64,000 bases of DNA. It comes from Ignavibacteria bacterium (lineage in GTDB: Bacteria > Bacteroidota > Ignavibacteria > Tepidaquicellales > Tepidaquicellaceae). The stretch is from positions 62,001-126,000 of the forward strand of contig JAQTLX010000003.1 of NCBI GenBank assembly GCA_028714695.1, read 5' to 3'. The notes below the pieces were generated by a model, which saw only the letters and a list, made by a program, of their open reading frames with translations, ran no database searches and had not been told where the DNA came from. Positions 1 through 64,000 of the stretch are shown one piece after another. Both the position numbers and the translations under genes were made by a program. Numbering within the stretch: position 1 is the stretch's first letter; each line of letters begins with the position of its first letter.

Positions 1-945
1 GTCTGCATCAAAGCGCTTAAAGCGGAAAAGTGCAATCTCATAGTTCTTTTGTCGCACAACGGAATTCAGGCGGACAGGGAATTTGCCGAAAAATTTCATG
101 CGGACATCGACGTTATTATCGGCGGACATTCGCACACACCTATTTTCAAACCTGAAGTGGTTGAAGGAGTAATGATTTGTCAGGCGGGGTCGTACGGCAA
201 GTACATCGGAAAGATTGACATGAAGGTTGACATTTCGAAAGACACCGTGGTAAGTTATTTCGGATTCCTGAAAGAAACCGTAATGGATTCCGCGATATTC
301 GACAAACAGGCAGGCGAAAAAGTTGATAAAATGATTGCATCGATTCAGCCGGAAATGCAAAGAGTCATTGGAAAACTCGAAGTCAACTGGAAGAAAGACG
401 CATGCGGACAGTGGAATACGGATGTGTTAAGGAAAATGTTTAAGACCGATGTTGCATTCATGAATTCGGGGAGTATAAGAAAAGACATGATGCCCGGCGA
501 TATTACCGTCGGAGATATCTGGGAAATAAATCCTTTCGGTAACAGCATAGTAACTTTCAGCATAAAGGGCAAGACTCTGAAAAAGATGATGGCGAATAAT
601 ATTACGAAGGCAATGAAAGACGAAACACTGAACGATTACGACATGATTATCTCCTCGGGCATGATTATTAAAATAGACGGTTCGAATAAAAATCCAAAGA
701 ACACGGAAGATATAATAGTAAGCATCGAAGTAAACGGCAAACCGCTTGACCCCGAAAAAACATACACTGTAACAACGAACAGTTACACAGCGTCACAGGC
801 GAAAAAATATTTCGGCGATTTCGGCATGGAAATAGACGCCGTTGACACGAACGTTATTGACCGCGATGCTTTAATGGAAGCAGTACAGCAACAAAAGGTA
901 ATTAAAAACGTATTTGAAAAAAGAGTAATTGACATTAATAAGTAA
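1..945 (+). CDS. 5'-nucleotidase / UshA-like metallophosphatase (5' end outside window)
   Basis: The frame is open from base 1, so the gene starts upstream and only the last 314 residues are here. It begins in the metallophosphatase domain: LLSHNG and the metal-binding IIGGHSHT motif are both visible. The remainder, from about residue 110 on, matches the 5'-nucleotidase C-terminal domain (FMNSGSIRKDMMPG, INPFGNSIVTFSIKG, YTVTTNSY), which holds the nucleotide. The family hydrolyses nucleoside monophosphates or related phosphoesters in the periplasm or outside the cell. A signal peptide would lie in the missing part. yggX follows after 11 bases, so the two may be co-transcribed. Substrate cannot be decided from this fragment. 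Confidence 0.88.
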   Translation, partial: VCIKALKAEKCNLIVLLSHNGIQADREFAEKFHADIDVIIGGHSHTPIFKPEVVEGVMICQAGSYGKYIGKIDMKVDISKDTVVSYFGFLKETVMDSAIFDKQAGEKVDKMIASIQPEMQRVIGKLEVNWKKDACGQWNTDVLRKMFKTDVAFMNSGSIRKDMMPGDITVGDIWEINPFGNSIVTFSIKGKTLKKMMANNITKAMKDETLNDYDMIISSGMIIKIDGSNKNPKNTEDIIVSIEVNGKPLDPEKTYTVTTNSYTASQAKKYFGDFGMEIDAVDTNVIDRDALMEAVQQQKVIKNVFEKRVIDINK

Positions 946-956
946 AAATAAGAATA

Positions 957-1232
957 ATGGCAGAACCGCGAATAGTACATTGCATAAAGTTGAATAAAGA
1001 CCTGCCCGGGCTTGACAGGAAACCGATGCCCGGTGAACTCGGCGAGAAGTTATACAACAGCGTATCAAAGGAAGCATTTAAGATGTTTCTTGATTATTTC
1101 AGGATGATAGTAAACGAATATCAACTTGACCTTAGTTCGCCGAACAGCGATAAGATTTTCGAAGACCAGATTAAGGAATATTTCTTCGGCGAAGGCGGGA
1201 AACTGCCCGATGAATTCGTTCCCGAAAAATAA
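957..1232 (+). CDS. yggX: YggX-family Fe(2+)-trafficking / oxidative damage protection protein
   Basis: A 91-residue cytoplasmic protein with the family hallmarks: an early Cys (VHCIKL, C9), the PMPGELGEKLYNSVSKEAFKMF block, an N-E-x-x-L-D segment (VNEYQLDLSSP) and the EYFFGEGG end. Length agrees with the roughly 90-residue family. YggX proteins are linked to protection of iron-sulfur clusters and DNA under oxidative stress, though the exact chemistry is debated. It lies 11 bases after the nucleotidase and 9 bases before the SpoIIE-type phosphatase, so the three probably share a transcript. Confidence 0.88.
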   Translation: MAEPRIVHCIKLNKDLPGLDRKPMPGELGEKLYNSVSKEAFKMFLDYFRMIVNEYQLDLSSPNSDKIFEDQIKEYFFGEGGKLPDEFVPEK

Positions 1233-1241
1233 TAAAATATT

Positions 1242-2678
1242 ATGGCAGCTCCGTTTGAGTTTGACAAATATATAGAGCATTCGAAGGAAGACGCTTACAG
1301 GTTCCATCAGGACGAAAAGAACATTTCTTCTCTGCGAATGTTTATACTCATATTCTCAATCATCTCGGGATTCATTACTATAACAACCTTGTTTGACGGG
1401 AGTGTGGATTATGACTCATACGCTTATTTCGCGATGTTCGCCGTTTCGCTTTTCATAAGAATATTTTATCACAGAATTTTCAATCTTGTCAATATACGGC
1501 GGAGATTATTTCTTTTAGTGGTGTTGTCTCTTCTCGGATTTTTGCTCTCGGGGATATTGCAATCATTCTTTCAGACCGAAACACCTTCCGAAAAAATTAC
1601 GAAAACGGAGTCGGCGAAAAACGAACCAAAAGGAATCGGTATTACGGTTGATATTGACGAGAAAAAAACGGATACTGTTACAATCGTGATTTTCTTCTCT
1701 TTGTTCCTTTTGTTCTTCAGATTTCCAAAGAGCGATATTGTGCAATTGTATTCGCTCGTACTCGGACTTCCTGTTTTAACGGAACTGCTGTTCTTCCGGA
1801 ATTTCGGAATAAGCGGGAAAATACCCGAGGTAATAACCGCGGGATTGTGTTTCGTTATTTCATATTCAACGGAAAGAAAAAGACACGGAAAATTCTACAA
1901 ACAATACGAGGCATATTTCAAGCGCCATTCGGACAGTGTAAGAATGAAACGCGAACTGAATTACGCGCGCGAGATACAGTTGTCGATGCTTCCGGAAAAC
2001 CGCATGGAAATCGGTGATTTAAAAATTGCGGCAACGTCTTTGCCCGCAAGCGAAGTCGGAGGAGATTATTACGATTATTTTAAAATCTCGGACGGTGTAA
2101 CGGGGATATTCATCTGCGACGTATCCGGTCACGGCGTCGCGAGCGCGTTGCTGCTTTCGGGATTAAGAAGTTGCATGCATTTGATACTCGAAGATACCGC
2201 TAATCCGAAGGAAGTTTTCGATAAACTCAACAGGATGATAAGACGCACGCAGAACAGAAAAATGTTTGTAACGGCTGTGTTCGCGGTAATAGATACCAAT
2301 AAAGGAAAATGCACATTGTTCAACGCGGGACATCTTCCGCCTTACAGAATATCGGGAGAATCGCACGAACTTTTCAAAATAAAGAGACATGGTATAACGC
2401 TGGGAGCCGTCGAAAGGCTTGCAGCGGACGGAGGAGACAATTTGGTGTCCTTTGATTTCAATAAAGGCGACATATTACTGCTGTACACGGACGGGATAAC
2501 GGAGGCAATGAATTCATACCGCGGCGAATACGGATTCGAAAGACTTGAAAATTTTCTCTACAGCAATCAGGACACGGAACCGTCGAAGTTAATCGACGAT
2601 TTAGTTAAAGACGTAAAGAATTTTACCGGCGATGCGGAACAGTTGGACGATATAAGCATACTGGTATTATCGAGATAG
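1242..2678 (+). CDS. Membrane SpoIIE/RsbU-type PP2C serine phosphatase
   Basis: The 478-residue protein has an N-terminal membrane region of about five hydrophobic segments (roughly residues 28-215, with a short polar loop near 110-135). A short linker (YKQYEAYFKRHSDSVRMKRE) leads into a SpoIIE phosphatase domain from about residue 238. Seen motifs are EIQLSMLP, the metal-binding GGDYYDYF, CDVSGHGVASALL, NAGHLPPY and LYTDGITEA. Such proteins dephosphorylate anti-sigma-factor antagonists in partner-switching pathways. No anti-sigma factor or STAS protein lies nearby, so the partner is unknown. The membrane part has no sensor domain I recognise. Confidence 0.85.
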   Translation: MAAPFEFDKYIEHSKEDAYRFHQDEKNISSLRMFILIFSIISGFITITTLFDGSVDYDSYAYFAMFAVSLFIRIFYHRIFNLVNIRRRLFLLVVLSLLGFLLSGILQSFFQTETPSEKITKTESAKNEPKGIGITVDIDEKKTDTVTIVIFFSLFLLFFRFPKSDIVQLYSLVLGLPVLTELLFFRNFGISGKIPEVITAGLCFVISYSTERKRHGKFYKQYEAYFKRHSDSVRMKRELNYAREIQLSMLPENRMEIGDLKIAATSLPASEVGGDYYDYFKISDGVTGIFICDVSGHGVASALLLSGLRSCMHLILEDTANPKEVFDKLNRMIRRTQNRKMFVTAVFAVIDTNKGKCTLFNAGHLPPYRISGESHELFKIKRHGITLGAVERLAADGGDNLVSFDFNKGDILLLYTDGITEAMNSYRGEYGFERLENFLYSNQDTEPSKLIDDLVKDVKNFTGDAEQLDDISILVLSR

Positions 2679-2697
2679 ACAACCTTAACATAATAAA

Positions 2698-3189
2698 ATG
2701 TCAAAACCAATAGTAGGAATCATAATGGGCTCCGATTCGGATTTACCCGTTATGAATCAGGCAGCCGATATTTTAACAAAGTTCGGCGTATCGTACGAAA
2801 TAAAAATCACATCCGCGCATAGGACACCCGATTTAATGGCGTCTTACGGCAGAAATGCATATAAGCGCGGAATAAAAGTTATTATCGCGGGCGCGGGCGG
2901 CTCTGCGCATCTTCCCGGAATGTGCGCTGCATATTCGCCAATACCTGTTATCGGCGTGCCGGTTGAATCGAAGGCGCTGAAAGGACTCGATTCTCTGCTT
3001 TCAATAGTGCAAATGCCTTACGGTGTGCCCGTTGCAACGGTGGCAATAAACAATGCAAAGAACGCCGCACTGCTTGCTGTTAAAATTCTCGGCGCCTCGG
3101 ATAAAAAACTTCTCGGCAAAATGCTGAAGTTTATGGAAGAAATTAAAAAGGAATCGCTGAATAAAAACAGGCAGTTGAAGAAAAAATAA
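2698..3189 (+). CDS. purE: N5-carboxyaminoimidazole ribonucleotide mutase PurE
   Basis: PurE moves the carboxyl group of N5-CAIR to give CAIR in purine synthesis. The 163-residue protein carries the class I signature near the N-terminus ([13 protein letters not shown]), the SAHRTPD active-site segment, [15 protein letters not shown], and the substrate-loop sequence [18 protein letters not shown]. Length and motif order are normal. It follows the phosphatase gene by 19 bases. No purK or other pur gene is in the window. Confidence 0.95.
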
Positions 3190-3263
3190 ATTGTTTGTAT
3201 TTACCGATTCATGTTAGCCATTCCCCTGCGCGGAGGAATAAAGCCCGAAAACACGGCAAAAAA

Positions 3264-3320
3264 ATTATCATTTATTGATAATAATATTTAATATAAAATC
3301 ACTTTATTTGTATAAACAAA
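3264..3320. promoter_or_regulatory. Two inverted repeats upstream of recA (possible SOS-type operators)
   Basis: Two dyad symmetries lie in the 153-base gap before recA. At 3264-3282 is ATTATCA-N5-TGATAAT (7-bp arms). At 3307-3320 is TTTGT-ATAA-ACAAA (5-bp arms), ending 22 bases before the recA ATG. recA is commonly controlled by LexA, but neither repeat matches the E. coli or Bacillus box, and no lexA is in view. Assignment as operators is inference from position and symmetry only. Confidence 0.35.
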
Positions 3321-3342
3321 CTTAAAACTTAACAATAAGAAA

Positions 3343-4416
3343 ATGGCTGATGACAGAACTATGAGAATGAAATCGCTTGATATGGCGATTGACCAAATAG
3401 AGAAGGACCACGGGAAAGGTTCGATAATGAGACTCGGTGATAAACCCGCAGTAAAACTTGAAGCGATACCGACGGGTTCAATATCACTTGACGCTGCACT
3501 GGGCATAGGAGGTGTTCCGCGCGGCAGGATAATCGAAATTTACGGTCCGGAATCTTCGGGAAAAACAACATTATGTCTGCACATAATCGGCGAAGCGCAG
3601 CGCACAGGCGGACTTGCGGCATTTATCGATACTGAGCACGCGCTCGACACTAATTATGCGCAGAAACTCGGCGTGGATATTAGTAACCTCTTAATTTCAC
3701 AGCCTGAATACGGCGAGCAGGCGCTTGAAATCTGCGAAACGCTTGTTAGAAGCAACGCGCTCGACGTTATTGTGGTTGATTCGGTAGCGGCATTAACACC
3801 CCGCGCTGAAATAGAAGGCGAAATGGGAGACTCCGTAATGGGTATGCAGGCGAGATTAATGTCGCAGGCATTAAGAAAATTAACCGCAGCGGTATCGAAG
3901 TCAAACGTTGTGCTGATATTCACAAACCAGTTAAGGGATAAAATCGGAGTTATGTTCGGAAGTCCCGAAACAACAACAGGCGGCAAGGCTTTGAAATTCT
4001 ATGCATCCATAAGAATGGACATAAGAAGAATAGCGGCAATCAAAGAAGGCACGGACGTTATCGGCAACAGAACAAAAGTGAAAGTTGTAAAGAATAAAGT
4101 AGCGCCCCCGTTCAAAGAAGTTGAATTCGACATACTTTATAACGAAGGCATCTCGAAAGTCGGCGATGTGATTGACCTTGCCGTAATAAAGGAAATCATT
4201 AAAAAGGGCGGTGCATGGTTCACATACGGAGATAACAGGGTTCAGGGAAGAGACGGACTCAAGAAACTTCTCATGGAAGACACGGTAATGCTTGAAAAGT
4301 TAACAAATGAAGTTAAAGCATCTCTTGGATTCGACAACGGAAACGGCGATACAAAAGCGGAAACCGCCAAGACGGAGACCGTAAAAGAGGAAACGGTAAA
4401 AGAAAAAAAGAAATAA
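3343..4416 (+). CDS. recA: Recombinase RecA
   Basis: RecA forms the ATP-dependent filament on single-stranded DNA for strand exchange and SOS signalling. The 357-residue protein shows Walker A (GPESSGKTT, from residue 68), the FIDTEHALD segment, Walker B-like [12 protein letters not shown], loop L1 ([22 protein letters not shown]), the [20 protein letters not shown] stretch and the C-terminal domain. The tail is low complexity, rich in Lys, Glu and Thr, as is common. A hairpin-terminator separates it from recX. Confidence 0.98.
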
Positions 4417-4433
4417 AATTTCGTAAATAATAC

Positions 4434-4466
4434 AAGCCGGTACCAAAAATACCGGCTTTTTATTTT
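4434..4466 (+). terminator. Hairpin terminator/attenuator between recA and recX
   Basis: A perfect 9-bp stem AAGCCGGTA / TACCGGCTT with a 7-base loop is followed at once by TTTATTTT. It has the form of an intrinsic terminator and ends directly at the recX ATG (4467), so recX is probably made only by read-through of recA transcripts. Confidence 0.8.
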
Positions 4467-5081
4467 ATGAAGATAACCTCAATAGAAAAGCAGAAAAAGG
4501 AAGGCCGGTTTAATATTTATCTCGACGGCGAATTCGCATTCGGCTTATACAGGGAAACAATATACGGATTCGGTCTGCGTGTGAACGATGAAATTAACGA
4601 AAAGAAAGCCGAAGAAATAAAAACTTCGGATGAGATTGGTTTTGCCAAACGTGTTGCTTACAGGTTTCTTAACTACAAACAAAGAAGCGAGAAGGAAGTA
4701 AGGAAAAAACTCAAAGAAAAGAAAATCTCCGAACCCTGCATAGAAAAAGTAATATCATTTCTTAAAGACCTTAAATACCTCAACGACGAAACCTACGCAA
4801 AAATGTATCTGGAAAGCAAGATTCTTCAGAAACCCGAAGGGCGAAGAGTGTTAAAAATGAAACTTACCGAAAAGGGTATACCGAAGGAAACGGCTGAAAA
4901 GATAGTCTCGGAAAATTATTCCGAAGAACTTGAAAAGGAAAAAGCCGCGGAACTGCTCAAAAAATATGAAAAAAAGGTCAGAGCAAAGAATCCCGCCGAC
5001 AAAAAACAGAAATGTTATAGATTTTTGATATCCAAAGGATTTGATTTTGATACAATCAATGAACTCTTAAATTCTGAATAG
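4467..5081 (+). CDS. recX: Regulatory protein RecX
   Basis: RecX modulates RecA filament growth. The 204-residue protein has the typical beginning (NIYLDGEFAFGLYRETI), then the three-helix repeats: DEIGFAKRVAYRFLNYKQRSEKEVRKKL, then VISFLKDLKYLNDETYAKMYLE, then LKMKLTEKGIPKETAEKIV, and KCYRFLISKGFDFDTINELL at the end. It lies directly behind recA, the usual place for recX. The start codon touches the U-run of the hairpin above, so there is no room for a separate promoter close by. Confidence 0.92.
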   Translation: MKITSIEKQKKEGRFNIYLDGEFAFGLYRETIYGFGLRVNDEINEKKAEEIKTSDEIGFAKRVAYRFLNYKQRSEKEVRKKLKEKKISEPCIEKVISFLKDLKYLNDETYAKMYLESKILQKPEGRRVLKMKLTEKGIPKETAEKIVSENYSEELEKEKAAELLKKYEKKVRAKNPADKKQKCYRFLISKGFDFDTINELLNSE

Positions 5082-5147
5082 TGGCTATCTGCAAATAATC
5101 ATTTATTGTTAAATTTGTAATATATAAATTACGGCAAAGTAAAATGT

Positions 5148-6863
5148 ATGGCAGCAAACCGTTTCTTAGTGGCATTAGTGTTTATTAATTCATTTCCTTT
5201 GTTTTCTATTGCGCAGGAAGCGGGCAGATTTACGAAACCACATGATTTTTATCCGGAGAACAGCAAAATAATAAGCGTGCCGCAGGCGCCGGAAAAACAT
5301 TACTCCGATCTGCCTAATCCATATACAAATATTAATTTAAGCGGAGATCCGTATCCTCAGAACGAACCTTCCGTGAAGTTCAACGCAAAGTATTCAAACC
5401 AGGTACTTGCTGCCTGGAGAGATTTCAGAACTGGGGTGTCGCCAGCACAAAGAAGAATCGGTTACAGTTATTCAACCGATGGGGGCAGCACATGGTCAGT
5501 TTCACAGTTAATACCTGCGCTTGACCCTAATCATCCTCTGGCAAGCGATCCGGTTGTTTGTTCGGATACTAACGGAAATTTTTATGTTGCGACAATATCA
5601 TTGACGGCTGCAGGAGCGCTTGATATACTTGTTTTCAAATCTACGGATGGCGGCGTTACATTTCCGACTTATTCATTCGTGCAGGGCGGAGGTTCAAACA
5701 CCGAAGACAAAGAATGGATGGCGTGCGACCTTACTAAAGGAAACAGTGCGTATAAAAACAATCTTTATGTCAGTTGGACAAGATTCGGAACTCCTGCGGG
5801 AATACTGATGACAAAATCAACTAACGGAGGTGTCAACTGGTCATCGCCGGTGCAGGTAAGCAGCGGCAACGGAGTTCAAGGTTCCGACCCGGCAATCGGA
5901 CCTAACGGAGAAGTGTACGTTGTCTGGGTAGGCGGAACGACATCAATCAACAGTATATTTTTCAATAAATCAACAACGGGCGGTGCAAGTTTCGGCACGG
6001 AAAAAATCATAGCGCAGGGAATATTGCCGAATATTATCATTACGAGCAGCAATGTTACATTTCCGTCTATTGCAACGGATATAACCGGAGGTCCGAGGAA
6101 CGGATACGTATATGTGACCTGGTGCGATTCAAGAAATGGCGACCCGGATATATTCATTATGAACTCTACCAACGGAGGAGACAACTGGTCAATACCCGTA
6201 AGAGTGAACAACGATGTAATAGGAAACGGCAAACTGCAATGCTGGCCGTGGATATCCGTAAACGAAGAAGGCAAGATTGCAATATTATATTATGATTCAA
6301 GAAACGGCGCGAGCAACAATATTATTGAAGCGTGGCTTGCACGTTCGACCGACGGCGGTCAGACTTTCGTAAACGAAAAATTAAGCGCTGTATCTTTTAC
6401 CGCAACTTGGCCAAATGTTGAAGTTCGTTTCGGCGATTACATTAATGTCGATTACAAAGGCAGCAAGATAGTTCCTGTATGGACAGACCTGAGAGCAGGC
6501 GGCTCTGACATGGATATTTATACTGCCGTTGTGGATATTGCTCTCGGAGTAAGAAATCTTTCTACACAAACCCCGTCGAAATATATACTGCAGCAGAATT
6601 ATCCGAATCCATTTAATCCCGCAACGAAAATTAAATTTTCTATAACGGAAAACGGGAAATCGAAAATCGGAAACGAATTTATAACTTCCTTGAAAGTGTA
6701 TGATGTAACCGGAAAAGAAGTTGCGGTTCTGTTAAACGAAAGTTTGCAGCCCGGAACATACGAGGCGGTTTTTGACGGCAGCAGTTTGAACAGCGGAGTT
6801 TATTTTTACAGGCTGATTTCAGGGGATTTCAAAGAAACAAAAAAAATGTTACTTATCAAATAA
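5148..6863 (+). CDS. Secreted sialidase-like (Asp-box) beta-propeller protein with type IX sorting domain
   Basis: The 571-residue protein opens with a signal peptide (LVALVFINSFPLFSIAQ). Residues of about 60-460 hold at least six Asp-box motifs of the form S-T-x-G-G-x-x-W/F (for example YSTDGGSTWS, KSTNGGVNWS, RSTDGGQTF), the mark of a sialidase/BNR propeller. The last ~90 residues form a type IX secretion C-terminal sorting domain: QNYPNPFNPATKI, LKVYDVTGKEVA, GVYFYRL and a Lys-rich end. The Asp-boxes are structural, and I do not see a convincing sialidase catalytic set, so enzyme activity is unproven. It is probably exported to the cell surface or medium. The secretion machinery itself is not in the window. 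Confidence 0.85.
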   Translation: MAANRFLVALVFINSFPLFSIAQEAGRFTKPHDFYPENSKIISVPQAPEKHYSDLPNPYTNINLSGDPYPQNEPSVKFNAKYSNQVLAAWRDFRTGVSPAQRRIGYSYSTDGGSTWSVSQLIPALDPNHPLASDPVVCSDTNGNFYVATISLTAAGALDILVFKSTDGGVTFPTYSFVQGGGSNTEDKEWMACDLTKGNSAYKNNLYVSWTRFGTPAGILMTKSTNGGVNWSSPVQVSSGNGVQGSDPAIGPNGEVYVVWVGGTTSINSIFFNKSTTGGASFGTEKIIAQGILPNIIITSSNVTFPSIATDITGGPRNGYVYVTWCDSRNGDPDIFIMNSTNGGDNWSIPVRVNNDVIGNGKLQCWPWISVNEEGKIAILYYDSRNGASNNIIEAWLARSTDGGQTFVNEKLSAVSFTATWPNVEVRFGDYINVDYKGSKIVPVWTDLRAGGSDMDIYTAVVDIALGVRNLSTQTPSKYILQQNYPNPFNPATKIKFSITENGKSKIGNEFITSLKVYDVTGKEVAVLLNESLQPGTYEAVFDGSSLNSGVYFYRLISGDFKETKKMLLIK

Positions 6864-6907
6864 TATTTCAATTCCGGTTTAATGCCGGGGAAACAAAAAA
6901 TCAAATT

Positions 6908-7999
6908 ATGAAAAAATCTTATTTACAGGTTGCAATTTTGGTTATCGGTCTTATGCTGACATTTACTACTTTAAAGGCATCCGATAATCCTTTATTTTCA
7001 ACATCTGATAGTATGAACGTAGTAATTGAAACATGTACCGGTACGTGGTGTCAGTGGTGCCCATGCGGACATACGATTCTAACATCGATATTACAAATGT
7101 ATCCAAGAACGGTTGTTCTTTGTTATCATGGTGGATCTACAAGTGATCCCTGGTATTCTGTCGGAACGCCTATGATTAACTTATTCGGTATGAGTAGTTA
7201 CCCGTCAGGTGTTGTAGGCAGATCTTCAGGAATTCTGCAGCGTACTTCATGGTATTCCGCTATTTCCGGTCAGGCTGTAGTTGCTCCAAATGTTAAAGTG
7301 GAATTGAGCAACGCCAGAGTAAACCCGACAACAAGAACTATATACGGCACAATTTCTGCAACCGCATTAACGAATCTTGCAGACTCCTATAATATTTTTA
7401 TAGCAATTACAGAGGACAAACTGGTTTACACACAGTCTGGAAATGGCTCCTGCACGGGTGGAACCAGTTATATTCACGACCATGTAGTTAGGGCGATTGT
7501 AACTCCGACGACAGGAACACAATTAACTGCGGGACCATGGAATCAAAATACAGTTCTTACATATAATCTAAACTATGTTATTCCGGCCGGAATCAATATA
7601 GCAAACTGTCATATAAATTACGTTGTTTATAAGGCGGGTTCTCCATACACAACGAACGCGCCTGTTCAGAACGGATTGAAGACAGCAGCATCGGATTACA
7701 CGGTAACAGGGATTGGTAATATAGAGAAAATCCCGACAAATTATGATTTAGGTCAGAACTACCCTAATCCTTTTAATCCTACAACGAACTTAAACTTCTC
7801 GGTTCCGAAAGACGGAAATGTAGTATTCAAGATTTATGATATTAAGGGAAAAGAAGTAGCAACATATATTGACGGTTATATAAAAGCAGGAACTTATAGC
7901 GTAACCATTGATGGTACGGCACTCTCAAGCGGCATATATTTCTACAAATTAATGGCTGGCAGTTTCACGGAAACAAAGAGAATGATGCTGGTAAAATAG
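6908..7999 (+). CDS. Omp28-related secreted protein with thioredoxin-like Cys motif and type IX sorting domain
   Basis: A 363-residue exported protein: signal peptide (residues 1-24), then a thioredoxin-fold-like region starting with ETCTGTWCQWCPCG (Cys 43, 48, 51 and 53), characteristic of the Omp28 family. A beta-rich middle follows, then a type IX sorting domain from about residue 278 (QNYPNPFNPTTNL, FKIYDIKGKEVATY, GIYFYKLMAG). It lies 44 bases after the sialidase-like gene, so the two cargo proteins may be co-transcribed. WCQWCPCG could be redox active, but the role of Omp28 proteins is not established. Confidence 0.87.
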   Translation: MKKSYLQVAILVIGLMLTFTTLKASDNPLFSTSDSMNVVIETCTGTWCQWCPCGHTILTSILQMYPRTVVLCYHGGSTSDPWYSVGTPMINLFGMSSYPSGVVGRSSGILQRTSWYSAISGQAVVAPNVKVELSNARVNPTTRTIYGTISATALTNLADSYNIFIAITEDKLVYTQSGNGSCTGGTSYIHDHVVRAIVTPTTGTQLTAGPWNQNTVLTYNLNYVIPAGINIANCHINYVVYKAGSPYTTNAPVQNGLKTAASDYTVTGIGNIEKIPTNYDLGQNYPNPFNPTTNLNFSVPKDGNVVFKIYDIKGKEVATYIDGYIKAGTYSVTIDGTALSSGIYFYKLMAGSFTETKRMMLVK

Positions 8000-8021
8000 T
8001 AAGCGCAAAGGATTTAATAAA

Positions 8022-8053
8022 ATGGTTACGGATTATCATCCGTAACCATTTTT
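8022..8053. terminator. Strong bidirectional terminator between convergent genes
   Basis: A perfect 12-bp stem ATGGTTACGGAT / ATCCGTAACCAT with a 4-base loop is followed by TTTT on the plus strand and has AAAA-rich sequence upstream, which would serve the minus strand. It sits between the plus-strand Omp28-like gene and the minus-strand DUF4870 gene. Confidence 0.88.
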
Positions 8054-8076
8054 GTTTTATATAGACTTTTTGTTTT

Positions 8077-8532
8077 CTATTGTCTTCCGATAATCTTTTC
8101 GTATATAATTTTCCCGATAACAGGTATTTTTATATAGTGACCGCCGTAAGCCTTTACACCAAGGTAAACTCCATATCCTATGAAAGCAAAGATAATTACA
8201 AATATACCCAGATATAAGAAAGCCGTAAGACCTATAATCAGCGCAGGAAATGCTCCCGGGTCGTTATGATGCCTTGAAGTAATAGCGCCTAAACTTACAC
8301 CGAAAAATATCACAAAGAAAACAAGCGCAATGACAAAGATCAAAACAGCACACAAATATACCAGATGGTAAAATATTGCCTGAAGCGAATGAAATCTCAC
8401 GAACTGCGATTTATCTTTCTGTACAGCCCAGAGAATGATGGGAAGAATTATTCCTCCGAACAGGACCGACAAATGCGAAAGCAGAGCAAGCAGCCTTTCA
8501 TCGCTTGTGGGAGTATTTGTATTGTTTTCCAT
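8077..8532 (-). CDS. DUF4870 (Tic20-like) membrane protein
   Basis: The 151-residue protein begins with a short polar end, then the DUF4870 signature: DERLLALLSHLSVLFGGIILPIILW, then KDKSQFVRFHSLQAIFYHLVY. Three or four hydrophobic helices follow, and the protein ends in a GHYIKIPVIGKIIYEKIIG tail typical of the family. It is an inner-membrane protein of unknown function. The ATG at 8530-8532 is the natural start. Confidence 0.85.
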   Translation of the reverse strand: MENNTNTPTSDERLLALLSHLSVLFGGIILPIILWAVQKDKSQFVRFHSLQAIFYHLVYLCAVLIFVIALVFFVIFFGVSLGAITSRHHNDPGAFPALIIGLTAFLYLGIFVIIFAFIGYGVYLGVKAYGGHYIKIPVIGKIIYEKIIGRQ

Positions 8533-8537
8533 TATTA

Positions 8538-8753
8538 ATGTTTTTTATCAATTTAAAATTGCTGGAGGAAATAAAAAAGGAATTTAAAGATGTTGATGAC
8601 AAAAGCGATAAAACTCTGATTTACAGCCTCTCCGCGGCGAACCTGCGGCTGCTGGAAAGAGCGAAAAGAAGGTTACGAAGTCTTGACCTGTCTGGATACA
8701 AAGAACTCAACGGCTTCGTAACCTGCTATGTTTATACGAGAACTATTCTGTAA
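8538..8753 (+). CDS. Possible small protein, 71 residues, unknown
   Basis: A 71-residue reading frame starts at ATG 8538, just outside the divergent DUF4870 start, and ends 11 bases before the convergent aldo/keto reductase. The product would be charged and helical in its first two-thirds (EEIKKEFKDVDDKSDK, RLLERAKRRLRSLDL). I do not recognise it. Its last third overlaps an 11-bp inverted repeat (8670-8680 and 8714-8724), so the DNA may have another role. Earlier in-frame starts exist inside DUF4870 but are less likely. Confidence 0.35.
   Translation: MFFINLKLLEEIKKEFKDVDDKSDKTLIYSLSAANLRLLERAKRRLRSLDLSGYKELNGFVTCYVYTRTIL
8670..8724. repeat. Inverted repeat with 33-base loop
   Basis: AGGTTACGAAG at 8670-8680 is perfectly complementary to CTTCGTAACCT at 8714-8724. 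No T-run follows on either strand, so it is not a standard terminator. It lies within the doubtful small reading frame 8538-8753. Confidence 0.5.
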
Positions 8754-8764
8754 AATTGATGATA

Positions 8765-9802
8765 TTATTTTCTGTGATTAATTATATTGTCGAACTGACC
8801 GGAGTAAGCGATCGTTCTTGCCGGTTCGCCTTTAAGAAAATCATGCGGAAATCCGTATTCGATTTTGCTTGCTTCGTCAAGCGTTTTCATTATATCGTCC
8901 GATAGAATAATATCCGTACATTTCATGTTCTCAATCAATTGCTTGTCTGTTCTTGAACCGACGATAGGAATGAACAATCCCTTTTGCTGTCTTATCCAGT
9001 TGAGAGCAATTATGGAGCCGGGTATTCCCGATTCGTCGGAAATAGATTTGACGACTTTCGCAATAGCGGTATTTCGTTCGTTAAGTCTGGCGCTTCCTTC
9101 TTTAATTCGTTTCGGACCTTTATCCGTTTCCGAGAGATATTTTCCTGTTAGCGCTCCGCCGCCGATGGAGCCCCACGGAGTTACCGCGAGTTCGAAAGCG
9201 TTCGCCATCGGAATCAAATCTCTTTCTGGAGCACGCTGGATAAGAGAATATTCGATTTGCAGCGCCGCGAACCTTGACCAGCCTCTTATTTCTGCCATTG
9301 TATTCGCCGAAGAAACAACCCAGGCGGGTGTGTCCGATATGCCCACGTAAAGTACCTTTCCTGATTTTACGAGGTCATCAAGTCCTCTCATTACTTCGTC
9401 GATGGGTGTTAGCGAATCCCATGCGTGAACCCAGAATAAATCTATGTAATCGGTATTAAGCCTTTTAAGAGAATCCTCAACGGAATTCATCATGCTTTTT
9501 CTGCTGTTCCCGGATGAGTTAATATTTTTCGGGTCGCCCGGATTTTGCAAGGTAAACTTCGTCGCGAGAACAAAGTAGTCTCTTTGTGAAGAAATGAACT
9601 CCCCTACAAATTTCTCGCTTGTGCCGTTGTTGTATAAATTGGCGGTATCGATGAAATTTCCGCCCGCGTTCGTGAATGCATCAAAAACCTTTTTTGAATC
9701 CTGTTTATTTGTACCGAAGCCCCATTCTTCTCCAAAAGTCATCGTTCCGAGGCAGAGTTCGGATACTCTGAGACCCGATCTTCCCAATAATCTGTATTTC
9801 AT
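8765..9802 (-). CDS. Aldo/keto reductase
   Basis: The 345-residue NAD(P)H-dependent oxidoreductase has a TIM-barrel sequence with the AKR tetrad in place: D52 and Y57 in NFIDTANLYNNG, K82 in LATKF and H126 in LFWVHAWD. The N-terminal MKYRLLGRSGLRVSELCLGTMTFGEEWG and the LNWIRQQKGLFIPIVGSRTDKQLIEN segment are typical of the YghZ/general-stress-like branch, which is close to the potassium-channel beta subunits. The substrate cannot be told from sequence. It appears to be a single-gene unit, convergent with the small frame at 8538. Confidence 0.92.
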   Translation of the reverse strand: MKYRLLGRSGLRVSELCLGTMTFGEEWGFGTNKQDSKKVFDAFTNAGGNFIDTANLYNNGTSEKFVGEFISSQRDYFVLATKFTLQNPGDPKNINSSGNSRKSMMNSVEDSLKRLNTDYIDLFWVHAWDSLTPIDEVMRGLDDLVKSGKVLYVGISDTPAWVVSSANTMAEIRGWSRFAALQIEYSLIQRAPERDLIPMANAFELAVTPWGSIGGGALTGKYLSETDKGPKRIKEGSARLNERNTAIAKVVKSISDESGIPGSIIALNWIRQQKGLFIPIVGSRTDKQLIENMKCTDIILSDDIMKTLDEASKIEYGFPHDFLKGEPARTIAYSGQFDNIINHRK

Positions 9803-9862
9803 GTTTTTTTATTTTTGTTTGTAATTCGATATATATTAAAACAATCTTAATGACGTGATTGT

Positions 9863-11089
9863 TCAATTTCTCTTTACGGATTTATATTCTTTTTCCGGAT
9901 CGACCTTTTCAACGTATGAACTGTTCCAGACGCGGTTAAAAACGGTTTCCAGTTCGGAATTTATCATTTCATTTTTTAATACAAGCGCTGCGTTTCTGCT
10001 TTCGTAAAAATAATCCTGTTCAAGATTTGATGTGCTTATCCACGAAATATTATTATCGGCGATAAAGAACTTGCAGTGCTGAACACGTGCATAAGGAATA
10101 TAGCCTTTACTGTACTGCGGCATTGTGCTGAATTTTATCTCAATACCGGACACGGTTGACAATTCCTGTATCTGTTCCGTAGCGTCTTTTTTAATTGCCC
10201 AGTCTGAAAAGATAATTTTAATGTCGACTCCTCTTTTTGCAGCCTTGCGTAGTTCCGTATCGATTTTTTTATAGAGGGTTTCCTTTTCCGAACCTTTCAG
10301 GGAATAAGAATAGAACTGAAGGCAGAGGCGCTTTTTGGAGTTCTTTATAAGTTTCAGAAGTTCGGTTTCTTCTTTTGAAAAACCTTTGGTCACTATTGTC
10401 TTAGGGCTGAAAGCCGGATATAGCGTAACTTTGCCGTAATTATCAGTCGAAATCGTAAGCGTATTTTTTGCATTATAAATCTTAGAAGGCTTATTATTTA
10501 CGAGTCCGCTTATTGCCGCGTCATCATATCCATCGCAAAGTTTCCAGTCCATATCAAATATATTAAGGAACATGCCTGCGAGTTCGCGGTGTTTTATGCG
10601 GACGCCCATTTCGTGAATATGCTTGAGCGCGCGCCAGTCGAAGTTCTCGCTTCCGACAAACAGGTCTTCGCCGTCAACCACAAAATATTTGGCATGCATT
10701 ACTCCGCCGCCTATTTTGTCGAACGGGATTTTTTTGATTGTTATATTTTTTATTCCTTCGAGGTCGGCGGTAGATTCTTTATATCTGTTGAAGAAATTTT
10801 TATCTATGATTATGCGAACCGTAACTCCGTTATTCGCTGCGTTCTTTACAGCGTTTACAATTCTTTCAAGCGGCTCGCCTTTTTCATTGGCAATATAGAA
10901 CATTTCGATATCGAGAGATGTTTTTGCATTCGTAATCATTTCATACCAGACATCGGCTGCGCGGGGAAGTTTCGATTCCTGAAGAACGGTTTCTTCCGGA
11001 ACGCTTTCAACAAGTTGAAAAAGGGTCTGTGAAATCACGGACCCTGACAGAAACAAAAGGAACAGAAGTGACAATATTATTTTTTTCAT
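9863..11089 (-). CDS. Exported phospholipase D-like protein (two HKD motifs)
   Basis: The 408-residue protein has a signal peptide (IILSLLFLLFLSGSVISQ) and two phospholipase D half-sites. The first is HAKYFVVDGEDLFVGSEN from H132. The second is HCKFFIADNNISWISTSN near residue 337, with Ser in the usual Gly place. It resembles the PLD3/PLD4-like group (FDWRALKHIHEMG after the first motif). The family cleaves or transfers phosphodiesters in lipid or nucleic acid through a covalent His intermediate, here presumably in the periplasm. Its start overlaps the stop of the upstream PAP2-type gene by 4 bases (ATGA), pointing to translational coupling and a shared lipid-related job. Confidence 0.87.
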   Translation of the reverse strand: MKKIILSLLFLLFLSGSVISQTLFQLVESVPEETVLQESKLPRAADVWYEMITNAKTSLDIEMFYIANEKGEPLERIVNAVKNAANNGVTVRIIIDKNFFNRYKESTADLEGIKNITIKKIPFDKIGGGVMHAKYFVVDGEDLFVGSENFDWRALKHIHEMGVRIKHRELAGMFLNIFDMDWKLCDGYDDAAISGLVNNKPSKIYNAKNTLTISTDNYGKVTLYPAFSPKTIVTKGFSKEETELLKLIKNSKKRLCLQFYSYSLKGSEKETLYKKIDTELRKAAKRGVDIKIIFSDWAIKKDATEQIQELSTVSGIEIKFSTMPQYSKGYIPYARVQHCKFFIADNNISWISTSNLEQDYFYESRNAALVLKNEMINSELETVFNRVWNSSYVEKVDPEKEYKSVKRN

Positions 11090-11733
11090 GAGAGAGAATT
11101 ATTTTTCTGAAAATATTTTTCGTTAAGGTAAAAAACAATTTTATAAACGGAATATGAAACGAATGGGGCAGCAAGAACATCAACGGTATAGTGCGCTTTC
11201 TGCAATATAACGAAGAGCCCCACAAGCACTGTATTTACAAGGAAAGTATATTTAAGTTTTCTGTTCACCGTAACAAGAAAAAGCATGAACAGGGTTGAAG
11301 TGTGCCCCGAGAAGAAAAGGTCCCGCGTTATCTTTGTTCCCGTGCCCACTATGAACACGAGAGGGTCCTGCAGGTCTATTGTACCTGCGGGCGGATCGAG
11401 CGGCGTAACGTACATCATTGCAATTCTCACTATCACAAGGAGCGTATATGCCTGAAGCGCAACAACAAATCTCGCCGGATAATTTATTATGAGATAAACA
11501 ATACAGGTGATAAGAGAGCCGTAAATGAGAGTGAAAACGGGTATATTAAGTTCTACAGCGGAAAAACGATTGAAAAAAGGATCATTTAAAACCACTCCGC
11601 TTCTCGACTCAACAAATATAATAAACCGTGAAAGAAAATATACGCACGCAATCCATACAATAAGCGTTATTATGAGCAGGTACGCGTTAGTCCTCTTTGT
11701 AAGGAACGCTTTCCAGTTATCTTTTATATTCAT
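11086..11733 (-). CDS. PAP2_C-type (sphingomyelin-synthase-like) membrane phosphatase/phosphotransferase
   Basis: An inner-membrane protein of about 215 residues with six hydrophobic segments. The catalytic motifs of the PAP2_C group are present: SGHTSTLF (His) and, later, HYTVDVLAAPF (His and Asp). These are the D3/D4-like motifs of sphingomyelin synthases and related lipid phosphatases. I chose the inner ATG at 11733 (MNIKDNWKAFLTKR); an ATG nine codons earlier (11760) is also possible. The gene ends in a 4-base overlap with the phospholipase D-like gene, so the pair probably acts on the same phospholipids or headgroups. Confidence 0.8.
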   Translation of the reverse strand: MNIKDNWKAFLTKRTNAYLLIITLIVWIACVYFLSRFIIFVESRSGVVLNDPFFNRFSAVELNIPVFTLIYGSLITCIVYLIINYPARFVVALQAYTLLVIVRIAMMYVTPLDPPAGTIDLQDPLVFIVGTGTKITRDLFFSGHTSTLFMLFLVTVNRKLKYTFLVNTVLVGLFVILQKAHYTVDVLAAPFVSYSVYKIVFYLNEKYFQKNNSLS

Positions 11734-11867
11734 AATACGGAAAGTTAAACAATATCTCATATGGAATAAATGTATTTTTCGTTATTTGGCGCGATATACC
11801 GGACGCCGCATAAAATAATTATTATTAAATAGTTTTTATAAATCCGAAAATATTTCTATTTTAAAAC

Positions 11868-13709
11868 ATGAGAATTCCCGATGAAATCTTTGATGAAATT
11901 ACCAGGGCGAACGACATAGTTGACGTCATATCTTCGTATATAAGCGTAAAAAGGAGAGGCAGTTCGTTCATAGCATTATGTCCTTTCCATCCCGACAAAA
12001 ATCCATCCATGCATATATCGCAGACGAAACAGGTATATCATTGTTTTTCATGCAAAGCAGGCGGCAACGTAATTACATTCGTACAGGATTACGAAAAAAT
12101 AACCGGGATGGAAGCGGTGGAAAGATTAGCGCAGAGGGCGGGCATTAATCTGGGGGCTTTTGCAAGGCGCCCCGACCTTTCAAATGAAATCGCGCGGTTA
12201 TTTGATATCAACACGAAGACAGCAAGATATTTTTACGACAACCTTGTAAACATTGGCGGCGAGGAGAAAAAACTCGTCAGCGATTATATTAAAAAACGCG
12301 GACTTGACGAAGATATTATAAGAAAATTCGGAATCGGATATTCGAGCAATAACTGGCACTCACTGATGAATAATTTCACCGAAGACGAATCATACACACT
12401 TGAGGAACTTGAACTCGCAGGGCTGGTTATAAAAGCGGAGAAAGACGGAAAATACCACGACAGATTCAGGGGACGTTTAATATTCCCGATTTTTAATGAA
12501 AGCGGAAAGGTTGTGGGCTTCGGCGGCAGGATTCTTACAAACGATAAGGAAACCGCGAAGTATATAAATTCGCCGGAGACAAGGGTTTATTCGAAGAGCA
12601 AAATACTTTACGGATTAAATTTTGCTAAGGACAGCATAAGGTCTAAGGATTACGTAATACTTGTAGAGGGATACATGGACGTTGTTTCTCTGTTTCACGC
12701 GGGAATAAAGAACGTAGTGGCTTCGAGCGGCACGGCGCTCACAATTGAGCAGGTGCATTTGATTTCAAGATACACGAAGAACATAGTACTTTTGTATGAC
12801 GCGGATGTCGCGGGCATAAAGGCGGCGAAGAGAGGAATAGAGATAATACTCGAACAGGGTCTTGATCTGAGCATCGTTTCGCTTCCCGACGGAGAGGACC
12901 CCGATTCATTTGTCCGCACAAAGGGCGTCGAAGAATTCGAGAAGAGTATTGCCGCAAAAAAATCAATAATAACATTCATAAGCGACATATATAAGAAGGA
13001 AGGCAATTTAGCCACACCAGAAAGCAAGACCGATTTCATTAAGGAAATAATAAGTTACATAGTAAGAATTCCCGACCGCATCAAGATATCTTTTTACATA
13101 AAGGAACTTGCGGAGACTTACAGGTTATACGAATCCGATATGCGGGATGAATTAAACCGCGCGTACAAGGAATTCAAGAAGACGCTGTTTCCGAAAACTT
13201 CGGTAGCGCTTCCCGAAAGAAAATCGAAAGAAAAGAAAGACGGGAACGGGAAGCATCTGCAAGCAGAGTATGATATTATAAAAGTCTTCCTGTCCGGCAA
13301 TTTTGACGCAATAAACTATATAGCAGACAATATATACATTGATTACATTACGGACGAAAAAGTATTGGGCGCGGTGGAAATAATGCTGGACGAATGGCAC
13401 AATGAAAACAAGATAGACGTTTCAAAACTTGTTTCGCAGATTGAAGATGAAGAAATAAGGAAAATTCTTTTAACCGAATCCACTCCGAAATTTGAAATAA
13501 CCAAAACGGATTTTCTTCCTGCAGACAGTATACTTGCGAGGGTTGAGAATGAGTCCGTTAACTATCTGAAACTTGCAAAAGACATAATACAGAAACTGAA
13601 GTTAATGGACATAAACCGAAAGATACGCGGTTCTTTTAAAGATACCGACGAACACGCGAAGGGAATAGATTTCATAACGGAAAAGACGAAAATAATCAAG
13701 CGAAAATAG
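11868..13709 (+). CDS. dnaG: DNA primase DnaG
   Basis: DnaG makes RNA primers at the replication fork. The 613-residue protein has an N-terminal CHC2 zinc finger (C38, H41, C59, C62 in LCPFHPDKNPSM...YHCFSCKAGG). It is followed by the primase core with RGRLIFPIFNESGKVVGFGGRIL and a TOPRIM domain from about residue 265 (ILVEGYMDVVSLFHAG, then VLLYDADVAGIKAA and SLPDGEDPDSFV). The C-terminal ~170 residues are the less conserved helicase-binding part. It lies divergent from the PAP2-type gene. ptsI follows after 50 bases. Confidence 0.96.
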   Translation: MRIPDEIFDEITRANDIVDVISSYISVKRRGSSFIALCPFHPDKNPSMHISQTKQVYHCFSCKAGGNVITFVQDYEKITGMEAVERLAQRAGINLGAFARRPDLSNEIARLFDINTKTARYFYDNLVNIGGEEKKLVSDYIKKRGLDEDIIRKFGIGYSSNNWHSLMNNFTEDESYTLEELELAGLVIKAEKDGKYHDRFRGRLIFPIFNESGKVVGFGGRILTNDKETAKYINSPETRVYSKSKILYGLNFAKDSIRSKDYVILVEGYMDVVSLFHAGIKNVVASSGTALTIEQVHLISRYTKNIVLLYDADVAGIKAAKRGIEIILEQGLDLSIVSLPDGEDPDSFVRTKGVEEFEKSIAAKKSIITFISDIYKKEGNLATPESKTDFIKEIISYIVRIPDRIKISFYIKELAETYRLYESDMRDELNRAYKEFKKTLFPKTSVALPERKSKEKKDGNGKHLQAEYDIIKVFLSGNFDAINYIADNIYIDYITDEKVLGAVEIMLDEWHNENKIDVSKLVSQIEDEEIRKILLTESTPKFEITKTDFLPADSILARVENESVNYLKLAKDIIQKLKLMDINRKIRGSFKDTDEHAKGIDFITEKTKIIKRK

Positions 13710-13759
13710 TTTGATTTTTTACGAATAAATTTTGATTTTGATTATAAATAAGAATTAGA

Positions 13760-15493
13760 TTGCACAAAGAAAAAACATACAGAGGTGTACCCGCCTCACA
13801 GGGCATATCAATAGGAAAAGCGTATTTATACACACGCCGTCAGGTCAATATTGTTACAACGGTTTTGACAACGGACGAAATCGAAAATGAAATTGATACA
13901 ATCAACAATTCAATATCGATTTCATTAAAGGAACTCGATAAAATTTACGCAATATCCGTAGAAAAAATAGGAGAAAAGAACTCAAAAATATTTGAAGCGC
14001 AGATAGAAATTTTGAAGGACAGTATATTTCTTGAAAGCGTAATAAAAAGAATTCAAAAAGAAAAAAAATCCGCTGCATTTATTTTCAATGACGAGATAGA
14101 AAAACTCGGAAACATATTCCTCAAATCCGCAAATGATTATATAAAGGAAAGATACGATGATTTAATGGACGTGAAGAACAGGGTGATTCGCAATATGAGG
14201 AGGGAAAAACTTGTATCGAAGGTTGATGAAGAATCGATAATTTTTGCCCATGAATTAACTCCTGCGGACACAATTCTTTTCAGCAGGCGCAAAGTCAAAG
14301 GATACGGTACCGATACAGGAGGGGTAACTTCTCACGCGGCAATAATTGCGAGGGCTCTGAGAGTGCCTGCGGTTGTAGGCATGAAAGTAATTTCAAAATT
14401 TATCGCTACGGGCGACAATGTTATTATTGACGGCACCGAAGGGATTGTTATCGTGCACCCTTCGCCCGAGACTCTTGAAATTTACAACACAAAAATTGAA
14501 GGAATAAGGCATCACGTAAGCCTTCTTGATGAAGTTGCGGATAAACCATGCAAGACGGAAGACGGCAAGCATGTTGAGATTACCGCAAACATAGAGTTCG
14601 TTGAAGAAACCGATTTTATTAGAAATTGCGGTATAGGGCTTTATAGAACTGAGCACCTTTATATGGAAAAAGGGGATTTTCCTTCAAGCGGGGAACAGAT
14701 TCAGGAATATACTCATATTGCGGCAGTTACATTTCCGAAATCCGTTACAATAAGAACGTTCGATTTAGGCGGCGACAAAGTACTTCAGCAGGACAGCCAC
14801 AAGGAAGTAAATCCTTATCTGGGCTGGCGCGGCATCCGAATGTCGCTTGACAGGGTACACACATTCAAGGACCAGTTGAAGGCTCTGCTTATATCATCGG
14901 TGAAGAAGAACATTAAAATAATGCTGCCGATGATTTCTTCGGTTGACGAAGTGAGGCGTTCGCGTGTTATACTTGAAGAGGTCAAGAAAGATCTTGACAG
15001 CGCGGGGATTTATTACGACAAAAAAATCCCGCTGGGAATAATGCTTGAAGTTCCGTCTGCTTTTGTATTATCAGAGGAACTGGCATCGGAGGCAGATTTT
15101 TTCAGCATAGGAACAAACGATCTGATACAATATCTTCTGGCAGTAGACAGGGGCAACGAACTTATATCGGGAATGTTCCAGCAGTTTCATCCTGCGGTAA
15201 TAAGAGCGTTGAAAAAAATTGTTGACAGCGGACACAAGCATGGAATAAAAGTAAGTTTATGCGGCGAGATGGCGTCCGTACCTCTGGCTGTGCCTGTTTT
15301 AATCGGGTTGGAGATAGATGAACTGAGCGTGCTTCCCTCGGTTATTCCCGAAATAAAGCAGATAGTAAGGGCAATGAAATCAAGCGAAGCAAAAGCGCTT
15401 GTCGGCAGATTATTGAAGATGCCTACGGAAGAAGAAATAAAAAACGAAGTCGAAAAATTTTTCGAGACAAAAATAAAAACGAAAATATTATGA
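13760..15493 (+). CDS. ptsI: PTS enzyme I (phosphoenolpyruvate-protein phosphotransferase)
   Basis: Enzyme I takes phosphate from PEP and passes it to HPr. The 577-residue protein has the YRGVPASQGISIGKAYLY beginning, the phosphorylated His in GGVTSHAAIIARA (H192), the PEP-binding RTEHLYM, IRTFDLGGDK and FFSIGTNDLIQYLLAVDR segments, and the active-site Cys in SLCGEMAS (C501). The start is a TTG at 13760, chosen because the homologous N-terminus begins there and no ATG precedes it in frame. No HPr or EII gene is in the window, so its targets are elsewhere. The stop overlaps the next gene by 4 bases. Confidence 0.95.
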   Translation: MHKEKTYRGVPASQGISIGKAYLYTRRQVNIVTTVLTTDEIENEIDTINNSISISLKELDKIYAISVEKIGEKNSKIFEAQIEILKDSIFLESVIKRIQKEKKSAAFIFNDEIEKLGNIFLKSANDYIKERYDDLMDVKNRVIRNMRREKLVSKVDEESIIFAHELTPADTILFSRRKVKGYGTDTGGVTSHAAIIARALRVPAVVGMKVISKFIATGDNVIIDGTEGIVIVHPSPETLEIYNTKIEGIRHHVSLLDEVADKPCKTEDGKHVEITANIEFVEETDFIRNCGIGLYRTEHLYMEKGDFPSSGEQIQEYTHIAAVTFPKSVTIRTFDLGGDKVLQQDSHKEVNPYLGWRGIRMSLDRVHTFKDQLKALLISSVKKNIKIMLPMISSVDEVRRSRVILEEVKKDLDSAGIYYDKKIPLGIMLEVPSAFVLSEELASEADFFSIGTNDLIQYLLAVDRGNELISGMFQQFHPAVIRALKKIVDSGHKHGIKVSLCGEMASVPLAVPVLIGLEIDELSVLPSVIPEIKQIVRAMKSSEAKALVGRLLKMPTEEEIKNEVEKFFETKIKTKIL

Positions 15494-16545
15494 TAGACAG
15501 AAAAATTCTCAAGAAATACGATAAACAGGATATGTTCAGGGTATTGTTCGATTTTCCCGTTCAGATATGCGATGCAGTTGACATTGCAGCAAGTACAAAA
15601 ATAAAATACAGTTATAAAGGGATAAAAAATATAATAATAAACGGACTCGGCGGTTCGGCAATAGGCGGAGACATATTAAGGAGTTACGTTTCGGGAGAGA
15701 TGAAAATTCCCGTTTCGGTAAACCGTAATTATTCGCTTCCCGGGTATGCGGGAAAAGACACTCTTGCGATACTTGCCAGTTATTCGGGGAACACGGAAGA
15801 GACCGTATCCGCTTTTCGCGACGCACTCAATAAAGAGTGCAATATAATATGTATAAGCAGCGGGGGCGAAATAGAGAAACTCGCAAAGAAACACGGGAAA
15901 CAACTAATGAAAATTCCCGGCGGTTTGCAGCCAAGGTGTGCTCTCGGTTATTCTTTTTTTACGCTCCTTGTATTATTCACGAAGTTAGGATTCATTAAAG
16001 ATAAATCGGATGAAATAAATGACGTAATAATAAATCTTGATCAGAGTCTTTCTGAATACGTCAGTCTGTCTTTTGAAACCAACGAGGCATTAAGGATAGC
16101 CGCGGCAATTAAGGGGCATATGCCCGTAATTTATTCTTCCGCGGATTTGCTTGATGCGGTTAATTTAAGATGGCGCGGTCAGATATCGGAAAACGGAAAG
16201 ATACTGGCTTACGGTAATTTATACCCCGAAATGAATCACAACGAACTTGTCGGTTGGAAACTTAACGAAGAAATCCTGAAAAAAATCGCCGTGATTGTTC
16301 TGCATGACAAAGATGACAACGAGAGAGTAAAACTGCGCATGAAGATAACAGAAAGGGTTTACAGAAAATATGCGGCTAATGTATTTGACGTATACAGCGA
16401 TTGCAGGACAAAACTTGGCAGAATTTTCGATTTAATATATCTGGGTGATTGGGTCAGTTATTATCTCGCTATTTTGAATGAAGTCAATCCGACCCCTGTT
16501 AATGCAATATCGAGTCTAAAAAAGGAACTGGAAAAAGCAAAATAG
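15490..16545 (+). CDS. Bifunctional phosphoglucose/phosphomannose isomerase (SIS domain)
   Basis: The 351-residue protein belongs to the short bifunctional PGI/PMI family known from archaea and some bacteria, which interconverts glucose-6-P or mannose-6-P with fructose-6-P. Evidence: the first SIS domain with INGLGGSAIGGDILRSYV and the sugar-phosphate loop ASYSGNTEETVSAF, the Pro-Arg segment GGLQPRCALGYSFF, and the C-terminal YPEMNHNELVGW motif carrying the catalytic Glu and His. Coupling to ptsI by an ATGA overlap links sugar uptake or signalling to hexose-phosphate entry into glycolysis. Confidence 0.88.
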   Translation: MIDRKILKKYDKQDMFRVLFDFPVQICDAVDIAASTKIKYSYKGIKNIIINGLGGSAIGGDILRSYVSGEMKIPVSVNRNYSLPGYAGKDTLAILASYSGNTEETVSAFRDALNKECNIICISSGGEIEKLAKKHGKQLMKIPGGLQPRCALGYSFFTLLVLFTKLGFIKDKSDEINDVIINLDQSLSEYVSLSFETNEALRIAAAIKGHMPVIYSSADLLDAVNLRWRGQISENGKILAYGNLYPEMNHNELVGWKLNEEILKKIAVIVLHDKDDNERVKLRMKITERVYRKYAANVFDVYSDCRTKLGRIFDLIYLGDWVSYYLAILNEVNPTPVNAISSLKKELEKAK

Positions 16546-16566
16546 AAGAAATGTAAAAAGAACGAA

Positions 16567-16588
16567 CGGATATATTATAACATATCCG
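16567..16588 (-). terminator. Weak hairpin downstream of the 16665 gene
   Basis: CGGATAT / ATATCCG form a 7-bp stem with an 8-base loop. Read on the minus strand it is followed some bases later by TTTTT. It lies between the ends of two convergent genes and may end minus-strand transcription. The T-run is not adjacent, so this is weak. Confidence 0.35.
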
Positions 16589-16664
16589 CAGTTAAATGCG
16601 TTAAATGTTTTATCCTATTTCCGAAGGAGGCAAATCTCGATTTTTTTGTCATTCCTATACGTTT

Positions 16665-17030
16665 CTACGATTGATTAAAGTTTGTGACTTCTCTTTGTTC
16701 TTTAGGCAGCATTGTTTCGAGAGCCAGTGTGATAATGTGCTTCTCGAATTTTCTGCCATTATCAACCTTATGCTCTGATTTTCCATTATTCATAAGTGAT
16801 ATCACGCCGTTATACACATAAAAAGTCTGTCCTGTGCTGTTTTTATATATACAGCCTTTATATCCCAGATGCACCGGTTCTTTTGATGATTTATCGGAAA
16901 CACTAAGGCTGCTCCATAATTCATCGAGATATCTAGCATCGGATTCTGAAATTTCCCATTCAGGGTCGAGACTTCCCGAGTAAACCAATATACGGCACGA
17001 ATTTTTACTTCCGTTTTTCATTTTATACAA
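16665..17030 (-). CDS. Hypothetical protein, paralogue of the gene at 17221
   Basis: A 121-residue soluble protein that I do not recognise. Its middle holds WEISESDARYLDELWSSL, then HLGYKGCIYKNSTGQTFYVYNGVI. The same layout recurs in the neighbour at 17221 (W-x-L-S...IWKSL, then EFGYKG...TGLNYYVTHNSVI), so the two are diverged copies of one family. No signal peptide or membrane segment is visible. An alternative start at the internal ATG (residue 4) is possible. Confidence 0.6.
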   Translation of the reverse strand: MYKMKNGSKNSCRILVYSGSLDPEWEISESDARYLDELWSSLSVSDKSSKEPVHLGYKGCIYKNSTGQTFYVYNGVISLMNNGKSEHKVDNGRKFEKHIITLALETMLPKEQREVTNFNQS

Positions 17031-17220
17031 TTTTTAGTAAAAAGTTTAGAACTATGTCGTAAAATAAATCTTCTGTTCTTTGCCGTTCTCCCTACGAGCA
17101 ATGTTTATTCAGAAGAAAGTAATATTCAAAACATTTTCATTCTCAATAGAATATATCCCCCGTAATATTCCAAATAATTAAATTAATAAAGTAAAACAAA
17201 TTTAAACTCAAGCAAATAAA

Positions 17221-17580
17221 CTACTTTGCCTTTTTGTAAACAATGTCGGCAAATACATAGGGTTTTACAAAACACAAAATTGAATCCGGCATAGATCTGA
17301 GCAGCAGGTTTTCAATCTTTCCGAATGTATCGTTTTTTACGCTTGTGACAAAACTCTCTTTTTGTATTACACTATTGTGTGTTACATAATAATTCAGGCC
17401 TGTATCGCATTCGACCTTAATTCCTTTGTAGCCGAATTCATTACACTCTGTAAGTTCAAGGGTGTTGCTTTCAAGACTTTTCCATATTTTTTTTATTCTG
17501 TTTATGGTGTTTATTGAAAGAACCCATGAGCATTCGACTTCTACATCCGGTTTAAAAATGACTTTCGCTGAAATTTTCAT
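17221..17580 (-). CDS. Hypothetical protein, paralogue of the gene at 16665
   Basis: A 119-residue protein of unknown function starting MKISAKVIFKPDVEVECSWVLS. It shares with its neighbour at 16665 a Trp, a following IWKSL/LWSSL helix, a [EH][FL]GYKG turn and a TG-x-x-[FY]YV strand, which suggests a small beta-rich fold. The 190 bases between the two hold no other gene I can support. No signal peptide or membrane segment is visible. Together with the small exported protein at 17632 they form a minus-strand group of unknowns. Confidence 0.6.
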   Translation of the reverse strand: MKISAKVIFKPDVEVECSWVLSINTINRIKKIWKSLESNTLELTECNEFGYKGIKVECDTGLNYYVTHNSVIQKESFVTSVKNDTFGKIENLLLRSMPDSILCFVKPYVFADIVYKKAK

Positions 17581-17631
17581 TTCCAGTTAATTTTTTATAT
17601 TTAACGGTCGAAATACCTGAAAATCAGGGAC

Positions 17632-17856
17632 CTAGTTTCTTATCGGCACCGGAATAACTTCGATAGGACCTCCGTACGAATCAAAAACAACGATGTACCA
17701 AACTCCGTTAATCAGAACCCTTGTGGAATTAGGAGGATCCTGATCAATTGTGCTGTATTCGTTGAACACTGCTGTTGTATTGCTTTGTTCTGCAAAAGAG
17801 AGTTGTGATAAAAAGACAACGGTGAAAATTGCTAGGACGAGGATAATCTTTTTCAT
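17632..17856 (-). CDS. Small exported protein, 74 residues, unknown
   Basis: The chosen start (ATG 17856) gives a clean signal peptide: MKKIILVLAIFTVVFLSQLSFA, with an Ala ending a plausible signal-peptidase I site. A purine-rich AGAAAGG lies shortly upstream as a ribosome site. A longer frame from 17913 exists but would bury the signal peptide. The mature part, about 52 residues, is Asn/Thr/Pro rich with INGVWYIVVFDSYGGPIEVIPV and has no Cys. Function is unknown. Confidence 0.6.
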   Translation of the reverse strand: MKKIILVLAIFTVVFLSQLSFAEQSNTTAVFNEYSTIDQDPPNSTRVLINGVWYIVVFDSYGGPIEVIPVPIRN

Positions 17857-18047
17857 TTTTTTACCTTTCTGGTTTAATTTAAAGTTAGTACAAAATATTG
17901 AGGTTAAGAACAATAAAAAACCTTATCTTTTTCTATTATTAACTAACGTCTTTTTTTGTTTGAGAAGATATTTTATTGTCTATTGCTTTTTAAATGATAA
18001 TTTCCGAGATTGAAAACAGATATTGTTTTTTAATTAACAAAACCGCC

Positions 18048-19556
18048 ATGAAGAAAAGAGTAATCTTTGATCTTCTTAGAACATTTACTAAGAAAGAGCT
18101 AAGGGAGTTAAAGAGATATTTAAACTCACCCTATTTTAATTCGAGAAGAGTTCTCGTAGACATTTATGAAGAACTGTTAAAGTATTATCCTAAATTCGAT
18201 GCAGAGTGCACCGAGGATGAAATCTTTGACGAGGTCCGTGCAAATTGTAAGATAATAAAGTCTTCATTCATTGTATTAATTTCATATCTTACGCAGCAAA
18301 TTCAGAATTTTGTCAAACAAAAAAGTGTTGAAATAAATCATTTTGCGTCAAACAATCTTTTTCTTAATGAATTAAGAAAACGTAATTTAAATGCTTTGTT
18401 CTTACGGCACAGCAAAATGATGTACAGCCAGATAGAGAAAGATAAATTATACTATCAGGAAAACATTTTTCAGTTATACAAGTATCATACAAATATATTC
18501 AACTACAAAGCAGTCACGGGTAAGTTGAATCGCCCCACAAGCATTAAAAAGCAGGTAAGAATAATAGATCAGGCTGCGCAGAATCTGACATTATTTTACA
18601 TTACCGAAACAGTTTGTTATTTCCTTAATGCATTTGAGTATCTTGCGGGATTTAATCTGCCGAAGGATAAGAACCTGCCCAAGTTAATTCTGGGGAATAT
18701 AAATCTTGACAAAATATTCGCAGATTTCAAGAACAGTTACAAATACGAATACATTCTTGAAATTTACATGAAGTTATTAAAGATGTATGCCGACACAGGC
18801 AAGATCGATTATTATAAGGCATACAAGGCGTCTGTCGAAACACATTTCAGCAAAGTAAGTAAAAGCGAACTTTCGTTTCTCTATGCAAGGCTGATATCAT
18901 ACTGCATAGGCAGAGTCAACGACAATAAAAATGTCGAATTGTTCAGGAAAGAATTGTACGGATTGTACAAAACCTATCTCGAGCATCATTTGTTCAAGAC
19001 CGACAAAACGGATTATCTGCCCGATGTTTTATTCCGCGCAATTCTGCTGAATGCTTTATCTCTGCATGAATATGATTGGACAAAACTGTTCATAGATAAA
19101 TACAGTTATAATCTAAATCCTACACATGCTCAGAACATGTTCAATTACAGCAATGCGATTCTTAATTACAAGACAGGCAATTACAGGGAATCGGTTGAAT
19201 TTGCGAACAAAGTCAATCTTGATGTGTTCGTGTACAAGTATGACCTTAAATTCTATCAACTCTTTTGTTATTACGAACTTGGAGATTACGATGCGGCAAA
19301 GAGCATACTCCACAATTACGAATCCGTCATACGTTACGACAAGATGATAAACAAGGACACAAAGAATTCATTTGTTCGTTTCCTCAAATATTACAACCGC
19401 CTTCTCAAATCGAATCTTTCGAAGAGACAGCAGCCGCCTGCGGGGTATCTCAACCAGAAATTACATGGAGAGAAAGACGTAATTTATAAGGAATGGCTTA
19501 TTGAAAAAACAGCGATACTTGCAAAAGCGCAGGACAAGATGAAAAAAGCGCAGTAA
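18048..19556 (+). CDS. Large helical-repeat protein, unknown (paralogue of 25764)
   Basis: About 502 residues when started at ATG 18048 (MKKRVIFDLLRTFTKKEL); a longer version from 17994 is possible. The sequence is almost wholly helical and rich in aromatic residues (YNPTHAQNMFNYSNAILNY, FYQLFCYYELGDYDAAKSIL), as in TPR-like solenoids. The order of elements and the ends (VIYKEWLIEKTAIL) match the convergent gene at 25764 (ITSKEWFLEKAKEL). The start SFTKKEL-RYLNSPYFNSR pattern also matches, so both belong to one family. No signal peptide or membrane segment is seen. I do not know its function. Confidence 0.75.
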   Translation: MKKRVIFDLLRTFTKKELRELKRYLNSPYFNSRRVLVDIYEELLKYYPKFDAECTEDEIFDEVRANCKIIKSSFIVLISYLTQQIQNFVKQKSVEINHFASNNLFLNELRKRNLNALFLRHSKMMYSQIEKDKLYYQENIFQLYKYHTNIFNYKAVTGKLNRPTSIKKQVRIIDQAAQNLTLFYITETVCYFLNAFEYLAGFNLPKDKNLPKLILGNINLDKIFADFKNSYKYEYILEIYMKLLKMYADTGKIDYYKAYKASVETHFSKVSKSELSFLYARLISYCIGRVNDNKNVELFRKELYGLYKTYLEHHLFKTDKTDYLPDVLFRAILLNALSLHEYDWTKLFIDKYSYNLNPTHAQNMFNYSNAILNYKTGNYRESVEFANKVNLDVFVYKYDLKFYQLFCYYELGDYDAAKSILHNYESVIRYDKMINKDTKNSFVRFLKYYNRLLKSNLSKRQQPPAGYLNQKLHGEKDVIYKEWLIEKTAILAKAQDKMKKAQ

Positions 19557-19584
19557 GAAAAAACAGAATTATTACGCAACATAT

Positions 19585-19613
19585 AACAGGGTGCTTCGCA
19601 CCCTGTTTTTTTT
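19585..19613 (+). terminator. Intrinsic terminator
   Basis: A 10-bp stem AACAGGGTGC / GCACCCTGTT closed by a TTC loop is followed by a long T-run (TTTTTTTT). It ends the 18048 gene, 28 bases after its stop. Confidence 0.92.
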
Positions 19614-19738
19614 ATATCTTTTAAGAAAAACAAAACGGATAATAATGGTGCTGCCTTCAGACAATAAGTTTTATTAGAATGGAAATTTTTGATTTTTTAT
19701 AATATTTTATAACAGTCCATTAATTAAACAACAAAATT

Positions 19739-21637
19739 TTGAAAAGAGAATATATTATCCTATCAATAGTATTCTTTTCTTTTTTACTAATTGCCGGATG
19801 CGGAAAATCCAGACCCAAAAAAATCTTCGATACGGCTCCGATATCAATCAAGCAGTATGACACTCCCGCCGGTGCGGATCCAAGCGTATCTGCAGAAATG
19901 GGCGGTGCGGGATTTAAGGGCGAAGGGTGGCAGACAAACGTTAATTACAACACAGCCGGAAATCCGAAGGCGGTTAAAGGCGGCAGTCTGGTGATATCGG
20001 TTAAGGATTATCCCGCGACACTAAGAATAGTCGGCAAGGATAATAATTCCGAGTACTCTGAAGTAACAAAAGATTTACTATACGAAACGCTGCTCGGTTT
20101 GGATCCCGTAACGGGAGAATACATGCCGAGATTGGCAACGCACTGGCAAATATCCGAAGATAAAATGTCGTTTAAATTCAGGATTAATCCCGATGCAAGA
20201 TGGGCAGACGGGAAACCGGTGACTTCGCAGGACGTTATCTCCACATGGAGGCTTTTGGTAAATCCCGAAACACTTGATCCGTACGCCGCAATGCTCATGA
20301 ACACTTTTGAACAGCCGGTAGCCGAAAGCAAGTACATTGTCTCCGTTAAGTCAAAGGAATTCAACTGGAGGCAATTTTATTATTTTTCCACAAATATAAG
20401 AATACTGCCCGCTCATTATATAGACGGAATAAGCGGAAAGGACTTTCTGGAAAAATATCAGTTCAAATATATTCCGGGGAGCGGTTCTTATTATATACAG
20501 GATGCCGATATAGTCAAAGAGCAAACTATAATAGCGAGGAGAAGAAGCGATTACTGGGGAGAAAAAGAAAAATTTAACGCTGGAATAAACAATTTTGATT
20601 TTATAAAATTTGTATTTACAAAGGACGAGTCGCTTGAATATGAAAAATTTAAAAAAGGCGAAATTGACGTGCTGCCGGTTTACAGGTCATCGCAATGGCA
20701 GGAGAAATTTGAATTCGATGATGTCAAGAGAGGGTTAATATTAAAACGTAAAATATTTAATTTGTATCCGAACGGAATACAGGGACTTTGCATAAACACA
20801 AGGAATAAACCTTTTGATGATATTAGAGTCCGCAAGGCTTTTATATATGCTTTCAACAGAAGTCAGTTCAACGAGAAATTATTTTACAATTCCTATGTTC
20901 CGATGACGTCATATTTTTCCGGTTCGGAATATGAAAATACTTCTAATCCCAAAACAGGATTCAATCTGGATTCGACAAAAATGCTATTAGCCGAGGCAGG
21001 CTGGACTGAAAAAAATTCGGAGGGGTATCTGACAAAAGACGGAAAAATTTTTGAAGTTGATTTGCCGTTCCAAAAAGGAAGCGAAAGGTATCTTACAATT
21101 TATCAGGAAGATTTAAAAAAAGCAGGCATCAAACTGAATTTGAAGGAAACCGATGCAACAACAACATTTAAACTTGGCGGCGAAAGGAATTTTTCTCTTC
21201 TAATGATAAACTGGCAGGGGCTTGAAATTCCCAATCCCGAAAGTTTTGCGAAATCCAATATTGCGGACGAAAAGAACACGACTAACTGGAGCGGAATAAA
21301 AAACAAACGTATAGACGAATTGTGCGATAAATATAATGTTACTTTCGAAAAACCCGAGCGGATAAAAATTATTAAAGAAATAGACAGTATCTTATGCAAT
21401 AATTTCGAATATATTTTAATGTGGTACGCTCCTTATCAGAGACTTGTATTTCACAACAAGTTCGGTTATCCAGACGGCATTCTTGACAAAGTATCTTTTC
21501 TTCCGTCGATACCGGTTCTGTGGTTCAACGATCCTGAAAAAGCGTATGAATACGACGAGGCGGTCAAAGACGCAAAAATCACTTTACCGTCCGGAGAAGT
21601 TGAAAACAAATACTGGATAAACAAAACAAGGAAGTGA
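19739..21637 (+). CDS. Oligopeptide ABC transporter substrate-binding lipoprotein (SBP family 5)
   Basis: The 632-residue protein has a lipoprotein signal (ILSIVFFSFLLIAGCGKS, with Cys directly after LIAG). The family 5 solute-binding fold follows: GGSLVISV, LYETLLGLDPVTGEYMPRLATHW, FRINPDARWADGKPVTSQDVISTWRLL, and later INTRNKPFDDIRVRKAFIYAFNR. It would capture peptides or nickel-like ligands in the periplasm for the two permeases and two ATPases that follow. The start is a TTG at 19739, the only one that gives the whole signal peptide. It is the first gene of a tightly packed five-gene operon. Confidence 0.9.
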   Translation: MKREYIILSIVFFSFLLIAGCGKSRPKKIFDTAPISIKQYDTPAGADPSVSAEMGGAGFKGEGWQTNVNYNTAGNPKAVKGGSLVISVKDYPATLRIVGKDNNSEYSEVTKDLLYETLLGLDPVTGEYMPRLATHWQISEDKMSFKFRINPDARWADGKPVTSQDVISTWRLLVNPETLDPYAAMLMNTFEQPVAESKYIVSVKSKEFNWRQFYYFSTNIRILPAHYIDGISGKDFLEKYQFKYIPGSGSYYIQDADIVKEQTIIARRRSDYWGEKEKFNAGINNFDFIKFVFTKDESLEYEKFKKGEIDVLPVYRSSQWQEKFEFDDVKRGLILKRKIFNLYPNGIQGLCINTRNKPFDDIRVRKAFIYAFNRSQFNEKLFYNSYVPMTSYFSGSEYENTSNPKTGFNLDSTKMLLAEAGWTEKNSEGYLTKDGKIFEVDLPFQKGSERYLTIYQEDLKKAGIKLNLKETDATTTFKLGGERNFSLLMINWQGLEIPNPESFAKSNIADEKNTTNWSGIKNKRIDELCDKYNVTFEKPERIKIIKEIDSILCNNFEYILMWYAPYQRLVFHNKFGYPDGILDKVSFLPSIPVLWFNDPEKAYEYDEAVKDAKITLPSGEVENKYWINKTRK

Positions 21638-21672
21638 TATAAAAACGGCAATCAGAAAAGAAGGAGTGTGTA

Positions 21673-22713
21673 TTGTTACGGTATTTTTTTCGAAGAATAT
21701 TATTAATTGTTCCGACGTTCATAGGTATTACGTTTATCACATTTTTGATTCTTCAGTTTGTGCCGGGCGGACCGCTTGAACGGGAAATGCTCAAGTTGCA
21801 GATGGGTAATGTCGTTTCGGGTTCGGAATCGGGAGCCGTCGGTTCAAACAGAACCGGAATGACAAACATACCCGAATCCGCATTAAAAGAAATAAGAGAG
21901 TTCTATGGTTTTGACAGACCCGTTCCGGAAAGATATCTGGAATGGGTTTTAAATTTATGCCGTTTGAATTTTGGAAAATCGTATGCTTATTCGGAACCCG
22001 TTATAGACGTTATAACATCCCGCTTTTCCGTATCGATATATTTTGGTTTAATAGGATTTGTTCTAACGTATTTAATTTGTGTTCCGCTGGGGGTAATCAA
22101 AGCTGCAAGGAGCGGTTCGAAATTTGATTTAATTTCTTCCATCGTAGTCTTTCTTGGATATTCCACGCCGGGCTGGGCATTCGGAGCGCTGATGCTTATA
22201 TTTTTTGGGGGCGGAAGTTTTCTAAACGTTTTTCCGCTAGGCGGATTCCGCTCAGATGATTTCGATAATATGAATTTATTCGGACAGATATACGACCAGT
22301 TGCGCCACACGATACTTCCCGTAATTTCTTACCTGCTCGGCAGTTTTGCAACGCTTACCATACTGACAAAAAATTCCGTTATTGAAAATCTTAATCAGGA
22401 TTACATACGAACGGCATACGCGAAAGGTTTATCGAAAAAACGCGTAATATATGTTCATGCTTTAAGAAATTCTCTTATTCCGATTGTTACAGGGCTGGGA
22501 CAATTCCTTGGGATACTGCTTGCGGGCAGCATACTGATTGAAAAAGTGTTCAACATACAGGGAATCGGTCTGCTTGCATACGATTCAATAATAAACCGTG
22601 ATTATCCGGTAATCATGGGCCTGCTTGTTTTTCAGAGTTTGATATTGCTTACCGGGAATATTATAACGGATTTTTTATATGCGGCAGTGGACCCGCGGGT
22701 TAAATACAAATAA
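21673..22713 (+). CDS. Oligopeptide ABC transporter permease, OppB/DppB type
   Basis: A 346-residue inner-membrane protein starting with TTG (LRYFFRRILLIVPTFIGITFITFLILQFVPGGP), the classic OppB beginning. The permease core has about five further helices and the EAA loop (DYIRTAYAKGLSKKRVIYVHALRNSLIPIV) that docks on the ATPases. It ends VDPRVKYK, also family-typical. It lies 35 bases after the binding-protein gene and 1 base before the second permease. Confidence 0.93.
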   Translation: MLRYFFRRILLIVPTFIGITFITFLILQFVPGGPLEREMLKLQMGNVVSGSESGAVGSNRTGMTNIPESALKEIREFYGFDRPVPERYLEWVLNLCRLNFGKSYAYSEPVIDVITSRFSVSIYFGLIGFVLTYLICVPLGVIKAARSGSKFDLISSIVVFLGYSTPGWAFGALMLIFFGGGSFLNVFPLGGFRSDDFDNMNLFGQIYDQLRHTILPVISYLLGSFATLTILTKNSVIENLNQDYIRTAYAKGLSKKRVIYVHALRNSLIPIVTGLGQFLGILLAGSILIEKVFNIQGIGLLAYDSIINRDYPVIMGLLVFQSLILLTGNIITDFLYAAVDPRVKYK

Positions 22714-22714
22714 T

Positions 22715-23770
22715 ATGAAAAAGAAGAAAATAATAAAAACGAATTCCCTATTAAGAAAAAGGTGGGATAAATTCCGCAGCATGAAGCGGGGATATTATTC
22801 TCTTCTGGCTTTGTTAATTCTTTATGTTATATCATTTTTTCTTCCGCTTATAATCGGAAGGGATGCTTTGCTTGTGAGGTATGAAGGTGTGTACTATTTT
22901 CCTGTCGTAAAATATTATGACGCCGGTACTTTCGGACAAAAAATTTACGGTGAAGCAAATTATCGTTTGCTTAAAAAAGAATTCGCTGCTGCAGGCAAAG
23001 GAAATTTTGTTCTTATGCCGGTATACCCGTACGGTCCCAATGAAAATCTTCTTGATGAAACTTCCGAAACCCCGCCCCATGCACCTTCACGGGAACACAT
23101 ACTCGGAACGGACGACAGGGCGCGCGATGTTTTTTCCCGCCTTGTTTACGGTTACAATATATCAATATCCTTTGCACTGACAATAACGTTAATCTCGTTT
23201 GCCGCAGGTATTTTTATCGGAGCAGTGCTTGGTTTTTTCGGCGGGAAATTTGATTCTTTCGGACAAAGAGTAATTGAAATATGGTCAACGCTTCCTGTTC
23301 TGTTGATTATAATGATTATCAGTTCCATATTCATGCCGAATTTTTTACTGCTCACTCTGATAATGACACTGTTCGGCTGGACAGGAATAACGTATTATAT
23401 TAGAGGTGAAGTTTATCGCGAGAAAGGAAAAGATTATGTGCTTGCTGCATTGTCAACAGGAGCATCAAACACAAAAATTATAACAAGTCACATTTTACCG
23501 AATTCCCTCGTACCGGTTATTTCATTTGCCCCTTTTGCAATAGTCGCTAATATAGTATCGCTCGTAAGCCTTGATTTTCTTGGATTCGGATTACCGCCTC
23601 CGACGCCGAGTTGGGGGGAAATGATAAATCAGGGAATGGGAAATTTATCGCATTGGTGGCTGGCTGTGTTTCCGCTGGGCGCTGAATTTTTGACATTACT
23701 TGCAGTTGTGTTTATTGGCGAAGCAGTACGGGAGGCCATGGACCCGAGAGAGTACGGGAAAATAATATGA
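22715..23770 (+). CDS. Oligopeptide ABC transporter permease, OppC/DppC type
   Basis: Chosen start ATG 22715 (MKKKKIIKTNSLLRKRWDKF) gives a protein of about 351 residues; a frame beginning at 22679 would overlap the previous gene. It has the OppC layout: a first helix (GYYSLLALLILYVISFFLPLII), a long periplasmic loop with HAPSREHILGTDDRARDVFSRLVYG, then five helices with the EAA loop (GKDYVLAALSTGASNTKIITSHILPN). The end REAMDPREYGKII is typical. The stop overlaps the first ATPase start by 4 bases. Confidence 0.93.
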   Translation: MKKKKIIKTNSLLRKRWDKFRSMKRGYYSLLALLILYVISFFLPLIIGRDALLVRYEGVYYFPVVKYYDAGTFGQKIYGEANYRLLKKEFAAAGKGNFVLMPVYPYGPNENLLDETSETPPHAPSREHILGTDDRARDVFSRLVYGYNISISFALTITLISFAAGIFIGAVLGFFGGKFDSFGQRVIEIWSTLPVLLIIMIISSIFMPNFLLLTLIMTLFGWTGITYYIRGEVYREKGKDYVLAALSTGASNTKIITSHILPNSLVPVISFAPFAIVANIVSLVSLDFLGFGLPPPTPSWGEMINQGMGNLSHWWLAVFPLGAEFLTLLAVVFIGEAVREAMDPREYGKII

Positions 23771-24774
23771 AGAATAAGATTCTTGAAATAAAAAACCTGA
23801 GCACCGTCTTTTACGCAAAGCATTCGGGGCAGGGAAAAGAAACAAAAGAACTGATTCCCGGAAAGGCTGTGAGCGGAGTATCTTTCGACGTATATGAAGA
23901 TGAAGTTCTCGGCATTGTCGGTGAATCGGGTTCGGGAAAATCCGTAACAGCATATTCGATTCTGAATTTAATTCCCAATCCGCCCGGAAAAATTGTATCG
24001 GGCGAGATAATTTATAGGGGTATTGATTTGCTTAAACTGTCTTCCGAAGAGATAAGAAAATACAGGGGTGCGGAAATATCGATGATTTTTCAGGAACCCG
24101 GAACATCGTTGAACCCTGTAATGAGAATAGAAGAACAAATGTGTGAGGTATTTATGAGTCACGGAAAAACAGACAGGGCAGAGGCATTAAAAAAATCAAT
24201 TGAATTGTTAAAAAGGGCGGGTCTGCCTGACGCGGAGAAAAGAATAAAGGAATACCCTTCGAGCCTGAGCGGAGGAATGCAGCAGAGAGTGATGATTGCA
24301 ATGGCGCTGGCTTTCAGACCGTCGTTATTGATTGCGGATGAACCTACTACGGCGCTTGACGTAACAGTTCAAGCGCAGATACTTGATTTAATGTCGGACA
24401 TAAAAAGGGAAAATGGTAAATCTTCGATAATAATGATTACGCACAATCTTGGAATTATTGCTGAAATGTGTGACCGCGTTCTTGTGATGTACGGGGGAAA
24501 GATACAGGAGTCCGCTAATGTCAAAGATTTATTTGAGAATCCGCTGCATCCTTATACCTCGGCGATGATTAAATCAATTCCATGTTTCGGAAAAAAACAC
24601 GAAGGCAGATTAAATACAATTCCGGGGATGGTGCCCGATATATTCAACCTCCCGCCGGGATGCAAGTTCTGTAACAGATGCGAATTTAAGAAAGATATAT
24701 GCGAAAAAAAAGAACCGGAACTAAAAGAAATATCAAAAGAACATTTTGTAAGATGTCATTTATATGAAGGCTGA
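23767..24774 (+). CDS. Oligopeptide ABC transporter ATPase, OppD/DppD type
   Basis: The 335-residue ATPase has Walker A (GESGSGKSVTAYSIL), the Q-loop (MIFQEPGTSLNPVM), the ABC signature (SSLSGGMQQRVMIAMALA) and Walker B (LLIADEPTTALDV). The C-terminal OppD-type extension holds four Cys in CKFCNRCEFKKDIC and a further one (VRCHLY), resembling the cysteine cluster reported in this transporter group. It overlaps the previous gene by 4 bases and the next by 11. Confidence 0.95.
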   Translation: MKNKILEIKNLSTVFYAKHSGQGKETKELIPGKAVSGVSFDVYEDEVLGIVGESGSGKSVTAYSILNLIPNPPGKIVSGEIIYRGIDLLKLSSEEIRKYRGAEISMIFQEPGTSLNPVMRIEEQMCEVFMSHGKTDRAEALKKSIELLKRAGLPDAEKRIKEYPSSLSGGMQQRVMIAMALAFRPSLLIADEPTTALDVTVQAQILDLMSDIKRENGKSSIIMITHNLGIIAEMCDRVLVMYGGKIQESANVKDLFENPLHPYTSAMIKSIPCFGKKHEGRLNTIPGMVPDIFNLPPGCKFCNRCEFKKDICEKKEPELKEISKEHFVRCHLYEG

Positions 24775-25759
24775 AAACATACTTGAGGTAAAAGATTTAG
24801 TTATCGAATATCCATCCGGGAGAAAAAAATTCTTATCCCGCGAAAGACTTCGCGCCGTAGACAGAGTTAGTTTCAATTTACCCGCAGGGGGTTCTCTGGG
24901 GCTTGCAGGTGAATCGGGAAGCGGAAAAAGCACAGTGGTTAAGGCGATAGCAAATCTTTTGCTTTTCAATAATCCCGAAACGAAAATCCGCGGAGAGATA
25001 TTAATAAATATAGCCGGAAAAGAAATTAATCTTGCGAACATGTCCCGGAGCGGGATGAAAAAATACAGAAAACTGATACAAATAATTTTTCAGGATTCCA
25101 ACTCTTCGCTTAATCCCAGGTTTACCGCGGGAAAAATTATTGAAGAACCCTTGTTATACAATACAAAACTCGGGAAAAATGAACGTGCGGAGCGTGTAAA
25201 CTTTCTAATGGAAAAGACCGGATTGCAGGAAGATGTATTTTTCAGATATCCGCATGAACTTTCGGGCGGGCAAAGACAGAGGGTGAGTATTGCGAGAGCA
25301 CTTTCAACGAATCCGCGAATATTGATTGCTGACGAGCCGGTTTCCTCTCTGGACGTATCTGTACAGGGACAGATACTAAATTTGTTCAGCGATATACAAA
25401 AGGAGTTCAATCTTACTCTAATAATGATTGCACATGATCTGTCGATAATAGAGAGTGTCTGCTCTGATGTCGCGATTATGTATCTGGGGAAAATTATTGA
25501 AACCGGACGGACAAACCGGGTATTTGAAAATCCTGCGCATCCGTATACACAAGCGCTGATATCGTCGATACCCGTTCCTGAATACAAATCGGAAAAACGC
25601 GAGCGGATAATATTGAAAGGCGATATTCCATCGATTATGAAAAAACCGTCGGGGTGTGTATTCCGTTCGAGATGCCCCAAGGCTGCTGATATTTGTTCGG
25701 AGAAAGAACCTGAAGAAAAAGAAATAACATCAGGTCATTACTTCTCTTGTTTCTTTTAA
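24764..25759 (+). CDS. Oligopeptide ABC transporter ATPase, OppF/DppF type
   Basis: The second ATPase, 331 residues, has Walker A (GESGSGKSTVVKAI), IIFQDSNSSLNPRF, signature LSGGQRQRVSIARAL and Walker B (ILIADEPVSSLDVSVQGQIL). It ends with the OppF-type Cys segment (CVFRSRCPKAADIC...FSCFF). With the four genes before it, it completes an importer: binding lipoprotein, two permeases and two ATPases. The stop lies 4 bases from the end of the convergent helical-repeat gene, with no visible terminator between them. Confidence 0.95.
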   Translation: MKAENILEVKDLVIEYPSGRKKFLSRERLRAVDRVSFNLPAGGSLGLAGESGSGKSTVVKAIANLLLFNNPETKIRGEILINIAGKEINLANMSRSGMKKYRKLIQIIFQDSNSSLNPRFTAGKIIEEPLLYNTKLGKNERAERVNFLMEKTGLQEDVFFRYPHELSGGQRQRVSIARALSTNPRILIADEPVSSLDVSVQGQILNLFSDIQKEFNLTLIMIAHDLSIIESVCSDVAIMYLGKIIETGRTNRVFENPAHPYTQALISSIPVPEYKSEKRERIILKGDIPSIMKKPSGCVFRSRCPKAADICSEKEPEEKEITSGHYFSCFF

Positions 25760-25763
25760 GAGA

Positions 25764-27218
25764 TTACAATTCTTTTGCTTTTTCAAGAAACCATTCCTTT
25801 GAAGTAATGAATACCTTCGAATTCTGTAATTCCGAAATAAAATAATCTTTGTTCTTTTTATCTGGGTCAAGTTTAATTTTAATAAGTCCGGAAAGTTTTT
25901 CAAGAAATACTGAGAAACTATTTACGTCAAATCCCGGAAGTTTCTTGTTATTTCGGAAATAGTGTCTTATCCTGTCGATTTCCGGGTAAGATTCCTCGAA
26001 GCGTGACAGTTCGAAATACGTCATCAGTTTAAATCGTGACGTATCGAGGTAATGAAGATATTTATCGCTTTTTGTTTTTTCGATAAGAGCAAGTGTCTTT
26101 ACAAAATCTTTTTTGGAAAACAAAATCCTTATGTTAGCGAGAGACATTTCATCTTCTCTAATGTTTTCCGGGAGCAAATGTGAATATTTCTTCACGAATT
26201 TCTGTGCCCATTCAAAGCGGTTAAGTTTCAGCGCGACTATAACATATTCTCTGAATACGTTTGCCGGATACGTGCATCGTTTAATGTCGCTTATGAGACC
26301 CTGGTTCAATTTTTTTTGATGCAGATAAAAGAGGTGTGTATAATATTTTTTTTCTCCGCTGTTTATTTTAAGGAGATAATAACTCATAAGCATCCTGTAA
26401 ATTTCGGTTTTGAATTCATCCGTAAATTTCTTTTCGTTATCGAAATACAGTTTTTTTGATTTTGCAATGTATCTTCCTTCGTTGAGATTCTGAATGCTTT
26501 TGAACATATAGAATCTTATCAGGGGAATCAGATAAATATCTTTTTTCTGCTTTTCAAGTTTAAGAAAAAAAGGCTCATCGTCAAAATGTTTAAGAAATTC
26601 GAAAACAGGGTTAAAATCATATGTAATGTTATATGACATTTGAATTATATACTCAAAACCCTCGCGGTATATGCGGCAAAGCCAATATGCAATTAATACA
26701 TTTGAATGCTCGAAATAAGAATTAAATCCGTCTTCAGGTTTATTCGATGACTGGAAATGAGACGCTTTCAGAAGATAATATCTGTCGAGTTTAAGAAATG
26801 CGGATTCGTCGAATTTCCTTCCGTCAAGTTTTTCCCGTATCATTTCGAATAATCCCGAATAATTTTTCCTGAGCCCTCTGTCAAAAAGATTATCAAGAAG
26901 GTAAAATTCCTCCGCCAGAAAATCTTTTTCAAGAGATTGGTACCGTAGAAACTTTTCGGCAATTTTCAACAATTCGGACTGCCTGTTTTTGATTGTCTGA
27001 TATTTATAGGAGCCTTTGCCGTATGCTTTCTCAAGCAAAGACAAAACGCCGGCATCATCAAAAGATTCTTTGTGCGAAAAATATTTTCTAAACTCGGTGA
27101 CAAGCGGAAAAAATTTTCTTGACGAACTCCCGTCATGGGATTTAACGTAAAGGCTAAACGAATCCCAGTCTTTTTGTGAAAAAGAGGAAAAAAGTCCGAA
27201 TAGTTTTAAATTCTCCAT
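25764..27218 (-). CDS. Large helical-repeat protein, unknown (paralogue of 18048)
   Basis: A protein of 484 residues when started at ATG 27218 (MENLKLFGLFSSFSQKDW); an 18-codon longer frame from 27272 exists but adds only an unlikely hydrophobic start. It is helical and aromatic-rich with TPR-like patterns in the second half (FEWAQKFVKKYSHLLPEN, FKLMTYFELSRFEESYPEIDRI). The end ITSKEWFLEKAKEL parallels the 18048 protein. The two paralogues flank the oligopeptide transporter operon in opposite orientation. No catalytic motif, signal peptide or membrane segment is seen. Function unknown. Confidence 0.75.
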   Translation of the reverse strand: MENLKLFGLFSSFSQKDWDSFSLYVKSHDGSSSRKFFPLVTEFRKYFSHKESFDDAGVLSLLEKAYGKGSYKYQTIKNRQSELLKIAEKFLRYQSLEKDFLAEEFYLLDNLFDRGLRKNYSGLFEMIREKLDGRKFDESAFLKLDRYYLLKASHFQSSNKPEDGFNSYFEHSNVLIAYWLCRIYREGFEYIIQMSYNITYDFNPVFEFLKHFDDEPFFLKLEKQKKDIYLIPLIRFYMFKSIQNLNEGRYIAKSKKLYFDNEKKFTDEFKTEIYRMLMSYYLLKINSGEKKYYTHLFYLHQKKLNQGLISDIKRCTYPANVFREYVIVALKLNRFEWAQKFVKKYSHLLPENIREDEMSLANIRILFSKKDFVKTLALIEKTKSDKYLHYLDTSRFKLMTYFELSRFEESYPEIDRIRHYFRNNKKLPGFDVNSFSVFLEKLSGLIKIKLDPDKKNKDYFISELQNSKVFITSKEWFLEKAKEL

Positions 27219-27647
27219 AATCAAGCACTTATATTTGGGTAAAATATATGTATATATTGGTTGGATATCCATGCAAAAAAGGTTAATAACGGCATATAGT
27301 GTGGGTAAATATGCAGTAATTGTTCTTTGCTAAAAAATAAAACACTATATATTTTAAATAGAAATCACATATTAAATCAAATACGGAACAACTTATAATG
27401 AAATTATGTAAGTCAGTATATTCATAATAGTACTCTCTTCCAGATTAGCCCTGTATCCCCCAATTTGCAGGGCTTTTCGTTTTGATTTATTCAATCATCC
27501 TGCCTGATATGAAGTTAATGATAAGCACTCTGATTATGCCGTTGTGTGCATATTAGGAGTTCGCAAGTCTCATAATATTCGGGAACGTTTTGCCTATACA
27601 GGAAGTATAAAATATATTAGTTTAATAATAATCATTATTATTTGTCT
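27219..27647. other. Intergenic region, no gene seen
   Basis: About 430 bases between the divergent helical-repeat gene and the LVIVD lipoprotein gene. It is AT-rich, has no supportable reading frame, and carries one intrinsic terminator-like hairpin on the plus strand (27447-27480), with no plus-strand gene before it. The promoters for both flanking genes should lie here. Confidence 0.5.
27447..27483 (+). terminator. Orphan intrinsic terminator
   Basis: AGCCCTG / CAGGGCT make a 7-bp GC-rich stem with a 14-base loop, followed by TTTCGTTTT. It points along the plus strand, but the nearest upstream plus-strand gene ends 1.7 kb away, on the far side of a minus-strand gene. It may end a small RNA. 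Confidence 0.55.
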
Positions 27648-28652
27648 ATGACTTACATAAAAAATATATTCGCGGGTTTTATAGTTCTATTTATCTTTTC
27701 ACTCTTCTATGGTTGTGAAAACGACAGTGTCTCTCCCGAACAGACAAGGGAAATGACGTATCTCGGTAAATACGGTTCATCGGAAACTTTCGAACATTCA
27801 TTCATAAAGAGTATAAACGGTATCGATTACTCGTTTCTTTCCGACGGTAATTCCGGGTTACAGATACTTGATATATCGAACCCGGTAAATCCTTCGCACG
27901 TTGTCGGTTATAACGTTACGGGTTATGTTGAGGAAACATTTGTGTGGAAAAGAGACAGCATTCCATATGTATTTATTGCGGCAGGCACAGGCGGTATATC
28001 CATAATTGATGTGAAAGATATAAATTCGGCAATACTTGATACTATATTAAATTTTTCGGGCGATTATATAAGAGCGGTTTATGTAGACACGACAAATAAA
28101 ATAATGTACGCAGGAGGCGAAAGCAAGAAAGTATATTTATATGACATTTCGAATCTTCCCAATGTTTCTTCAATAAGCACATATCAGTCTTTCAGCATTA
28201 TAAATGAAATACTCATCAGGGGAAATGTCGCTTACTTCGCTCAGGACCAGGGGCTTGACATAGTTGATGTAACAAATCCGCAGTCGCCGAGCCGGCTTTC
28301 ACAGGGAATATCACAGAATTATGCATACGACATTAAGTTAAGCGGGGATTATGCGTATGTTGCGAATGACATAAACGGCGTATCCATATTTAATATAAGC
28401 AATCCGTCGAGTCCTGCAGAAATCGGTTTCATCGACACATACGATAATGCATTAGGCTGTGCAATAGACGGTAACGTTCTGTATGTTGCTGAAGATGAAA
28501 GCGGTGTTGAGGCGTATGACATTTCCAGTCCGTCCCATCCTGCTCTTCTGGCTATTTACGATACACAGGGTAATGCACTTGGAGTCACGGTATTTAGAGG
28601 ACTTTTATTCGTTGCGGATAATATAGATTATGTTGTACTAAAATATCCGTAA
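27648..28652 (+). CDS. LVIVD-repeat beta-propeller lipoprotein
   Basis: About 334 residues from ATG 27648; a TTG two codons earlier (27642) is also possible. The signal peptide ends in a lipobox-like FSLFYGC, so the protein is probably lipid-anchored. The mature part is a run of LVIVD-type propeller repeats, each with a strand ending in [IV]-x-D-[IV] followed by S/T-N-P/S and a Pro: LQILDISNPVNPSHVVGY, LDIVDVTNPQSPSRLSQ, VSIFNISNPSSPAEIGFI, VEAYDISSPSHPALLAIY. Such surface proteins are common in this lineage. Ligand and function are unknown. Confidence 0.85.
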   Translation: MTYIKNIFAGFIVLFIFSLFYGCENDSVSPEQTREMTYLGKYGSSETFEHSFIKSINGIDYSFLSDGNSGLQILDISNPVNPSHVVGYNVTGYVEETFVWKRDSIPYVFIAAGTGGISIIDVKDINSAILDTILNFSGDYIRAVYVDTTNKIMYAGGESKKVYLYDISNLPNVSSISTYQSFSIINEILIRGNVAYFAQDQGLDIVDVTNPQSPSRLSQGISQNYAYDIKLSGDYAYVANDINGVSIFNISNPSSPAEIGFIDTYDNALGCAIDGNVLYVAEDESGVEAYDISSPSHPALLAIYDTQGNALGVTVFRGLLFVADNIDYVVLKYP

Positions 28653-28672
28653 TACTGACTTAATTACCCGTA

Positions 28673-29455
28673 TTAATATTTAATATCTTTCAGAAGTTTA
28701 TTTATAACAATGCTTTTGGTTAAGCGGAGAGCATCATTTTTGTCAAAGATTCCGCGATGCTCAAATTCCGCTTTTGAGGCTGCAACATGCGCCCTGACAT
28801 ACGGAAACTTTTTATATTTCATTAAAGTCCGTTCGAGAAATTCATGTAGAATAATCACCGGTATCTCATCCGGTTTTACGGTTTGCTCTATCCATATTTC
28901 ATCATTAGGTATCCAGTCATAAACATAATAGTGTCCGCCTTCAACATAGTCGGTTTTGTAAAGGTCGCGGACAACCCTGCCGTTAACAAGAAAAATGTTG
29001 ACAGTTTCCTTTACATCCTTAATCGAGCCGTACTTTTTGTAATATACTTTTTCGGGTACATCTTTATGCACGGGATTGTTTATCTGTCTGAAGTTTTTGA
29101 TGCGAAGTTTATTCGCCGCGTCATTTTCGCGCAGCAACTTTTCGTGAGCAAGAGCATTGTCGTATGATTCACCGGGTTCGGTTCCTTTTTCAATCCCTTT
29201 TATATAAGCGAGAGCATTGCCGGTGATAAATTGTCTTTCGGATGCTTTTATTGATTTTGCTATCCAGATTTCGTTTTCGGGTATGAATTTAAAATTAAGT
29301 GTGGGAAGTCCTTTTTTACCTATGTTCACGCCGTAATCGCTGAACTCTTCCGCATATTCGGCATTATTCCTTATCGCTTCGTCATCGACTAAATAAATTG
29401 AATACTTTCCCCATCTGCCGTGCAGCCTTTTTTTGATACTGAATTTTGTATTCAT
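28673..29455 (-). CDS. Unknown protein with an internal duplication and an HExxE...H metal-site-like motif
   Basis: A 260-residue soluble protein built of two related halves. Each runs: a strand with LVDDEAIRN (residue 22) or LVNGRVVRD (156), then FIPENEIWI (58) or WIPNDEIWI (181), then a helix pair. In the second half the helix pair is PVIILHEFLERTLMKYKKFPYVRAHVAASKAEFE, with H204, E205, E208, H223 and E230. In the first half the equivalent region (FITGNALAYIKG...ALAHEKLLRE) has lost the HE pair. I recall similar HELxE...AHxxAS proteins from phages and mobile DNA, which may be metal-dependent hydrolases. No family name can be given with certainty. Confidence 0.7.
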   Translation of the reverse strand: MNTKFSIKKRLHGRWGKYSIYLVDDEAIRNNAEYAEEFSDYGVNIGKKGLPTLNFKFIPENEIWIAKSIKASERQFITGNALAYIKGIEKGTEPGESYDNALAHEKLLRENDAANKLRIKNFRQINNPVHKDVPEKVYYKKYGSIKDVKETVNIFLVNGRVVRDLYKTDYVEGGHYYVYDWIPNDEIWIEQTVKPDEIPVIILHEFLERTLMKYKKFPYVRAHVAASKAEFEHRGIFDKNDALRLTKSIVINKLLKDIKY

Positions 29456-29519
29456 AAGTTTAATTAATAATCTAAACTCAATATAAGAATAATAAATTTC
29501 AATTCAATTATGGAAAGAC

Positions 29520-29735
29520 TTACTTTGCTGTTTCCTTTTTCTTAACAAATCCCTGAGCCGTATTTCCAAGCAGACCGCCTGTTATGCCTCCGTAGACAAG
29601 CATAATTTTCCAACTGGAAGTCAGGGGGCATGTGCCGGAAGCGCAGCCGATAAATTTCCAGTATAGAAATCCGGCAACTGCCCCTGCAAATACTCCGGCT
29701 ATCGTAAAAATATTTCTTTTAAATCTGTCAGCCAT
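29520..29735 (-). CDS. DUF6132-like small membrane protein
   Basis: About 71 residues from ATG 29735 (MADRFKRNIFTIAGVFAGAV); an earlier ATG (29774) overlaps the upstream gene. It has two hydrophobic helices around a short loop with the characteristic IGCASGTCPLTSSW, giving two Cys. I recognise this C-x-S-G-x-C-P pattern from the DUF6132 family, often found beside rhodanese, OsmC or YeeE genes. It follows the OsmC gene by 19 bases, consistent with a sulfur-related task at the membrane. Confidence 0.7.
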   Translation of the reverse strand: MADRFKRNIFTIAGVFAGAVAGFLYWKFIGCASGTCPLTSSWKIMLVYGGITGGLLGNTAQGFVKKKETAK

Positions 29736-29754
29736 TAATAATATTTTTAAGACA

Positions 29755-30144
29755 TTACTTAATCGTCGAAACAACTTCTATTTCGGGCGGATTAAGCAGA
29801 TGTTTTTTCACGGCGCAAAGATTTGCAGCGTTTATTAGTGCGTCTTTGTATTTAACCGGAAAACCGTCCGGCAGTTGAATGTCGAGTTTTATTTTCTCTA
29901 TCATCCTGGTTTCGGGATTGTATTCCGGGTTTTGTATTATCCGTATGTTTTCGGACGGTATTCCCCTCTGGTCGCAGAATGATTTCACGTAGATTCCGGC
30001 GCAGGTGCCAATAGATGCCAGGAACAGGTCAAAAGGCGTCGGAGCCGAACCTTCGCCTCCCGATTCAAGCGGTTGGTCGGTTCTGATTGTATGTCCGTGA
30101 TGCAATGCTGTCACCTGTTTCTTTCCTTCGAAATATATCTCCAT
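29755..30144 (-). CDS. OsmC/YhfA-family thiol peroxidase-like protein
   Basis: The 129-residue protein has the OsmC fold pattern: GKKQVTALHHGHTIRTDQP, GGEGSAPTPFDLFLASIGTCAG with the first redox Cys (C48), and ALINAANLCAVKKHLLNPPEI with the second (C110). OsmC/Ohr proteins reduce organic hydroperoxides; the YhfA-like branch has less clear roles. Its place in a run of sulfur genes makes a role in thiol or persulfide chemistry plausible. The promoter region carries a 13-bp inverted repeat 40 bases upstream, shared with the cytochrome operon. Confidence 0.88.
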   Translation of the reverse strand: MEIYFEGKKQVTALHHGHTIRTDQPLESGGEGSAPTPFDLFLASIGTCAGIYVKSFCDQRGIPSENIRIIQNPEYNPETRMIEKIKLDIQLPDGFPVKYKDALINAANLCAVKKHLLNPPEIEVVSTIK

Positions 30145-30183
30145 TTGTTTGTCTGTTTTGTTTTCTTAAAATTATAAATAAAT

Positions 30184-30198
30184 GTTGCCAATAGCAAC
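30184..30198. promoter_or_regulatory. Inverted repeat GTTGC-N5-GCAAC upstream of osmC, shared with 36218
   Basis: On the minus strand it reads GTTGCTATTGGCAAC, 40 bases before the OsmC start. A TATAAT-like element (30171-30176, minus strand) lies 8 bases further on. The same motif with one base different (TTGCTATTAGCAA, plus strand) lies upstream of the octaheme cytochrome gene. Site sharing between two sulfur operons suggests one regulator; none is identified. Confidence 0.5.
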
Positions 30199-30283
30199 TA
30201 TAATATTTGTGATATGGAAACGTTATGTTGATCCTTTGCCGCCTGTCAAACCTATTCCGGTAAAATATTCTGTCTTGCGTCTT

Positions 30284-30318
30284 TATGGGCATATGCCCAT
30301 ATTGTTAGTACAACAATA
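30284..30318. promoter_or_regulatory. 18-bp perfect palindrome plus second dyad at the DUF134 start
   Basis: TATGGGCATATGCCCATA (30284-30301) is a perfect palindrome ending 16 bases before the DUF134 start codon. Directly after it TATTGTT-N5-AACAATA (30300-30318) forms another dyad that runs into the ATG. DUF134 proteins have a helix-turn-helix, so self-control through the palindrome is a natural inference. Confidence 0.55.
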
Positions 30319-30731
30319 TGCCTAGACCGAAAAACATAAGGAGGGTATTCAACATACCCGAAATAAGTTACTTCAAACCGAGAGGAATTCCTTTAATGGA
30401 ACTTGAAGAAGTTACATTGTCGTTTGAGGAACTTGAAGCGATTCGTCTGACCGATCTGGAAGGGCTGTATCAGGCGGAAGCAGCAGAGAAAATGGGAGTT
30501 TCGAGGCAGACGCTCGGCAGGATTGTTGATTCCGCGCACTCGATAATTGCCGATGCTGTTATTAACGGTAAAGCGATTAAAATAGAAGGCGGAAGTTATA
30601 TATACGGAAAATCCAATAAACTCAGATGCAGAAAATGCAAAAACCATTTCATCCTCACGGACGGGCTGAAAAACTCGCATAATTGTCCGAAATGCTTTAA
30701 ACATAAAAACATAAAGGAAAATATAAAATGA
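30318..30731 (+). CDS. DUF134 (UPF0251) DNA-binding protein with C-terminal zinc ribbon
   Basis: The 137-residue protein starts MPRPKNIRRVFNIPEISYFKPRGIPL, the DUF134 signature. It continues with a sigma-70-region-4-like helix-turn-helix (LSFEELEAIRLTDLEGLYQAEAAEKMGVSRQTLGRIV). The end adds a zinc-ribbon-like pair, CRKCKNHF...CPKC. It overlaps the NifX-like gene by 4 bases (ATGA); this DUF134-NifX pairing is common in anaerobes. Probably a small regulator sensing metal or sulfur state, which is inference. Confidence 0.88.
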   Translation: MPRPKNIRRVFNIPEISYFKPRGIPLMELEEVTLSFEELEAIRLTDLEGLYQAEAAEKMGVSRQTLGRIVDSAHSIIADAVINGKAIKIEGGSYIYGKSNKLRCRKCKNHFILTDGLKNSHNCPKCFKHKNIKENIK

Positions 30732-31099
30732 AAGTAGCAATTCCATCAAATAATGGTATGGTTGAAGATCATTTTGGTCACAGTGAATATTTCACGGTAT
30801 ATACAATCAATGATAAGAACGAAGCGGTTAACGAAGAAATAATCGCGTCCGTACAGGGCTGCGGCTGCAAGAGCAATATAGTTGAAACGCTTTTTAACAT
30901 GGGCGTTCAGACAATGCTGGCAGGAAATATGGGTGACGGAGCGGTAAACAAATTGAATCAGTTCGGCATTGAGGTTATCAGGGGCTGTTCGGGTGAAGTT
31001 TCTGCTGTTGTAAACGACTGGCTTAAAGGAAATCTGAAAGATTCGGAAGAAACCTGCAATCACCATCATCATGAAGGCGGCGATTGCCGACACAATTAA
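30728..31099 (+). CDS. NifX/NifB-type dinitrogenase iron-molybdenum cofactor family protein
   Basis: A 123-residue protein with the NifX-like fold: MKVAIPSNNGMVEDHFGHSEYFTVY at the start, then CGCKSNIVETLFNMGVQTMLAGNMGDGAVNKL and GIEVIRGCSG. Stand-alone members of this family bind iron-molybdenum or related clusters, and are not by themselves a sign of nitrogen fixation; no nif genes are here. The tail is rich in His and Cys (TCNHHHHEGGDCRHN), a likely metal-binding end. It is translationally coupled to DUF134. Confidence 0.88.
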   Translation: MKVAIPSNNGMVEDHFGHSEYFTVYTINDKNEAVNEEIIASVQGCGCKSNIVETLFNMGVQTMLAGNMGDGAVNKLNQFGIEVIRGCSGEVSAVVNDWLKGNLKDSEETCNHHHHEGGDCRHN

Positions 31100-31122
31100 T
31101 ACTTGTAAAATATTTTAAAATA

Positions 31123-31148
31123 AAAACCCGCGGAAGAGCGGGTTTTTT
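31123..31148. terminator. Bidirectional terminator
   Basis: AAAACCCGC / GCGGGTTTT form a 9-bp stem with a 6-base loop, flanked by A-runs on the left and T-runs on the right. It serves both the plus-strand NifX-like gene and the minus-strand cysteine-synthase-like gene. Confidence 0.92.
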
Positions 31149-31177
31149 ATTGTCAATATTTTATTTTCTGAGCAGGT

Positions 31178-32143
31178 CTAAAAGTTATGTTCTTTCAGCC
31201 ATTCGTCGTTATGATATTTCGAAAGATAACGCTCGCCTGTATCGCACACTATAAAAACAACAATATCGTTTTCGCCGAGTGTTTTTGCGAGTTCAACTGC
31301 AGCATAACAGGCGGTGCCCGATGATGATCCGCAGAAAATTCCTTCTTCTTTTGAAAGCCGTCTGCACATATCGATTGAGTCTTTATCCGATACGCTTACT
31401 ATTTCATCGACATACGAAAAGTCCGTTATCGGCGGGATAATGTCCGTGCCGAGACCTTCTATCTGATGCATTGCTGTTTCGCCAAGTGTTCCTGTCTCTT
31501 TGAATCTTTTAAAATTAGAACCGACCGGGTCGGCTCCGATAACTTTAATGCAGGGTTTCTTTTCTTTGAGATATTTCGATACACCCGTGATTGTACCCGC
31601 CGTGCCTACTCCGCAAACAAAATGCGTTATTTTTCCTTCCGTATCTTTCCAGATTTCGGGTCCTGTAGTGTGATAGTGTGCATCGGGGTTTGCGTTGTTT
31701 GCATATTGATTAAGATTTACCGCGCCGGGAATAGTTTCTGCCAGATGTTTAGCCTTGTTTCGATAATAATCGGGTGAATCTGGTAATGCTTCCTTTGGAA
31801 CAATTACGACTTCGGCGCCAAGCGCTTTAAGGTAATTTCTTTTTTCGCTTCCGATCTTATCAGTCATAACGAGAATTACGTTATAACCCTTTACTCTTCC
31901 GGCAAGCGCAAGCCCGATTCCCGTATTCCCGCTAGTTGCTTCAACAATTGTATCGCCGGGTTTTAACAATCCTTTATTCTCAGCGTCCTCAATCATTGAA
32001 ATCCCGATTCTGTCTTTAACGCTCCCGCCCGGATTTGAAAATTCAATTTTGGCAAGAACAAGAGCCTTTATGCCTTTCGTAATATTGTTAAGTTTTACGA
32101 GCGGCGTATTTCCTATTAAACTTAATATGTTATTATAATACAT
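31178..32143 (-). CDS. Cysteine synthase / cystathionine beta-synthase-like PLP enzyme
   Basis: The 321-residue protein is a fold type II PLP enzyme. It has the PLP lysine in [11 protein letters not shown] (K43), the [15 protein letters not shown] loop, the phosphate-binding [15 protein letters not shown] segment and FCGSSSGTA near the end. It would make cysteine from O-acetylserine and sulfide, or condense serine with sulfide or homocysteine. The spacing and the [19 protein letters not shown] stretch look closer to the catalytic core of CBS, but the C-terminal CBS domains are absent. It is the last gene of the minus-strand sulfur run, 51 bases after the rhodanese-fused transporter. Confidence 0.9.
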
Positions 32144-32194
32144 GAAACAAAATTATGCATTCTTCAATAAAAGAATAATGCAAAAATATTTTTC

Positions 32195-33388
32195 TCAGCA
32201 CCCCCCCACGACACGTTTGGTTTTTGTTGTTTCAGTACCCGATTGTTTCTTCGCATTCTGTATCAATACAGGCAGAACCGTGCTGGCCTTCGTTCTGAAT
32301 CTGTATGTATCCGCATCATTACGGCTTATTTCGCCTCCCGGCATTTTGAAATTCAGTATTGTTGATTTGAATTCATCAAGCCCGCCTTTCAGTATATATA
32401 TGTCGTCATAACCGAGTTTGGAAGAAATATAGGCGGCTCTCTTTTCGTCGTTTTCCGAATCTGAAATATAAACCTTCTTTGTGTTTTTTAGGGATAGTTT
32501 TTTATGAGCGTCTTTCCCGAATATGAACTCAAGCGCTACATTACTGCTTTTCGGCAGGGCGAGTTCTTTAAAGGATTCTTTGTTTCTTAGGTCGAAGATA
32601 AGGATATCGTTGTCGTCATCCATTAGCCTGTATGCAAGTTCATCGGAGGTAATTAGTTTATATTCTGCTTTTGATACAATAGAAGCATCATTGACTTCAT
32701 TCATAAGCGATGCCTGTTTTTCGGGAAGAGCAAAAGCGGTTACTCCGATTATTACAACTATTCCCGCTAGTACAAGATATTTTTTATTCGGCTGCAAGTC
32801 GGGATTCTGTTTTCCGTTAACCTTGTTCTCAATCATTGTTGTAACTATAAATGCCGCAACCGCCATGAAGACTAGAAGGAATGCAAAAAGCCCCTGCGGC
32901 ATCCCGAGAGAGTCGAATACTCTTACGTTTCCCATGAAGGCGGCTTTGTAGAGTCCTTCGAATGCAGGATACGCTTCGGCAAATACAAAAACTCCGATAA
33001 CCGAGCCGAGCACAAATATTATTGCATCAATTTTTCCAATAGCCGCGGCACAAACACCTGTTCCGGGACAGAATCCTCCGACAACAAACCCTAGTCCCAT
33101 TATGAGACCTCCGACAATTGCAGACCATAGATAAGTAGGATTAATGTAAATTATATTGAGGTCAAGCAGTCCGAAATGCCCGAGAAGAATAACTCCGAAC
33201 ATAGCCGTAATGCCTGCTGTGAAGAAAACGCGAAGCACCGTAAAATCGTAGCCGTAAAAAAGTCCGACAAGTTTTTTGGATGTTGAAAAGCCTGCCTGTT
33301 CAAGTATAAACCCAAAGCCGATTCCAATGAGGAGAGCGACTATAAAATTCAGTTCATTTCCAATTAAATCAGGAACTAATGGTGCCAT
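32195..33388 (-). CDS. YeeE/YedE sulfur transporter fused to a rhodanese-like domain lacking the catalytic Cys
   Basis: 397 residues. Residues 1-225 are a YeeE/YedE-type membrane domain with EQAGF (residue 30) and the pore-type motif GGFCPGTGVC (C107, C113). Residues of about 241-345 form a rhodanese-like domain (ILIFDLRNKESF, KKVYISDSENDEKRAAYISSKLGYDDIYILKGGLDEF). In a working rhodanese the KVY stretch is followed by Cys in a six-residue loop; here it is ISDSEND, so sulfur transfer by the normal route is not possible. The only other Cys is the very last residue, in KRVVGGC. It lies 4 bases after the other YeeE gene. Transport of thiosulfate or another sulfur species is inferred from the family. 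Confidence 0.87.
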   Translation of the reverse strand: MAPLVPDLIGNELNFIVALLIGIGFGFILEQAGFSTSKKLVGLFYGYDFTVLRVFFTAGITAMFGVILLGHFGLLDLNIIYINPTYLWSAIVGGLIMGLGFVVGGFCPGTGVCAAAIGKIDAIIFVLGSVIGVFVFAEAYPAFEGLYKAAFMGNVRVFDSLGMPQGLFAFLLVFMAVAAFIVTTMIENKVNGKQNPDLQPNKKYLVLAGIVVIIGVTAFALPEKQASLMNEVNDASIVSKAEYKLITSDELAYRLMDDDNDILIFDLRNKESFKELALPKSSNVALEFIFGKDAHKKLSLKNTKKVYISDSENDEKRAAYISSKLGYDDIYILKGGLDEFKSTILNFKMPGGEISRNDADTYRFRTKASTVLPVLIQNAKKQSGTETTKTKRVVGGC

Positions 33389-33392
33389 AATA

Positions 33393-33917
33393 TTATCCTT
33401 TCGTTATCCATAATTTTCTGAAAAAGAATGCGAATAAATAGGCGCCTCCGAAAATAGCGGCCATTGTTATCAGCCCGCCCGTCGAAAGCACTGCCATCCC
33501 GCTCAAAGCCGCGCCGCTTGTACATCCGCGCCCGAGTTGCGAACCCAGTCCGAACAAAGCACCTCCCATGAGGGCCGTGAAAATCCGGATTCCCTTTGTT
33601 GATTTTCCCGCAAGTTCAAATTTAAAACTAAGCCTGTTTGAGATAAGTCCTGATATAAATGCGCCGATAACGACTCCAATGACTTCGAAGACGAGCCAGT
33701 TTTTCAGCGGACCGTCTGTGTGCTCCTGCACATACTCAGTATAAAATTTTGATGATGCAACGTGTGAAGGAGCAATAGTGTTCGTTATTGCAACAACAGC
33801 GCTTTTGAATGCGCCGCTTGCACCCAGTCCTCTGCCGGTGATAAAAATTGTTACAAGCAGCAGCAGGCCGAGCAAAAAACCCGCAAGGTACGGATTCATA
33901 TATTTTTTTTCTTCCAT
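33393..33917 (-). CDS. YeeE/YedE sulfur transporter half
   Basis: A 174-residue membrane protein with about four helices and the family motif LGRGCTSGAALSG (C132), the counterpart of GGFCPGTG in the neighbour. Such split YeeE pairs together give the two conserved-Cys halves that full-length transporters carry in one chain. Expected cargo is thiosulfate or related sulfur, by family. It is placed between the cytochrome b gene (21 bases) and the rhodanese-fused half (4 bases). Confidence 0.88.
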   Translation of the reverse strand: MEEKKYMNPYLAGFLLGLLLLVTIFITGRGLGASGAFKSAVVAITNTIAPSHVASSKFYTEYVQEHTDGPLKNWLVFEVIGVVIGAFISGLISNRLSFKFELAGKSTKGIRIFTALMGGALFGLGSQLGRGCTSGAALSGMAVLSTGGLITMAAIFGGAYLFAFFFRKLWITKG

Positions 33918-33938
33918 CTTATGAAATAAAATTTTGTT

Positions 33939-34592
33939 TTAGATTTTTTGTTCCGGCTTTAAATTATCCGTATCCGATTTGTTTTCCTGTTCGATGTCTT
34001 CATATCCCGTTATCATTGCTTTCAGGTTAGATGTAATTGTCGTTCCCGTAGTTATCAAATACAGATGCGCTATTATAAAAGCAATCAGCATGAATGCTCC
34101 GGCTGTATGCAGCAGAGCAATCGGTTCAAGTGAATCCAGATTCAGAGATTCAATTTTATTCTGTTGAGAATATCTGTAAAATAAATATATCAATCCTGAA
34201 AAGACCATTATAGGAATCACGAGAATTTTAAGTCCGAGGTACACAATTTTCTGAAGCGGATTCAGTTTGCTTAAAACCGTTTTCTTGGTCGGATGATGTT
34301 CATTTCTGAAAATTCCGAATATATAATAATTCATCTGTGCTTTAAGGTTTTTCAGCGTAGGAAGATACTGTCTCCATTCGCCTGTTGTAAGGTGCCAGAA
34401 AATCGCGAAAATTATGAGCACTATAAAAGCGTAAGACGAAATAATGTGATATCTTACCGCATTTTCAAAACCAAAGAATTTGTAAACGCCGTGCACTTCA
34501 AATCCTGTCAGCGCGAGCATAAAAATCAAAAATGCCTGCATCCAGTGCCAGAAGCGCTCGAAAGCCCTGTATATATAAACTTTTTTATCCAT
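33939..34592 (-). CDS. Membrane cytochrome b subunit, partner of the octaheme cytochrome
   Basis: About 217 residues from ATG 34592 (MDKKVYIYRAFERFWHWMQAF), preceded by a good ribosome site (AAAGGAG). A longer frame from 34643 would lie wholly inside the previous gene. It has four to five helices with His residues placed as in b-type cytochromes of hydrogenases and thiosulfate reductases (RFWHWMQAF, RYHIISSYAF, FWHLTTGEW, TAGAFMLIAFIIAHLYL). It would pass electrons between the quinone pool and the octaheme cytochrome, whose stop codon it overlaps by 8 bases. Confidence 0.85.
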   Translation of the reverse strand: MDKKVYIYRAFERFWHWMQAFLIFMLALTGFEVHGVYKFFGFENAVRYHIISSYAFIVLIIFAIFWHLTTGEWRQYLPTLKNLKAQMNYYIFGIFRNEHHPTKKTVLSKLNPLQKIVYLGLKILVIPIMVFSGLIYLFYRYSQQNKIESLNLDSLEPIALLHTAGAFMLIAFIIAHLYLITTGTTITSNLKAMITGYEDIEQENKSDTDNLKPEQKI

Positions 34593-36159
34593 TTTTCTTT
34601 TCTCCTTTGCGGGGAAATTTAATTCTAAGAACACCGTGAACAATAACTCCGAAAAGAGTAAGTATAATCATCGCTGTTCCGCCGGTTTCTATAACCGGAC
34701 TGTAATCCCTGGCGGGCATATAAAAATCGTTAAGTCCTTTAAGTCTGCTGTCTTTTCTATTATGGCATTCCACGCATTGAACGGCTTTTTCTTTAGTAGA
34801 AACCATGTGATTCACAGGCCAGTACATAATTGTGTTTATGAAGGATACTTTTCCGCTGAACGGAAGATTTACGTCTTTCATGCCTACATCGGACGCCCGA
34901 ACCCAGTCGAAATCCTTCCAGAAAGCGCCTTCACCTGATTTATCGGCAAAGAGTTTTGGCTGAATAAGCATTCCCGTGACGGGGTCGAACGGTTGTTTTG
35001 CTTTGTGAATTTTAACAGGTATAATTTTTGAGTTTTTGTCTTTATACGAACCGTTTAATTCATTTATTGCCAGAGGTTTTAACGTATCTTTTATTTTATC
35101 GCCCAGTAAATAATGCTCCGCGGTGCCGTTGAACCAGATATAATCGGGTTTAAGATTTCTATCCCATTTGAAACTTCCCTTAATTGAAAGATACGTGTGA
35201 TTGCCTAGACTGTCATCCTCTTCGTAAGGCTGTCCGTCTTTTAATTTTCCGGCTGTCGACCAGTCCCATTCCATCTTTGTGGAATTTACCTTTGCGTAAA
35301 ACGGAATGTGGCATGTCTGACAGGCAACTTTTAATGAGTGTTCGTTCAGTATCGTTTCGTTATGAGGATTTTCCGAATGACATTGCTCGCATGTCGACCT
35401 ATCCTGATTCATTGATGAAAGCGAATAAACCCTTCCGAGCATCTTATGTTTTTTCGTTACGTGGCAGGAAGCGCATTGAAGGTTCATGCCGTCGACAGCC
35501 ATATGAACATCTACGTCTTTGGAAGGTTCGAACATGGATTTATCAAGGTCTCCGTGTTTAACGTTATTTCCGCCTCCGCCGTAGAAATGGCATACACCGC
35601 AGTTTGACCGTTTGGATTTTCCGACATGCTGCGCGATATTGCTCAGATTAAGTTTTGAGTCGGGGTAACCGCTCTTTTCGTTTGCTTTCACGTACGTTTC
35701 GGTATTGTCGTGACAGACCATGCAGTCAATGTTATTGGCATCCGTATAAATATTAAGATTATCAGCAACGCCAAAGCCAATATGACACTTCGCGCAGCTT
35801 TGTTCGTTGCCCTCGACGCCTATACAGAAATTATTAATTGCATTCTTCTTGCCTATTGACACAATGCCCCGCCCTTCAACGTAGCCGTCTCTTTCCCAGT
35901 TCCAATGGCTGGAATTCATGACTTCCTTGTGTCTTTCGTTATGACAGGAAATACATGCTTCAGTAACCTGCTGTGGTGAAGAGAAATCCTTTTGAAGAAC
36001 GGCAAACTTCGTATGGTCGGCAGAGGAAGAATCTTTTTTTGAGAGCCTTCTCTTCAAAATATCAAGCGGCGTAAGGTCGGTTTGCTTCGGCATAAGTAAT
36101 ATCAATGACGAGGCGAATACCAGAGCAATGAGAGTAATGATAAAGAATATTTTTTTCAT
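34585..36159 (-). CDS. Octaheme c-type cytochrome, tetrathionate-reductase (OTR) family
   Basis: The 524-residue protein has eight heme-binding CxxCH motifs (CISCH, CAKCH, CMVCH, CGVCH, CASCH, CEQCH, CQTCH, CVECH). Its layout is that of the octaheme tetrathionate reductase family, including ACISCHNERHKEVMNSSHWNWER near the N-terminus. It is anchored at both ends: an N-terminal signal-anchor (residues 4-24) and a C-terminal helix (TAMIILTLFGVIVHGVL). The heme domain faces the periplasm. Known members reduce tetrathionate and also nitrite or hydroxylamine in vitro, so the in vivo substrate is open. The neighbours favour a sulfur oxyanion. Confidence 0.92.
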   Translation of the reverse strand: MKKIFFIITLIALVFASSLILLMPKQTDLTPLDILKRRLSKKDSSSADHTKFAVLQKDFSSPQQVTEACISCHNERHKEVMNSSHWNWERDGYVEGRGIVSIGKKNAINNFCIGVEGNEQSCAKCHIGFGVADNLNIYTDANNIDCMVCHDNTETYVKANEKSGYPDSKLNLSNIAQHVGKSKRSNCGVCHFYGGGGNNVKHGDLDKSMFEPSKDVDVHMAVDGMNLQCASCHVTKKHKMLGRVYSLSSMNQDRSTCEQCHSENPHNETILNEHSLKVACQTCHIPFYAKVNSTKMEWDWSTAGKLKDGQPYEEDDSLGNHTYLSIKGSFKWDRNLKPDYIWFNGTAEHYLLGDKIKDTLKPLAINELNGSYKDKNSKIIPVKIHKAKQPFDPVTGMLIQPKLFADKSGEGAFWKDFDWVRASDVGMKDVNLPFSGKVSFINTIMYWPVNHMVSTKEKAVQCVECHNRKDSRLKGLNDFYMPARDYSPVIETGGTAMIILTLFGVIVHGVLRIKFPRKGEKKNG

Positions 36160-36217
36160 CCGGTTATATCAATCGTTATATTTTAATCTTTTTTATTTCG
36201 GGGAAAAGATTAATTAA

Positions 36218-36230
36218 TTGCTATTAGCAA
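36218..36230. promoter_or_regulatory. Inverted repeat TTGCTATTAGCAA upstream of the octaheme cytochrome
   Basis: A TTGC-N5-GCAA dyad 59 bases before the cytochrome start. It matches the site before osmC (30185-30197) at 12 of 13 positions when both are read as TTGCTATTrGCAA. It is the probable operator for the minus-strand sulfur operon. The rest of the 285-base gap to the receptor gene at 36445 holds no gene. Confidence 0.5.
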
Positions 36231-36444
36231 GTTATTTGGAATGAATTTAAAAGTCAATATTAATAATACTGCTTAGAGTAATCTCGAGTATTCAATGCGA
36301 TATCTTTTTGAAAATTACCGGAGCAGCGCAGTGTTAGAAAAATTGTAATTGTTAGTACTTTCCCATTAAATCCTCCATTTTTGCAACAAGACGCGTTTTT
36401 TGCCGTATATAAATTTAATGCTATAATATTTATATGGAGGGTAA

Positions 36445-38880
36445 ATGAAAAGTTTTATAAATACAACAATATCAATTATATTCATATTCGCGGTTTTCGC
36501 TTTACCGGGTTATTCGCAAATCAATTCAACGGATGCAGCGGTGAAAGGAACCGTTGTAGACAAGTCGACAGGTAATCCTATGGAATCTGCGACGATACAG
36601 ATATTCAGAGCAGAGGACTCCACGCTCGTTACTGGCGCTTCATCAGACAAAGACGGAAGTTTTTTAATCGGCGGAGTGCCTACGGGTACATATAATATAA
36701 AAATCAGTTATGTCGGTTATGCGACTGCGGTTGCGCGAAACGTAAAAGCAAACAAGAAGGAAATCAATCTCGGCAAGGTGCAATTGGAAGTAAATTCCGA
36801 AATGACGCAGCAGATAGACGTTGTTGATGAGGCTCCTGCATTGACTTTTGAAGCGGGGAAAAAAGTATATGATGTAAAGAAAGATCTTACTTCAAAAAAC
36901 GGAACAGTGCTTGATATGCTTAAGAATATTCCATCGGTGGATGTGGATAATGACGGAAATGTAAGTCTAAGGGGAAGCGGTAACGTGAAAATATTAATTG
37001 ACGGCAAACCTTCTGCACTGCTCAGCAACGGAACGCAGGTCCTGCAGAATATTCCGGCAACCATGGTTGAAAAAGTTGAAATCATAAACAATCCTTCAGC
37101 AAAGTATGAAGCCGAAGGTGTATCGGGAATACTGAATATTATTATGAAGCCGAGCGACAATCTGGGATACAGCGGCAACATTAAAGTTAACGGCGGAACG
37201 GAAGACAAATATAATTTTGCTACAGGCGGCTCTGTGAAAAAGGGAAAATGGACGCTTAACGGAAATTACAGTTACTGGAATTACTATTTACCCGGTAAAT
37301 CGCAGATATACAGGGATATTTTCGGAAGTACGGGACCATCGAACATTACTACAAATCTTGACTGGAATTACAAAGGAATCTCGCACTACGGTTCATTCGG
37401 CGCGGATTATGATATTAATAAATTCAATACAATATCATTTGCAGCGAATCTTTTTGTTTACAAAAGGAATCTAAAATCGACAAACAATCTGGATGTTATA
37501 AACACAGGAACAAATTCCGGACTTATAGTTGATATGGATGACGGAAGAAAAGGATATAATTTTGATGCAACTGTTACATACTCGAAAAAATACGAACAGA
37601 AAGAAAAAGAACTTACAGCATTTGTAAACTTTTCAAGCAGAAAAGAAGAATCGCCGGTGCATTACATAAACCATCTGGACGGTTCAATATCTCTTCAGGA
37701 CAGATATTCAAACTTCTATTTTAATTTCCTTAACGGTCAGGCGGATTTTGTTCAGCCGCTCGGCGGTAAATCAAAACTCGAAACAGGGGTAAAATCGGAC
37801 ATTCGCTCTATTGAAGGGACGTATACATTCAAGGCGCTCGACAGCGCTTCCGGAATCTGGACACCAATTCCCGGAATGGACAATGACGCAAGTTACAGGG
37901 ATGCGATATCGGCAGCATACGTGACCTATTCCGGAGGATACAAGGATTTTACTTATCAGGCAGGATTAAGAGGCGAGCATACATATATAGATTTTTCGAT
38001 TATGCAGGGAACGCAGAAATACAACAAATCGTATTTTGATATTTTCCCGAGTGTAAGTTTATCGCAGAAAATCGGAACAGGAAATCAGATACAGGCAAGT
38101 TACAGCAGAAGGATAAACAGACCTAATTTATTCCTGCTAAATCCGTTCATAGACCAGTTTGACGCATACACGAAACGTTCGGGTAATCCTTACCTTGAAT
38201 CCGAATACATTAATTCAATCGAGTTGGGATACACCCGGTTTCTTCCTTTTGGAAGTGTAACAATATCAGGCTATTACAGAAATCTGAACAATATGATAAA
38301 TTTTGTTTCGAACGTAGATTCAAACGGAGTAACTCTGGCTCGACCTGAAAACGCGGGGAAATCGAATACGATAGGTACGGAAATCATACTGCAGGGCGGA
38401 CTTGCAAAATGGTGGACATTCAACGGGAGTTTCAGTTATTTCAACACGAATTTATTCAACAAGGATCCGAACAACAATTTTGATAAAACATACGATGCAT
38501 GGTCGGCTAGATTCTCAACTAACGCGTCAATCCCGAATATAGCGGATGTATCATTCACCTATTTTTATTTCGGAAAGCAGCAGAACTCGCAGGGCTCGGT
38601 GGACCCGATGCAGATGTTTAACTTCGCGGTTCAGAAGGGAATATTCGACAAGAAACTTGTCATCGGTTTCAGGGTAAATGATTTATTCAACCAGCAGAAA
38701 TTCTTCATGAGTGCTTCGGGAAACAATTTCAATCAGACAATATCACAGAAGTCAAACTCGCGCACTGCATATCTTACATTAACATTTAACTTTGGAGACA
38801 TAAGCAAAACAACGTCGCAAAAGACGTCGCAAAGGAAGCAAAGAGAAGTAGAAACTGAAATACAACAAACAGGAAATTAA
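36445..38880 (+). CDS. Outer-membrane beta-barrel (TonB-receptor-like) protein, left flank of RiPP cluster
   Basis: 811 residues: signal peptide (residues 1-24), a CarboxypepD_reg-like domain (AAVKGTVVDKSTGNPMESATI ... GTYNIKISYVGY), a plug domain (VLDMLKNIPSVDVDNDGNVSLRGSGNVKILIDGKPS, then VEKVEIINNPSAKYEAEGVSGILNI) and an outer-membrane barrel of the PF14905 type. It has a strong ribosome site (TGGAGGG). The 51278 protein has the same length and domain order, so they are paralogues on either side of the lanthipeptide genes. It may handle peptide passage across the outer membrane, but such receptors are common and the link is by position only. Confidence 0.87.
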   Translation: MKSFINTTISIIFIFAVFALPGYSQINSTDAAVKGTVVDKSTGNPMESATIQIFRAEDSTLVTGASSDKDGSFLIGGVPTGTYNIKISYVGYATAVARNVKANKKEINLGKVQLEVNSEMTQQIDVVDEAPALTFEAGKKVYDVKKDLTSKNGTVLDMLKNIPSVDVDNDGNVSLRGSGNVKILIDGKPSALLSNGTQVLQNIPATMVEKVEIINNPSAKYEAEGVSGILNIIMKPSDNLGYSGNIKVNGGTEDKYNFATGGSVKKGKWTLNGNYSYWNYYLPGKSQIYRDIFGSTGPSNITTNLDWNYKGISHYGSFGADYDINKFNTISFAANLFVYKRNLKSTNNLDVINTGTNSGLIVDMDDGRKGYNFDATVTYSKKYEQKEKELTAFVNFSSRKEESPVHYINHLDGSISLQDRYSNFYFNFLNGQADFVQPLGGKSKLETGVKSDIRSIEGTYTFKALDSASGIWTPIPGMDNDASYRDAISAAYVTYSGGYKDFTYQAGLRGEHTYIDFSIMQGTQKYNKSYFDIFPSVSLSQKIGTGNQIQASYSRRINRPNLFLLNPFIDQFDAYTKRSGNPYLESEYINSIELGYTRFLPFGSVTISGYYRNLNNMINFVSNVDSNGVTLARPENAGKSNTIGTEIILQGGLAKWWTFNGSFSYFNTNLFNKDPNNNFDKTYDAWSARFSTNASIPNIADVSFTYFYFGKQQNSQGSVDPMQMFNFAVQKGIFDKKLVIGFRVNDLFNQQKFFMSASGNNFNQTISQKSNSRTAYLTLTFNFGDISKTTSQKTSQRKQREVETEIQQTGN

Positions 38881-38901
38881 TCTTCATAACCCGAAAAGAA
38901 C

Positions 38902-38939
38902 AAAAGGAAACACCAAACCGCTAAGGTGTTTCCTTTTTG
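38902..38939 (+). terminator. Intrinsic terminator
   Basis: A 13-bp stem AAAAGGAAACACC / GGTGTTTCCTTTT with a 10-base loop, running into the T-run. It ends the left receptor gene and insulates it from the RiPP operon, whose first gene starts 240 bases further on. The gap (38940-39178) is AT-rich with no gene, and should hold the operon promoter. Confidence 0.9.
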
Positions 38940-39178
38940 TATTAATATGTTAATAAATGTATTAGCATCATTTTGTCAATAAGATCCAGCCGGATAAATC
39001 TTGAAATATCTTTAAATGAATTAGTTATATTGTAAGCAATCCTTTGTTTAGTCTTTCATATACGTCGATATTTATTTAAATGTATATTTTTTTGATGTGA
39101 TTCTTGTATTTTATTTTGTTACGTTAAAATAAAAGAAGCACTAATTATTGCATTAAACATTAACGTTTTTTTACGGTA

Positions 39179-41350
39179 TTGTTCAATTTTAAATTTCCGA
39201 ATTTCAGACAATATTCATATAACGATTGCGGACCCGCATGTATCGTAATCGTTGCCAAATTTTATAAAAAATATTACCCATTAGAATATATACGCGAACA
39301 AATTGGAGTAAATCGCGATGGTTCTACTTTATTTGCTTTAGCAAAATGCGCGGAATCAATAGGATTCAAAACCCTATCGCTTAAAACATCGTTTGAACAT
39401 CTTAAAAAACTGCCTTTACCATTTATAATATTCTGGAAACAAAGACATTTTTTAGTTATTTATAAGGTATCGGATAACTTCATATATGCGTCAGACCCAA
39501 GTTTCGGATTAATAAAATTTTCGGAAAAAGAATTTGAGGAAAATTGGAGTTATAGAACCGGCGAGGGCGAAGTATTGCTGTTAGAAACGACCCCTGATTT
39601 TTATAATATAATCCCTCCCCCAACAAAAGATAAAATTGGTTTTAGATTTTTGTTAAAATACTTTTCAAAATATAAGCAATTAGTAGCGCAATTATTTATC
39701 GGACTTATTGTAACAACCGTATTCTCGGTTATTTTTCCATTTTTGACCCAATCGCTTGTTGATATAGGAATAAACCAGAAAAATTTAAATTTCGTGTATT
39801 TGATTCTAATTGCACAGATTTTTCTTTTTGTGAGCCAAAGCGCCATCGGATTTATTCGCAGCTGGATTTTCATGCATATTGCTACTAAAGTTAACATTTC
39901 GCTTGTATCTGATTTTCTGTTTAAACTAATGCGCCTGCCCATAATGTTTGTAGACTCTAGAACTCTCGGCGATATATATCAGAGAATATCAGACTTAGGG
40001 AGGCTTCAGGGATTTATATCCTCAACCACACTAAATTTTATTTTTTCCTTTATATCTTTGATTCTATTTAGTTTCATGCTAATAACATACAGCACGAAAA
40101 TATTTGTTATTTTTATAATTGGAAGTGTACTTGGTGTTTTGTGGGTATTCTTATTTCTGAAAAAAAGAAAGGAGTTGGACTACAAAAGATTTTACGAGTC
40201 ATCAGCTTCTCAAAACAGCATGGTTCAGATACTTACCGGGATACGGGAAATAAAACTAAGCAGTGCTGAAGAGCAAAAGCGTTCGGAGTGGGAGAAAATA
40301 CAAACCAATATATTCAAAATAAGCATAAAAAGTTTATATTGGTCGCAGATGCAGCAATTCGGTTCATTGTTTCTAAATCAGTTCAAAAATATATTAATCA
40401 CTGTCATAGCCGCTACGCAGGTCATTAACGGAGATATTACACTCGGTATGATGATGGCAATATCTTATATAATCGGGCAGATTAGTGCTCCTATAGAACA
40501 GTTTATCGGATTAGTACAAACATTTCAGGATGCCAAAATCAGTTTAGCCAGAGTATCGGAGGTTTACAACTGTGAGGAAGAAGAAAAACCCGCCATTCAT
40601 TATATTCCACAAACAAATCTGAATGAAAGTATATATTTTAGAAACGTATCCTTTAAATATTTTAAAACTGATGAAAATTATTTACTAAGTCGGATAAATT
40701 TTGAGATACCAAAGAACAAGATAACTGCGATAGTTGGATCCAGCGGGAGCGGAAAGACTACGCTTTTAAAACTCATACTGAAATTATACAATGTGAATGA
40801 AGGCGGTATTTACATTGGAAACAATAATATTGACGGGATAAGTCCGAGCGAATGGAGAAAACAATGCGGAAGTGTTATGCAGGACGGTTATGTTTTCTCC
40901 GATACAATAGAAAATAATATAATATTAGGTGCAAAAAAAATTGATAAAGAAAGACTTGAATATTCAATACGGGCGGCGAACCTGAACGAATTTTTAGAAA
41001 CTCTACCGAAGGGTATGGACACATTGGTTGGGATGATGGGCGAAGGAGTAAGTCAGGGGCAAAAACAGAGAATCTTAATAGCGAGGGCAATATACAAAAA
41101 TCCAAATTACGTATTCTTTGATGAAGCAACGAGTGATTTGGATTCTCAGAACGAAAATCAAATTATGGAAAACTTAGATGGTTTTTTTAAAAATAAAACA
41201 GTATTACTAATAGCACACAGATTAAGCACAATAAAAAATGCTGATAATATCATTGTTCTGAATGACGGAATAATTGCGGAACAGGGTAATTACGACCAAC
41301 TGATTGCCCTGAACGGTGTATTTCCGAATATTTTTAAAAATCAAACATAA
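39179..41350 (+). CDS. C39-peptidase-containing ABC exporter (double-glycine leader processing)
   Basis: 723 residues. An N-terminal C39 cysteine peptidase shows Gln11, catalytic Cys17 (YNDCGPAC), His90 (QRHFLVIY) and Asp106 (ASDPSFG). Six membrane helices follow (about 155-440), then an ATPase with Walker A (GSSGSGKTTLL, about 520), signature (VSQGQKQRILIARA) and Walker B (YVFFDEATSDLD, about 645). Such exporters cut leader peptides behind GG/GA/GS and pump the product out. The start is TTG 39179, which gives the peptidase a normal N-terminus. It is the first gene of the plus-strand RiPP operon. All three precursors nearby carry a matching GG or GA at residues 32-33. Confidence 0.95.
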   Translation: MFNFKFPNFRQYSYNDCGPACIVIVAKFYKKYYPLEYIREQIGVNRDGSTLFALAKCAESIGFKTLSLKTSFEHLKKLPLPFIIFWKQRHFLVIYKVSDNFIYASDPSFGLIKFSEKEFEENWSYRTGEGEVLLLETTPDFYNIIPPPTKDKIGFRFLLKYFSKYKQLVAQLFIGLIVTTVFSVIFPFLTQSLVDIGINQKNLNFVYLILIAQIFLFVSQSAIGFIRSWIFMHIATKVNISLVSDFLFKLMRLPIMFVDSRTLGDIYQRISDLGRLQGFISSTTLNFIFSFISLILFSFMLITYSTKIFVIFIIGSVLGVLWVFLFLKKRKELDYKRFYESSASQNSMVQILTGIREIKLSSAEEQKRSEWEKIQTNIFKISIKSLYWSQMQQFGSLFLNQFKNILITVIAATQVINGDITLGMMMAISYIIGQISAPIEQFIGLVQTFQDAKISLARVSEVYNCEEEEKPAIHYIPQTNLNESIYFRNVSFKYFKTDENYLLSRINFEIPKNKITAIVGSSGSGKTTLLKLILKLYNVNEGGIYIGNNNIDGISPSEWRKQCGSVMQDGYVFSDTIENNIILGAKKIDKERLEYSIRAANLNEFLETLPKGMDTLVGMMGEGVSQGQKQRILIARAIYKNPNYVFFDEATSDLDSQNENQIMENLDGFFKNKTVLLIAHRLSTIKNADNIIVLNDGIIAEQGNYDQLIALNGVFPNIFKNQT

Positions 41351-41355
41351 TTTTT

Positions 41356-42363
41356 TTGAAAGAAGAAGAAAATAATAAAACCGCCGGGACTGAATTACAG
41401 GAACTGATTAATTATCATCCAAATTGGATTATTAGATGGGGAATATCCATTGTGGGTTTGGTGGTACTTCTTTCGTTATTTTTATCCGATTATATAAAAA
41501 CATACGAGATAGTGAAAACATACAAATGCAGGATTGAAAATAGAGTTCAGAGGATAAAATTGCCGGCACAAAACACAAAGGCTGAAATTCTGTTTAAGAA
41601 CGGTGATTACTTGGAAAAGGGAGCGTACCTTGTATCGCTTGATACTTCCGCAAACATTCAGGAAATATTAAATCTGAAAAAATTACTTGCAGTTACAGAG
41701 GTTTATTTACAAAATCCGGAATATATTAATTTGGATTTAGATGCCGTAAAATGTAATAATCCCGGATTCTTAAGGGAAAGTCTTGAAAATATGAAAACAA
41801 ACCTTGCAGAACTAACGACTACCATGAATAAGCCGGGTTCACGCGAAAAACCTTCAATTCAAAAGGAATTAGTCGGCATAAGTATCTCTTCGTACCATTC
41901 TCTTTCTGAGAAATTTTTACAATGGGAAACCAATAATATCATAAAATCTTCAATTAGCGGCTATGCAGATATCGCGGAGAAATCATTTCGGGGTAATGTA
42001 AGGGCGGATACAATGGAAATATTTGTTAACAGCGATAAGGGAGATCAGGAATTATCATCAATAATACTTGAAATAGATCCGAATTTAAAAGAAAAAATAT
42101 CCGTCGAGCAATTTTTAGATTTAAAATTAATAATTGGGGCTGATATGTATATTATAAACAGGTGCAGAATAGATTCCGTAGTAACATATAAAGAGAAAAA
42201 TTTAATGGTAGTAACAGCGACAATTCCTAAGCAAAGAAAGAATGACATTCCTCAGTATATTCTGGAACGCGGAATAATAGATTGTTCTGCCGAAATTGTT
42301 CTTAACGGTCAAAGTATGTTTAAAAAGATATTTTACAAATATAAAGAAGCAAACAGATTCTAA
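41356..42363 (+). CDS. HlyD-like membrane fusion (adaptor) protein
   Basis: A 335-residue protein with one N-terminal membrane helix (about residues 25-46, IIRWGISIVGLVVLLSLFLSDYI). Behind it is a lipoyl/HlyD-type strand pattern (CRIENRVQRIKLPAQNTKAEILFKNGDYLEKGAYLVSLD), an alpha-hairpin (120-190) and a beta-rich end. Sequence similarity to classical HlyD is low, but its position 5 bases after the C39 exporter is the standard one. It would link the exporter to the outer membrane. The start is TTG 41356. No TolC-like gene is in the cluster. Confidence 0.72.
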   Translation: MKEEENNKTAGTELQELINYHPNWIIRWGISIVGLVVLLSLFLSDYIKTYEIVKTYKCRIENRVQRIKLPAQNTKAEILFKNGDYLEKGAYLVSLDTSANIQEILNLKKLLAVTEVYLQNPEYINLDLDAVKCNNPGFLRESLENMKTNLAELTTTMNKPGSREKPSIQKELVGISISSYHSLSEKFLQWETNNIIKSSISGYADIAEKSFRGNVRADTMEIFVNSDKGDQELSSIILEIDPNLKEKISVEQFLDLKLIIGADMYIINRCRIDSVVTYKEKNLMVVTATIPKQRKNDIPQYILERGIIDCSAEIVLNGQSMFKKIFYKYKEANRF

Positions 42364-42378
42364 AATAACTATAATCTA

Positions 42379-45219
42379 ATGGAAATATTTCCTTTAACGC
42401 TGATTAGAATCGGCGGCGGGTCTTTTGATTGTATGTCTTCCCTGAAATTTCAACAGGACGATTATCTGGAAATAACATATGAGAAAGTTAAGGTTATAAA
42501 GAATGAAATAAGTGAATTGATTTATCAAATCATACCTGAATTGAAATCCAGCAAAGAGCAAAATATTTTGTTGAATTTACGCAGAGATATATTTAACGAT
42601 AAGAAACTTCAAAGATCAGGCATTGATAAAATCGACAAGATTGTTGATAAAGCAGCAGCGGAGAAAATCGGCGAATATTTTTCAACGATAGAAAATATCG
42701 ACAATTATTTAAACTCAGTTAAAGATAATTATGATAATGCGTTAATCGAGTTGTGTAAGAATTTAAGGGATTTAACAGTAACTGAATGCATTAGAAACGG
42801 CTTTGTTTTTTCAAGCCACTCTCTATTAAAGAATTTCGAGAGTTATTTAAAACACGAAGGCGAATACACGAAAGATATAAAAAAGACCGAGGTAAGTTTG
42901 ATTAAATATCTTTCCCGAACATACACGAAAACATCTCCCTTTAGTTCATTTAACAGTTTAGCGATTGGCAAATTATCACAGAACAGGAGAGAATCTTTTC
43001 TTTACTATCCTGAAAACGAAGAAATAAAAGCGTCAAGCATTATAAGAGTAAACAACAATTTGTTCTTTTATTTAAGAAACTGTATCTTAAATATAAGAGA
43101 ATTATTTACACATCTTTATCTGATTGCTAATCCGACAATCACCAAACAGGGATCTCAATACAGATACCTAATAAATTACACTAACCTTGAATCATTTCAG
43201 AAGATAGAATTAAATCCGATTTTAGATTACATTTATGAACACCTAAAAGAAAAAAGGAAATTGAAGTTTTGCGATTTGATAAGTCTTATATTTGATGAAG
43301 AAGTAATTGATGCTGACGAAGATGAGCTTGAGAATTACGTTTATAAATTAATCGAGGTCGGTTTTTTCGAATTTGATATTGGTATCTCGGGATTGAATGT
43401 TGACTGGATAACTGAATTAGTGAATTTACTGAAAATCATTCCTGTTAATTCGGAATCAAAAAATATTATTGTTAGGACATTAGAATATCTTAATTCGAAA
43501 GCACGAGAAATGGTGCATTCCGGTTCTCAAGAGCGTTATGAATCGTCTATAGAGGCATTTGGCAGGGTAACCGAGATGAAAGCATGTTTAGACCTTCTTG
43601 TAAAACCAAAAGAAGCTGTACCCGAAACCGTTAATAATGTTGAAAGTCCGGAGGCGGGAAAAGAAGCAGCGGGTAGTAATGATAAAGATCAGAACGAAGA
43701 ACAAAATAAGCAGGTTATAAAAAATGTTCAGTATTACAATCTTGATATAAAACCCGAATCTTTATTTTACGAAGACACAATTCTGAACGACCAATTATTG
43801 ATTAATTCGGATGAAAGTATAGAAATAATAAATAATGCAAATAAATTAATGAGTTATTTCAAATTATTCGAAGGACATAAGGACGAAATGGAAAAAGTAA
43901 CTCATTATTTTAAAAAGAAATATAATATAAATGAATTTATAAATCTTCTTACGTTCTATGAAGAATATATTGGTTATAAGAAAGAAGAGAGAAAAAGGAA
44001 AGATTCAGGCAGGAATGACGAAAACAATAACGAGGAAAAGGGGCATGAGAACAAAGAAAATGTAATTAGAGAAGAAATTATTGTTAAGACAAAAGACAGA
44101 AAAGAACTTCAAAATAAATGGTTAAACAACATTTTCCAAATTATAAAGAAAGAAAATTATACTATAAATGACGAAATAAAATTAAATGAGAAAATGTTTA
44201 TGGATTGCAATAAACAATCCGAAATACAGGAAGATTTTGAATTAAACTCATCGCTCGGATTCTTTCTTCAATTTTACGAAGATAAAACCGAAGAGGGTAA
44301 AAAATGTATTAAATCTGTTATTAATTCTTCGTTTTCCGGATACGGGAAAATGGTAAGCAGATTTCTCAATTTGTTTCCCGATGAATTTACAAAAGAGATA
44401 CGGAAATGGAACGAAAAATATTCGGGTGATTATATTCTTGCGGAAAATATTGATTCAAGCATAATGAACTACAATCTCCACCCGGCTCTAATGCCTTATG
44501 AAATAAGCATTCCCGGAGGAAATTATGTGCTTGAACCTGAAAGAAGAATATCGGTATCCCAATTGGTAATTAGTTATAACAAAAAAGAAGACAATCTTCA
44601 GTTAACGGATACATTAAGCAATAAAAGAGTCTTTACATTCGATCTGGGATTTCAGGGTTACGGAGGACGTTCGGAATTATTTAAATTTCTTGAAACATTT
44701 ACGCTATCAAAAACATTGTTTTTGCATCCCCTTTTGAGGAAAATCTTCGGGTTGTTTAATTCTGTCGAGATGACCTACAATCATATATCGGATAAAGTGA
44801 GCATTCGTCCCAGAATATCTTATAATGATAAATTAATAATAAGCAGAAGAGAGTGGATAATTCCTACAAAATTGCTACCATTTAAACATTATAACGAAAA
44901 AGAATCCGATTATTTTACGAGAATCCAAAAGTGGAGAGTTGAATTTGGACTTCCCGAGGAAATGTTTTTTTTCATAAAACCAATGTTCTTTGAGAATAAA
45001 AAAGAAATTAAAGCAAAAAAGAATTTTACAAGAGATGATTATAAACCGCAGTATATTTGTTTTGGAAATCCTTTTTTAATCAGGCTATTTGAAAAACAAC
45101 TTGGAAAAGTGATTGAATCGATGAAATTTGTCGAAATGTTACCGGCGTCAAATAATTTGCTGAAAATAAACAATAAAAGATACGTAACCGAATTCGTCAA
45201 TCAAACTTATAATTTTTAG
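42379..45219 (+). CDS. Lantibiotic dehydratase LanB, N-terminal (glutamylation) part
   Basis: 946 residues of the Lant_dehydr_N type, which uses glutamyl-tRNA to glutamylate Ser/Thr of a peptide before elimination. Seen: the N-terminal FPLTLIRIGGGSFD block, the R180-TYTKTSPFSSFNSLAIGKL core motif, and downstream HPALMPYEISIPGG, FLHPLLRKIFGLFNS and RIQKWRVEFGLPEEMFFFIKP, where the family is conserved. Two low-complexity charged insertions (about residues 410-452 and 533-577) are unusual and make the protein long for this half alone. The elimination domain is encoded separately by the next gene, 2 bases on, so LanB is split. Confidence 0.88.
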   Translation: MEIFPLTLIRIGGGSFDCMSSLKFQQDDYLEITYEKVKVIKNEISELIYQIIPELKSSKEQNILLNLRRDIFNDKKLQRSGIDKIDKIVDKAAAEKIGEYFSTIENIDNYLNSVKDNYDNALIELCKNLRDLTVTECIRNGFVFSSHSLLKNFESYLKHEGEYTKDIKKTEVSLIKYLSRTYTKTSPFSSFNSLAIGKLSQNRRESFLYYPENEEIKASSIIRVNNNLFFYLRNCILNIRELFTHLYLIANPTITKQGSQYRYLINYTNLESFQKIELNPILDYIYEHLKEKRKLKFCDLISLIFDEEVIDADEDELENYVYKLIEVGFFEFDIGISGLNVDWITELVNLLKIIPVNSESKNIIVRTLEYLNSKAREMVHSGSQERYESSIEAFGRVTEMKACLDLLVKPKEAVPETVNNVESPEAGKEAAGSNDKDQNEEQNKQVIKNVQYYNLDIKPESLFYEDTILNDQLLINSDESIEIINNANKLMSYFKLFEGHKDEMEKVTHYFKKKYNINEFINLLTFYEEYIGYKKEERKRKDSGRNDENNNEEKGHENKENVIREEIIVKTKDRKELQNKWLNNIFQIIKKENYTINDEIKLNEKMFMDCNKQSEIQEDFELNSSLGFFLQFYEDKTEEGKKCIKSVINSSFSGYGKMVSRFLNLFPDEFTKEIRKWNEKYSGDYILAENIDSSIMNYNLHPALMPYEISIPGGNYVLEPERRISVSQLVISYNKKEDNLQLTDTLSNKRVFTFDLGFQGYGGRSELFKFLETFTLSKTLFLHPLLRKIFGLFNSVEMTYNHISDKVSIRPRISYNDKLIISRREWIIPTKLLPFKHYNEKESDYFTRIQKWRVEFGLPEEMFFFIKPMFFENKKEIKAKKNFTRDDYKPQYICFGNPFLIRLFEKQLGKVIESMKFVEMLPASNNLLKINNKRYVTEFVNQTYNF

Positions 45220-45221
45220 TT

Positions 45222-46226
45222 ATGCAAGCCGGCACAAATGGGAAAAAGTGGTTATCGGCATATTTATTTTATTCCGATTCGCGCGATATTTTTTTAAAAG
45301 ACGCTGTTTATCCGTTTATAAAGAACTTGAAATCAATAAGCGGATTTAAAAGATACTTTTTTATAAGATATCCTGAACGCGGTCCGCATATTAGATTAAG
45401 AATCTTAACAGAATCGAGAAAAAGTTACAATACCATAAAATTACTTTTAGCAGATCATTTTAATAATTATTTTAAACAGCGTCCTTCTAAAAATATCGAA
45501 CCGGACTGGGTGAAAAATCTTCCGGACAACCTGAAGTGGTTTAAAAACAACTCTGTACGATTTATTGACTACGAACCCGAACTAGAAAGATATGCGGGTA
45601 TAACAGGAATGGAGATTTCCGAAGAGCAGTTTCAGTTATCTTCCGAAACAGTTTTGAAAATACTCGAATTATCCGATACGTGGAATTATGAAAAAGCGCT
45701 TGGCAGGGCTATGCAACTTAATCTTTCTTTTTGTCTGGCTGCTGGTATGAGTGTTGATCAAATTTCAAAATTTTTTTCTCATTACTGCGATTCCTGGATT
45801 GTTGCCAGCATAAGGGAATATTATTCACCCGAAAAAGATTATGATTTCAAACAGTACAGGGAAAAAATGATTCATGTATTTTCAGAAATATTCGAAAAAA
45901 GGAAAAACTATTTTATAGATTTGAACAGGGATCTTATTGATGCAATAACAAATAATGCAAAATTCGAAGAAGATTGGTTTAATAATTGGATCAGCGGGAA
46001 TAAAAATATAACAACGAAATTAATTTACGCACAGGCTGAGAATAAATTATCAATTGACGAATATTATAAGAAAGTGGCAGAATTTAAAAATGACCGCATG
46101 TATGAATTGTTCTATTTATACCAAAGCTATATTCACATGACCCATAACAGGCTTGGCTTGGAAAATAAGGATGAGCCATTTATCAGTTTTTTAATAAAAG
46201 AAAGTTTAAATAATTTTAAAATATGA
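45222..46226 (+). CDS. Thiopeptide-type / SpaB C-terminal domain protein (LanB elimination part)
   Basis: The 334-residue protein starts with the SpaB_C signature: KKWLSAYLFYSDSRDIFLKDAVYPFIKNL, then FKRYFFIRYPERGPHIRLRI, with R49, R53, H56, R58 and R60 as likely glutamate-elimination residues. It ends with SYIHMTHNRLGLENKDEPFISFLI, the normal family end. In classical LanB this domain removes glutamate to give Dha/Dhb; in thiopeptide systems it is a separate chain as here. It overlaps the LanC gene by 4 bases (ATGA). Confidence 0.88.
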   Translation: MQAGTNGKKWLSAYLFYSDSRDIFLKDAVYPFIKNLKSISGFKRYFFIRYPERGPHIRLRILTESRKSYNTIKLLLADHFNNYFKQRPSKNIEPDWVKNLPDNLKWFKNNSVRFIDYEPELERYAGITGMEISEEQFQLSSETVLKILELSDTWNYEKALGRAMQLNLSFCLAAGMSVDQISKFFSHYCDSWIVASIREYYSPEKDYDFKQYREKMIHVFSEIFEKRKNYFIDLNRDLIDAITNNAKFEEDWFNNWISGNKNITTKLIYAQAENKLSIDEYYKKVAEFKNDRMYELFYLYQSYIHMTHNRLGLENKDEPFISFLIKESLNNFKI

Positions 46227-48238
46227 ATCTAATCAGCCAGGAACAAAAAAACATTCTGATGAACGAGACAATCAGAATAGCAGATGAAATATATGACAAA
46301 AGAATAGAAGATAATAACGGAATATACTGGAAAACAATGTCGCTTAACAGCCAGACAAATGCTATAGAATGGACTGTTTCGGAGAATATATATTCAGGTG
46401 TTTCGGGAATTATTCTTTTCTATTTGTATTTATACAAAATTAACCAGAATGAAAAATATTTGAAAATATGCAAACAATCTATGAATTGGGTCGTGAACTA
46501 TTGCAGGGAAAATAAAACCGTAAACTATTCGTTTTTCACCGGGAGAATGAGTGTTCCATACACTTTGCTAAAGATGAATAATCTATATGGTAAGGATTAC
46601 ATTGAAACGGCTTTGGAAATTGGAGACCAATGCGATATATTTATTACCTCAAATAATCCGCCCCGCGAATTCCTAAACGGCGCCGCAGGGACATTAATTT
46701 CTTTGCTGCATTTATACGACGGGACTAAGGATTCGGGTGTCCTTGAAAAAATTGATTTATACGTAAAGTATATTATAGATAATGCAAGATACAATAAAAG
46801 CGGAATACACTGGGACAGAAGTATAAATGTTATAAAAAGTCTTTGCGGTATTACACACGGAGCTGCAGGAATCGGGCTGGCATTTCTTGAATTAGGGCAT
46901 TATTTTGATAACACAGCATATTATTATTTGGCGGAACAAGCATTTGCATATGAGTCAAACTATTACGGTGAAAAACAAAAAAACTGGATGGATCTCAGAA
47001 AAGGAATTTATAGTACCGAAGATGAAAATAAACACAAAAGTGCATTCCTGGAAAAACGTTATTCGTTTTTTTCTGAGCCTATCAGCATGTATGCCTGGTG
47101 TCACGGTGCGCCGGGAATAGGATTCACGAGATTAAGGGCGTACGAGTTACTTAAAAAGGAAATTTATAAAATCGAAATGAATAAATGCGAGGATGCTGTA
47201 TTAAGCCAAATTGAAGCGCCGATTTTCGAAGGAACCTCATTAACGTTATGTCATGGTCTTGGAGGAAATCTTGACCTTATTAACGAAATACCAAATATTC
47301 TGTGGTCAAAGGATACAAAATCCAGATACGAGGTAATAATCAAGCGTCTTTGTAGATTTATACAGGATAAGAAGTATTACACTTCCGGTCTCGCTTCTTA
47401 TTCCGGTAAAATGGAGGATTTGAGTTTATTCATGGGTAATGCCGGAATAGGGTACTACTTTCTAAGGTTACTTGATGAGAAAAAAGAAAGTTCAATATTA
47501 TCGCCGGTTATAAAGGAAAATTTAGCAAACAACGAAAGCACCTCAAAATTCTTTTTTTCAAAATTAAACTTGAGCGAACTCAGGAGAATCGAAATATGCA
47601 AAGTTTTTAAAAATACGGTTAAACTGATTTCAGTATTTGAAATTCAGAAGTTCAATGAGTATTTAAATTTGGATTCTTCAAATTTCAGAAATAACGAGAT
47701 TGAAGATTTCAGATTGTTTTTTAAAAATCTTGAATTAAAAGACAAGAAAAAAGCAGAAATGTTGAATGACGTGTATGAATACGAAACAAATATATATACA
47801 CTGGACAGCAATATCGAAAGTTATTCATTAGCGAATGCCAGAAAACTGTTCGGGCAAGGAATCATATTAGAATTGATTAATGACGAGGATAAATTAAAGA
47901 AAACAGCTCTGTCGATAAATCATGATGCAATGGCATTGACCTCAAAGTGGAATTGGGAAAAAATTGAAGAATGGAATCTCAACAACTTAATGCATTTACA
48001 TAAGGAGAACACACGCAAGGTTATTATTGCTTCGCACACAGGTATCGAAATAACCGAAATATCGGATTTTTGTTATCATACAATATCTTTGTTCAACGAG
48101 GAAAGAACAACCGAAGAAGCATTGGTTATTCTGTCCGAATTATTTGATAATGATAACGAAGAGCAGAAAAAAATTATTCGGGATAATGGTTTATTGCAAA
48201 TTAAAAATTTATTATCAAAAGGTTTTCTAATACCCTAA
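46223..48238 (+). CDS. LanC-like lanthionine cyclase with a long extra C-terminal region
   Basis: 671 residues. The first ~430 are LanC: H212 in GITHGAAGIG, zinc ligands C293 (WCHGAPG) and C343-H344 (LCHGLGGN), and FMGNAGIGYYFLRLLDE closing the barrel. All the catalytic residues of LanC cyclases are kept, so addition of Cys thiols onto Dha/Dhb is expected. About 240 further residues follow, which normal LanC lacks. They end with a stretch (about 590-671: ITEISDFCYHTISLFNEER, TTEEALVILSELF, LLQIKNLLSKGFLIP) resembling a PqqD-like RiPP recognition element. The rest of the extension I do not recognise. Confidence 0.88.
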   Translation: MNLISQEQKNILMNETIRIADEIYDKRIEDNNGIYWKTMSLNSQTNAIEWTVSENIYSGVSGIILFYLYLYKINQNEKYLKICKQSMNWVVNYCRENKTVNYSFFTGRMSVPYTLLKMNNLYGKDYIETALEIGDQCDIFITSNNPPREFLNGAAGTLISLLHLYDGTKDSGVLEKIDLYVKYIIDNARYNKSGIHWDRSINVIKSLCGITHGAAGIGLAFLELGHYFDNTAYYYLAEQAFAYESNYYGEKQKNWMDLRKGIYSTEDENKHKSAFLEKRYSFFSEPISMYAWCHGAPGIGFTRLRAYELLKKEIYKIEMNKCEDAVLSQIEAPIFEGTSLTLCHGLGGNLDLINEIPNILWSKDTKSRYEVIIKRLCRFIQDKKYYTSGLASYSGKMEDLSLFMGNAGIGYYFLRLLDEKKESSILSPVIKENLANNESTSKFFFSKLNLSELRRIEICKVFKNTVKLISVFEIQKFNEYLNLDSSNFRNNEIEDFRLFFKNLELKDKKKAEMLNDVYEYETNIYTLDSNIESYSLANARKLFGQGIILELINDEDKLKKTALSINHDAMALTSKWNWEKIEEWNLNNLMHLHKENTRKVIIASHTGIEITEISDFCYHTISLFNEERTTEEALVILSELFDNDNEEQKKIIRDNGLLQIKNLLSKGFLIP

Positions 48239-48368
48239 CGATATAAAAGATTCATTTTTAAAATTGATCAATCAAGAATACTAGTTTTATTTCAAAGCCA
48301 ATAAATTGTCTGTAGTGTATGGTACGTTAATCAGTGGATTTATAGAAAAAAGTAAACTGAAATTTCAA

Positions 48369-48398
48369 AAAAGGGGCTATAATATAGCCCCTTTTAAA
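48369..48398. terminator. Bidirectional terminator between RiPP enzymes and precursors
   Basis: AAAAGGGGCTAT / ATAGCCCCTTTT form a 12-bp stem around a short AAT loop. A-runs precede and T-runs follow, so it can stop both the plus-strand LanC transcript and the minus-strand precursor transcript. Confidence 0.92.
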
Positions 48399-48403
48399 AT
48401 ATT

Positions 48404-49168
48404 TTACCAGCCTCCTAATGGCGAATCCGTGGTGGGACAGTTACAGCTTCCTTGTTCGGAACACAATGTTTTGTTATGAACGAGAATATTATGAACAAAA
48501 AAAGTATGAATATTGTCCACCTCAAGATTGTAAACCTTTGTTTTCTCTTTTATTTTTTCTATTGAAACTACATTTACCGGTTGCAAATTTTTATCAGTAA
48601 GTTGGTCTCCGACCTTGATATCTTTAACGCGAATCCATTTGTCGTTTATGTAAAACGGATGATTTTCGGTTACTTTTATTTCTTTGTTAATGATATAATA
48701 GTAGGGCTGCTCGGTAATGATAACTCTTATTACATTTGATAATTCTGTTTTTTTGGTTTTTTCGTTATATCCCAAAACCTTTTCGCCCTCAGAAATTTCC
48801 TGAATTGCTTTTTGTACAATGTCCGAAGTGTTTACGAGCGTGTCTTCGAGGAAACATGAGCCGCAGTTGCAATGAGAATAGCAAGAAAAGCATGTTCCGG
48901 CGCATGTTCCAGCGCAAGTATTCGCACATGTGCCCGCGCACGTTCCGGCGCAAGTATTAGCACATGAGTTTGCGCATGTGTTATCGCAGGTTCCACCGCA
49001 GGAGCACATCCAAGTCTGTTGGCACGTAGCATATTCGGCGGTATGGCACACCACTTCGACAGATTCACCAGCTCCTTTGACACCTTTTGAAGTGTCATCG
49101 TTTAAGGAAGTTACAAAACTTTCGACTTTGATGTCTTCAAGTTTAAGTTTTCTTTTTTTGTTTTTCAT
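48404..49168 (-). CDS. Lanthipeptide-like precursor A with Hint autoprocessing domain
   Basis: 254 residues in four parts. (1) Leader 1-33, KRKLKLEDIKVESFVTSL type, ending K-G-A, a double-glycine-like site. (2) Cys-rich core 34-104 with 16 Cys; from C57 to C93 every fourth residue is Cys in a C-A-[GN]-T pattern. (3) A Hint domain from C105 (CFLEDTLV) through TENHPFY (T167, H170) to LVHN (H231, N232), keeping all residues needed for the N-S acyl shift and Asn cyclisation. (4) A 22-residue tail ending CNCPTTDSPLGGW. The residue after Asn is Lys, so cleavage rather than splicing is expected. Third and last in the minus-strand precursor operon; no clear Shine-Dalgarno. Confidence 0.9.
   Translation of the reverse strand: MKNKKRKLKLEDIKVESFVTSLNDDTSKGVKGAGESVEVVCHTAEYATCQQTWMCSCGGTCDNTCANSCANTCAGTCAGTCANTCAGTCAGTCFSCYSHCNCGSCFLEDTLVNTSDIVQKAIQEISEGEKVLGYNEKTKKTELSNVIRVIITEQPYYYIINKEIKVTENHPFYINDKWIRVKDIKVGDQLTDKNLQPVNVVSIEKIKEKTKVYNLEVDNIHTFFVHNILVHNKTLCSEQGSCNCPTTDSPLGGW
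48890..49000 (-). repeat. 12-bp coding repeats (Cys every fourth residue)
   Basis: The core of precursor A codes for ten Cys at perfect four-residue spacing (C57 to C93), mostly C-A-G-T, C-A-N-T or C-A-N-S. At DNA level this is a diverged 12-bp tandem repeat, likely grown by slippage or unequal crossover. Confidence 0.9.
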
Positions 49169-50021
49169 AATTTTAATTTATATTAGGTTAGAAAAACTAT
49201 GAAACTTTCTATTATTTTTACCATCCACCTAAAGGAGAATCTGTTGTTGGACAATTGCAGGATCCAGCTTGTGAACAGATGGTTTTATTGTGAACGAGAA
49301 TACTGTGAACAAAGAATGTGTGAATATTATCCACTTCAAGGTTATATACTTTTGTATTTTGATTTATCATTTCAATGGAAAAGACCTCAACGGGATTCAA
49401 TTCTTTATCCATAAGGAAATCACCTTTCTTTATATCTTTGACTCTTATCCATTTACCATTCACATAAAATGGATGATTCTCTGTTACTTTAATGTTTTTG
49501 TTAATAATATAATATCCCGGTTGTTCAGTAACAAAGACTTGAATTACTTTTGACATTTCAATCTTTCGAGTTACTTCGTTAAAGCCTAATACTTTGTCGC
49601 CTTCGGTAAGCTCCTGAATAGCTTTTTGAACTAGTTCAGAAGTGTTTACAAGAGTATCCTCAAGGAAACAAGAACAATTGCACGAAGCGCAGGAACATAC
49701 TGAAGCACAGGAACCTCCACACGTTGGGCACGTGTTACAGCCGCTTGGACAACTGTCACAAGTATTTACGCAGGTATCACCACAGGTATTTCCTGTCGGA
49801 CAACCGATACAAGTCGGATCTGTACAAACCGTGGAATGACAAGCAATATCGCACCATGTTCGGCAAGCTGTAAGTTGCTGGCTTTCCCCAGCTCCTTTGA
49901 CATCTTTTGAAGTGTCATCGTTTAAGGAAGTTACAAAACTTTCGACTTTGATGTCTTCAAGTTTAAGTTTTCTTTTTTTGTTTTTCATAATTTTAATTTA
50001 TATTAGGTTAGAAAAACTATG
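49096..50021. repeat. Direct repeat: leader and upstream spacer of precursors A and B
   Basis: The block 49096-49201 (start of precursor A and the spacer before it) recurs at 49916-50021 with an offset of 820 bases and no difference that I can see. After one change (a/g at 49202/50022) identity continues into the 3' end of the next gene. It marks a recent tandem duplication of a precursor unit. Confidence 0.85.
49218..49988 (-). CDS. Lanthipeptide-like precursor B with Hint autoprocessing domain
   Basis: 256 residues, same four-part plan as precursor A. Leader 1-33 differs from A at one place only (D29 for G) and ends K-G-A. The core 34-106 has 18 Cys, with irregular spacing and short motifs such as NTC, GDTC and PTC. 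The Hint domain spans C107 (CFLEDTLV) to N234 (LVHN), with TENHPFY intact. The tail is KTICSQAG...CNCPTTDSPLGGW. Only the core is free to vary; leader, Hint and tail are held. Middle gene of three; 49 bases separate it from each neighbour, with nearly identical spacer sequence. Confidence 0.9.
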   Translation of the reverse strand: MKNKKRKLKLEDIKVESFVTSLNDDTSKDVKGAGESQQLTACRTWCDIACHSTVCTDPTCIGCPTGNTCGDTCVNTCDSCPSGCNTCPTCGGSCASVCSCASCNCSCFLEDTLVNTSELVQKAIQELTEGDKVLGFNEVTRKIEMSKVIQVFVTEQPGYYIINKNIKVTENHPFYVNGKWIRVKDIKKGDFLMDKELNPVEVFSIEMINQNTKVYNLEVDNIHTFFVHSILVHNKTICSQAGSCNCPTTDSPLGGW

Positions 50022-50037
50022 GAACTTTCTATTATTT

Positions 50038-50763
50038 TTACCATCCACCTAAAGGAGAATCTGTTGTTGGACAATTGCAGGATCCAGCTTGTGAACAGAC
50101 GGTTTTATTGTGAACGAGAATACTGTGAACAAAGAATGTGTGAATATTGTCCACCTCAAGATTATATACTTTTGTATTTTGATTTATCATTTCAATAGAA
50201 AAGACCTCAACTGGATTCAACTCTTTATCCATAAGGAAATCACCTTTCTTGATATCTTTGACTTTTATCCATTTCCCATTTACATAAAAAGGATGGTTCT
50301 CTGTAACTTTAATTTCATCGTTGATAATATAGTAATAGGGCTGCTCGGATATAAAAACGTTAGCTACTTTAGAAAGTAATTTAGTTCCCGTAATTTCGTT
50401 ATAACTTAAGACTTTATCGCCCTCCCTAAGTTCCTGAATAGCCTTCAACACTATTTCGGAAGTGTTAACTAAGGTGTCTTCAAGAAAACAAGAACAATTA
50501 CAGTAAGTATTACAAGCAGACGGGCAAATAGAACAAGAACCGCAAAAAGTAAGGCATGATTCCGCTGAGCATTCATTTGTATTACCGCAGTTAACCTCGC
50601 AAGTATGTTGACCACACGCGGTGTCTACAACAGAATAGCAAGTTTCGCAGGTTTTCTCTGTTGCGCCACCATTTGCGTTAAGAGTTTGTTCCTTGCTGAT
50701 AGATGTTACAAAACTCTCCACCTTGATGTCTTCGAGTTTTAGTTTTCTTTTACTTTCTTTCAT
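50038..50763 (-). CDS. Lanthipeptide-like precursor C with Hint autoprocessing domain
   Basis: 241 residues and the first gene of the precursor operon. The leader (KRKLKLEDIKVESFVTSI) shares its first half with A and B but differs after residue 21 and ends in a true double glycine (N-G-G, G32-G33). The core 34-91 has 13 Cys and several acidic residues (TCETC, VNCGNTNEC, GSCSIC). Hint runs from C92 to N219 with TENHP and LVHN intact; its second half is nearly identical to that of B, suggesting gene conversion. The tail is KTVCSQAG...CNCPTTDSPLGGW. A good ribosome site (AGAGGTG) lies before the start, unlike for A and B. Confidence 0.9.
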   Translation of the reverse strand: MKESKRKLKLEDIKVESFVTSISKEQTLNANGGATEKTCETCYSVVDTACGQHTCEVNCGNTNECSAESCLTFCGSCSICPSACNTYCNCSCFLEDTLVNTSEIVLKAIQELREGDKVLSYNEITGTKLLSKVANVFISEQPYYYIINDEIKVTENHPFYVNGKWIKVKDIKKGDFLMDKELNPVEVFSIEMINQNTKVYNLEVDNIHTFFVHSILVHNKTVCSQAGSCNCPTTDSPLGGW

Positions 50764-51277
50764 ATTACACCTCTTTTTGATTATTTTGATATCAATTGAA
50801 CGCTAATTTAAAGTAAATTATTTCTGTTTTATGATAAAAGCAAGCACTTTTTATTAACCGTATATTTTTTTGTTTTATTCTTAAAATATTAACCAATATA
50901 TGATAATGCGCTATTTAATTGCATTAATTAGATTGAAAGTAATGATTTGAGGATATATTATTATGTATTTATATATATAAATAAGCGCAAACTTAATAAT
51001 TATTGAGTTATTGTTGATTATTATGGAGTATAAAAACACTCTTTGTGTTATTTTCTAATAACATAGTGACTAATGTGCTCACTTTTAAAAATTCGAATTT
51101 ATTGTAAAATATATTTTGTAGTGCTTTAGTAAACAAATAACTAAGATAATATAAAATCCAAAAGAATTTTGTTTCTGAATATACAATAATAATTAAAAAT
51201 ATATTTTTTCGAATATTCCTTTATGATTGTTGGAAATTCAGGTATTTTGATTAAATTCAGTTTAAATAAATTTTCGA
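50764..51277. other. Divergent AT-rich intergenic region
   Basis: 514 bases between the precursor operon (minus) and the right-flank receptor (plus). It must hold both promoters. I see no gene. An 18-bp all-AT palindrome (50966-50983) is present, but in such AT-rich DNA this has little weight. Confidence 0.5.
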
Positions 51278-53716
51278 ATGAAACCAAAACTCTCGTTTTA
51301 TTTATCGGTAATTCTCATATCTATTTTTATTTCCACTGCTGTTTTTGCTCAGGGCAAAATAACCGGGACGGTTTATGACTCAAAAGACGGCTCCGTTCTA
51401 AAAGAAGTCACCGTTAAAGTATTAAAAATCAAAGATTCTTCTCTTGTTAAAGGAACAGCAACGGACGAAAAAGGCAGTTTCGTTATTGACGGGCTTGGAT
51501 TCGGAAAATACAATCTTGTATTTTCGTATATAGGTTTCAAAAATCTTTATAAGAAAATAAATATTTCCGAAACTAACGCTGCTGTAAATTTTGATTCTAT
51601 AAAATTAAGTTCGGAAGGTTATTCAACGGAGGAAATTAACGTTGAGAGCGATGTACCGGACATGAAGTTTGAAGACGAGAAAAAGATTTTCGATGTTGAA
51701 AAACTAACTTCAACGAAGGGCGGAACCGCACTTGACGTTCTGAAGAAAGTGCCTATGGTTGATGTCGACATGAATGATAACGTAACACTTAGAGGCAGCG
51801 CGAATGTTCTCATTCTTATCGACGACAAGCCGATGAAATTCGCAAGTTTGCGCCAGATACCCGCGGATGCGATAAAAAATGTCGAGATAATTACGAACCC
51901 GTCAGCCAAATATGAATCCGAGGGTGTTACGGGAATTATTAACCTTATAATGCAGGATAAGAAACCCGATGTACTCGGTTATAACGGTTATACGTACACG
52001 GGAATAAGAAGCGATGTAAAGGGCGGTTATTTAGGTGCAGGCATTAATGTCAAAATGGGAAAATGGAGTTATTTCATAAACGGCGGCGGCGGTAATTTCG
52101 ACAGGAAAAATAATTCCATTACAAACACAGATTATGACAATCCTGTTTCTTCGTTTGAATCGTATTCGGAAGGTACGGGAAACAGCAAGTTCGGCTATGG
52201 TTCTATAGGCGCCGAGTATGAAATAACAAAGGGACACTCAATAGGAACCGACATAAACATCAATCCTTACACGTATACAAATTCAAATCTCGGAAAAAGT
52301 AAAAATTATAATTTACTCGGCTATCTTACATCGCTTTATGACAACGGCTCTGACGGCGACGGTAATTACAGCAATTACGGCGTAAGTCTTTATTATAACG
52401 GTAAATTCAAGAAACCCGGAAGAGAATTAAATATCGATTTATATCTGGGAAAGGATATAAACGATTATTCGAATAATCAGATACAGCAATATTACGATTC
52501 GCTTCTTTCGCCTATTCCGGAACCGAACAAACAAAAGAGCGCCACGAACAACAAAAACACGAACGTAAAACTTCAGGCGGATTTCACAAATCCATTCAGT
52601 GACAAAACAAAACTCGAAACAGGGTATAAAGGGACGTTCAGAGATAACGATAATGATTATATATATGACACTTTGAATTATTCATACGGCGGTTATATAA
52701 GAAATACGGGTCTTACGAATCATTTCAAACTTAATGAAAGCATCAATGCGGCTTACGGAACTTTGTCGCACAAGATAAAAGATTTCAAATTTAAAATCGG
52801 ATTGAGGCTTGAGCACACGCACACATACGGAGAACTTATTACAACGGGCGATAATTTCACAAAGGATTATACGAATTTATTTCCGACAGTAAGCGTATCG
52901 CAGAAAATCGGAACAATGAACGAATTTCAACTCAGTTACAGCAGGCGTATCACACGTCCTAATATTTGGAGGCTCAATCCGTTCGTTAACAGAAGCAATA
53001 ATCGTTATATATATTACGGCAATCCGGAACTGCAGCCCGAATTCACAAATTCGTTTGAACTGAGCCACAATTTCTTCACTAATTATATCACGATTACAAC
53101 ATCGCTTTTTTATAGAAAGTCTTATGATGTTATGTCCAATTACAGTTATATTATCGACACGACTACAACAGTAACTACATACAGAAACGGTGCGGGAGCG
53201 CAGTCTTACGGCTCCGATTTTATTGTCAGGACGTCCGCTCTGAAATGGCTTACTGTCAACGCGACATTCAGCATGTATCAGTCGAAGTTCGAAGGAAGTG
53301 AGTTGAATGATTACAAAGGAGAAGAAGGGTTCAGTTGGCGCGCAAACATCCGCTCAACGATAAAGATAGGCGAATTCATGAATGTGGAGTTATATTATAA
53401 TTACAACGGAAAAAGATATAATGCAACCGGGTTCAATGACCCGATGCAGAATTTTGACATAGGAATAAACAAGGAATTTTTCAAAAAGAAATTAACAATA
53501 GGATTGCGCGCCGAAGATGTATTTAACACAAGAAAATGGGGCAGTGAAAACAATGGAATAGGCTTCAGGAGCGTGAGCAGCAGTACTTGGGATTCGAGAT
53601 TATTATTTATAAACATTTCTTACAATTTCGGAAATACCGATGAATATTATCAGAAGTCGAAAAAGACAAAACAGAACGAGAATGAAAATCAGGACGAAAA
53701 AGAAGGAAATAAATAA
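51278..53716 (+). CDS. Outer-membrane beta-barrel (TonB-receptor-like) protein, right flank of RiPP cluster
   Basis: 812 residues: signal peptide (FYLSVILISIFISTAVFAQ), a CarboxypepD_reg-like domain (GKITGTVYDSKDGSVLKEVTVKVLKIKDSSLVKG ... YNLVFSYIGF), a plug region (ALDVLKKVPMVDVDMNDNVTLRGSANVLILIDDKPM, IITNPSAKYESEGVTGIINLIM) and a PF14905-type barrel with the NEFQLSYSRRITRPNIWRLNPF segment. The 36445 protein has a matching one (NQIQASYSRRINRPNLFLLNPF). The tail is Lys/Glu/Asn rich. Its promoter region is shared with the precursor operon, so it may be co-regulated with it. Confidence 0.87.
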   Translation: MKPKLSFYLSVILISIFISTAVFAQGKITGTVYDSKDGSVLKEVTVKVLKIKDSSLVKGTATDEKGSFVIDGLGFGKYNLVFSYIGFKNLYKKINISETNAAVNFDSIKLSSEGYSTEEINVESDVPDMKFEDEKKIFDVEKLTSTKGGTALDVLKKVPMVDVDMNDNVTLRGSANVLILIDDKPMKFASLRQIPADAIKNVEIITNPSAKYESEGVTGIINLIMQDKKPDVLGYNGYTYTGIRSDVKGGYLGAGINVKMGKWSYFINGGGGNFDRKNNSITNTDYDNPVSSFESYSEGTGNSKFGYGSIGAEYEITKGHSIGTDININPYTYTNSNLGKSKNYNLLGYLTSLYDNGSDGDGNYSNYGVSLYYNGKFKKPGRELNIDLYLGKDINDYSNNQIQQYYDSLLSPIPEPNKQKSATNNKNTNVKLQADFTNPFSDKTKLETGYKGTFRDNDNDYIYDTLNYSYGGYIRNTGLTNHFKLNESINAAYGTLSHKIKDFKFKIGLRLEHTHTYGELITTGDNFTKDYTNLFPTVSVSQKIGTMNEFQLSYSRRITRPNIWRLNPFVNRSNNRYIYYGNPELQPEFTNSFELSHNFFTNYITITTSLFYRKSYDVMSNYSYIIDTTTTVTTYRNGAGAQSYGSDFIVRTSALKWLTVNATFSMYQSKFEGSELNDYKGEEGFSWRANIRSTIKIGEFMNVELYYNYNGKRYNATGFNDPMQNFDIGINKEFFKKKLTIGLRAEDVFNTRKWGSENNGIGFRSVSSSTWDSRLLFINISYNFGNTDEYYQKSKKTKQNENENQDEKEGNK

Positions 53717-53760
53717 CGATTTCCGGTGTTTAGTAATTGAGCGTAGTTGAATATGTAATT

Positions 53761-54633
53761 ATGGAAAATAAATTAAATTGTTTGTTTGTAAGCGATCTGC
53801 ACGGACACTCAAAACGTTACGATAAATTGTTCAAAACTATACTTGAAGAAAAACCCGGCATAGTTTTGATAGGCGGGGATTTATATCCAAATGCATATAT
53901 TTCAAGAATCGAATCTTTAATACACGGAAATGATTTCATTGCCGATTTTTTTATTCCCCGATTGCAGGAATTAAAAAATTCTTTACTTGATAAATACCCT
54001 TCGATTTATATTATTCTTGGAAATGACGATGCGGGTAATTCTGCAGGCGAAATTGTTGAGTGTGAAAAATTAAATTTGCTTAAGTATATAAATCAGAAAA
54101 CAATAGAGGAAGACGGGTATTACTTCACCGGTTATTCGTTCGTTCCTCCAACTCCTTTTAGATTAAAGGACTGGGAGAAATACGATGTGTCGAGATACAT
54201 TGACCCGGGCTGTGTCTCGCCCGAAGAGGGAATGAGGACTATTGCTGTTGATGCGAGTGTAATAAGATACTCAACCATACAGGAAGATCTGGAAGCATTC
54301 ACCCCGGACAGGGATTTCGGGAAATCGGTCTTTTTATTTCATTCGCCTCCTTATGATACAAATCTTGATTATGCGGACCTTGAGGGAAAGTTCGTTGATT
54401 ATGTTCCGCTTGATTGTCACACGGGCAGCATCGCAATAAGAAGATTTATAGAAAAATACCAGCCTCTTTTAACTTTGCACGGTCATATTCACGAGTCAAC
54501 AAGGCTTACAGGTTCATGGAAAGAGAAAATCGGAAATACAATTTGTTTTAATGCGGCAACGGACGGTCCGGAATTGTCGCTTATTCGTTTCAATCTGTCT
54601 GACCCGTGGAGCGCAGAGAGAGTTTTATTATAG
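53761..54633 (+). CDS. Calcineurin-like metallophosphoesterase
   Basis: About 290 residues from ATG 53761 (MENKLNCLFVSDLHGH); a TTG eight codons upstream (53737) is less likely. The five metal-binding blocks are seen in order: SDLHGH, GGDLYPN, LGNDD, FHSPPYDT and LHGHIHES. It is a soluble dinuclear-metal phosphoesterase of unknown substrate. It ends 4 bases from the convergent PEP-binding protein gene, with no terminator visible between. Confidence 0.87.
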   Translation: MENKLNCLFVSDLHGHSKRYDKLFKTILEEKPGIVLIGGDLYPNAYISRIESLIHGNDFIADFFIPRLQELKNSLLDKYPSIYIILGNDDAGNSAGEIVECEKLNLLKYINQKTIEEDGYYFTGYSFVPPTPFRLKDWEKYDVSRYIDPGCVSPEEGMRTIAVDASVIRYSTIQEDLEAFTPDRDFGKSVFLFHSPPYDTNLDYADLEGKFVDYVPLDCHTGSIAIRRFIEKYQPLLTLHGHIHESTRLTGSWKEKIGNTICFNAATDGPELSLIRFNLSDPWSAERVLL

Positions 54634-54637
54634 GTGA

Positions 54638-57600
54638 TTATCCAAGAGGAATTTCACGCGCAGCATCAGTAACCGCGCCTATTTTAACCGCATAACTGTT
54701 TTTATTCTCTATATCCGTATCGGTTATTATGTGTACGTCGAGAAGGTTTCCGGTTTTATATCCTGTCTTCAGATAATTTATTTCCGCGAGCGACTGTCCC
54801 CAGCCTACAAGCCAACTTTCAAGCAATTCACGTTGTTTATCATTGCCCGTAAAATGTATCAGTATATCTATATCGCTTGCAGGACCGGCAGTTGCATTTT
54901 TAGTGCTTCCGAAAATATAAAATGCCGCGACACCCGAATCGTCAGGATTTATTTCAGAGGCAATCTTTTCTGCCATTCTTAATCTCCATCTCCAAAAATC
55001 TTCGGACACCTGTTCATCGTATGTCAACGTCTGTATTTCTTCTTTCTTTTCCGCCGGCTGCAAAAGGTAAGCAAGCGCTTCATCAAGATCCGCATTCATG
55101 AGCAATTTCAGAATTCTTCCTTCGCAGGATTTCCGGACGTCGATAACGTGCAATACACTTTTCAAATCTTTATATTCGGGAAGAATTTCTGTCAGAATAT
55201 TATCCGATTTCTTAAAGAAGATTTCATTAAAAACAGTGTCTTTGTCGTCGGGATACAAAGGTAGATATCTGATGGAAGATTCCACAAGGTCCTGAAAAAA
55301 GTGAGTTCCGAATGAAAGGTCAGGAAGATAATTTCCTTTTTTTCTTGCAACTTCAATAAGTACCGATGTATTATTTATATCCGAATAAGTAACATTAACC
55401 CCGAGTTTAATATCTCCTCTGCTGCCCCATCTTCCCGGTCCTATAAGAATGAATTGTCTCTTTGGAAGGATTTTATTCAGTTTGCCGACTGCCTTGCCTA
55501 CTTCCTTTAACCGCGGAAGGTCGGAAATGTTATTATATTCCTCCGCGTCAACGTAAACTACGTGTGTAATTTCGGGCACCTTGCCGTTTGAAACGAACTT
55601 ATTCGCCGAAAAAATAATTCTTTCCGCGGGAATATCTTTCGGAATCGGCGCCGGCATTGATTCCGGCGAGTAACTTTGAGGTCTGCATTGAAGCAAAAAG
55701 AAATTCTTGCCGTCTGACGCGAACTCTATATCGACAGGAGTCTGTAATTTTTCCTTTAATACGTCAAGAATTGATTTCATCATCGGAATGAAGTTAGACC
55801 TGTTTGTAAGTTTATCGAAAGTGACAACAAGGTCATCATGATGAGCCGTTATATCGAACTGGCTTATATCCCTGACGAAATCACGTCCGCACAAAGAAAC
55901 AAGATCAATCAGGTTCGGATAACTTGTTCCGTATTTTTCAATAATTGTTTTTAACTCGACTGTTTCGAAAGTATTTGTTTCGAGGTTAATGACATCGATT
56001 TTTTTGGGCGAATACCTGATTGTTTCGTCAACGGTAACGTTCACTTTAAGCCCCGGTTTTCCGGGAGTTGCGAGTATCGGGTAGTCGTCGCTAAGTCTGT
56101 CTACCGCTCTCGTTCCGAGACCCGGCACTAAACGTATAAGACCGTCTTCCCGTTTGATTCTTGGCGACCATCTGAACTCGTTATTGCTGAATGCAACGCC
56201 GGCATAAGAAGGGAAGAAATATTTTCCCACTCTCGAACCTACAACTTCCTGAATCATTATACCCATTTCTTCATGGTAATCGAGGAGTCCTCTTTCTTTC
56301 CTGTATTCGATAGGGTCTGCATTAAAGAGTGATGCATACACTTCCGCAATTGCGTCCATAAGAGCATTCAGCCTTGTGCTTTTGCTTCCCTGATTTGCAA
56401 CAAACAAACTTTTGTATTTCCCCGAAAAAGCCGAACCGTAGCGGTCTTCGAGGAGGCTTGAACTTCTTACGATTAAAGGAACGTTTCCGAAATCATCGAG
56501 CGCTACTGAAAGATATTTTACAATTTCATGAGGGAAAGTTGAATTTTTAAATATCTGAACAATGTAAGGATATTCCTGTCTTATCTGGTCTATTTCTTTG
56601 TATTTCTGTTCAATGATTTCCTCAAGATTGTTGTAATGAAGAAATTCTATTACCATGTCGGAAGTAATATACCAGGTCTTCGGTGTTTTTATGTTCTTTA
56701 AGATGCATGACTTCGTTTCGGAATTCTTTAATATTTTTTGCGCAATAAATAATCCGACGCTTTTTCCTCCGATTCTGCCGTGACTCTTCGGAGGATATAT
56801 CATTTTCTGAATTAACTCGTGAAAATCTTTAATCGTCACATAATCTTTTGCAATTCCTATGAATTCCAACTGGTCAGATAAAAATCTTCTTATTAACGAA
56901 GCGTTAATTCCTTTCTGTACAACGGGGGATAAGTCTTTATCTTTGGGAGTAGTTTCAACAAACCGCCGTATTGTATCGGCGATTTCCGAGAGAGTGCTCC
57001 CCTGATCTTCAATTGTCCGAACCAGAAAACTTGACCTTTCTTCCTGCATCCATTTCTGAATCTTCGAAAATATTTCGTCATTGGTCAGATTGGCTGCAGC
57101 GATATCATACACTTCATCGTGAATTTCCTTAATCTCAAGTTTTTCCTGAGGCTTATTGTCGATGTCCTCCGTATCAAATTCTCTTACGTTTTGAATGCTG
57201 TTTGTGTAAAGCAGGTTCTCTGCGGCGCTTATACCTCTCCAGCAAAGATAATTTACCATTTTACGCGCAATAACCTTGTAAAGATTTGAGTCTGTTTCCT
57301 TTATAAAATTTATCGCAGTAAGCCATTCGGGCTTGCTTTCCTGTGCGTTATCGTTTTTTTCTTCGCTGAATATCTTTCTTAATTTATAATGGAAAACATA
57401 CGCCCCTAATCTATCGGCTATTGTTTCCAGAAGTTTTCTTTCTTCTTTCAGGAAAGGTCCTTCATCGCAAACAGGTCGTTCTTCTGAATAAAAAACGCAT
57501 ATACATCCTTCTTTATTTCCCTGAATAGTAATAAGTGTTTCCTGCATCCATTCCGTTTCGGAAAAATTTTGAGAAAACAGCGTATTGTTATGACATATTA

Positions 57601-57778
57601 TTTTTACGGAACATATTTCAGGATACTGATAACCCGGCGGAATTACATTCGCAATTCTCTGAAGGTTTTCGTTGAGGTCAATAGTATAGTCCGTAAGAAG
57701 TTCTTCTATTTTATACAGGCAGTTCAACTCCTTCGCTCTTTCCTGAAGCGATGAAAGTATTTCGTTCTTATCCGTCAT
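54638..57778 (-). CDS. PEP-synthase-like ATP-binding protein with GAF-like N-terminus and C-terminal nucleotidyltransferase
   Basis: 1046 residues. The first ~145 look like a GAF-type sensor domain. About 330-700 match the PEP synthase/PPDK N-terminal ATP-grasp region (RIGGKSVGLFIAQKIL, LIVRSSSLLEDRYGSAFSGKYKS, GIMIQEVVGSRVGKYFFPSYAGVAFS, DIEFASDGKNFFLLQCRPQS). Then comes an ILIGPGRWGS module shared with the upstream gene. Near 948-975 is a nucleotidyltransferase motif (AFYIFGSTKNATAGPASDIDILIHF), with G-S and D-x-D as in pol-beta-type enzymes. The phosphohistidine and pyruvate-binding domains of PEP synthase are absent. The start overlaps the upstream gene's stop by 4 bases. Function unknown. 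Confidence 0.8.
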   Translation of the reverse strand: MTDKNEILSSLQERAKELNCLYKIEELLTDYTIDLNENLQRIANVIPPGYQYPEICSVKIICHNNTLFSQNFSETEWMQETLITIQGNKEGCICVFYSEERPVCDEGPFLKEERKLLETIADRLGAYVFHYKLRKIFSEEKNDNAQESKPEWLTAINFIKETDSNLYKVIARKMVNYLCWRGISAAENLLYTNSIQNVREFDTEDIDNKPQEKLEIKEIHDEVYDIAAANLTNDEIFSKIQKWMQEERSSFLVRTIEDQGSTLSEIADTIRRFVETTPKDKDLSPVVQKGINASLIRRFLSDQLEFIGIAKDYVTIKDFHELIQKMIYPPKSHGRIGGKSVGLFIAQKILKNSETKSCILKNIKTPKTWYITSDMVIEFLHYNNLEEIIEQKYKEIDQIRQEYPYIVQIFKNSTFPHEIVKYLSVALDDFGNVPLIVRSSSLLEDRYGSAFSGKYKSLFVANQGSKSTRLNALMDAIAEVYASLFNADPIEYRKERGLLDYHEEMGIMIQEVVGSRVGKYFFPSYAGVAFSNNEFRWSPRIKREDGLIRLVPGLGTRAVDRLSDDYPILATPGKPGLKVNVTVDETIRYSPKKIDVINLETNTFETVELKTIIEKYGTSYPNLIDLVSLCGRDFVRDISQFDITAHHDDLVVTFDKLTNRSNFIPMMKSILDVLKEKLQTPVDIEFASDGKNFFLLQCRPQSYSPESMPAPIPKDIPAERIIFSANKFVSNGKVPEITHVVYVDAEEYNNISDLPRLKEVGKAVGKLNKILPKRQFILIGPGRWGSRGDIKLGVNVTYSDINNTSVLIEVARKKGNYLPDLSFGTHFFQDLVESSIRYLPLYPDDKDTVFNEIFFKKSDNILTEILPEYKDLKSVLHVIDVRKSCEGRILKLLMNADLDEALAYLLQPAEKKEEIQTLTYDEQVSEDFWRWRLRMAEKIASEINPDDSGVAAFYIFGSTKNATAGPASDIDILIHFTGNDKQRELLESWLVGWGQSLAEINYLKTGYKTGNLLDVHIITDTDIENKNSYAVKIGAVTDAAREIPLG

Positions 57779-59532
57779 TTTAAGATTATTCCCTTTCCGG
57801 ATTTACCGTCAACCTTTATGCAAAGCGGATTATCAAGAACTACGTGCTTTATGAAATGCGTTTCATTCATTGTTTTTTGTTTATTCAGCCAATTCCAATC
57901 CACCGCTGTTTTATTATTCAAGGGTACCGAAAAATACATAACCTGAAAACTGGTTATGTTATGAAAAAAGTGAGAGCCCTGACTCAGTTCAACATTCATT
58001 CCTTCCGTCATTGACTCAACGATAACTTTTGCGTTTGAAATCTGACCCCAGTTAACGGGAGTGCCGAGCCAGGGGTCCGAACTACCCCATCTGCCGAAGC
58101 CGATTAAAAGATATTTCCTGTTTTCTTCTGTAAGAATCCGGTTAATAAGTTCAAGTTCGCCTGCTATCGCATTTGAATGAACAGCATCAAAATTTTCAGG
58201 CTTGACAAAAATAACGTCTTTAATCGTATTTAAAAATCCGTTACCAAGAACCCTGTCGGATGAAACAAGGACTGACGATCCTTCTGATTCATTTTCTTCG
58301 ATATTTATATTCTCGTCGGAAACAACCATCGGGCGGACCTGCAAAAATCCGAATTTAGCGGGAATTCCTTTTTCAATATCGAGAGTTACGGCAAACTCTA
58401 TTTCAACGGCTGATTCATAAGCGTTTTCGCATACCTTAAGTAATTTACTTATAACCGCATTTAGCGGAACCGTGTTCAACTCCAGAACAGGTGAAAAATC
58501 AATTACCTTGGGACCCGTATACCATGTGCCGATTTTAAATTTATCCGAAGATATATCGTATGTTGATGCAATGTGATTTAGAGACTGATCTTTTTCTGCC
58601 GTCAGCAAATCGCATTTTACAAGAAACTCCGTTTCTTTTGCCGGATCGTATGATGGAAGTTTGCCCATATTAACAGCCCAGAATTCTTTTTGCGTATTTT
58701 TCATAAATTGTCCCGGCGAACCGAATGGCGGTTTAACGGAAGGGTAGGCTGGGGAATATGTCCATACTGTTTCCCCGTCGACAACCGTTTTACCAAGTCC
58801 GAGCGCCAGATCGACGACTCCGTTTTCGGGTTTCGCAGTTCCCTGCGGATAAAAATTATATGAGCGCGCAACTCCTGATATTGTCGGATAAAAAATGCTT
58901 CCGTATTTTTGTCCGACAACCTCCTGAATTATCACAGCCATTTTTTCGTCCTTAATGTCATTCTTTGTGGCGCGTATATAATCTTTCGCTTCTTTAAAAT
59001 ATGTGGAAGCATAAACGAATTTCAGTGCATCGAGAAGTTTATGAAACCTTGTGTCCGCGTCGAACTGATTATTCGGAATCATTTTTGTGCCGTATATTCC
59101 GGCGAACGGTTCATAGAGCGAGTCTTCAAGCAGACTGGACGATCTTACAGCAAGCGGCGTATGTACTTTCTCTATCAATCCGCGAAGATCGCCGAGTAAT
59201 TCTGTCGGAAGGCTTGCATCAAGAAATTTATGCGCAATCATGTCATCTGAATCGCCTGAAAATGCAATACCGTAAAGGTCATTCATTCGCATGAACGAAT
59301 CAAAAACATCGGTTGTAATTAAAACGAAACGCGGTATGCTTACGGATATTCCGGGAAATTCATTTTCAAGAAAACTATTTTCAAGTATTCTTTTAAATGA
59401 CGCAAGCCCTGCGGCTTTTCCTCCGGGCGAGCCATTGCCTATATAAGTGAATTCCTGTCCTGCATCGAAAAATCCTCTGTTAAAAGGCTTCAGTTCGTTG
59501 AGTATATCCGTATTCTGTTTTTTTTGAACCAT
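57775..59532 (-). CDS. PEP-synthase-like ATP-binding domain protein
   Basis: 585 residues. The ATP-grasp part of PEP synthase is present: GSPGGKAAGLASFKRIL (near residue 32), LAVRSSSLLEDSLYEPFAGIYGT, MAVIIQEVVGQKYGSIFYPTISGVARS, GVVDLALGLGKTVVDGE and FGFLQVRPMV. The C-terminal LLIGFGRWGSSDPWLGTPVNWG module is shared with the downstream gene. It lacks phosphohistidine and PEP-binding domains, so it cannot be a normal PEP synthase. Coupled by ATGA overlap to the 1046-residue protein, with which it may form a complex. A hairpin (59543-59576) lies just before its start. Confidence 0.8.
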   Translation of the reverse strand: MVQKKQNTDILNELKPFNRGFFDAGQEFTYIGNGSPGGKAAGLASFKRILENSFLENEFPGISVSIPRFVLITTDVFDSFMRMNDLYGIAFSGDSDDMIAHKFLDASLPTELLGDLRGLIEKVHTPLAVRSSSLLEDSLYEPFAGIYGTKMIPNNQFDADTRFHKLLDALKFVYASTYFKEAKDYIRATKNDIKDEKMAVIIQEVVGQKYGSIFYPTISGVARSYNFYPQGTAKPENGVVDLALGLGKTVVDGETVWTYSPAYPSVKPPFGSPGQFMKNTQKEFWAVNMGKLPSYDPAKETEFLVKCDLLTAEKDQSLNHIASTYDISSDKFKIGTWYTGPKVIDFSPVLELNTVPLNAVISKLLKVCENAYESAVEIEFAVTLDIEKGIPAKFGFLQVRPMVVSDENINIEENESEGSSVLVSSDRVLGNGFLNTIKDVIFVKPENFDAVHSNAIAGELELINRILTEENRKYLLIGFGRWGSSDPWLGTPVNWGQISNAKVIVESMTEGMNVELSQGSHFFHNITSFQVMYFSVPLNNKTAVDWNWLNKQKTMNETHFIKHVVLDNPLCIKVDGKSGKGIILK

Positions 59533-59542
59533 AAAATAAAAT

Positions 59543-59576
59543 ATACTCCCGCTGTTAAGTTATTCAGCGGGAGTAT
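59543..59576 (-). terminator. Hairpin between glutamate dehydrogenase and the PEP-synthase-like gene
   Basis: ATACTCCCGCTG / CAGCGGGAGTAT form a perfect 12-bp stem with a 10-base loop. On the minus strand it is followed by ATTTTATTTTA. It would end most transcripts of the glutamate dehydrogenase gene, with possible read-through into the next gene 11 bases on. Confidence 0.7.
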
Positions 59577-59597
59577 TAATTTAAATAATACTAAGAA

Positions 59598-60884
59598 TTA
59601 AACCCAGCCTCTATCCCTGCACGCCTGTGCTACTCTGCTGATTGAAATAACGTAAGCAGCGTCACGCATGTATAATTTGTTTTTCCTTGCAAGTTCATAA
59701 ACCGCGAGGAATGCGGAAGTCATCTTTACATCAAGTTTGCCGAGCACTTCGTCTTTTTCCCAGAAATAATTCATATTGCTCTGAACCTGTTCGAAATAAC
59801 TGCACGTTACTCCGCCGGCGTTTGCCAGAAAATCTGGAATCAGGAATATGTTTTTTTCTTCTATTATCTTATCGGCATCGGGTGTGGTCGGACCGTTTGC
59901 GCCTTCGGCTATTATCTTTACTTTGTTGCTTATTTTTTTTACCGTTTCACCTGTTATCTGGTTTTCAAGTGCACATGGCATTAGTATATCGACATCCTGT
60001 TCTATCCATGCATCACCGGGAAGGATTTCATATCCGAGTTCTTTTGCTTTTTCTTTGTCGATTCCACCGAACTTGTCTGTAATGGCGAGCAATTCCCGCA
60101 AAATAACTCCCGTTTTTTTTCTGAAAGAATAAGAAACCTGGTCTTCCTGGTCCCAACTGGATACACAAATTACTTTTCCGCCGAGAGTCGTGTATAATTC
60201 GATTGCGTAATGCGCTACATTTCCAAATCCCTGAACACTCGCCGTAGTTGATTCGGGTTTGATGTTCAATTGTTTGAGCGCTTCACGAAGTGTGAAAATA
60301 ACACCGTAACCGGTTGCTTCGGTTCTGCCAAGTGAGCCGCCCATTCCGACTGGTTTTCCCGTAATGAAACCGGGATATTTTTCTCCGTGTATTGTCTCGA
60401 ATTCATCCAGCATCCAGAGCATGTGCTGTGCATTTGTCATAATATCCGGCGCGGGTACGTCGCGGAGAGGACCGACATCCTTTGAAAGTTGTCTTATCCA
60501 GCCCCTGCAGATACCTTCCTGTTCGCGCATGCTCAGATTGTGAGGGTCGCATATAACGCCGCCCTTGCTGCCGCCGAGGGGAATATCCACAACCGCGCAC
60601 TTCCATGTCATCCACATTGAAAGTGCTTTTACAGTGTCTATCGTTTCCAGCGGATGGAATCTTATTCCGCCCTTTCCCGGACCGCGCGAATCGTTATGCT
60701 GTACTCTGAAACCGCGGAAAACTTTTACTGTCCCGTCATCCATTCTGACAGGTATGGAAAATTTATATTCCCTTAATGGGTCCCTCAGTAATTCTCTTGT
60801 TGGAATGTCGAGGTTTAATATTTCAGCCACTTTGTCGAACTGTGTCTGAGCCATGTCAAATGCGTTGAACTTTTTATCGGCCAT
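59598..60884 (-). CDS. Glutamate dehydrogenase (Glu/Leu/Phe/Val dehydrogenase family)
   Basis: A 428-residue hexameric-type enzyme interconverting glutamate with 2-oxoglutarate and ammonia. Motifs: FRGFRVQHNDSRGPGKGGIRFHP, the catalytic-Lys regions MTWKCAVVDIPLGGSKGGV, VPAPDIMTN, the Rossmann loop GFGNVAHYA, and AEGANGPTTPDAD. It has the ~420-residue size of the NAD-dependent GudB/RocG group. Acidic Ser-Ser-Trp-Asp residues after the second strand (VICVSSWDQED) leave the NAD/NADP choice open. Monocistronic, with a terminator-like hairpin behind it. Confidence 0.95.
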   Translation of the reverse strand: MADKKFNAFDMAQTQFDKVAEILNLDIPTRELLRDPLREYKFSIPVRMDDGTVKVFRGFRVQHNDSRGPGKGGIRFHPLETIDTVKALSMWMTWKCAVVDIPLGGSKGGVICDPHNLSMREQEGICRGWIRQLSKDVGPLRDVPAPDIMTNAQHMLWMLDEFETIHGEKYPGFITGKPVGMGGSLGRTEATGYGVIFTLREALKQLNIKPESTTASVQGFGNVAHYAIELYTTLGGKVICVSSWDQEDQVSYSFRKKTGVILRELLAITDKFGGIDKEKAKELGYEILPGDAWIEQDVDILMPCALENQITGETVKKISNKVKIIAEGANGPTTPDADKIIEEKNIFLIPDFLANAGGVTCSYFEQVQSNMNYFWEKDEVLGKLDVKMTSAFLAVYELARKNKLYMRDAAYVISISRVAQACRDRGWV

Positions 60885-61100
60885 CTTAAACTCCTTATGA
60901 TTAATTGATTAATTTATTTTGTTTCTAAGTTCTATCAAAACTATATCGAAAAGGCAGATATATCAACTCGAAATATACAAGCGGTAATATTGCATTACGA
61001 AAGGCGTAAAAACCGTATTAAGTACTTTTATATGGACTTTTGTGTGAATCTTTTATTAGCGATTTTAAAAAGCAATCTGATTTTAATATAATCGTATTTA

Positions 61101-62312
61101 ATGCCCGGTAAAAACAATGACGTAAAACTCAATTCTTTCAGCGATATTCTTAACAGAATACCGCATGCCGCCGTATTAATCAATCGGAAAAAAGAAATTA
61201 TCTGTTTTAACGAAAAATCACGGAAAAGCGCCGGGAAATTATTTCCAATGGAGTTGATTCAGGGTAAGTCTATTTATGATTACATGGATATTAACAGCGA
61301 ACTGGCATCTGGTATAAAAGAATGCGAAGAAACCGGTTTATCTGTAATAAACAAGACAGCGGAATCAAAGGAAGAATTCGGAATTCACAGGGAAGTAGTA
61401 TTATTTCAAATGCGAAATAAAAATTCTTCGGAATCCAACATGGTTATTATATGGCTGGAGCATGAGGGCGGCAGTAGAAACGTCAGACCGAATTCCGACA
61501 ATAACAGCGAGAAATTGGTTTCCATTATTGCGCACGATCTTATTAATCCGATTACTGGAATCATGGGATTTTCGGAACTGATGATAAAGGAAATCGGATG
61601 GAACAATATGAAAAAGAAGGGTTACGAAAAAAAACAAGGGCAGATAAAAATACCGGCTGAAAACCCTGAGTTTGGGCACGAGGATTTAATAAAAATAGAC
61701 AGTATTATAAGACAGGCGGGAATAATCAACAATTCTATCAAGGCGGTTTTTTCTTTGCTTGATAATCTGCTTGACTGGTCGCGAACTCAGAGAAATGAAA
61801 TTACGCCCTCTGTTGAAACCATTTGTGTTTCGGAGTTAATTGCAGAGGTCGCGGATTTCTGTAAAATTCCATCTGACATAAAGAACATTGAAATTAGAAA
61901 TGTTATTAACTCAAAGATAAGTGTTACAGCCGACAGGAATATGCTGAAAAGTATTCTTCGAAATCTAATTTCAAATGCTGTCAAGTTCACTCCAAGGGAC
62001 GGCAGTATAGAAATAACCGCTGCATATACAAGCAAACACCCCGTAAACGCGGAGGGAAAAAAAAATAACATATCCGGCAAATATGTCCGTATAAACGTGA
62101 GTGATAACGGTATCGGCATTCCTGAAAACCGTTTAAAAACGCTGCTTACAGGCAAGGAAAGATTTTCCACTAAGGGAACCGGCGGCGAGAAAGGAACCGG
62201 ACTTGGCTTGCTTGTAAGCCGGGAATTTGTCGAGAAGATGGGCGGGTACATAACAATTAAATCAAAAAGAGGAGTTGGCAGTATATTTTCTGTTTCGCTG
62301 CCTGCGGATTAA
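61101..62312 (+). CDS. Soluble PAS histidine kinase
   Basis: 403 residues without membrane segments. An N-terminal PAS-like domain (about 15-120, starting ILNRIPHAAVLINRKKEIICFNEKS) precedes the HisKA domain with phosphorylated H145 in SIIAHDLINPITGIMGFSEL. Then come the ATPase N-box (LRNLISNAVKFTP), G1 (VSDNGIGIPENRL) and G2 (GTGLGLLVSREFVEKMGG). A Lys-rich insertion of about 25 residues (KKKGYEKKQGQIKIPAENP) lies inside the two-helix HisKA domain, which is unusual. The convergent LytTR regulator gene may encode its partner. Confidence 0.87.
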   Translation: MPGKNNDVKLNSFSDILNRIPHAAVLINRKKEIICFNEKSRKSAGKLFPMELIQGKSIYDYMDINSELASGIKECEETGLSVINKTAESKEEFGIHREVVLFQMRNKNSSESNMVIIWLEHEGGSRNVRPNSDNNSEKLVSIIAHDLINPITGIMGFSELMIKEIGWNNMKKKGYEKKQGQIKIPAENPEFGHEDLIKIDSIIRQAGIINNSIKAVFSLLDNLLDWSRTQRNEITPSVETICVSELIAEVADFCKIPSDIKNIEIRNVINSKISVTADRNMLKSILRNLISNAVKFTPRDGSIEITAAYTSKHPVNAEGKKNNISGKYVRINVSDNGIGIPENRLKTLLTGKERFSTKGTGGEKGTGLGLLVSREFVEKMGGYITIKSKRGVGSIFSVSLPAD

Positions 62313-62430
62313 AACCGTTCGTAAACTATTTTTTCCGTTCGTATATTATTAATTTCATATCTTATTCAGCCTGAATATTTTATAACCGACATAGAAAATT
62401 TCCCGGTATTTGCAAAATGAACCGAGATTC

Positions 62431-62462
62431 AACGGGCTTAGAGCAAAGCCCGTTTTTTATTT
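62431..62462. terminator. Intrinsic terminator between kinase and regulator genes
   Basis: AACGGGCTT / AAGCCCGTT form a 9-bp stem with a 6-base loop, followed by TTTTATTT on the plus strand. It ends the kinase gene. The minus strand has only a weak T-run behind it, so its use for the regulator gene is less sure. Confidence 0.82.
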
Positions 62463-62472
62463 AAAGAATATA

Positions 62473-63318
62473 TTATATGTCTTTTAATTTGCCGTGAAGT
62501 TTAATTCCGATGCGTCTGCTGATTTTAACTTTATGCCTGTAATTCTTTAATTCGACTTCGTGGGTACCGTTCGGCTGTTTGTTGATTGAAGAGACGTAAT
62601 TCAGGTTGACAATTTCGGACCTGTTTGCAAGAAGGAAGAATTTTTCCGGAAGCGACCGTGCCCAGTTCTTTAGGGGTTTTCTTATAAAAAAATGCTCATC
62701 CGTGTTTATGAAAATCTGCGTATAATCTTTCAGGCTTTTTATTAAAACAACATCCTTTATGAAAATGAATCTCGATTTTGTTCCGCTTGTTACAAAAACT
62801 TTATCTTCGTAACCGAACCTTTCCAAACCTTGAGGCATATCCTGATTTTCATTTTCTATTGAGGATTCCGGCGGCTGTCCGATTTTATAAGTATTCAAAA
62901 TAATGTTTTTCTTATCCAACTGTACTTTTACCGACCTTTTTATTTCATCAGCGGAAAAAGGTTTCGAAATATAGTCGTCGGCGCCGGACTCCATCGCTTT
63001 TCTTAAGTCATTTCTTTCCTTCTTGGCGGTTATATAGATAAATACGGGCATTTTCTTGCCGCTTTTTTTTAGTTTTTTCAGAACTGCAAAACCATCGGTT
63101 CCGGGCATCATAATATCACAAAGAACAATATCAAACTCTAAAGCAGTATTACTATCTTTGTTTTCTTTAGGAAGCAGTTTCTTAATTCCCTCTTCGGCAT
63201 TGTTTACATCCATAACATAATAACCTTCCGAAGTAAGCACATCGGATGCGAATTGGCGAATTGTGTCATCGTCATCTATAATCAGTATTTTTGCGGGCTT
63301 TTTGTCTTTTTTAAGCAT
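62473..63318 (-). CDS. Response regulator with LytTR DNA-binding domain
   Basis: 281 residues. The receiver domain (8-135) has the acidic pocket D15-D16-D17, phospho-acceptor D68 (LCDIMMPGTDGF), a Thr in YITAKK and the Lys of YISKPF. A ~35-residue linker rich in Glu, Asn and Gln follows. The LytTR domain runs from about 172 (DKVFVTSGTKSRFIFIKDVVLIKSLKDYTQIF) to the end, with FLLANRSEIVNLNYVSSI and KISRRIGIKL. LytTR regulators bind pairs of short repeats and often control surface or peptide genes. It lies convergent to the kinase at 61101. Confidence 0.92.
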   Translation of the reverse strand: MLKKDKKPAKILIIDDDDTIRQFASDVLTSEGYYVMDVNNAEEGIKKLLPKENKDSNTALEFDIVLCDIMMPGTDGFAVLKKLKKSGKKMPVFIYITAKKERNDLRKAMESGADDYISKPFSADEIKRSVKVQLDKKNIILNTYKIGQPPESSIENENQDMPQGLERFGYEDKVFVTSGTKSRFIFIKDVVLIKSLKDYTQIFINTDEHFFIRKPLKNWARSLPEKFFLLANRSEIVNLNYVSSINKQPNGTHEVELKNYRHKVKISRRIGIKLHGKLKDI

Positions 63319-63589
63319 TTTTATATGACTTACTGCCGGTCAAACAAAAAATAATTATTTAATTAGAAAATAGTAATTGATAAAAATTGACAGCCGGTTT
63401 TCAGCATCATTTGAAACTGTGCTCTCCTGTTTATTCTGAAATTATCAGTGAACGGACATGTAATCGGAATCTTAATTAAGCGGATCAAAGAGTAAATATA
63501 ATGCCCGATGTGCAGGGCTGAATTTTTTTCTTGACATTATTATTAACAGTATATAAATTGTTGTGGTAGCAAAATACAACAATATATAA

Positions 63590-64000
63590 TTGACTGAATT
63601 AATTTTTAAATTACGGTCGCTGGGATTCACTGATAACGAATCAAAAATTTTCCTCGCATTGCTGCAGGGACGTATTTTGTCTGCCACCGAAGTGGCTAAA
63701 GCCGCAAAAGTCACACGCACAGATGTTTACACAATTCTTAAATCTTTTGTTGATAAAGGATACTGCAACGAGATAGAGACAAATTCGATATTGAAATACG
63801 AAATGATTGACCCGGAAGTTATACTCGGGAAAATCCAGTTGAACCTTGAGCGGGAAAAAGAGAAGAAATCAAAGGCATTTGACGAAACATTCAACATTCT
63901 AAAACCTCTTTACAATTCAAAATCCGAAAAACCTTCAAACTCAAACATAGAATTAATCCGCGGATATAACAAGCAGCGTGAAATAAAATTTTACGAACTC
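63590..64000 (+). CDS. TrmB-family transcriptional regulator (3' end outside window)
   Basis: The frame opens at TTG 63590 and runs off the window after 137 codons without a stop. The N-terminus is a TrmB-type winged helix: LTELIFKLRSLGFTDNESKIFLALLQGRILSATEVAKAAKVTRTDVYTILKSFVDKGYCNEI. A coiled helix region (ILGKIQLNLEREKEKKSKAFDETFNIL) follows, as in the family. TrmB regulators often respond to sugars, but the ligand-binding part is not included here. The 271 bases before it hold no gene. Confidence 0.82.
   Translation, partial: MTELIFKLRSLGFTDNESKIFLALLQGRILSATEVAKAAKVTRTDVYTILKSFVDKGYCNEIETNSILKYEMIDPEVILGKIQLNLEREKEKKSKAFDETFNILKPLYNSKSEKPSNSNIELIRGYNKQREIKFYEL

Follow-up and report, generated by a model that had tools for sequence, protein, structure and literature searches.

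We analysed a 64,000-nucleotide window of an Ignavibacteria contig and found three tandem ORFs on the minus strand (window positions 48404-50763) that share one plan: a leader, a core, a Hint domain and a tail. Judging from the leader, the neighboring split LanB and LanC, and the Cys/Ser/Thr core, the encoded precursors are class I lanthipeptides of the pinensin family, and the fused Hint domain is, by its residues and its modelled fold, an A-type BIL domain. We consider it probable that the core of these pinensin-family precursors is released through a thioester formed by the BIL domain and that the leader is cut by a C39 exporter. The combination of a class I lanthipeptide with a BIL domain was not found in the searched literature, and whether it stands for a maturation principle of its own would depend on the chemistry of the domain. 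If the Hint domain is active, these would be, as far as we found, the first natural lanthipeptide precursors that process or activate their own C-terminus, and protein splicing and RiPP biosynthesis would be joined in one molecule. Such activity would also place a genetically encoded thioester on a peptide that is modified naturally, which would be of use in ligation or cyclisation, and would give BIL domains a role outside toxins. Hint-free sibling clusters in related genomes represent a natural control.

The four-part plan had been proposed in a preliminary description made from the DNA letters; it proved to be real, with leader and Hint profiles above their cut-offs in all three genes, and the coordinates given there were correct. 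The parts of the genes are as follows.

50038..50763, minus strand: precursor gene 3, whole ORF, 241 aa, first in the tandem
50665..50763, minus strand: gene 3 leader, residues 1-33, NGG end (NF038180, E 2.6e-10), GG at 32-33 by sequence
50491..50664, minus strand: gene 3 core, residues 34-91, with 13 Cys, 15 Ser/Thr and 1 Lys
50107..50490, minus strand: gene 3 Hint/BIL domain, Cys92 to Asn219 (PF07591, E 9.8e-21; AlphaFold model)
50041..50106, minus strand: gene 3 tail, KTVCSQAGSCNCPTTDSPLGGW
49218..49988, minus strand: precursor gene 2, whole ORF, 256 aa
49890..49988, minus strand: gene 2 leader, residues 1-33, KGA end (NF038180, E 8.2e-11)
49671..49889, minus strand: gene 2 core, residues 34-106, with 18 Cys, 20 Ser/Thr and 0 Lys
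49287..49670, minus strand: gene 2 Hint/BIL domain, Cys107 to Asn234 (PF07591, E 1.1e-19)
49221..49286, minus strand: gene 2 tail
48404..49168, minus strand: precursor gene 1, whole ORF, 254 aa
49070..49168, minus strand: gene 1 leader, residues 1-33, KGA end (NF038180, E 1e-10)
48857..49069, minus strand: gene 1 core, residues 34-104, T-C-x-x repeats, with 16 Cys, 17 Ser/Thr and 0 Lys
48473..48856, minus strand: gene 1 Hint/BIL domain, Cys105 to Asn232 (PF07591, E 7.7e-17)
48407..48472, minus strand: gene 1 tail

The pinensin leader model NF038180 (leader_pinensin) matched all three precursors with 40-42 bits (cut-off, 24). Residue 33 of the leader marks a C39-type cut site, which is Gly-Gly in gene 3 and Gly-Ala in genes 1 and 2. 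The cores are 58-73 residues long and contain at most one Lys each, and the numbers of Cys and Ser/Thr are nearly equal within each core (16:17 in gene 1, 18:20 in gene 2 and 13:15 in gene 3). All three cores end with CNC(G)S, and SCNC occurs within the tails. The tail consists of 22 residues with the near-invariant pattern KTxCSxxGSCNCPTTDSPLGGW, three of which are Cys and six Ser/Thr.

A search of the segments following the core against Hint and intein profiles, which the preliminary description had suggested as a check, gave strong matches in all three precursors: 62-75 bits to PT-HINT (PF07591; E 1e-16 to 1e-20; cut-off, 27.7) and 38-45 bits to Intein_splicing (PF14890; curated cut-off, 35.8). 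The domain is 128 residues long in each gene, from Cys1, its sole Cys, through the terminal His-Asn. As had been claimed, the catalytic marks are intact: Cys1, T-E-N-H (block B TxxH) and L-V-H-N-K are invariant across the three precursors. The +1 residue is Lys in every copy, and a Cys is present at +4. The top sequence match in the PDB was the BIL domain of C. thermocellum (2lwy, E 4e-12). We modelled the structure with AlphaFold2 from the three precursors aligned with 39 Hint homologues; the Hint domain had pLDDT values of 91-98 (typically about 96), and the leader, core and tail were of low confidence. In a fold comparison by VIA-align, BIL2 of Tetrahymena BUBL1 (6y75) was the best match (Z 20.7, 138 residues, 1.7 A, 27% identity), followed by 2lwy (Z 20.6, 130 residues, 1.2 A, 32% identity), and BIL structures ranked above inteins, for which Z reached 18.9, and above hedgehog, with Z 17. 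The top two families found by Foldseek were the same, namely Tetrahymena and C. thermocellum BIL. The Hint fold, the Cys1/TxxH/His-Asn set and a +1 residue other than Cys, Ser or Thr all point to the A type of BIL domain.

Three other assignments of the domain did not fit. A canonical class 1 intein would have Cys, Ser or Thr rather than Lys at +1; a polymorphic toxin with a pretoxin HINT would have a C-terminal toxin domain, but just 22 residues come after the domain and no family match was obtained there; and a Hedgehog (Hog) autoprocessing domain would be followed by a sterol-recognition region, but there are only these 22 residues, and the His-Asn is kept. Lys also occupies +1 in nine of 76 Hint homologues (loci L062-L139). 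The five residues that follow the terminal His-Asn include a Cys in 82% of these 76 homologues (at +2 in 49%), far more often than expected from amino-acid frequencies. The displaced Cys after the Asn is a family trait and might serve as a redox partner of Cys1 or as an alternative acceptor.

Comparison of the gene copies revealed how unevenly their parts have changed. Between the Hint domain of gene 1 and those of genes 2 and 3, synonymous differences amount to 57-63 of about 76 sites, which is saturation, and non-synonymous differences to 43-51 of 308 sites, with 75-77% protein identity. For the tail, the corresponding values are 11.5-12 of 15 synonymous and 7-7.5 of 51 non-synonymous sites, with 86% identity. 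Since 75-86% protein identity is retained despite the saturation of synonymous sites, the Hint domain and the tail are under strong purifying selection. The preliminary description would have been refuted by broken Cys1 or His-Asn residues as the rule; in the three genes these residues are kept under that selection. The core of gene 1 is only 31-48% identical to those of the other two genes; the core is thus not conserved, whereas the Hint domain and the tail are selected. The leader-coding DNA of genes 1 and 2 is 98% identical and the upstream DNA is near-identical; the cores of these two genes differ, and the nucleotide identity of their Hint regions is merely 72%. Near-identical leader and upstream DNA beside differing cores points to recent copying or gene conversion of the leader, or to replacement of the core.

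The genes for modification and export lie next to the precursors, on the plus strand and convergent with them.

39179..41350, plus strand: C39 peptidase-ABC exporter (PF03412, E 1.5e-32; PF00664; PF00005)
41356..42363, plus strand: HlyD-like adaptor by position and membrane anchor, with no Pfam match
42379..45219, plus strand: LanB glutamylation half (PF04738, E 1.1e-29)
45222..46226, plus strand: LanB elimination half (PF14028, E 1.7e-39)
46223..48238, plus strand: LanC cyclase, extended at its C-terminus by about 250 aa (PF05147, E 3.4e-55)
48369..48395, no strand: inverted repeat of 12 pairs with T-runs on both sides, between the convergent lanC and gene 1

These matches bear out the earlier reading of the neighborhood as a split LanB, a LanC and a C39 exporter, and the GA/GG at residues 32-33 supports the suggestion that this exporter would remove the leader. 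LanC carries the zinc motifs WCHG and LCHG and is best matched by LanM cyclase domains (TIGR03897). From its match to the consensus, the inverted repeat is a probable shared terminator of lanC and gene 1. The cluster is bracketed by TonB-receptor-like outer-membrane proteins (OMP_b-brl_3, PF14905; 36445-38880 and 51278-53716), for which a role in import, export or self-protection is possible. Farther away are two overlapping genes (54638-57778 and 57775-59532) that, by translation only, resemble the N-terminal part of PEP/pyruvate dikinase, one of them with a nucleotidyltransferase-like C-terminal stretch.

Two genomes of the same order (G036 and G035) have sibling clusters with the same gene order of exporter, LanB-N, LanB-C and LanC. 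The identities to G036 and G035 are 46 and 41% for the exporter, 33 and 29% for LanB-N, 32 and 29% for LanB-C, and 32 and 32% for LanC; the LanC extension of about 250 aa, which has no Pfam match, is common to both. At the position of the Hint-bearing genes, convergent to lanC, these clusters have one or two precursors, 64-70 aa in length, which end at the core and lack a Hint domain. A Hint-free precursor of G035 has Gly-Gly at residues 32-33, as in gene 3. About 40 further leader-core precursors were found in 12 genomes of the class, and their ORFs of at most 176 aa are too short for a leader, a core and a Hint domain. A T-C repeat core like that of gene 1 is present in several Hint-free relatives, e.g., TCANTCAHTCADTC in G432 and NTCANTCANTCGGTC in G660. 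Because the sibling clusters are Hint-free at the same place, the Hint domain was probably gained secondarily; most simply, an ordinary lanthipeptide precursor of this lineage acquired a pretoxin/BIL-type Hint domain before the divergence of the three copies and has retained it since. Among other Hint-free loci, one contig (contig 44 of G578, L193) bears some 14 pinensin-leader precursors in an array, and their Cys-rich cores differ widely. In two related clusters (L160 and L161 in G432 and G084), the place of the C39 exporter is taken by an ABC exporter lacking C39 together with a subtilisin-like protease, and no clear GG site is present in the leaders.

From the architecture, fold, residues, selection and context, we infer autoprocessing, its order and the fate of the thioester as follows. 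LanB and LanC, guided by the leader, would dehydrate and cyclise the core. The Hint domain would shift the peptide bond before Cys1 onto the Cys thiol to form a thioester, and cyclisation of its terminal Asn would cut off the tail. The core would then leave the Hint domain, its C-terminus passing through the activated thioester, and the C39 exporter would cut the leader after residue 33 (GA/GG) and export the product. As the Hint-free relatives illustrate, a plain stop codon already yields a free C-terminus, so a Hint domain that merely hydrolyses the thioester would be redundant. Ligation (to the tail, the core's own amine or thiol, or a partner) or timing is therefore more likely than simple hydrolysis, and the purpose of the domain would more likely be timing, i.e., release after modification or folding, or ligation chemistry. 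Simple release also leaves the strong conservation of the tail unaccounted for. A tentative proposal, to which we give slightly less than even weight, is a separate mode of RiPP maturation in which the precursor's own Hint domain would convert the C-terminus of the modified core to a thioester for ligation with the tail, the core itself or a partner; lanthipeptides of up to 13-18 rings with an unusual C-terminus would result.

Should the tail be the acceptor, the domain would act as a mini-intein or type A BIL that splices the core to the 22-residue tail, and the product would be the core plus a constant Cys-rich segment. The preliminary description had taken the Lys that follows the final Asn as evidence against splicing, but this argument fails, since A-type BILs can splice without a +1 nucleophile (PMC4031507), and Lys at +1 speaks against splicing no more here than in any A-type BIL. 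Type A BILs lack this nucleophile and mostly cleave, and when they splice, the freed C-terminal amine attacks the Cys1 thioester (PMC4031507; PMC7664689). The strong purifying selection on a tail rich in Cys, Ser and Thr and the resemblance of its SCNC to the core ends would fit such a product. However, cleavage products predominate in characterised BILs, and no counterpart of the tail occurs in Hint-free relatives. The tail was also tried as an ordinary piece of core, given its likeness to CSGVSCTCPT of a relative, and this was rejected: against the real cores of relatives its best score was 38, compared with a mean of 39 for shuffled cores (p 0.64), so only composition is shared. Splicing is, in our estimate, unlikely. 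Capture of the thioester by the N-terminal amine of the core, by a core Cys or Ser or by another molecule, giving a macrocycle or a decorated lanthipeptide, would explain why a Hint domain is kept where a stop codon suffices, and cholesterol transfer by hedgehog and the AgrB/AIP thiolactone are precedents. We nevertheless regard it as quite unlikely, as neither a partner enzyme nor an acceptor was seen in the cluster and no region like that for sterol recognition follows the Hint domain.

The tail itself might be what the Hint domain releases, as a second, constant lanthipeptide or a signal, in the way that a toxin HINT directly precedes its C-terminal effector (PMC3482391). Its 86% identity despite saturated synonymous sites would agree with this, but the 22 aa had no toxin match in the searches made and the leader and variable core would be left without a clear role, which makes this reading improbable. 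It is likewise quite unlikely that the Hint domain is a non-cutting folded carrier, serving solubility, timing or shielding during export while a protease processes the precursor. A folded C-terminal domain could indeed shield a Cys-rich peptide; however, Cys1, TxxH and HN are all intact at synonymous saturation, and the C39 domain belongs to the only protease gene recognised in the cluster. Frame fusion, mis-assembly or a decaying intein would make the arrangement an artefact. The assembly consists of 37 contigs, and mis-assembly is conceivable in principle, but the same joints recur in three diverged, consistent copies on one 297-kb contig, with open frames and purifying selection, and we ruled this explanation out as having a negligible chance of being correct. 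Release of the core through a thioester, with the leader cut by C39, is the reading that we retain.

Compared with known systems, the precursors have in common with the pinensins and the Bacteroidota class I family with LxLxKx5L leaders the NF038180 leader, the split LanB and the C39 GG cut. According to a large lanthipeptide survey, LanC of the pinensin group is nearest to LanM cyclase domains, and LxLxKx5L leaders, GG sites and C39 proteases are found there (PMC7268733). The described pinensin precursors stop after the core, whereas about 150 residues of Hint domain and tail are added here. With the A-type BIL of C. thermocellum (2lwy), the domain shares Cys1, TxxH, the HN end and the lack of a +1 nucleophile. 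Known BILs reside in bacterial proteins that are not conserved, within their variable regions (PMC7765530), whereas the domain here is part of a RiPP precursor. The best fold match, BIL2 of Tetrahymena BUBL1 (6y75, 6tmm), belongs to a eukaryotic polyprotein that releases a ubiquitin-like module, in place of which the present precursors have a lanthipeptide. BILs of Tetrahymena border on ubiquitin-like modules, whose C-termini they presumably activate. The pretoxin HINT (PT-HINT) gave the best Pfam match, and the homologues fetched from genomes are mostly of this kind; in those large secreted proteins it is followed by a C-terminal toxin, whereas the domain here follows a short modified peptide with 22 residues beyond. 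Fused domains of borosins and burpitides methylate or crosslink side chains or backbone, whereas the fused domain here would cut or activate the C-terminus. These RiPPs (cf. PMC8429565, PMC11250218) resemble the present precursors in having a catalytic domain built into the precursor.

The three genes are the only leader-Hint genes in their own genome, and the arrangement is known from this one genome. A genome search for the leader plus Hint, also suggested in the preliminary description, gave no second fusion in 59 relatives, 44 genomes of the order, 391 of the class and 395 of the phylum, and none was found in 10 genomes of a family rich in pinensin-leader precursors or in plasmid and phage records. 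The claim that no RiPP class of this plan had been described agrees with our search of open-access papers: nothing pairs "lanthipeptide" with "Hint domain", titles, abstracts and passages on inteins and RiPPs contain no natural intein-like RiPP precursor, and inteins go unmentioned in a 2023 review of RiPP proteases. When a species-level genome collection was scanned with one 9-residue pattern, none of the 78 Hint loci obtained had a lanthipeptide leader upstream; as a single short pattern was used, this is a sample and no proof of uniqueness. The sequences upstream of those 78 loci resemble polymorphic-toxin or other proteins. In viral contigs, a narrow Hint alignment gave no match and a broader one gave 50 Hint loci. 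At two loci (L067 and L073), the Hint domain lies in long proteins of Peregrinibacteria and Microgenomates MAGs, with a VHN-QKG end and hundreds of residues beyond.
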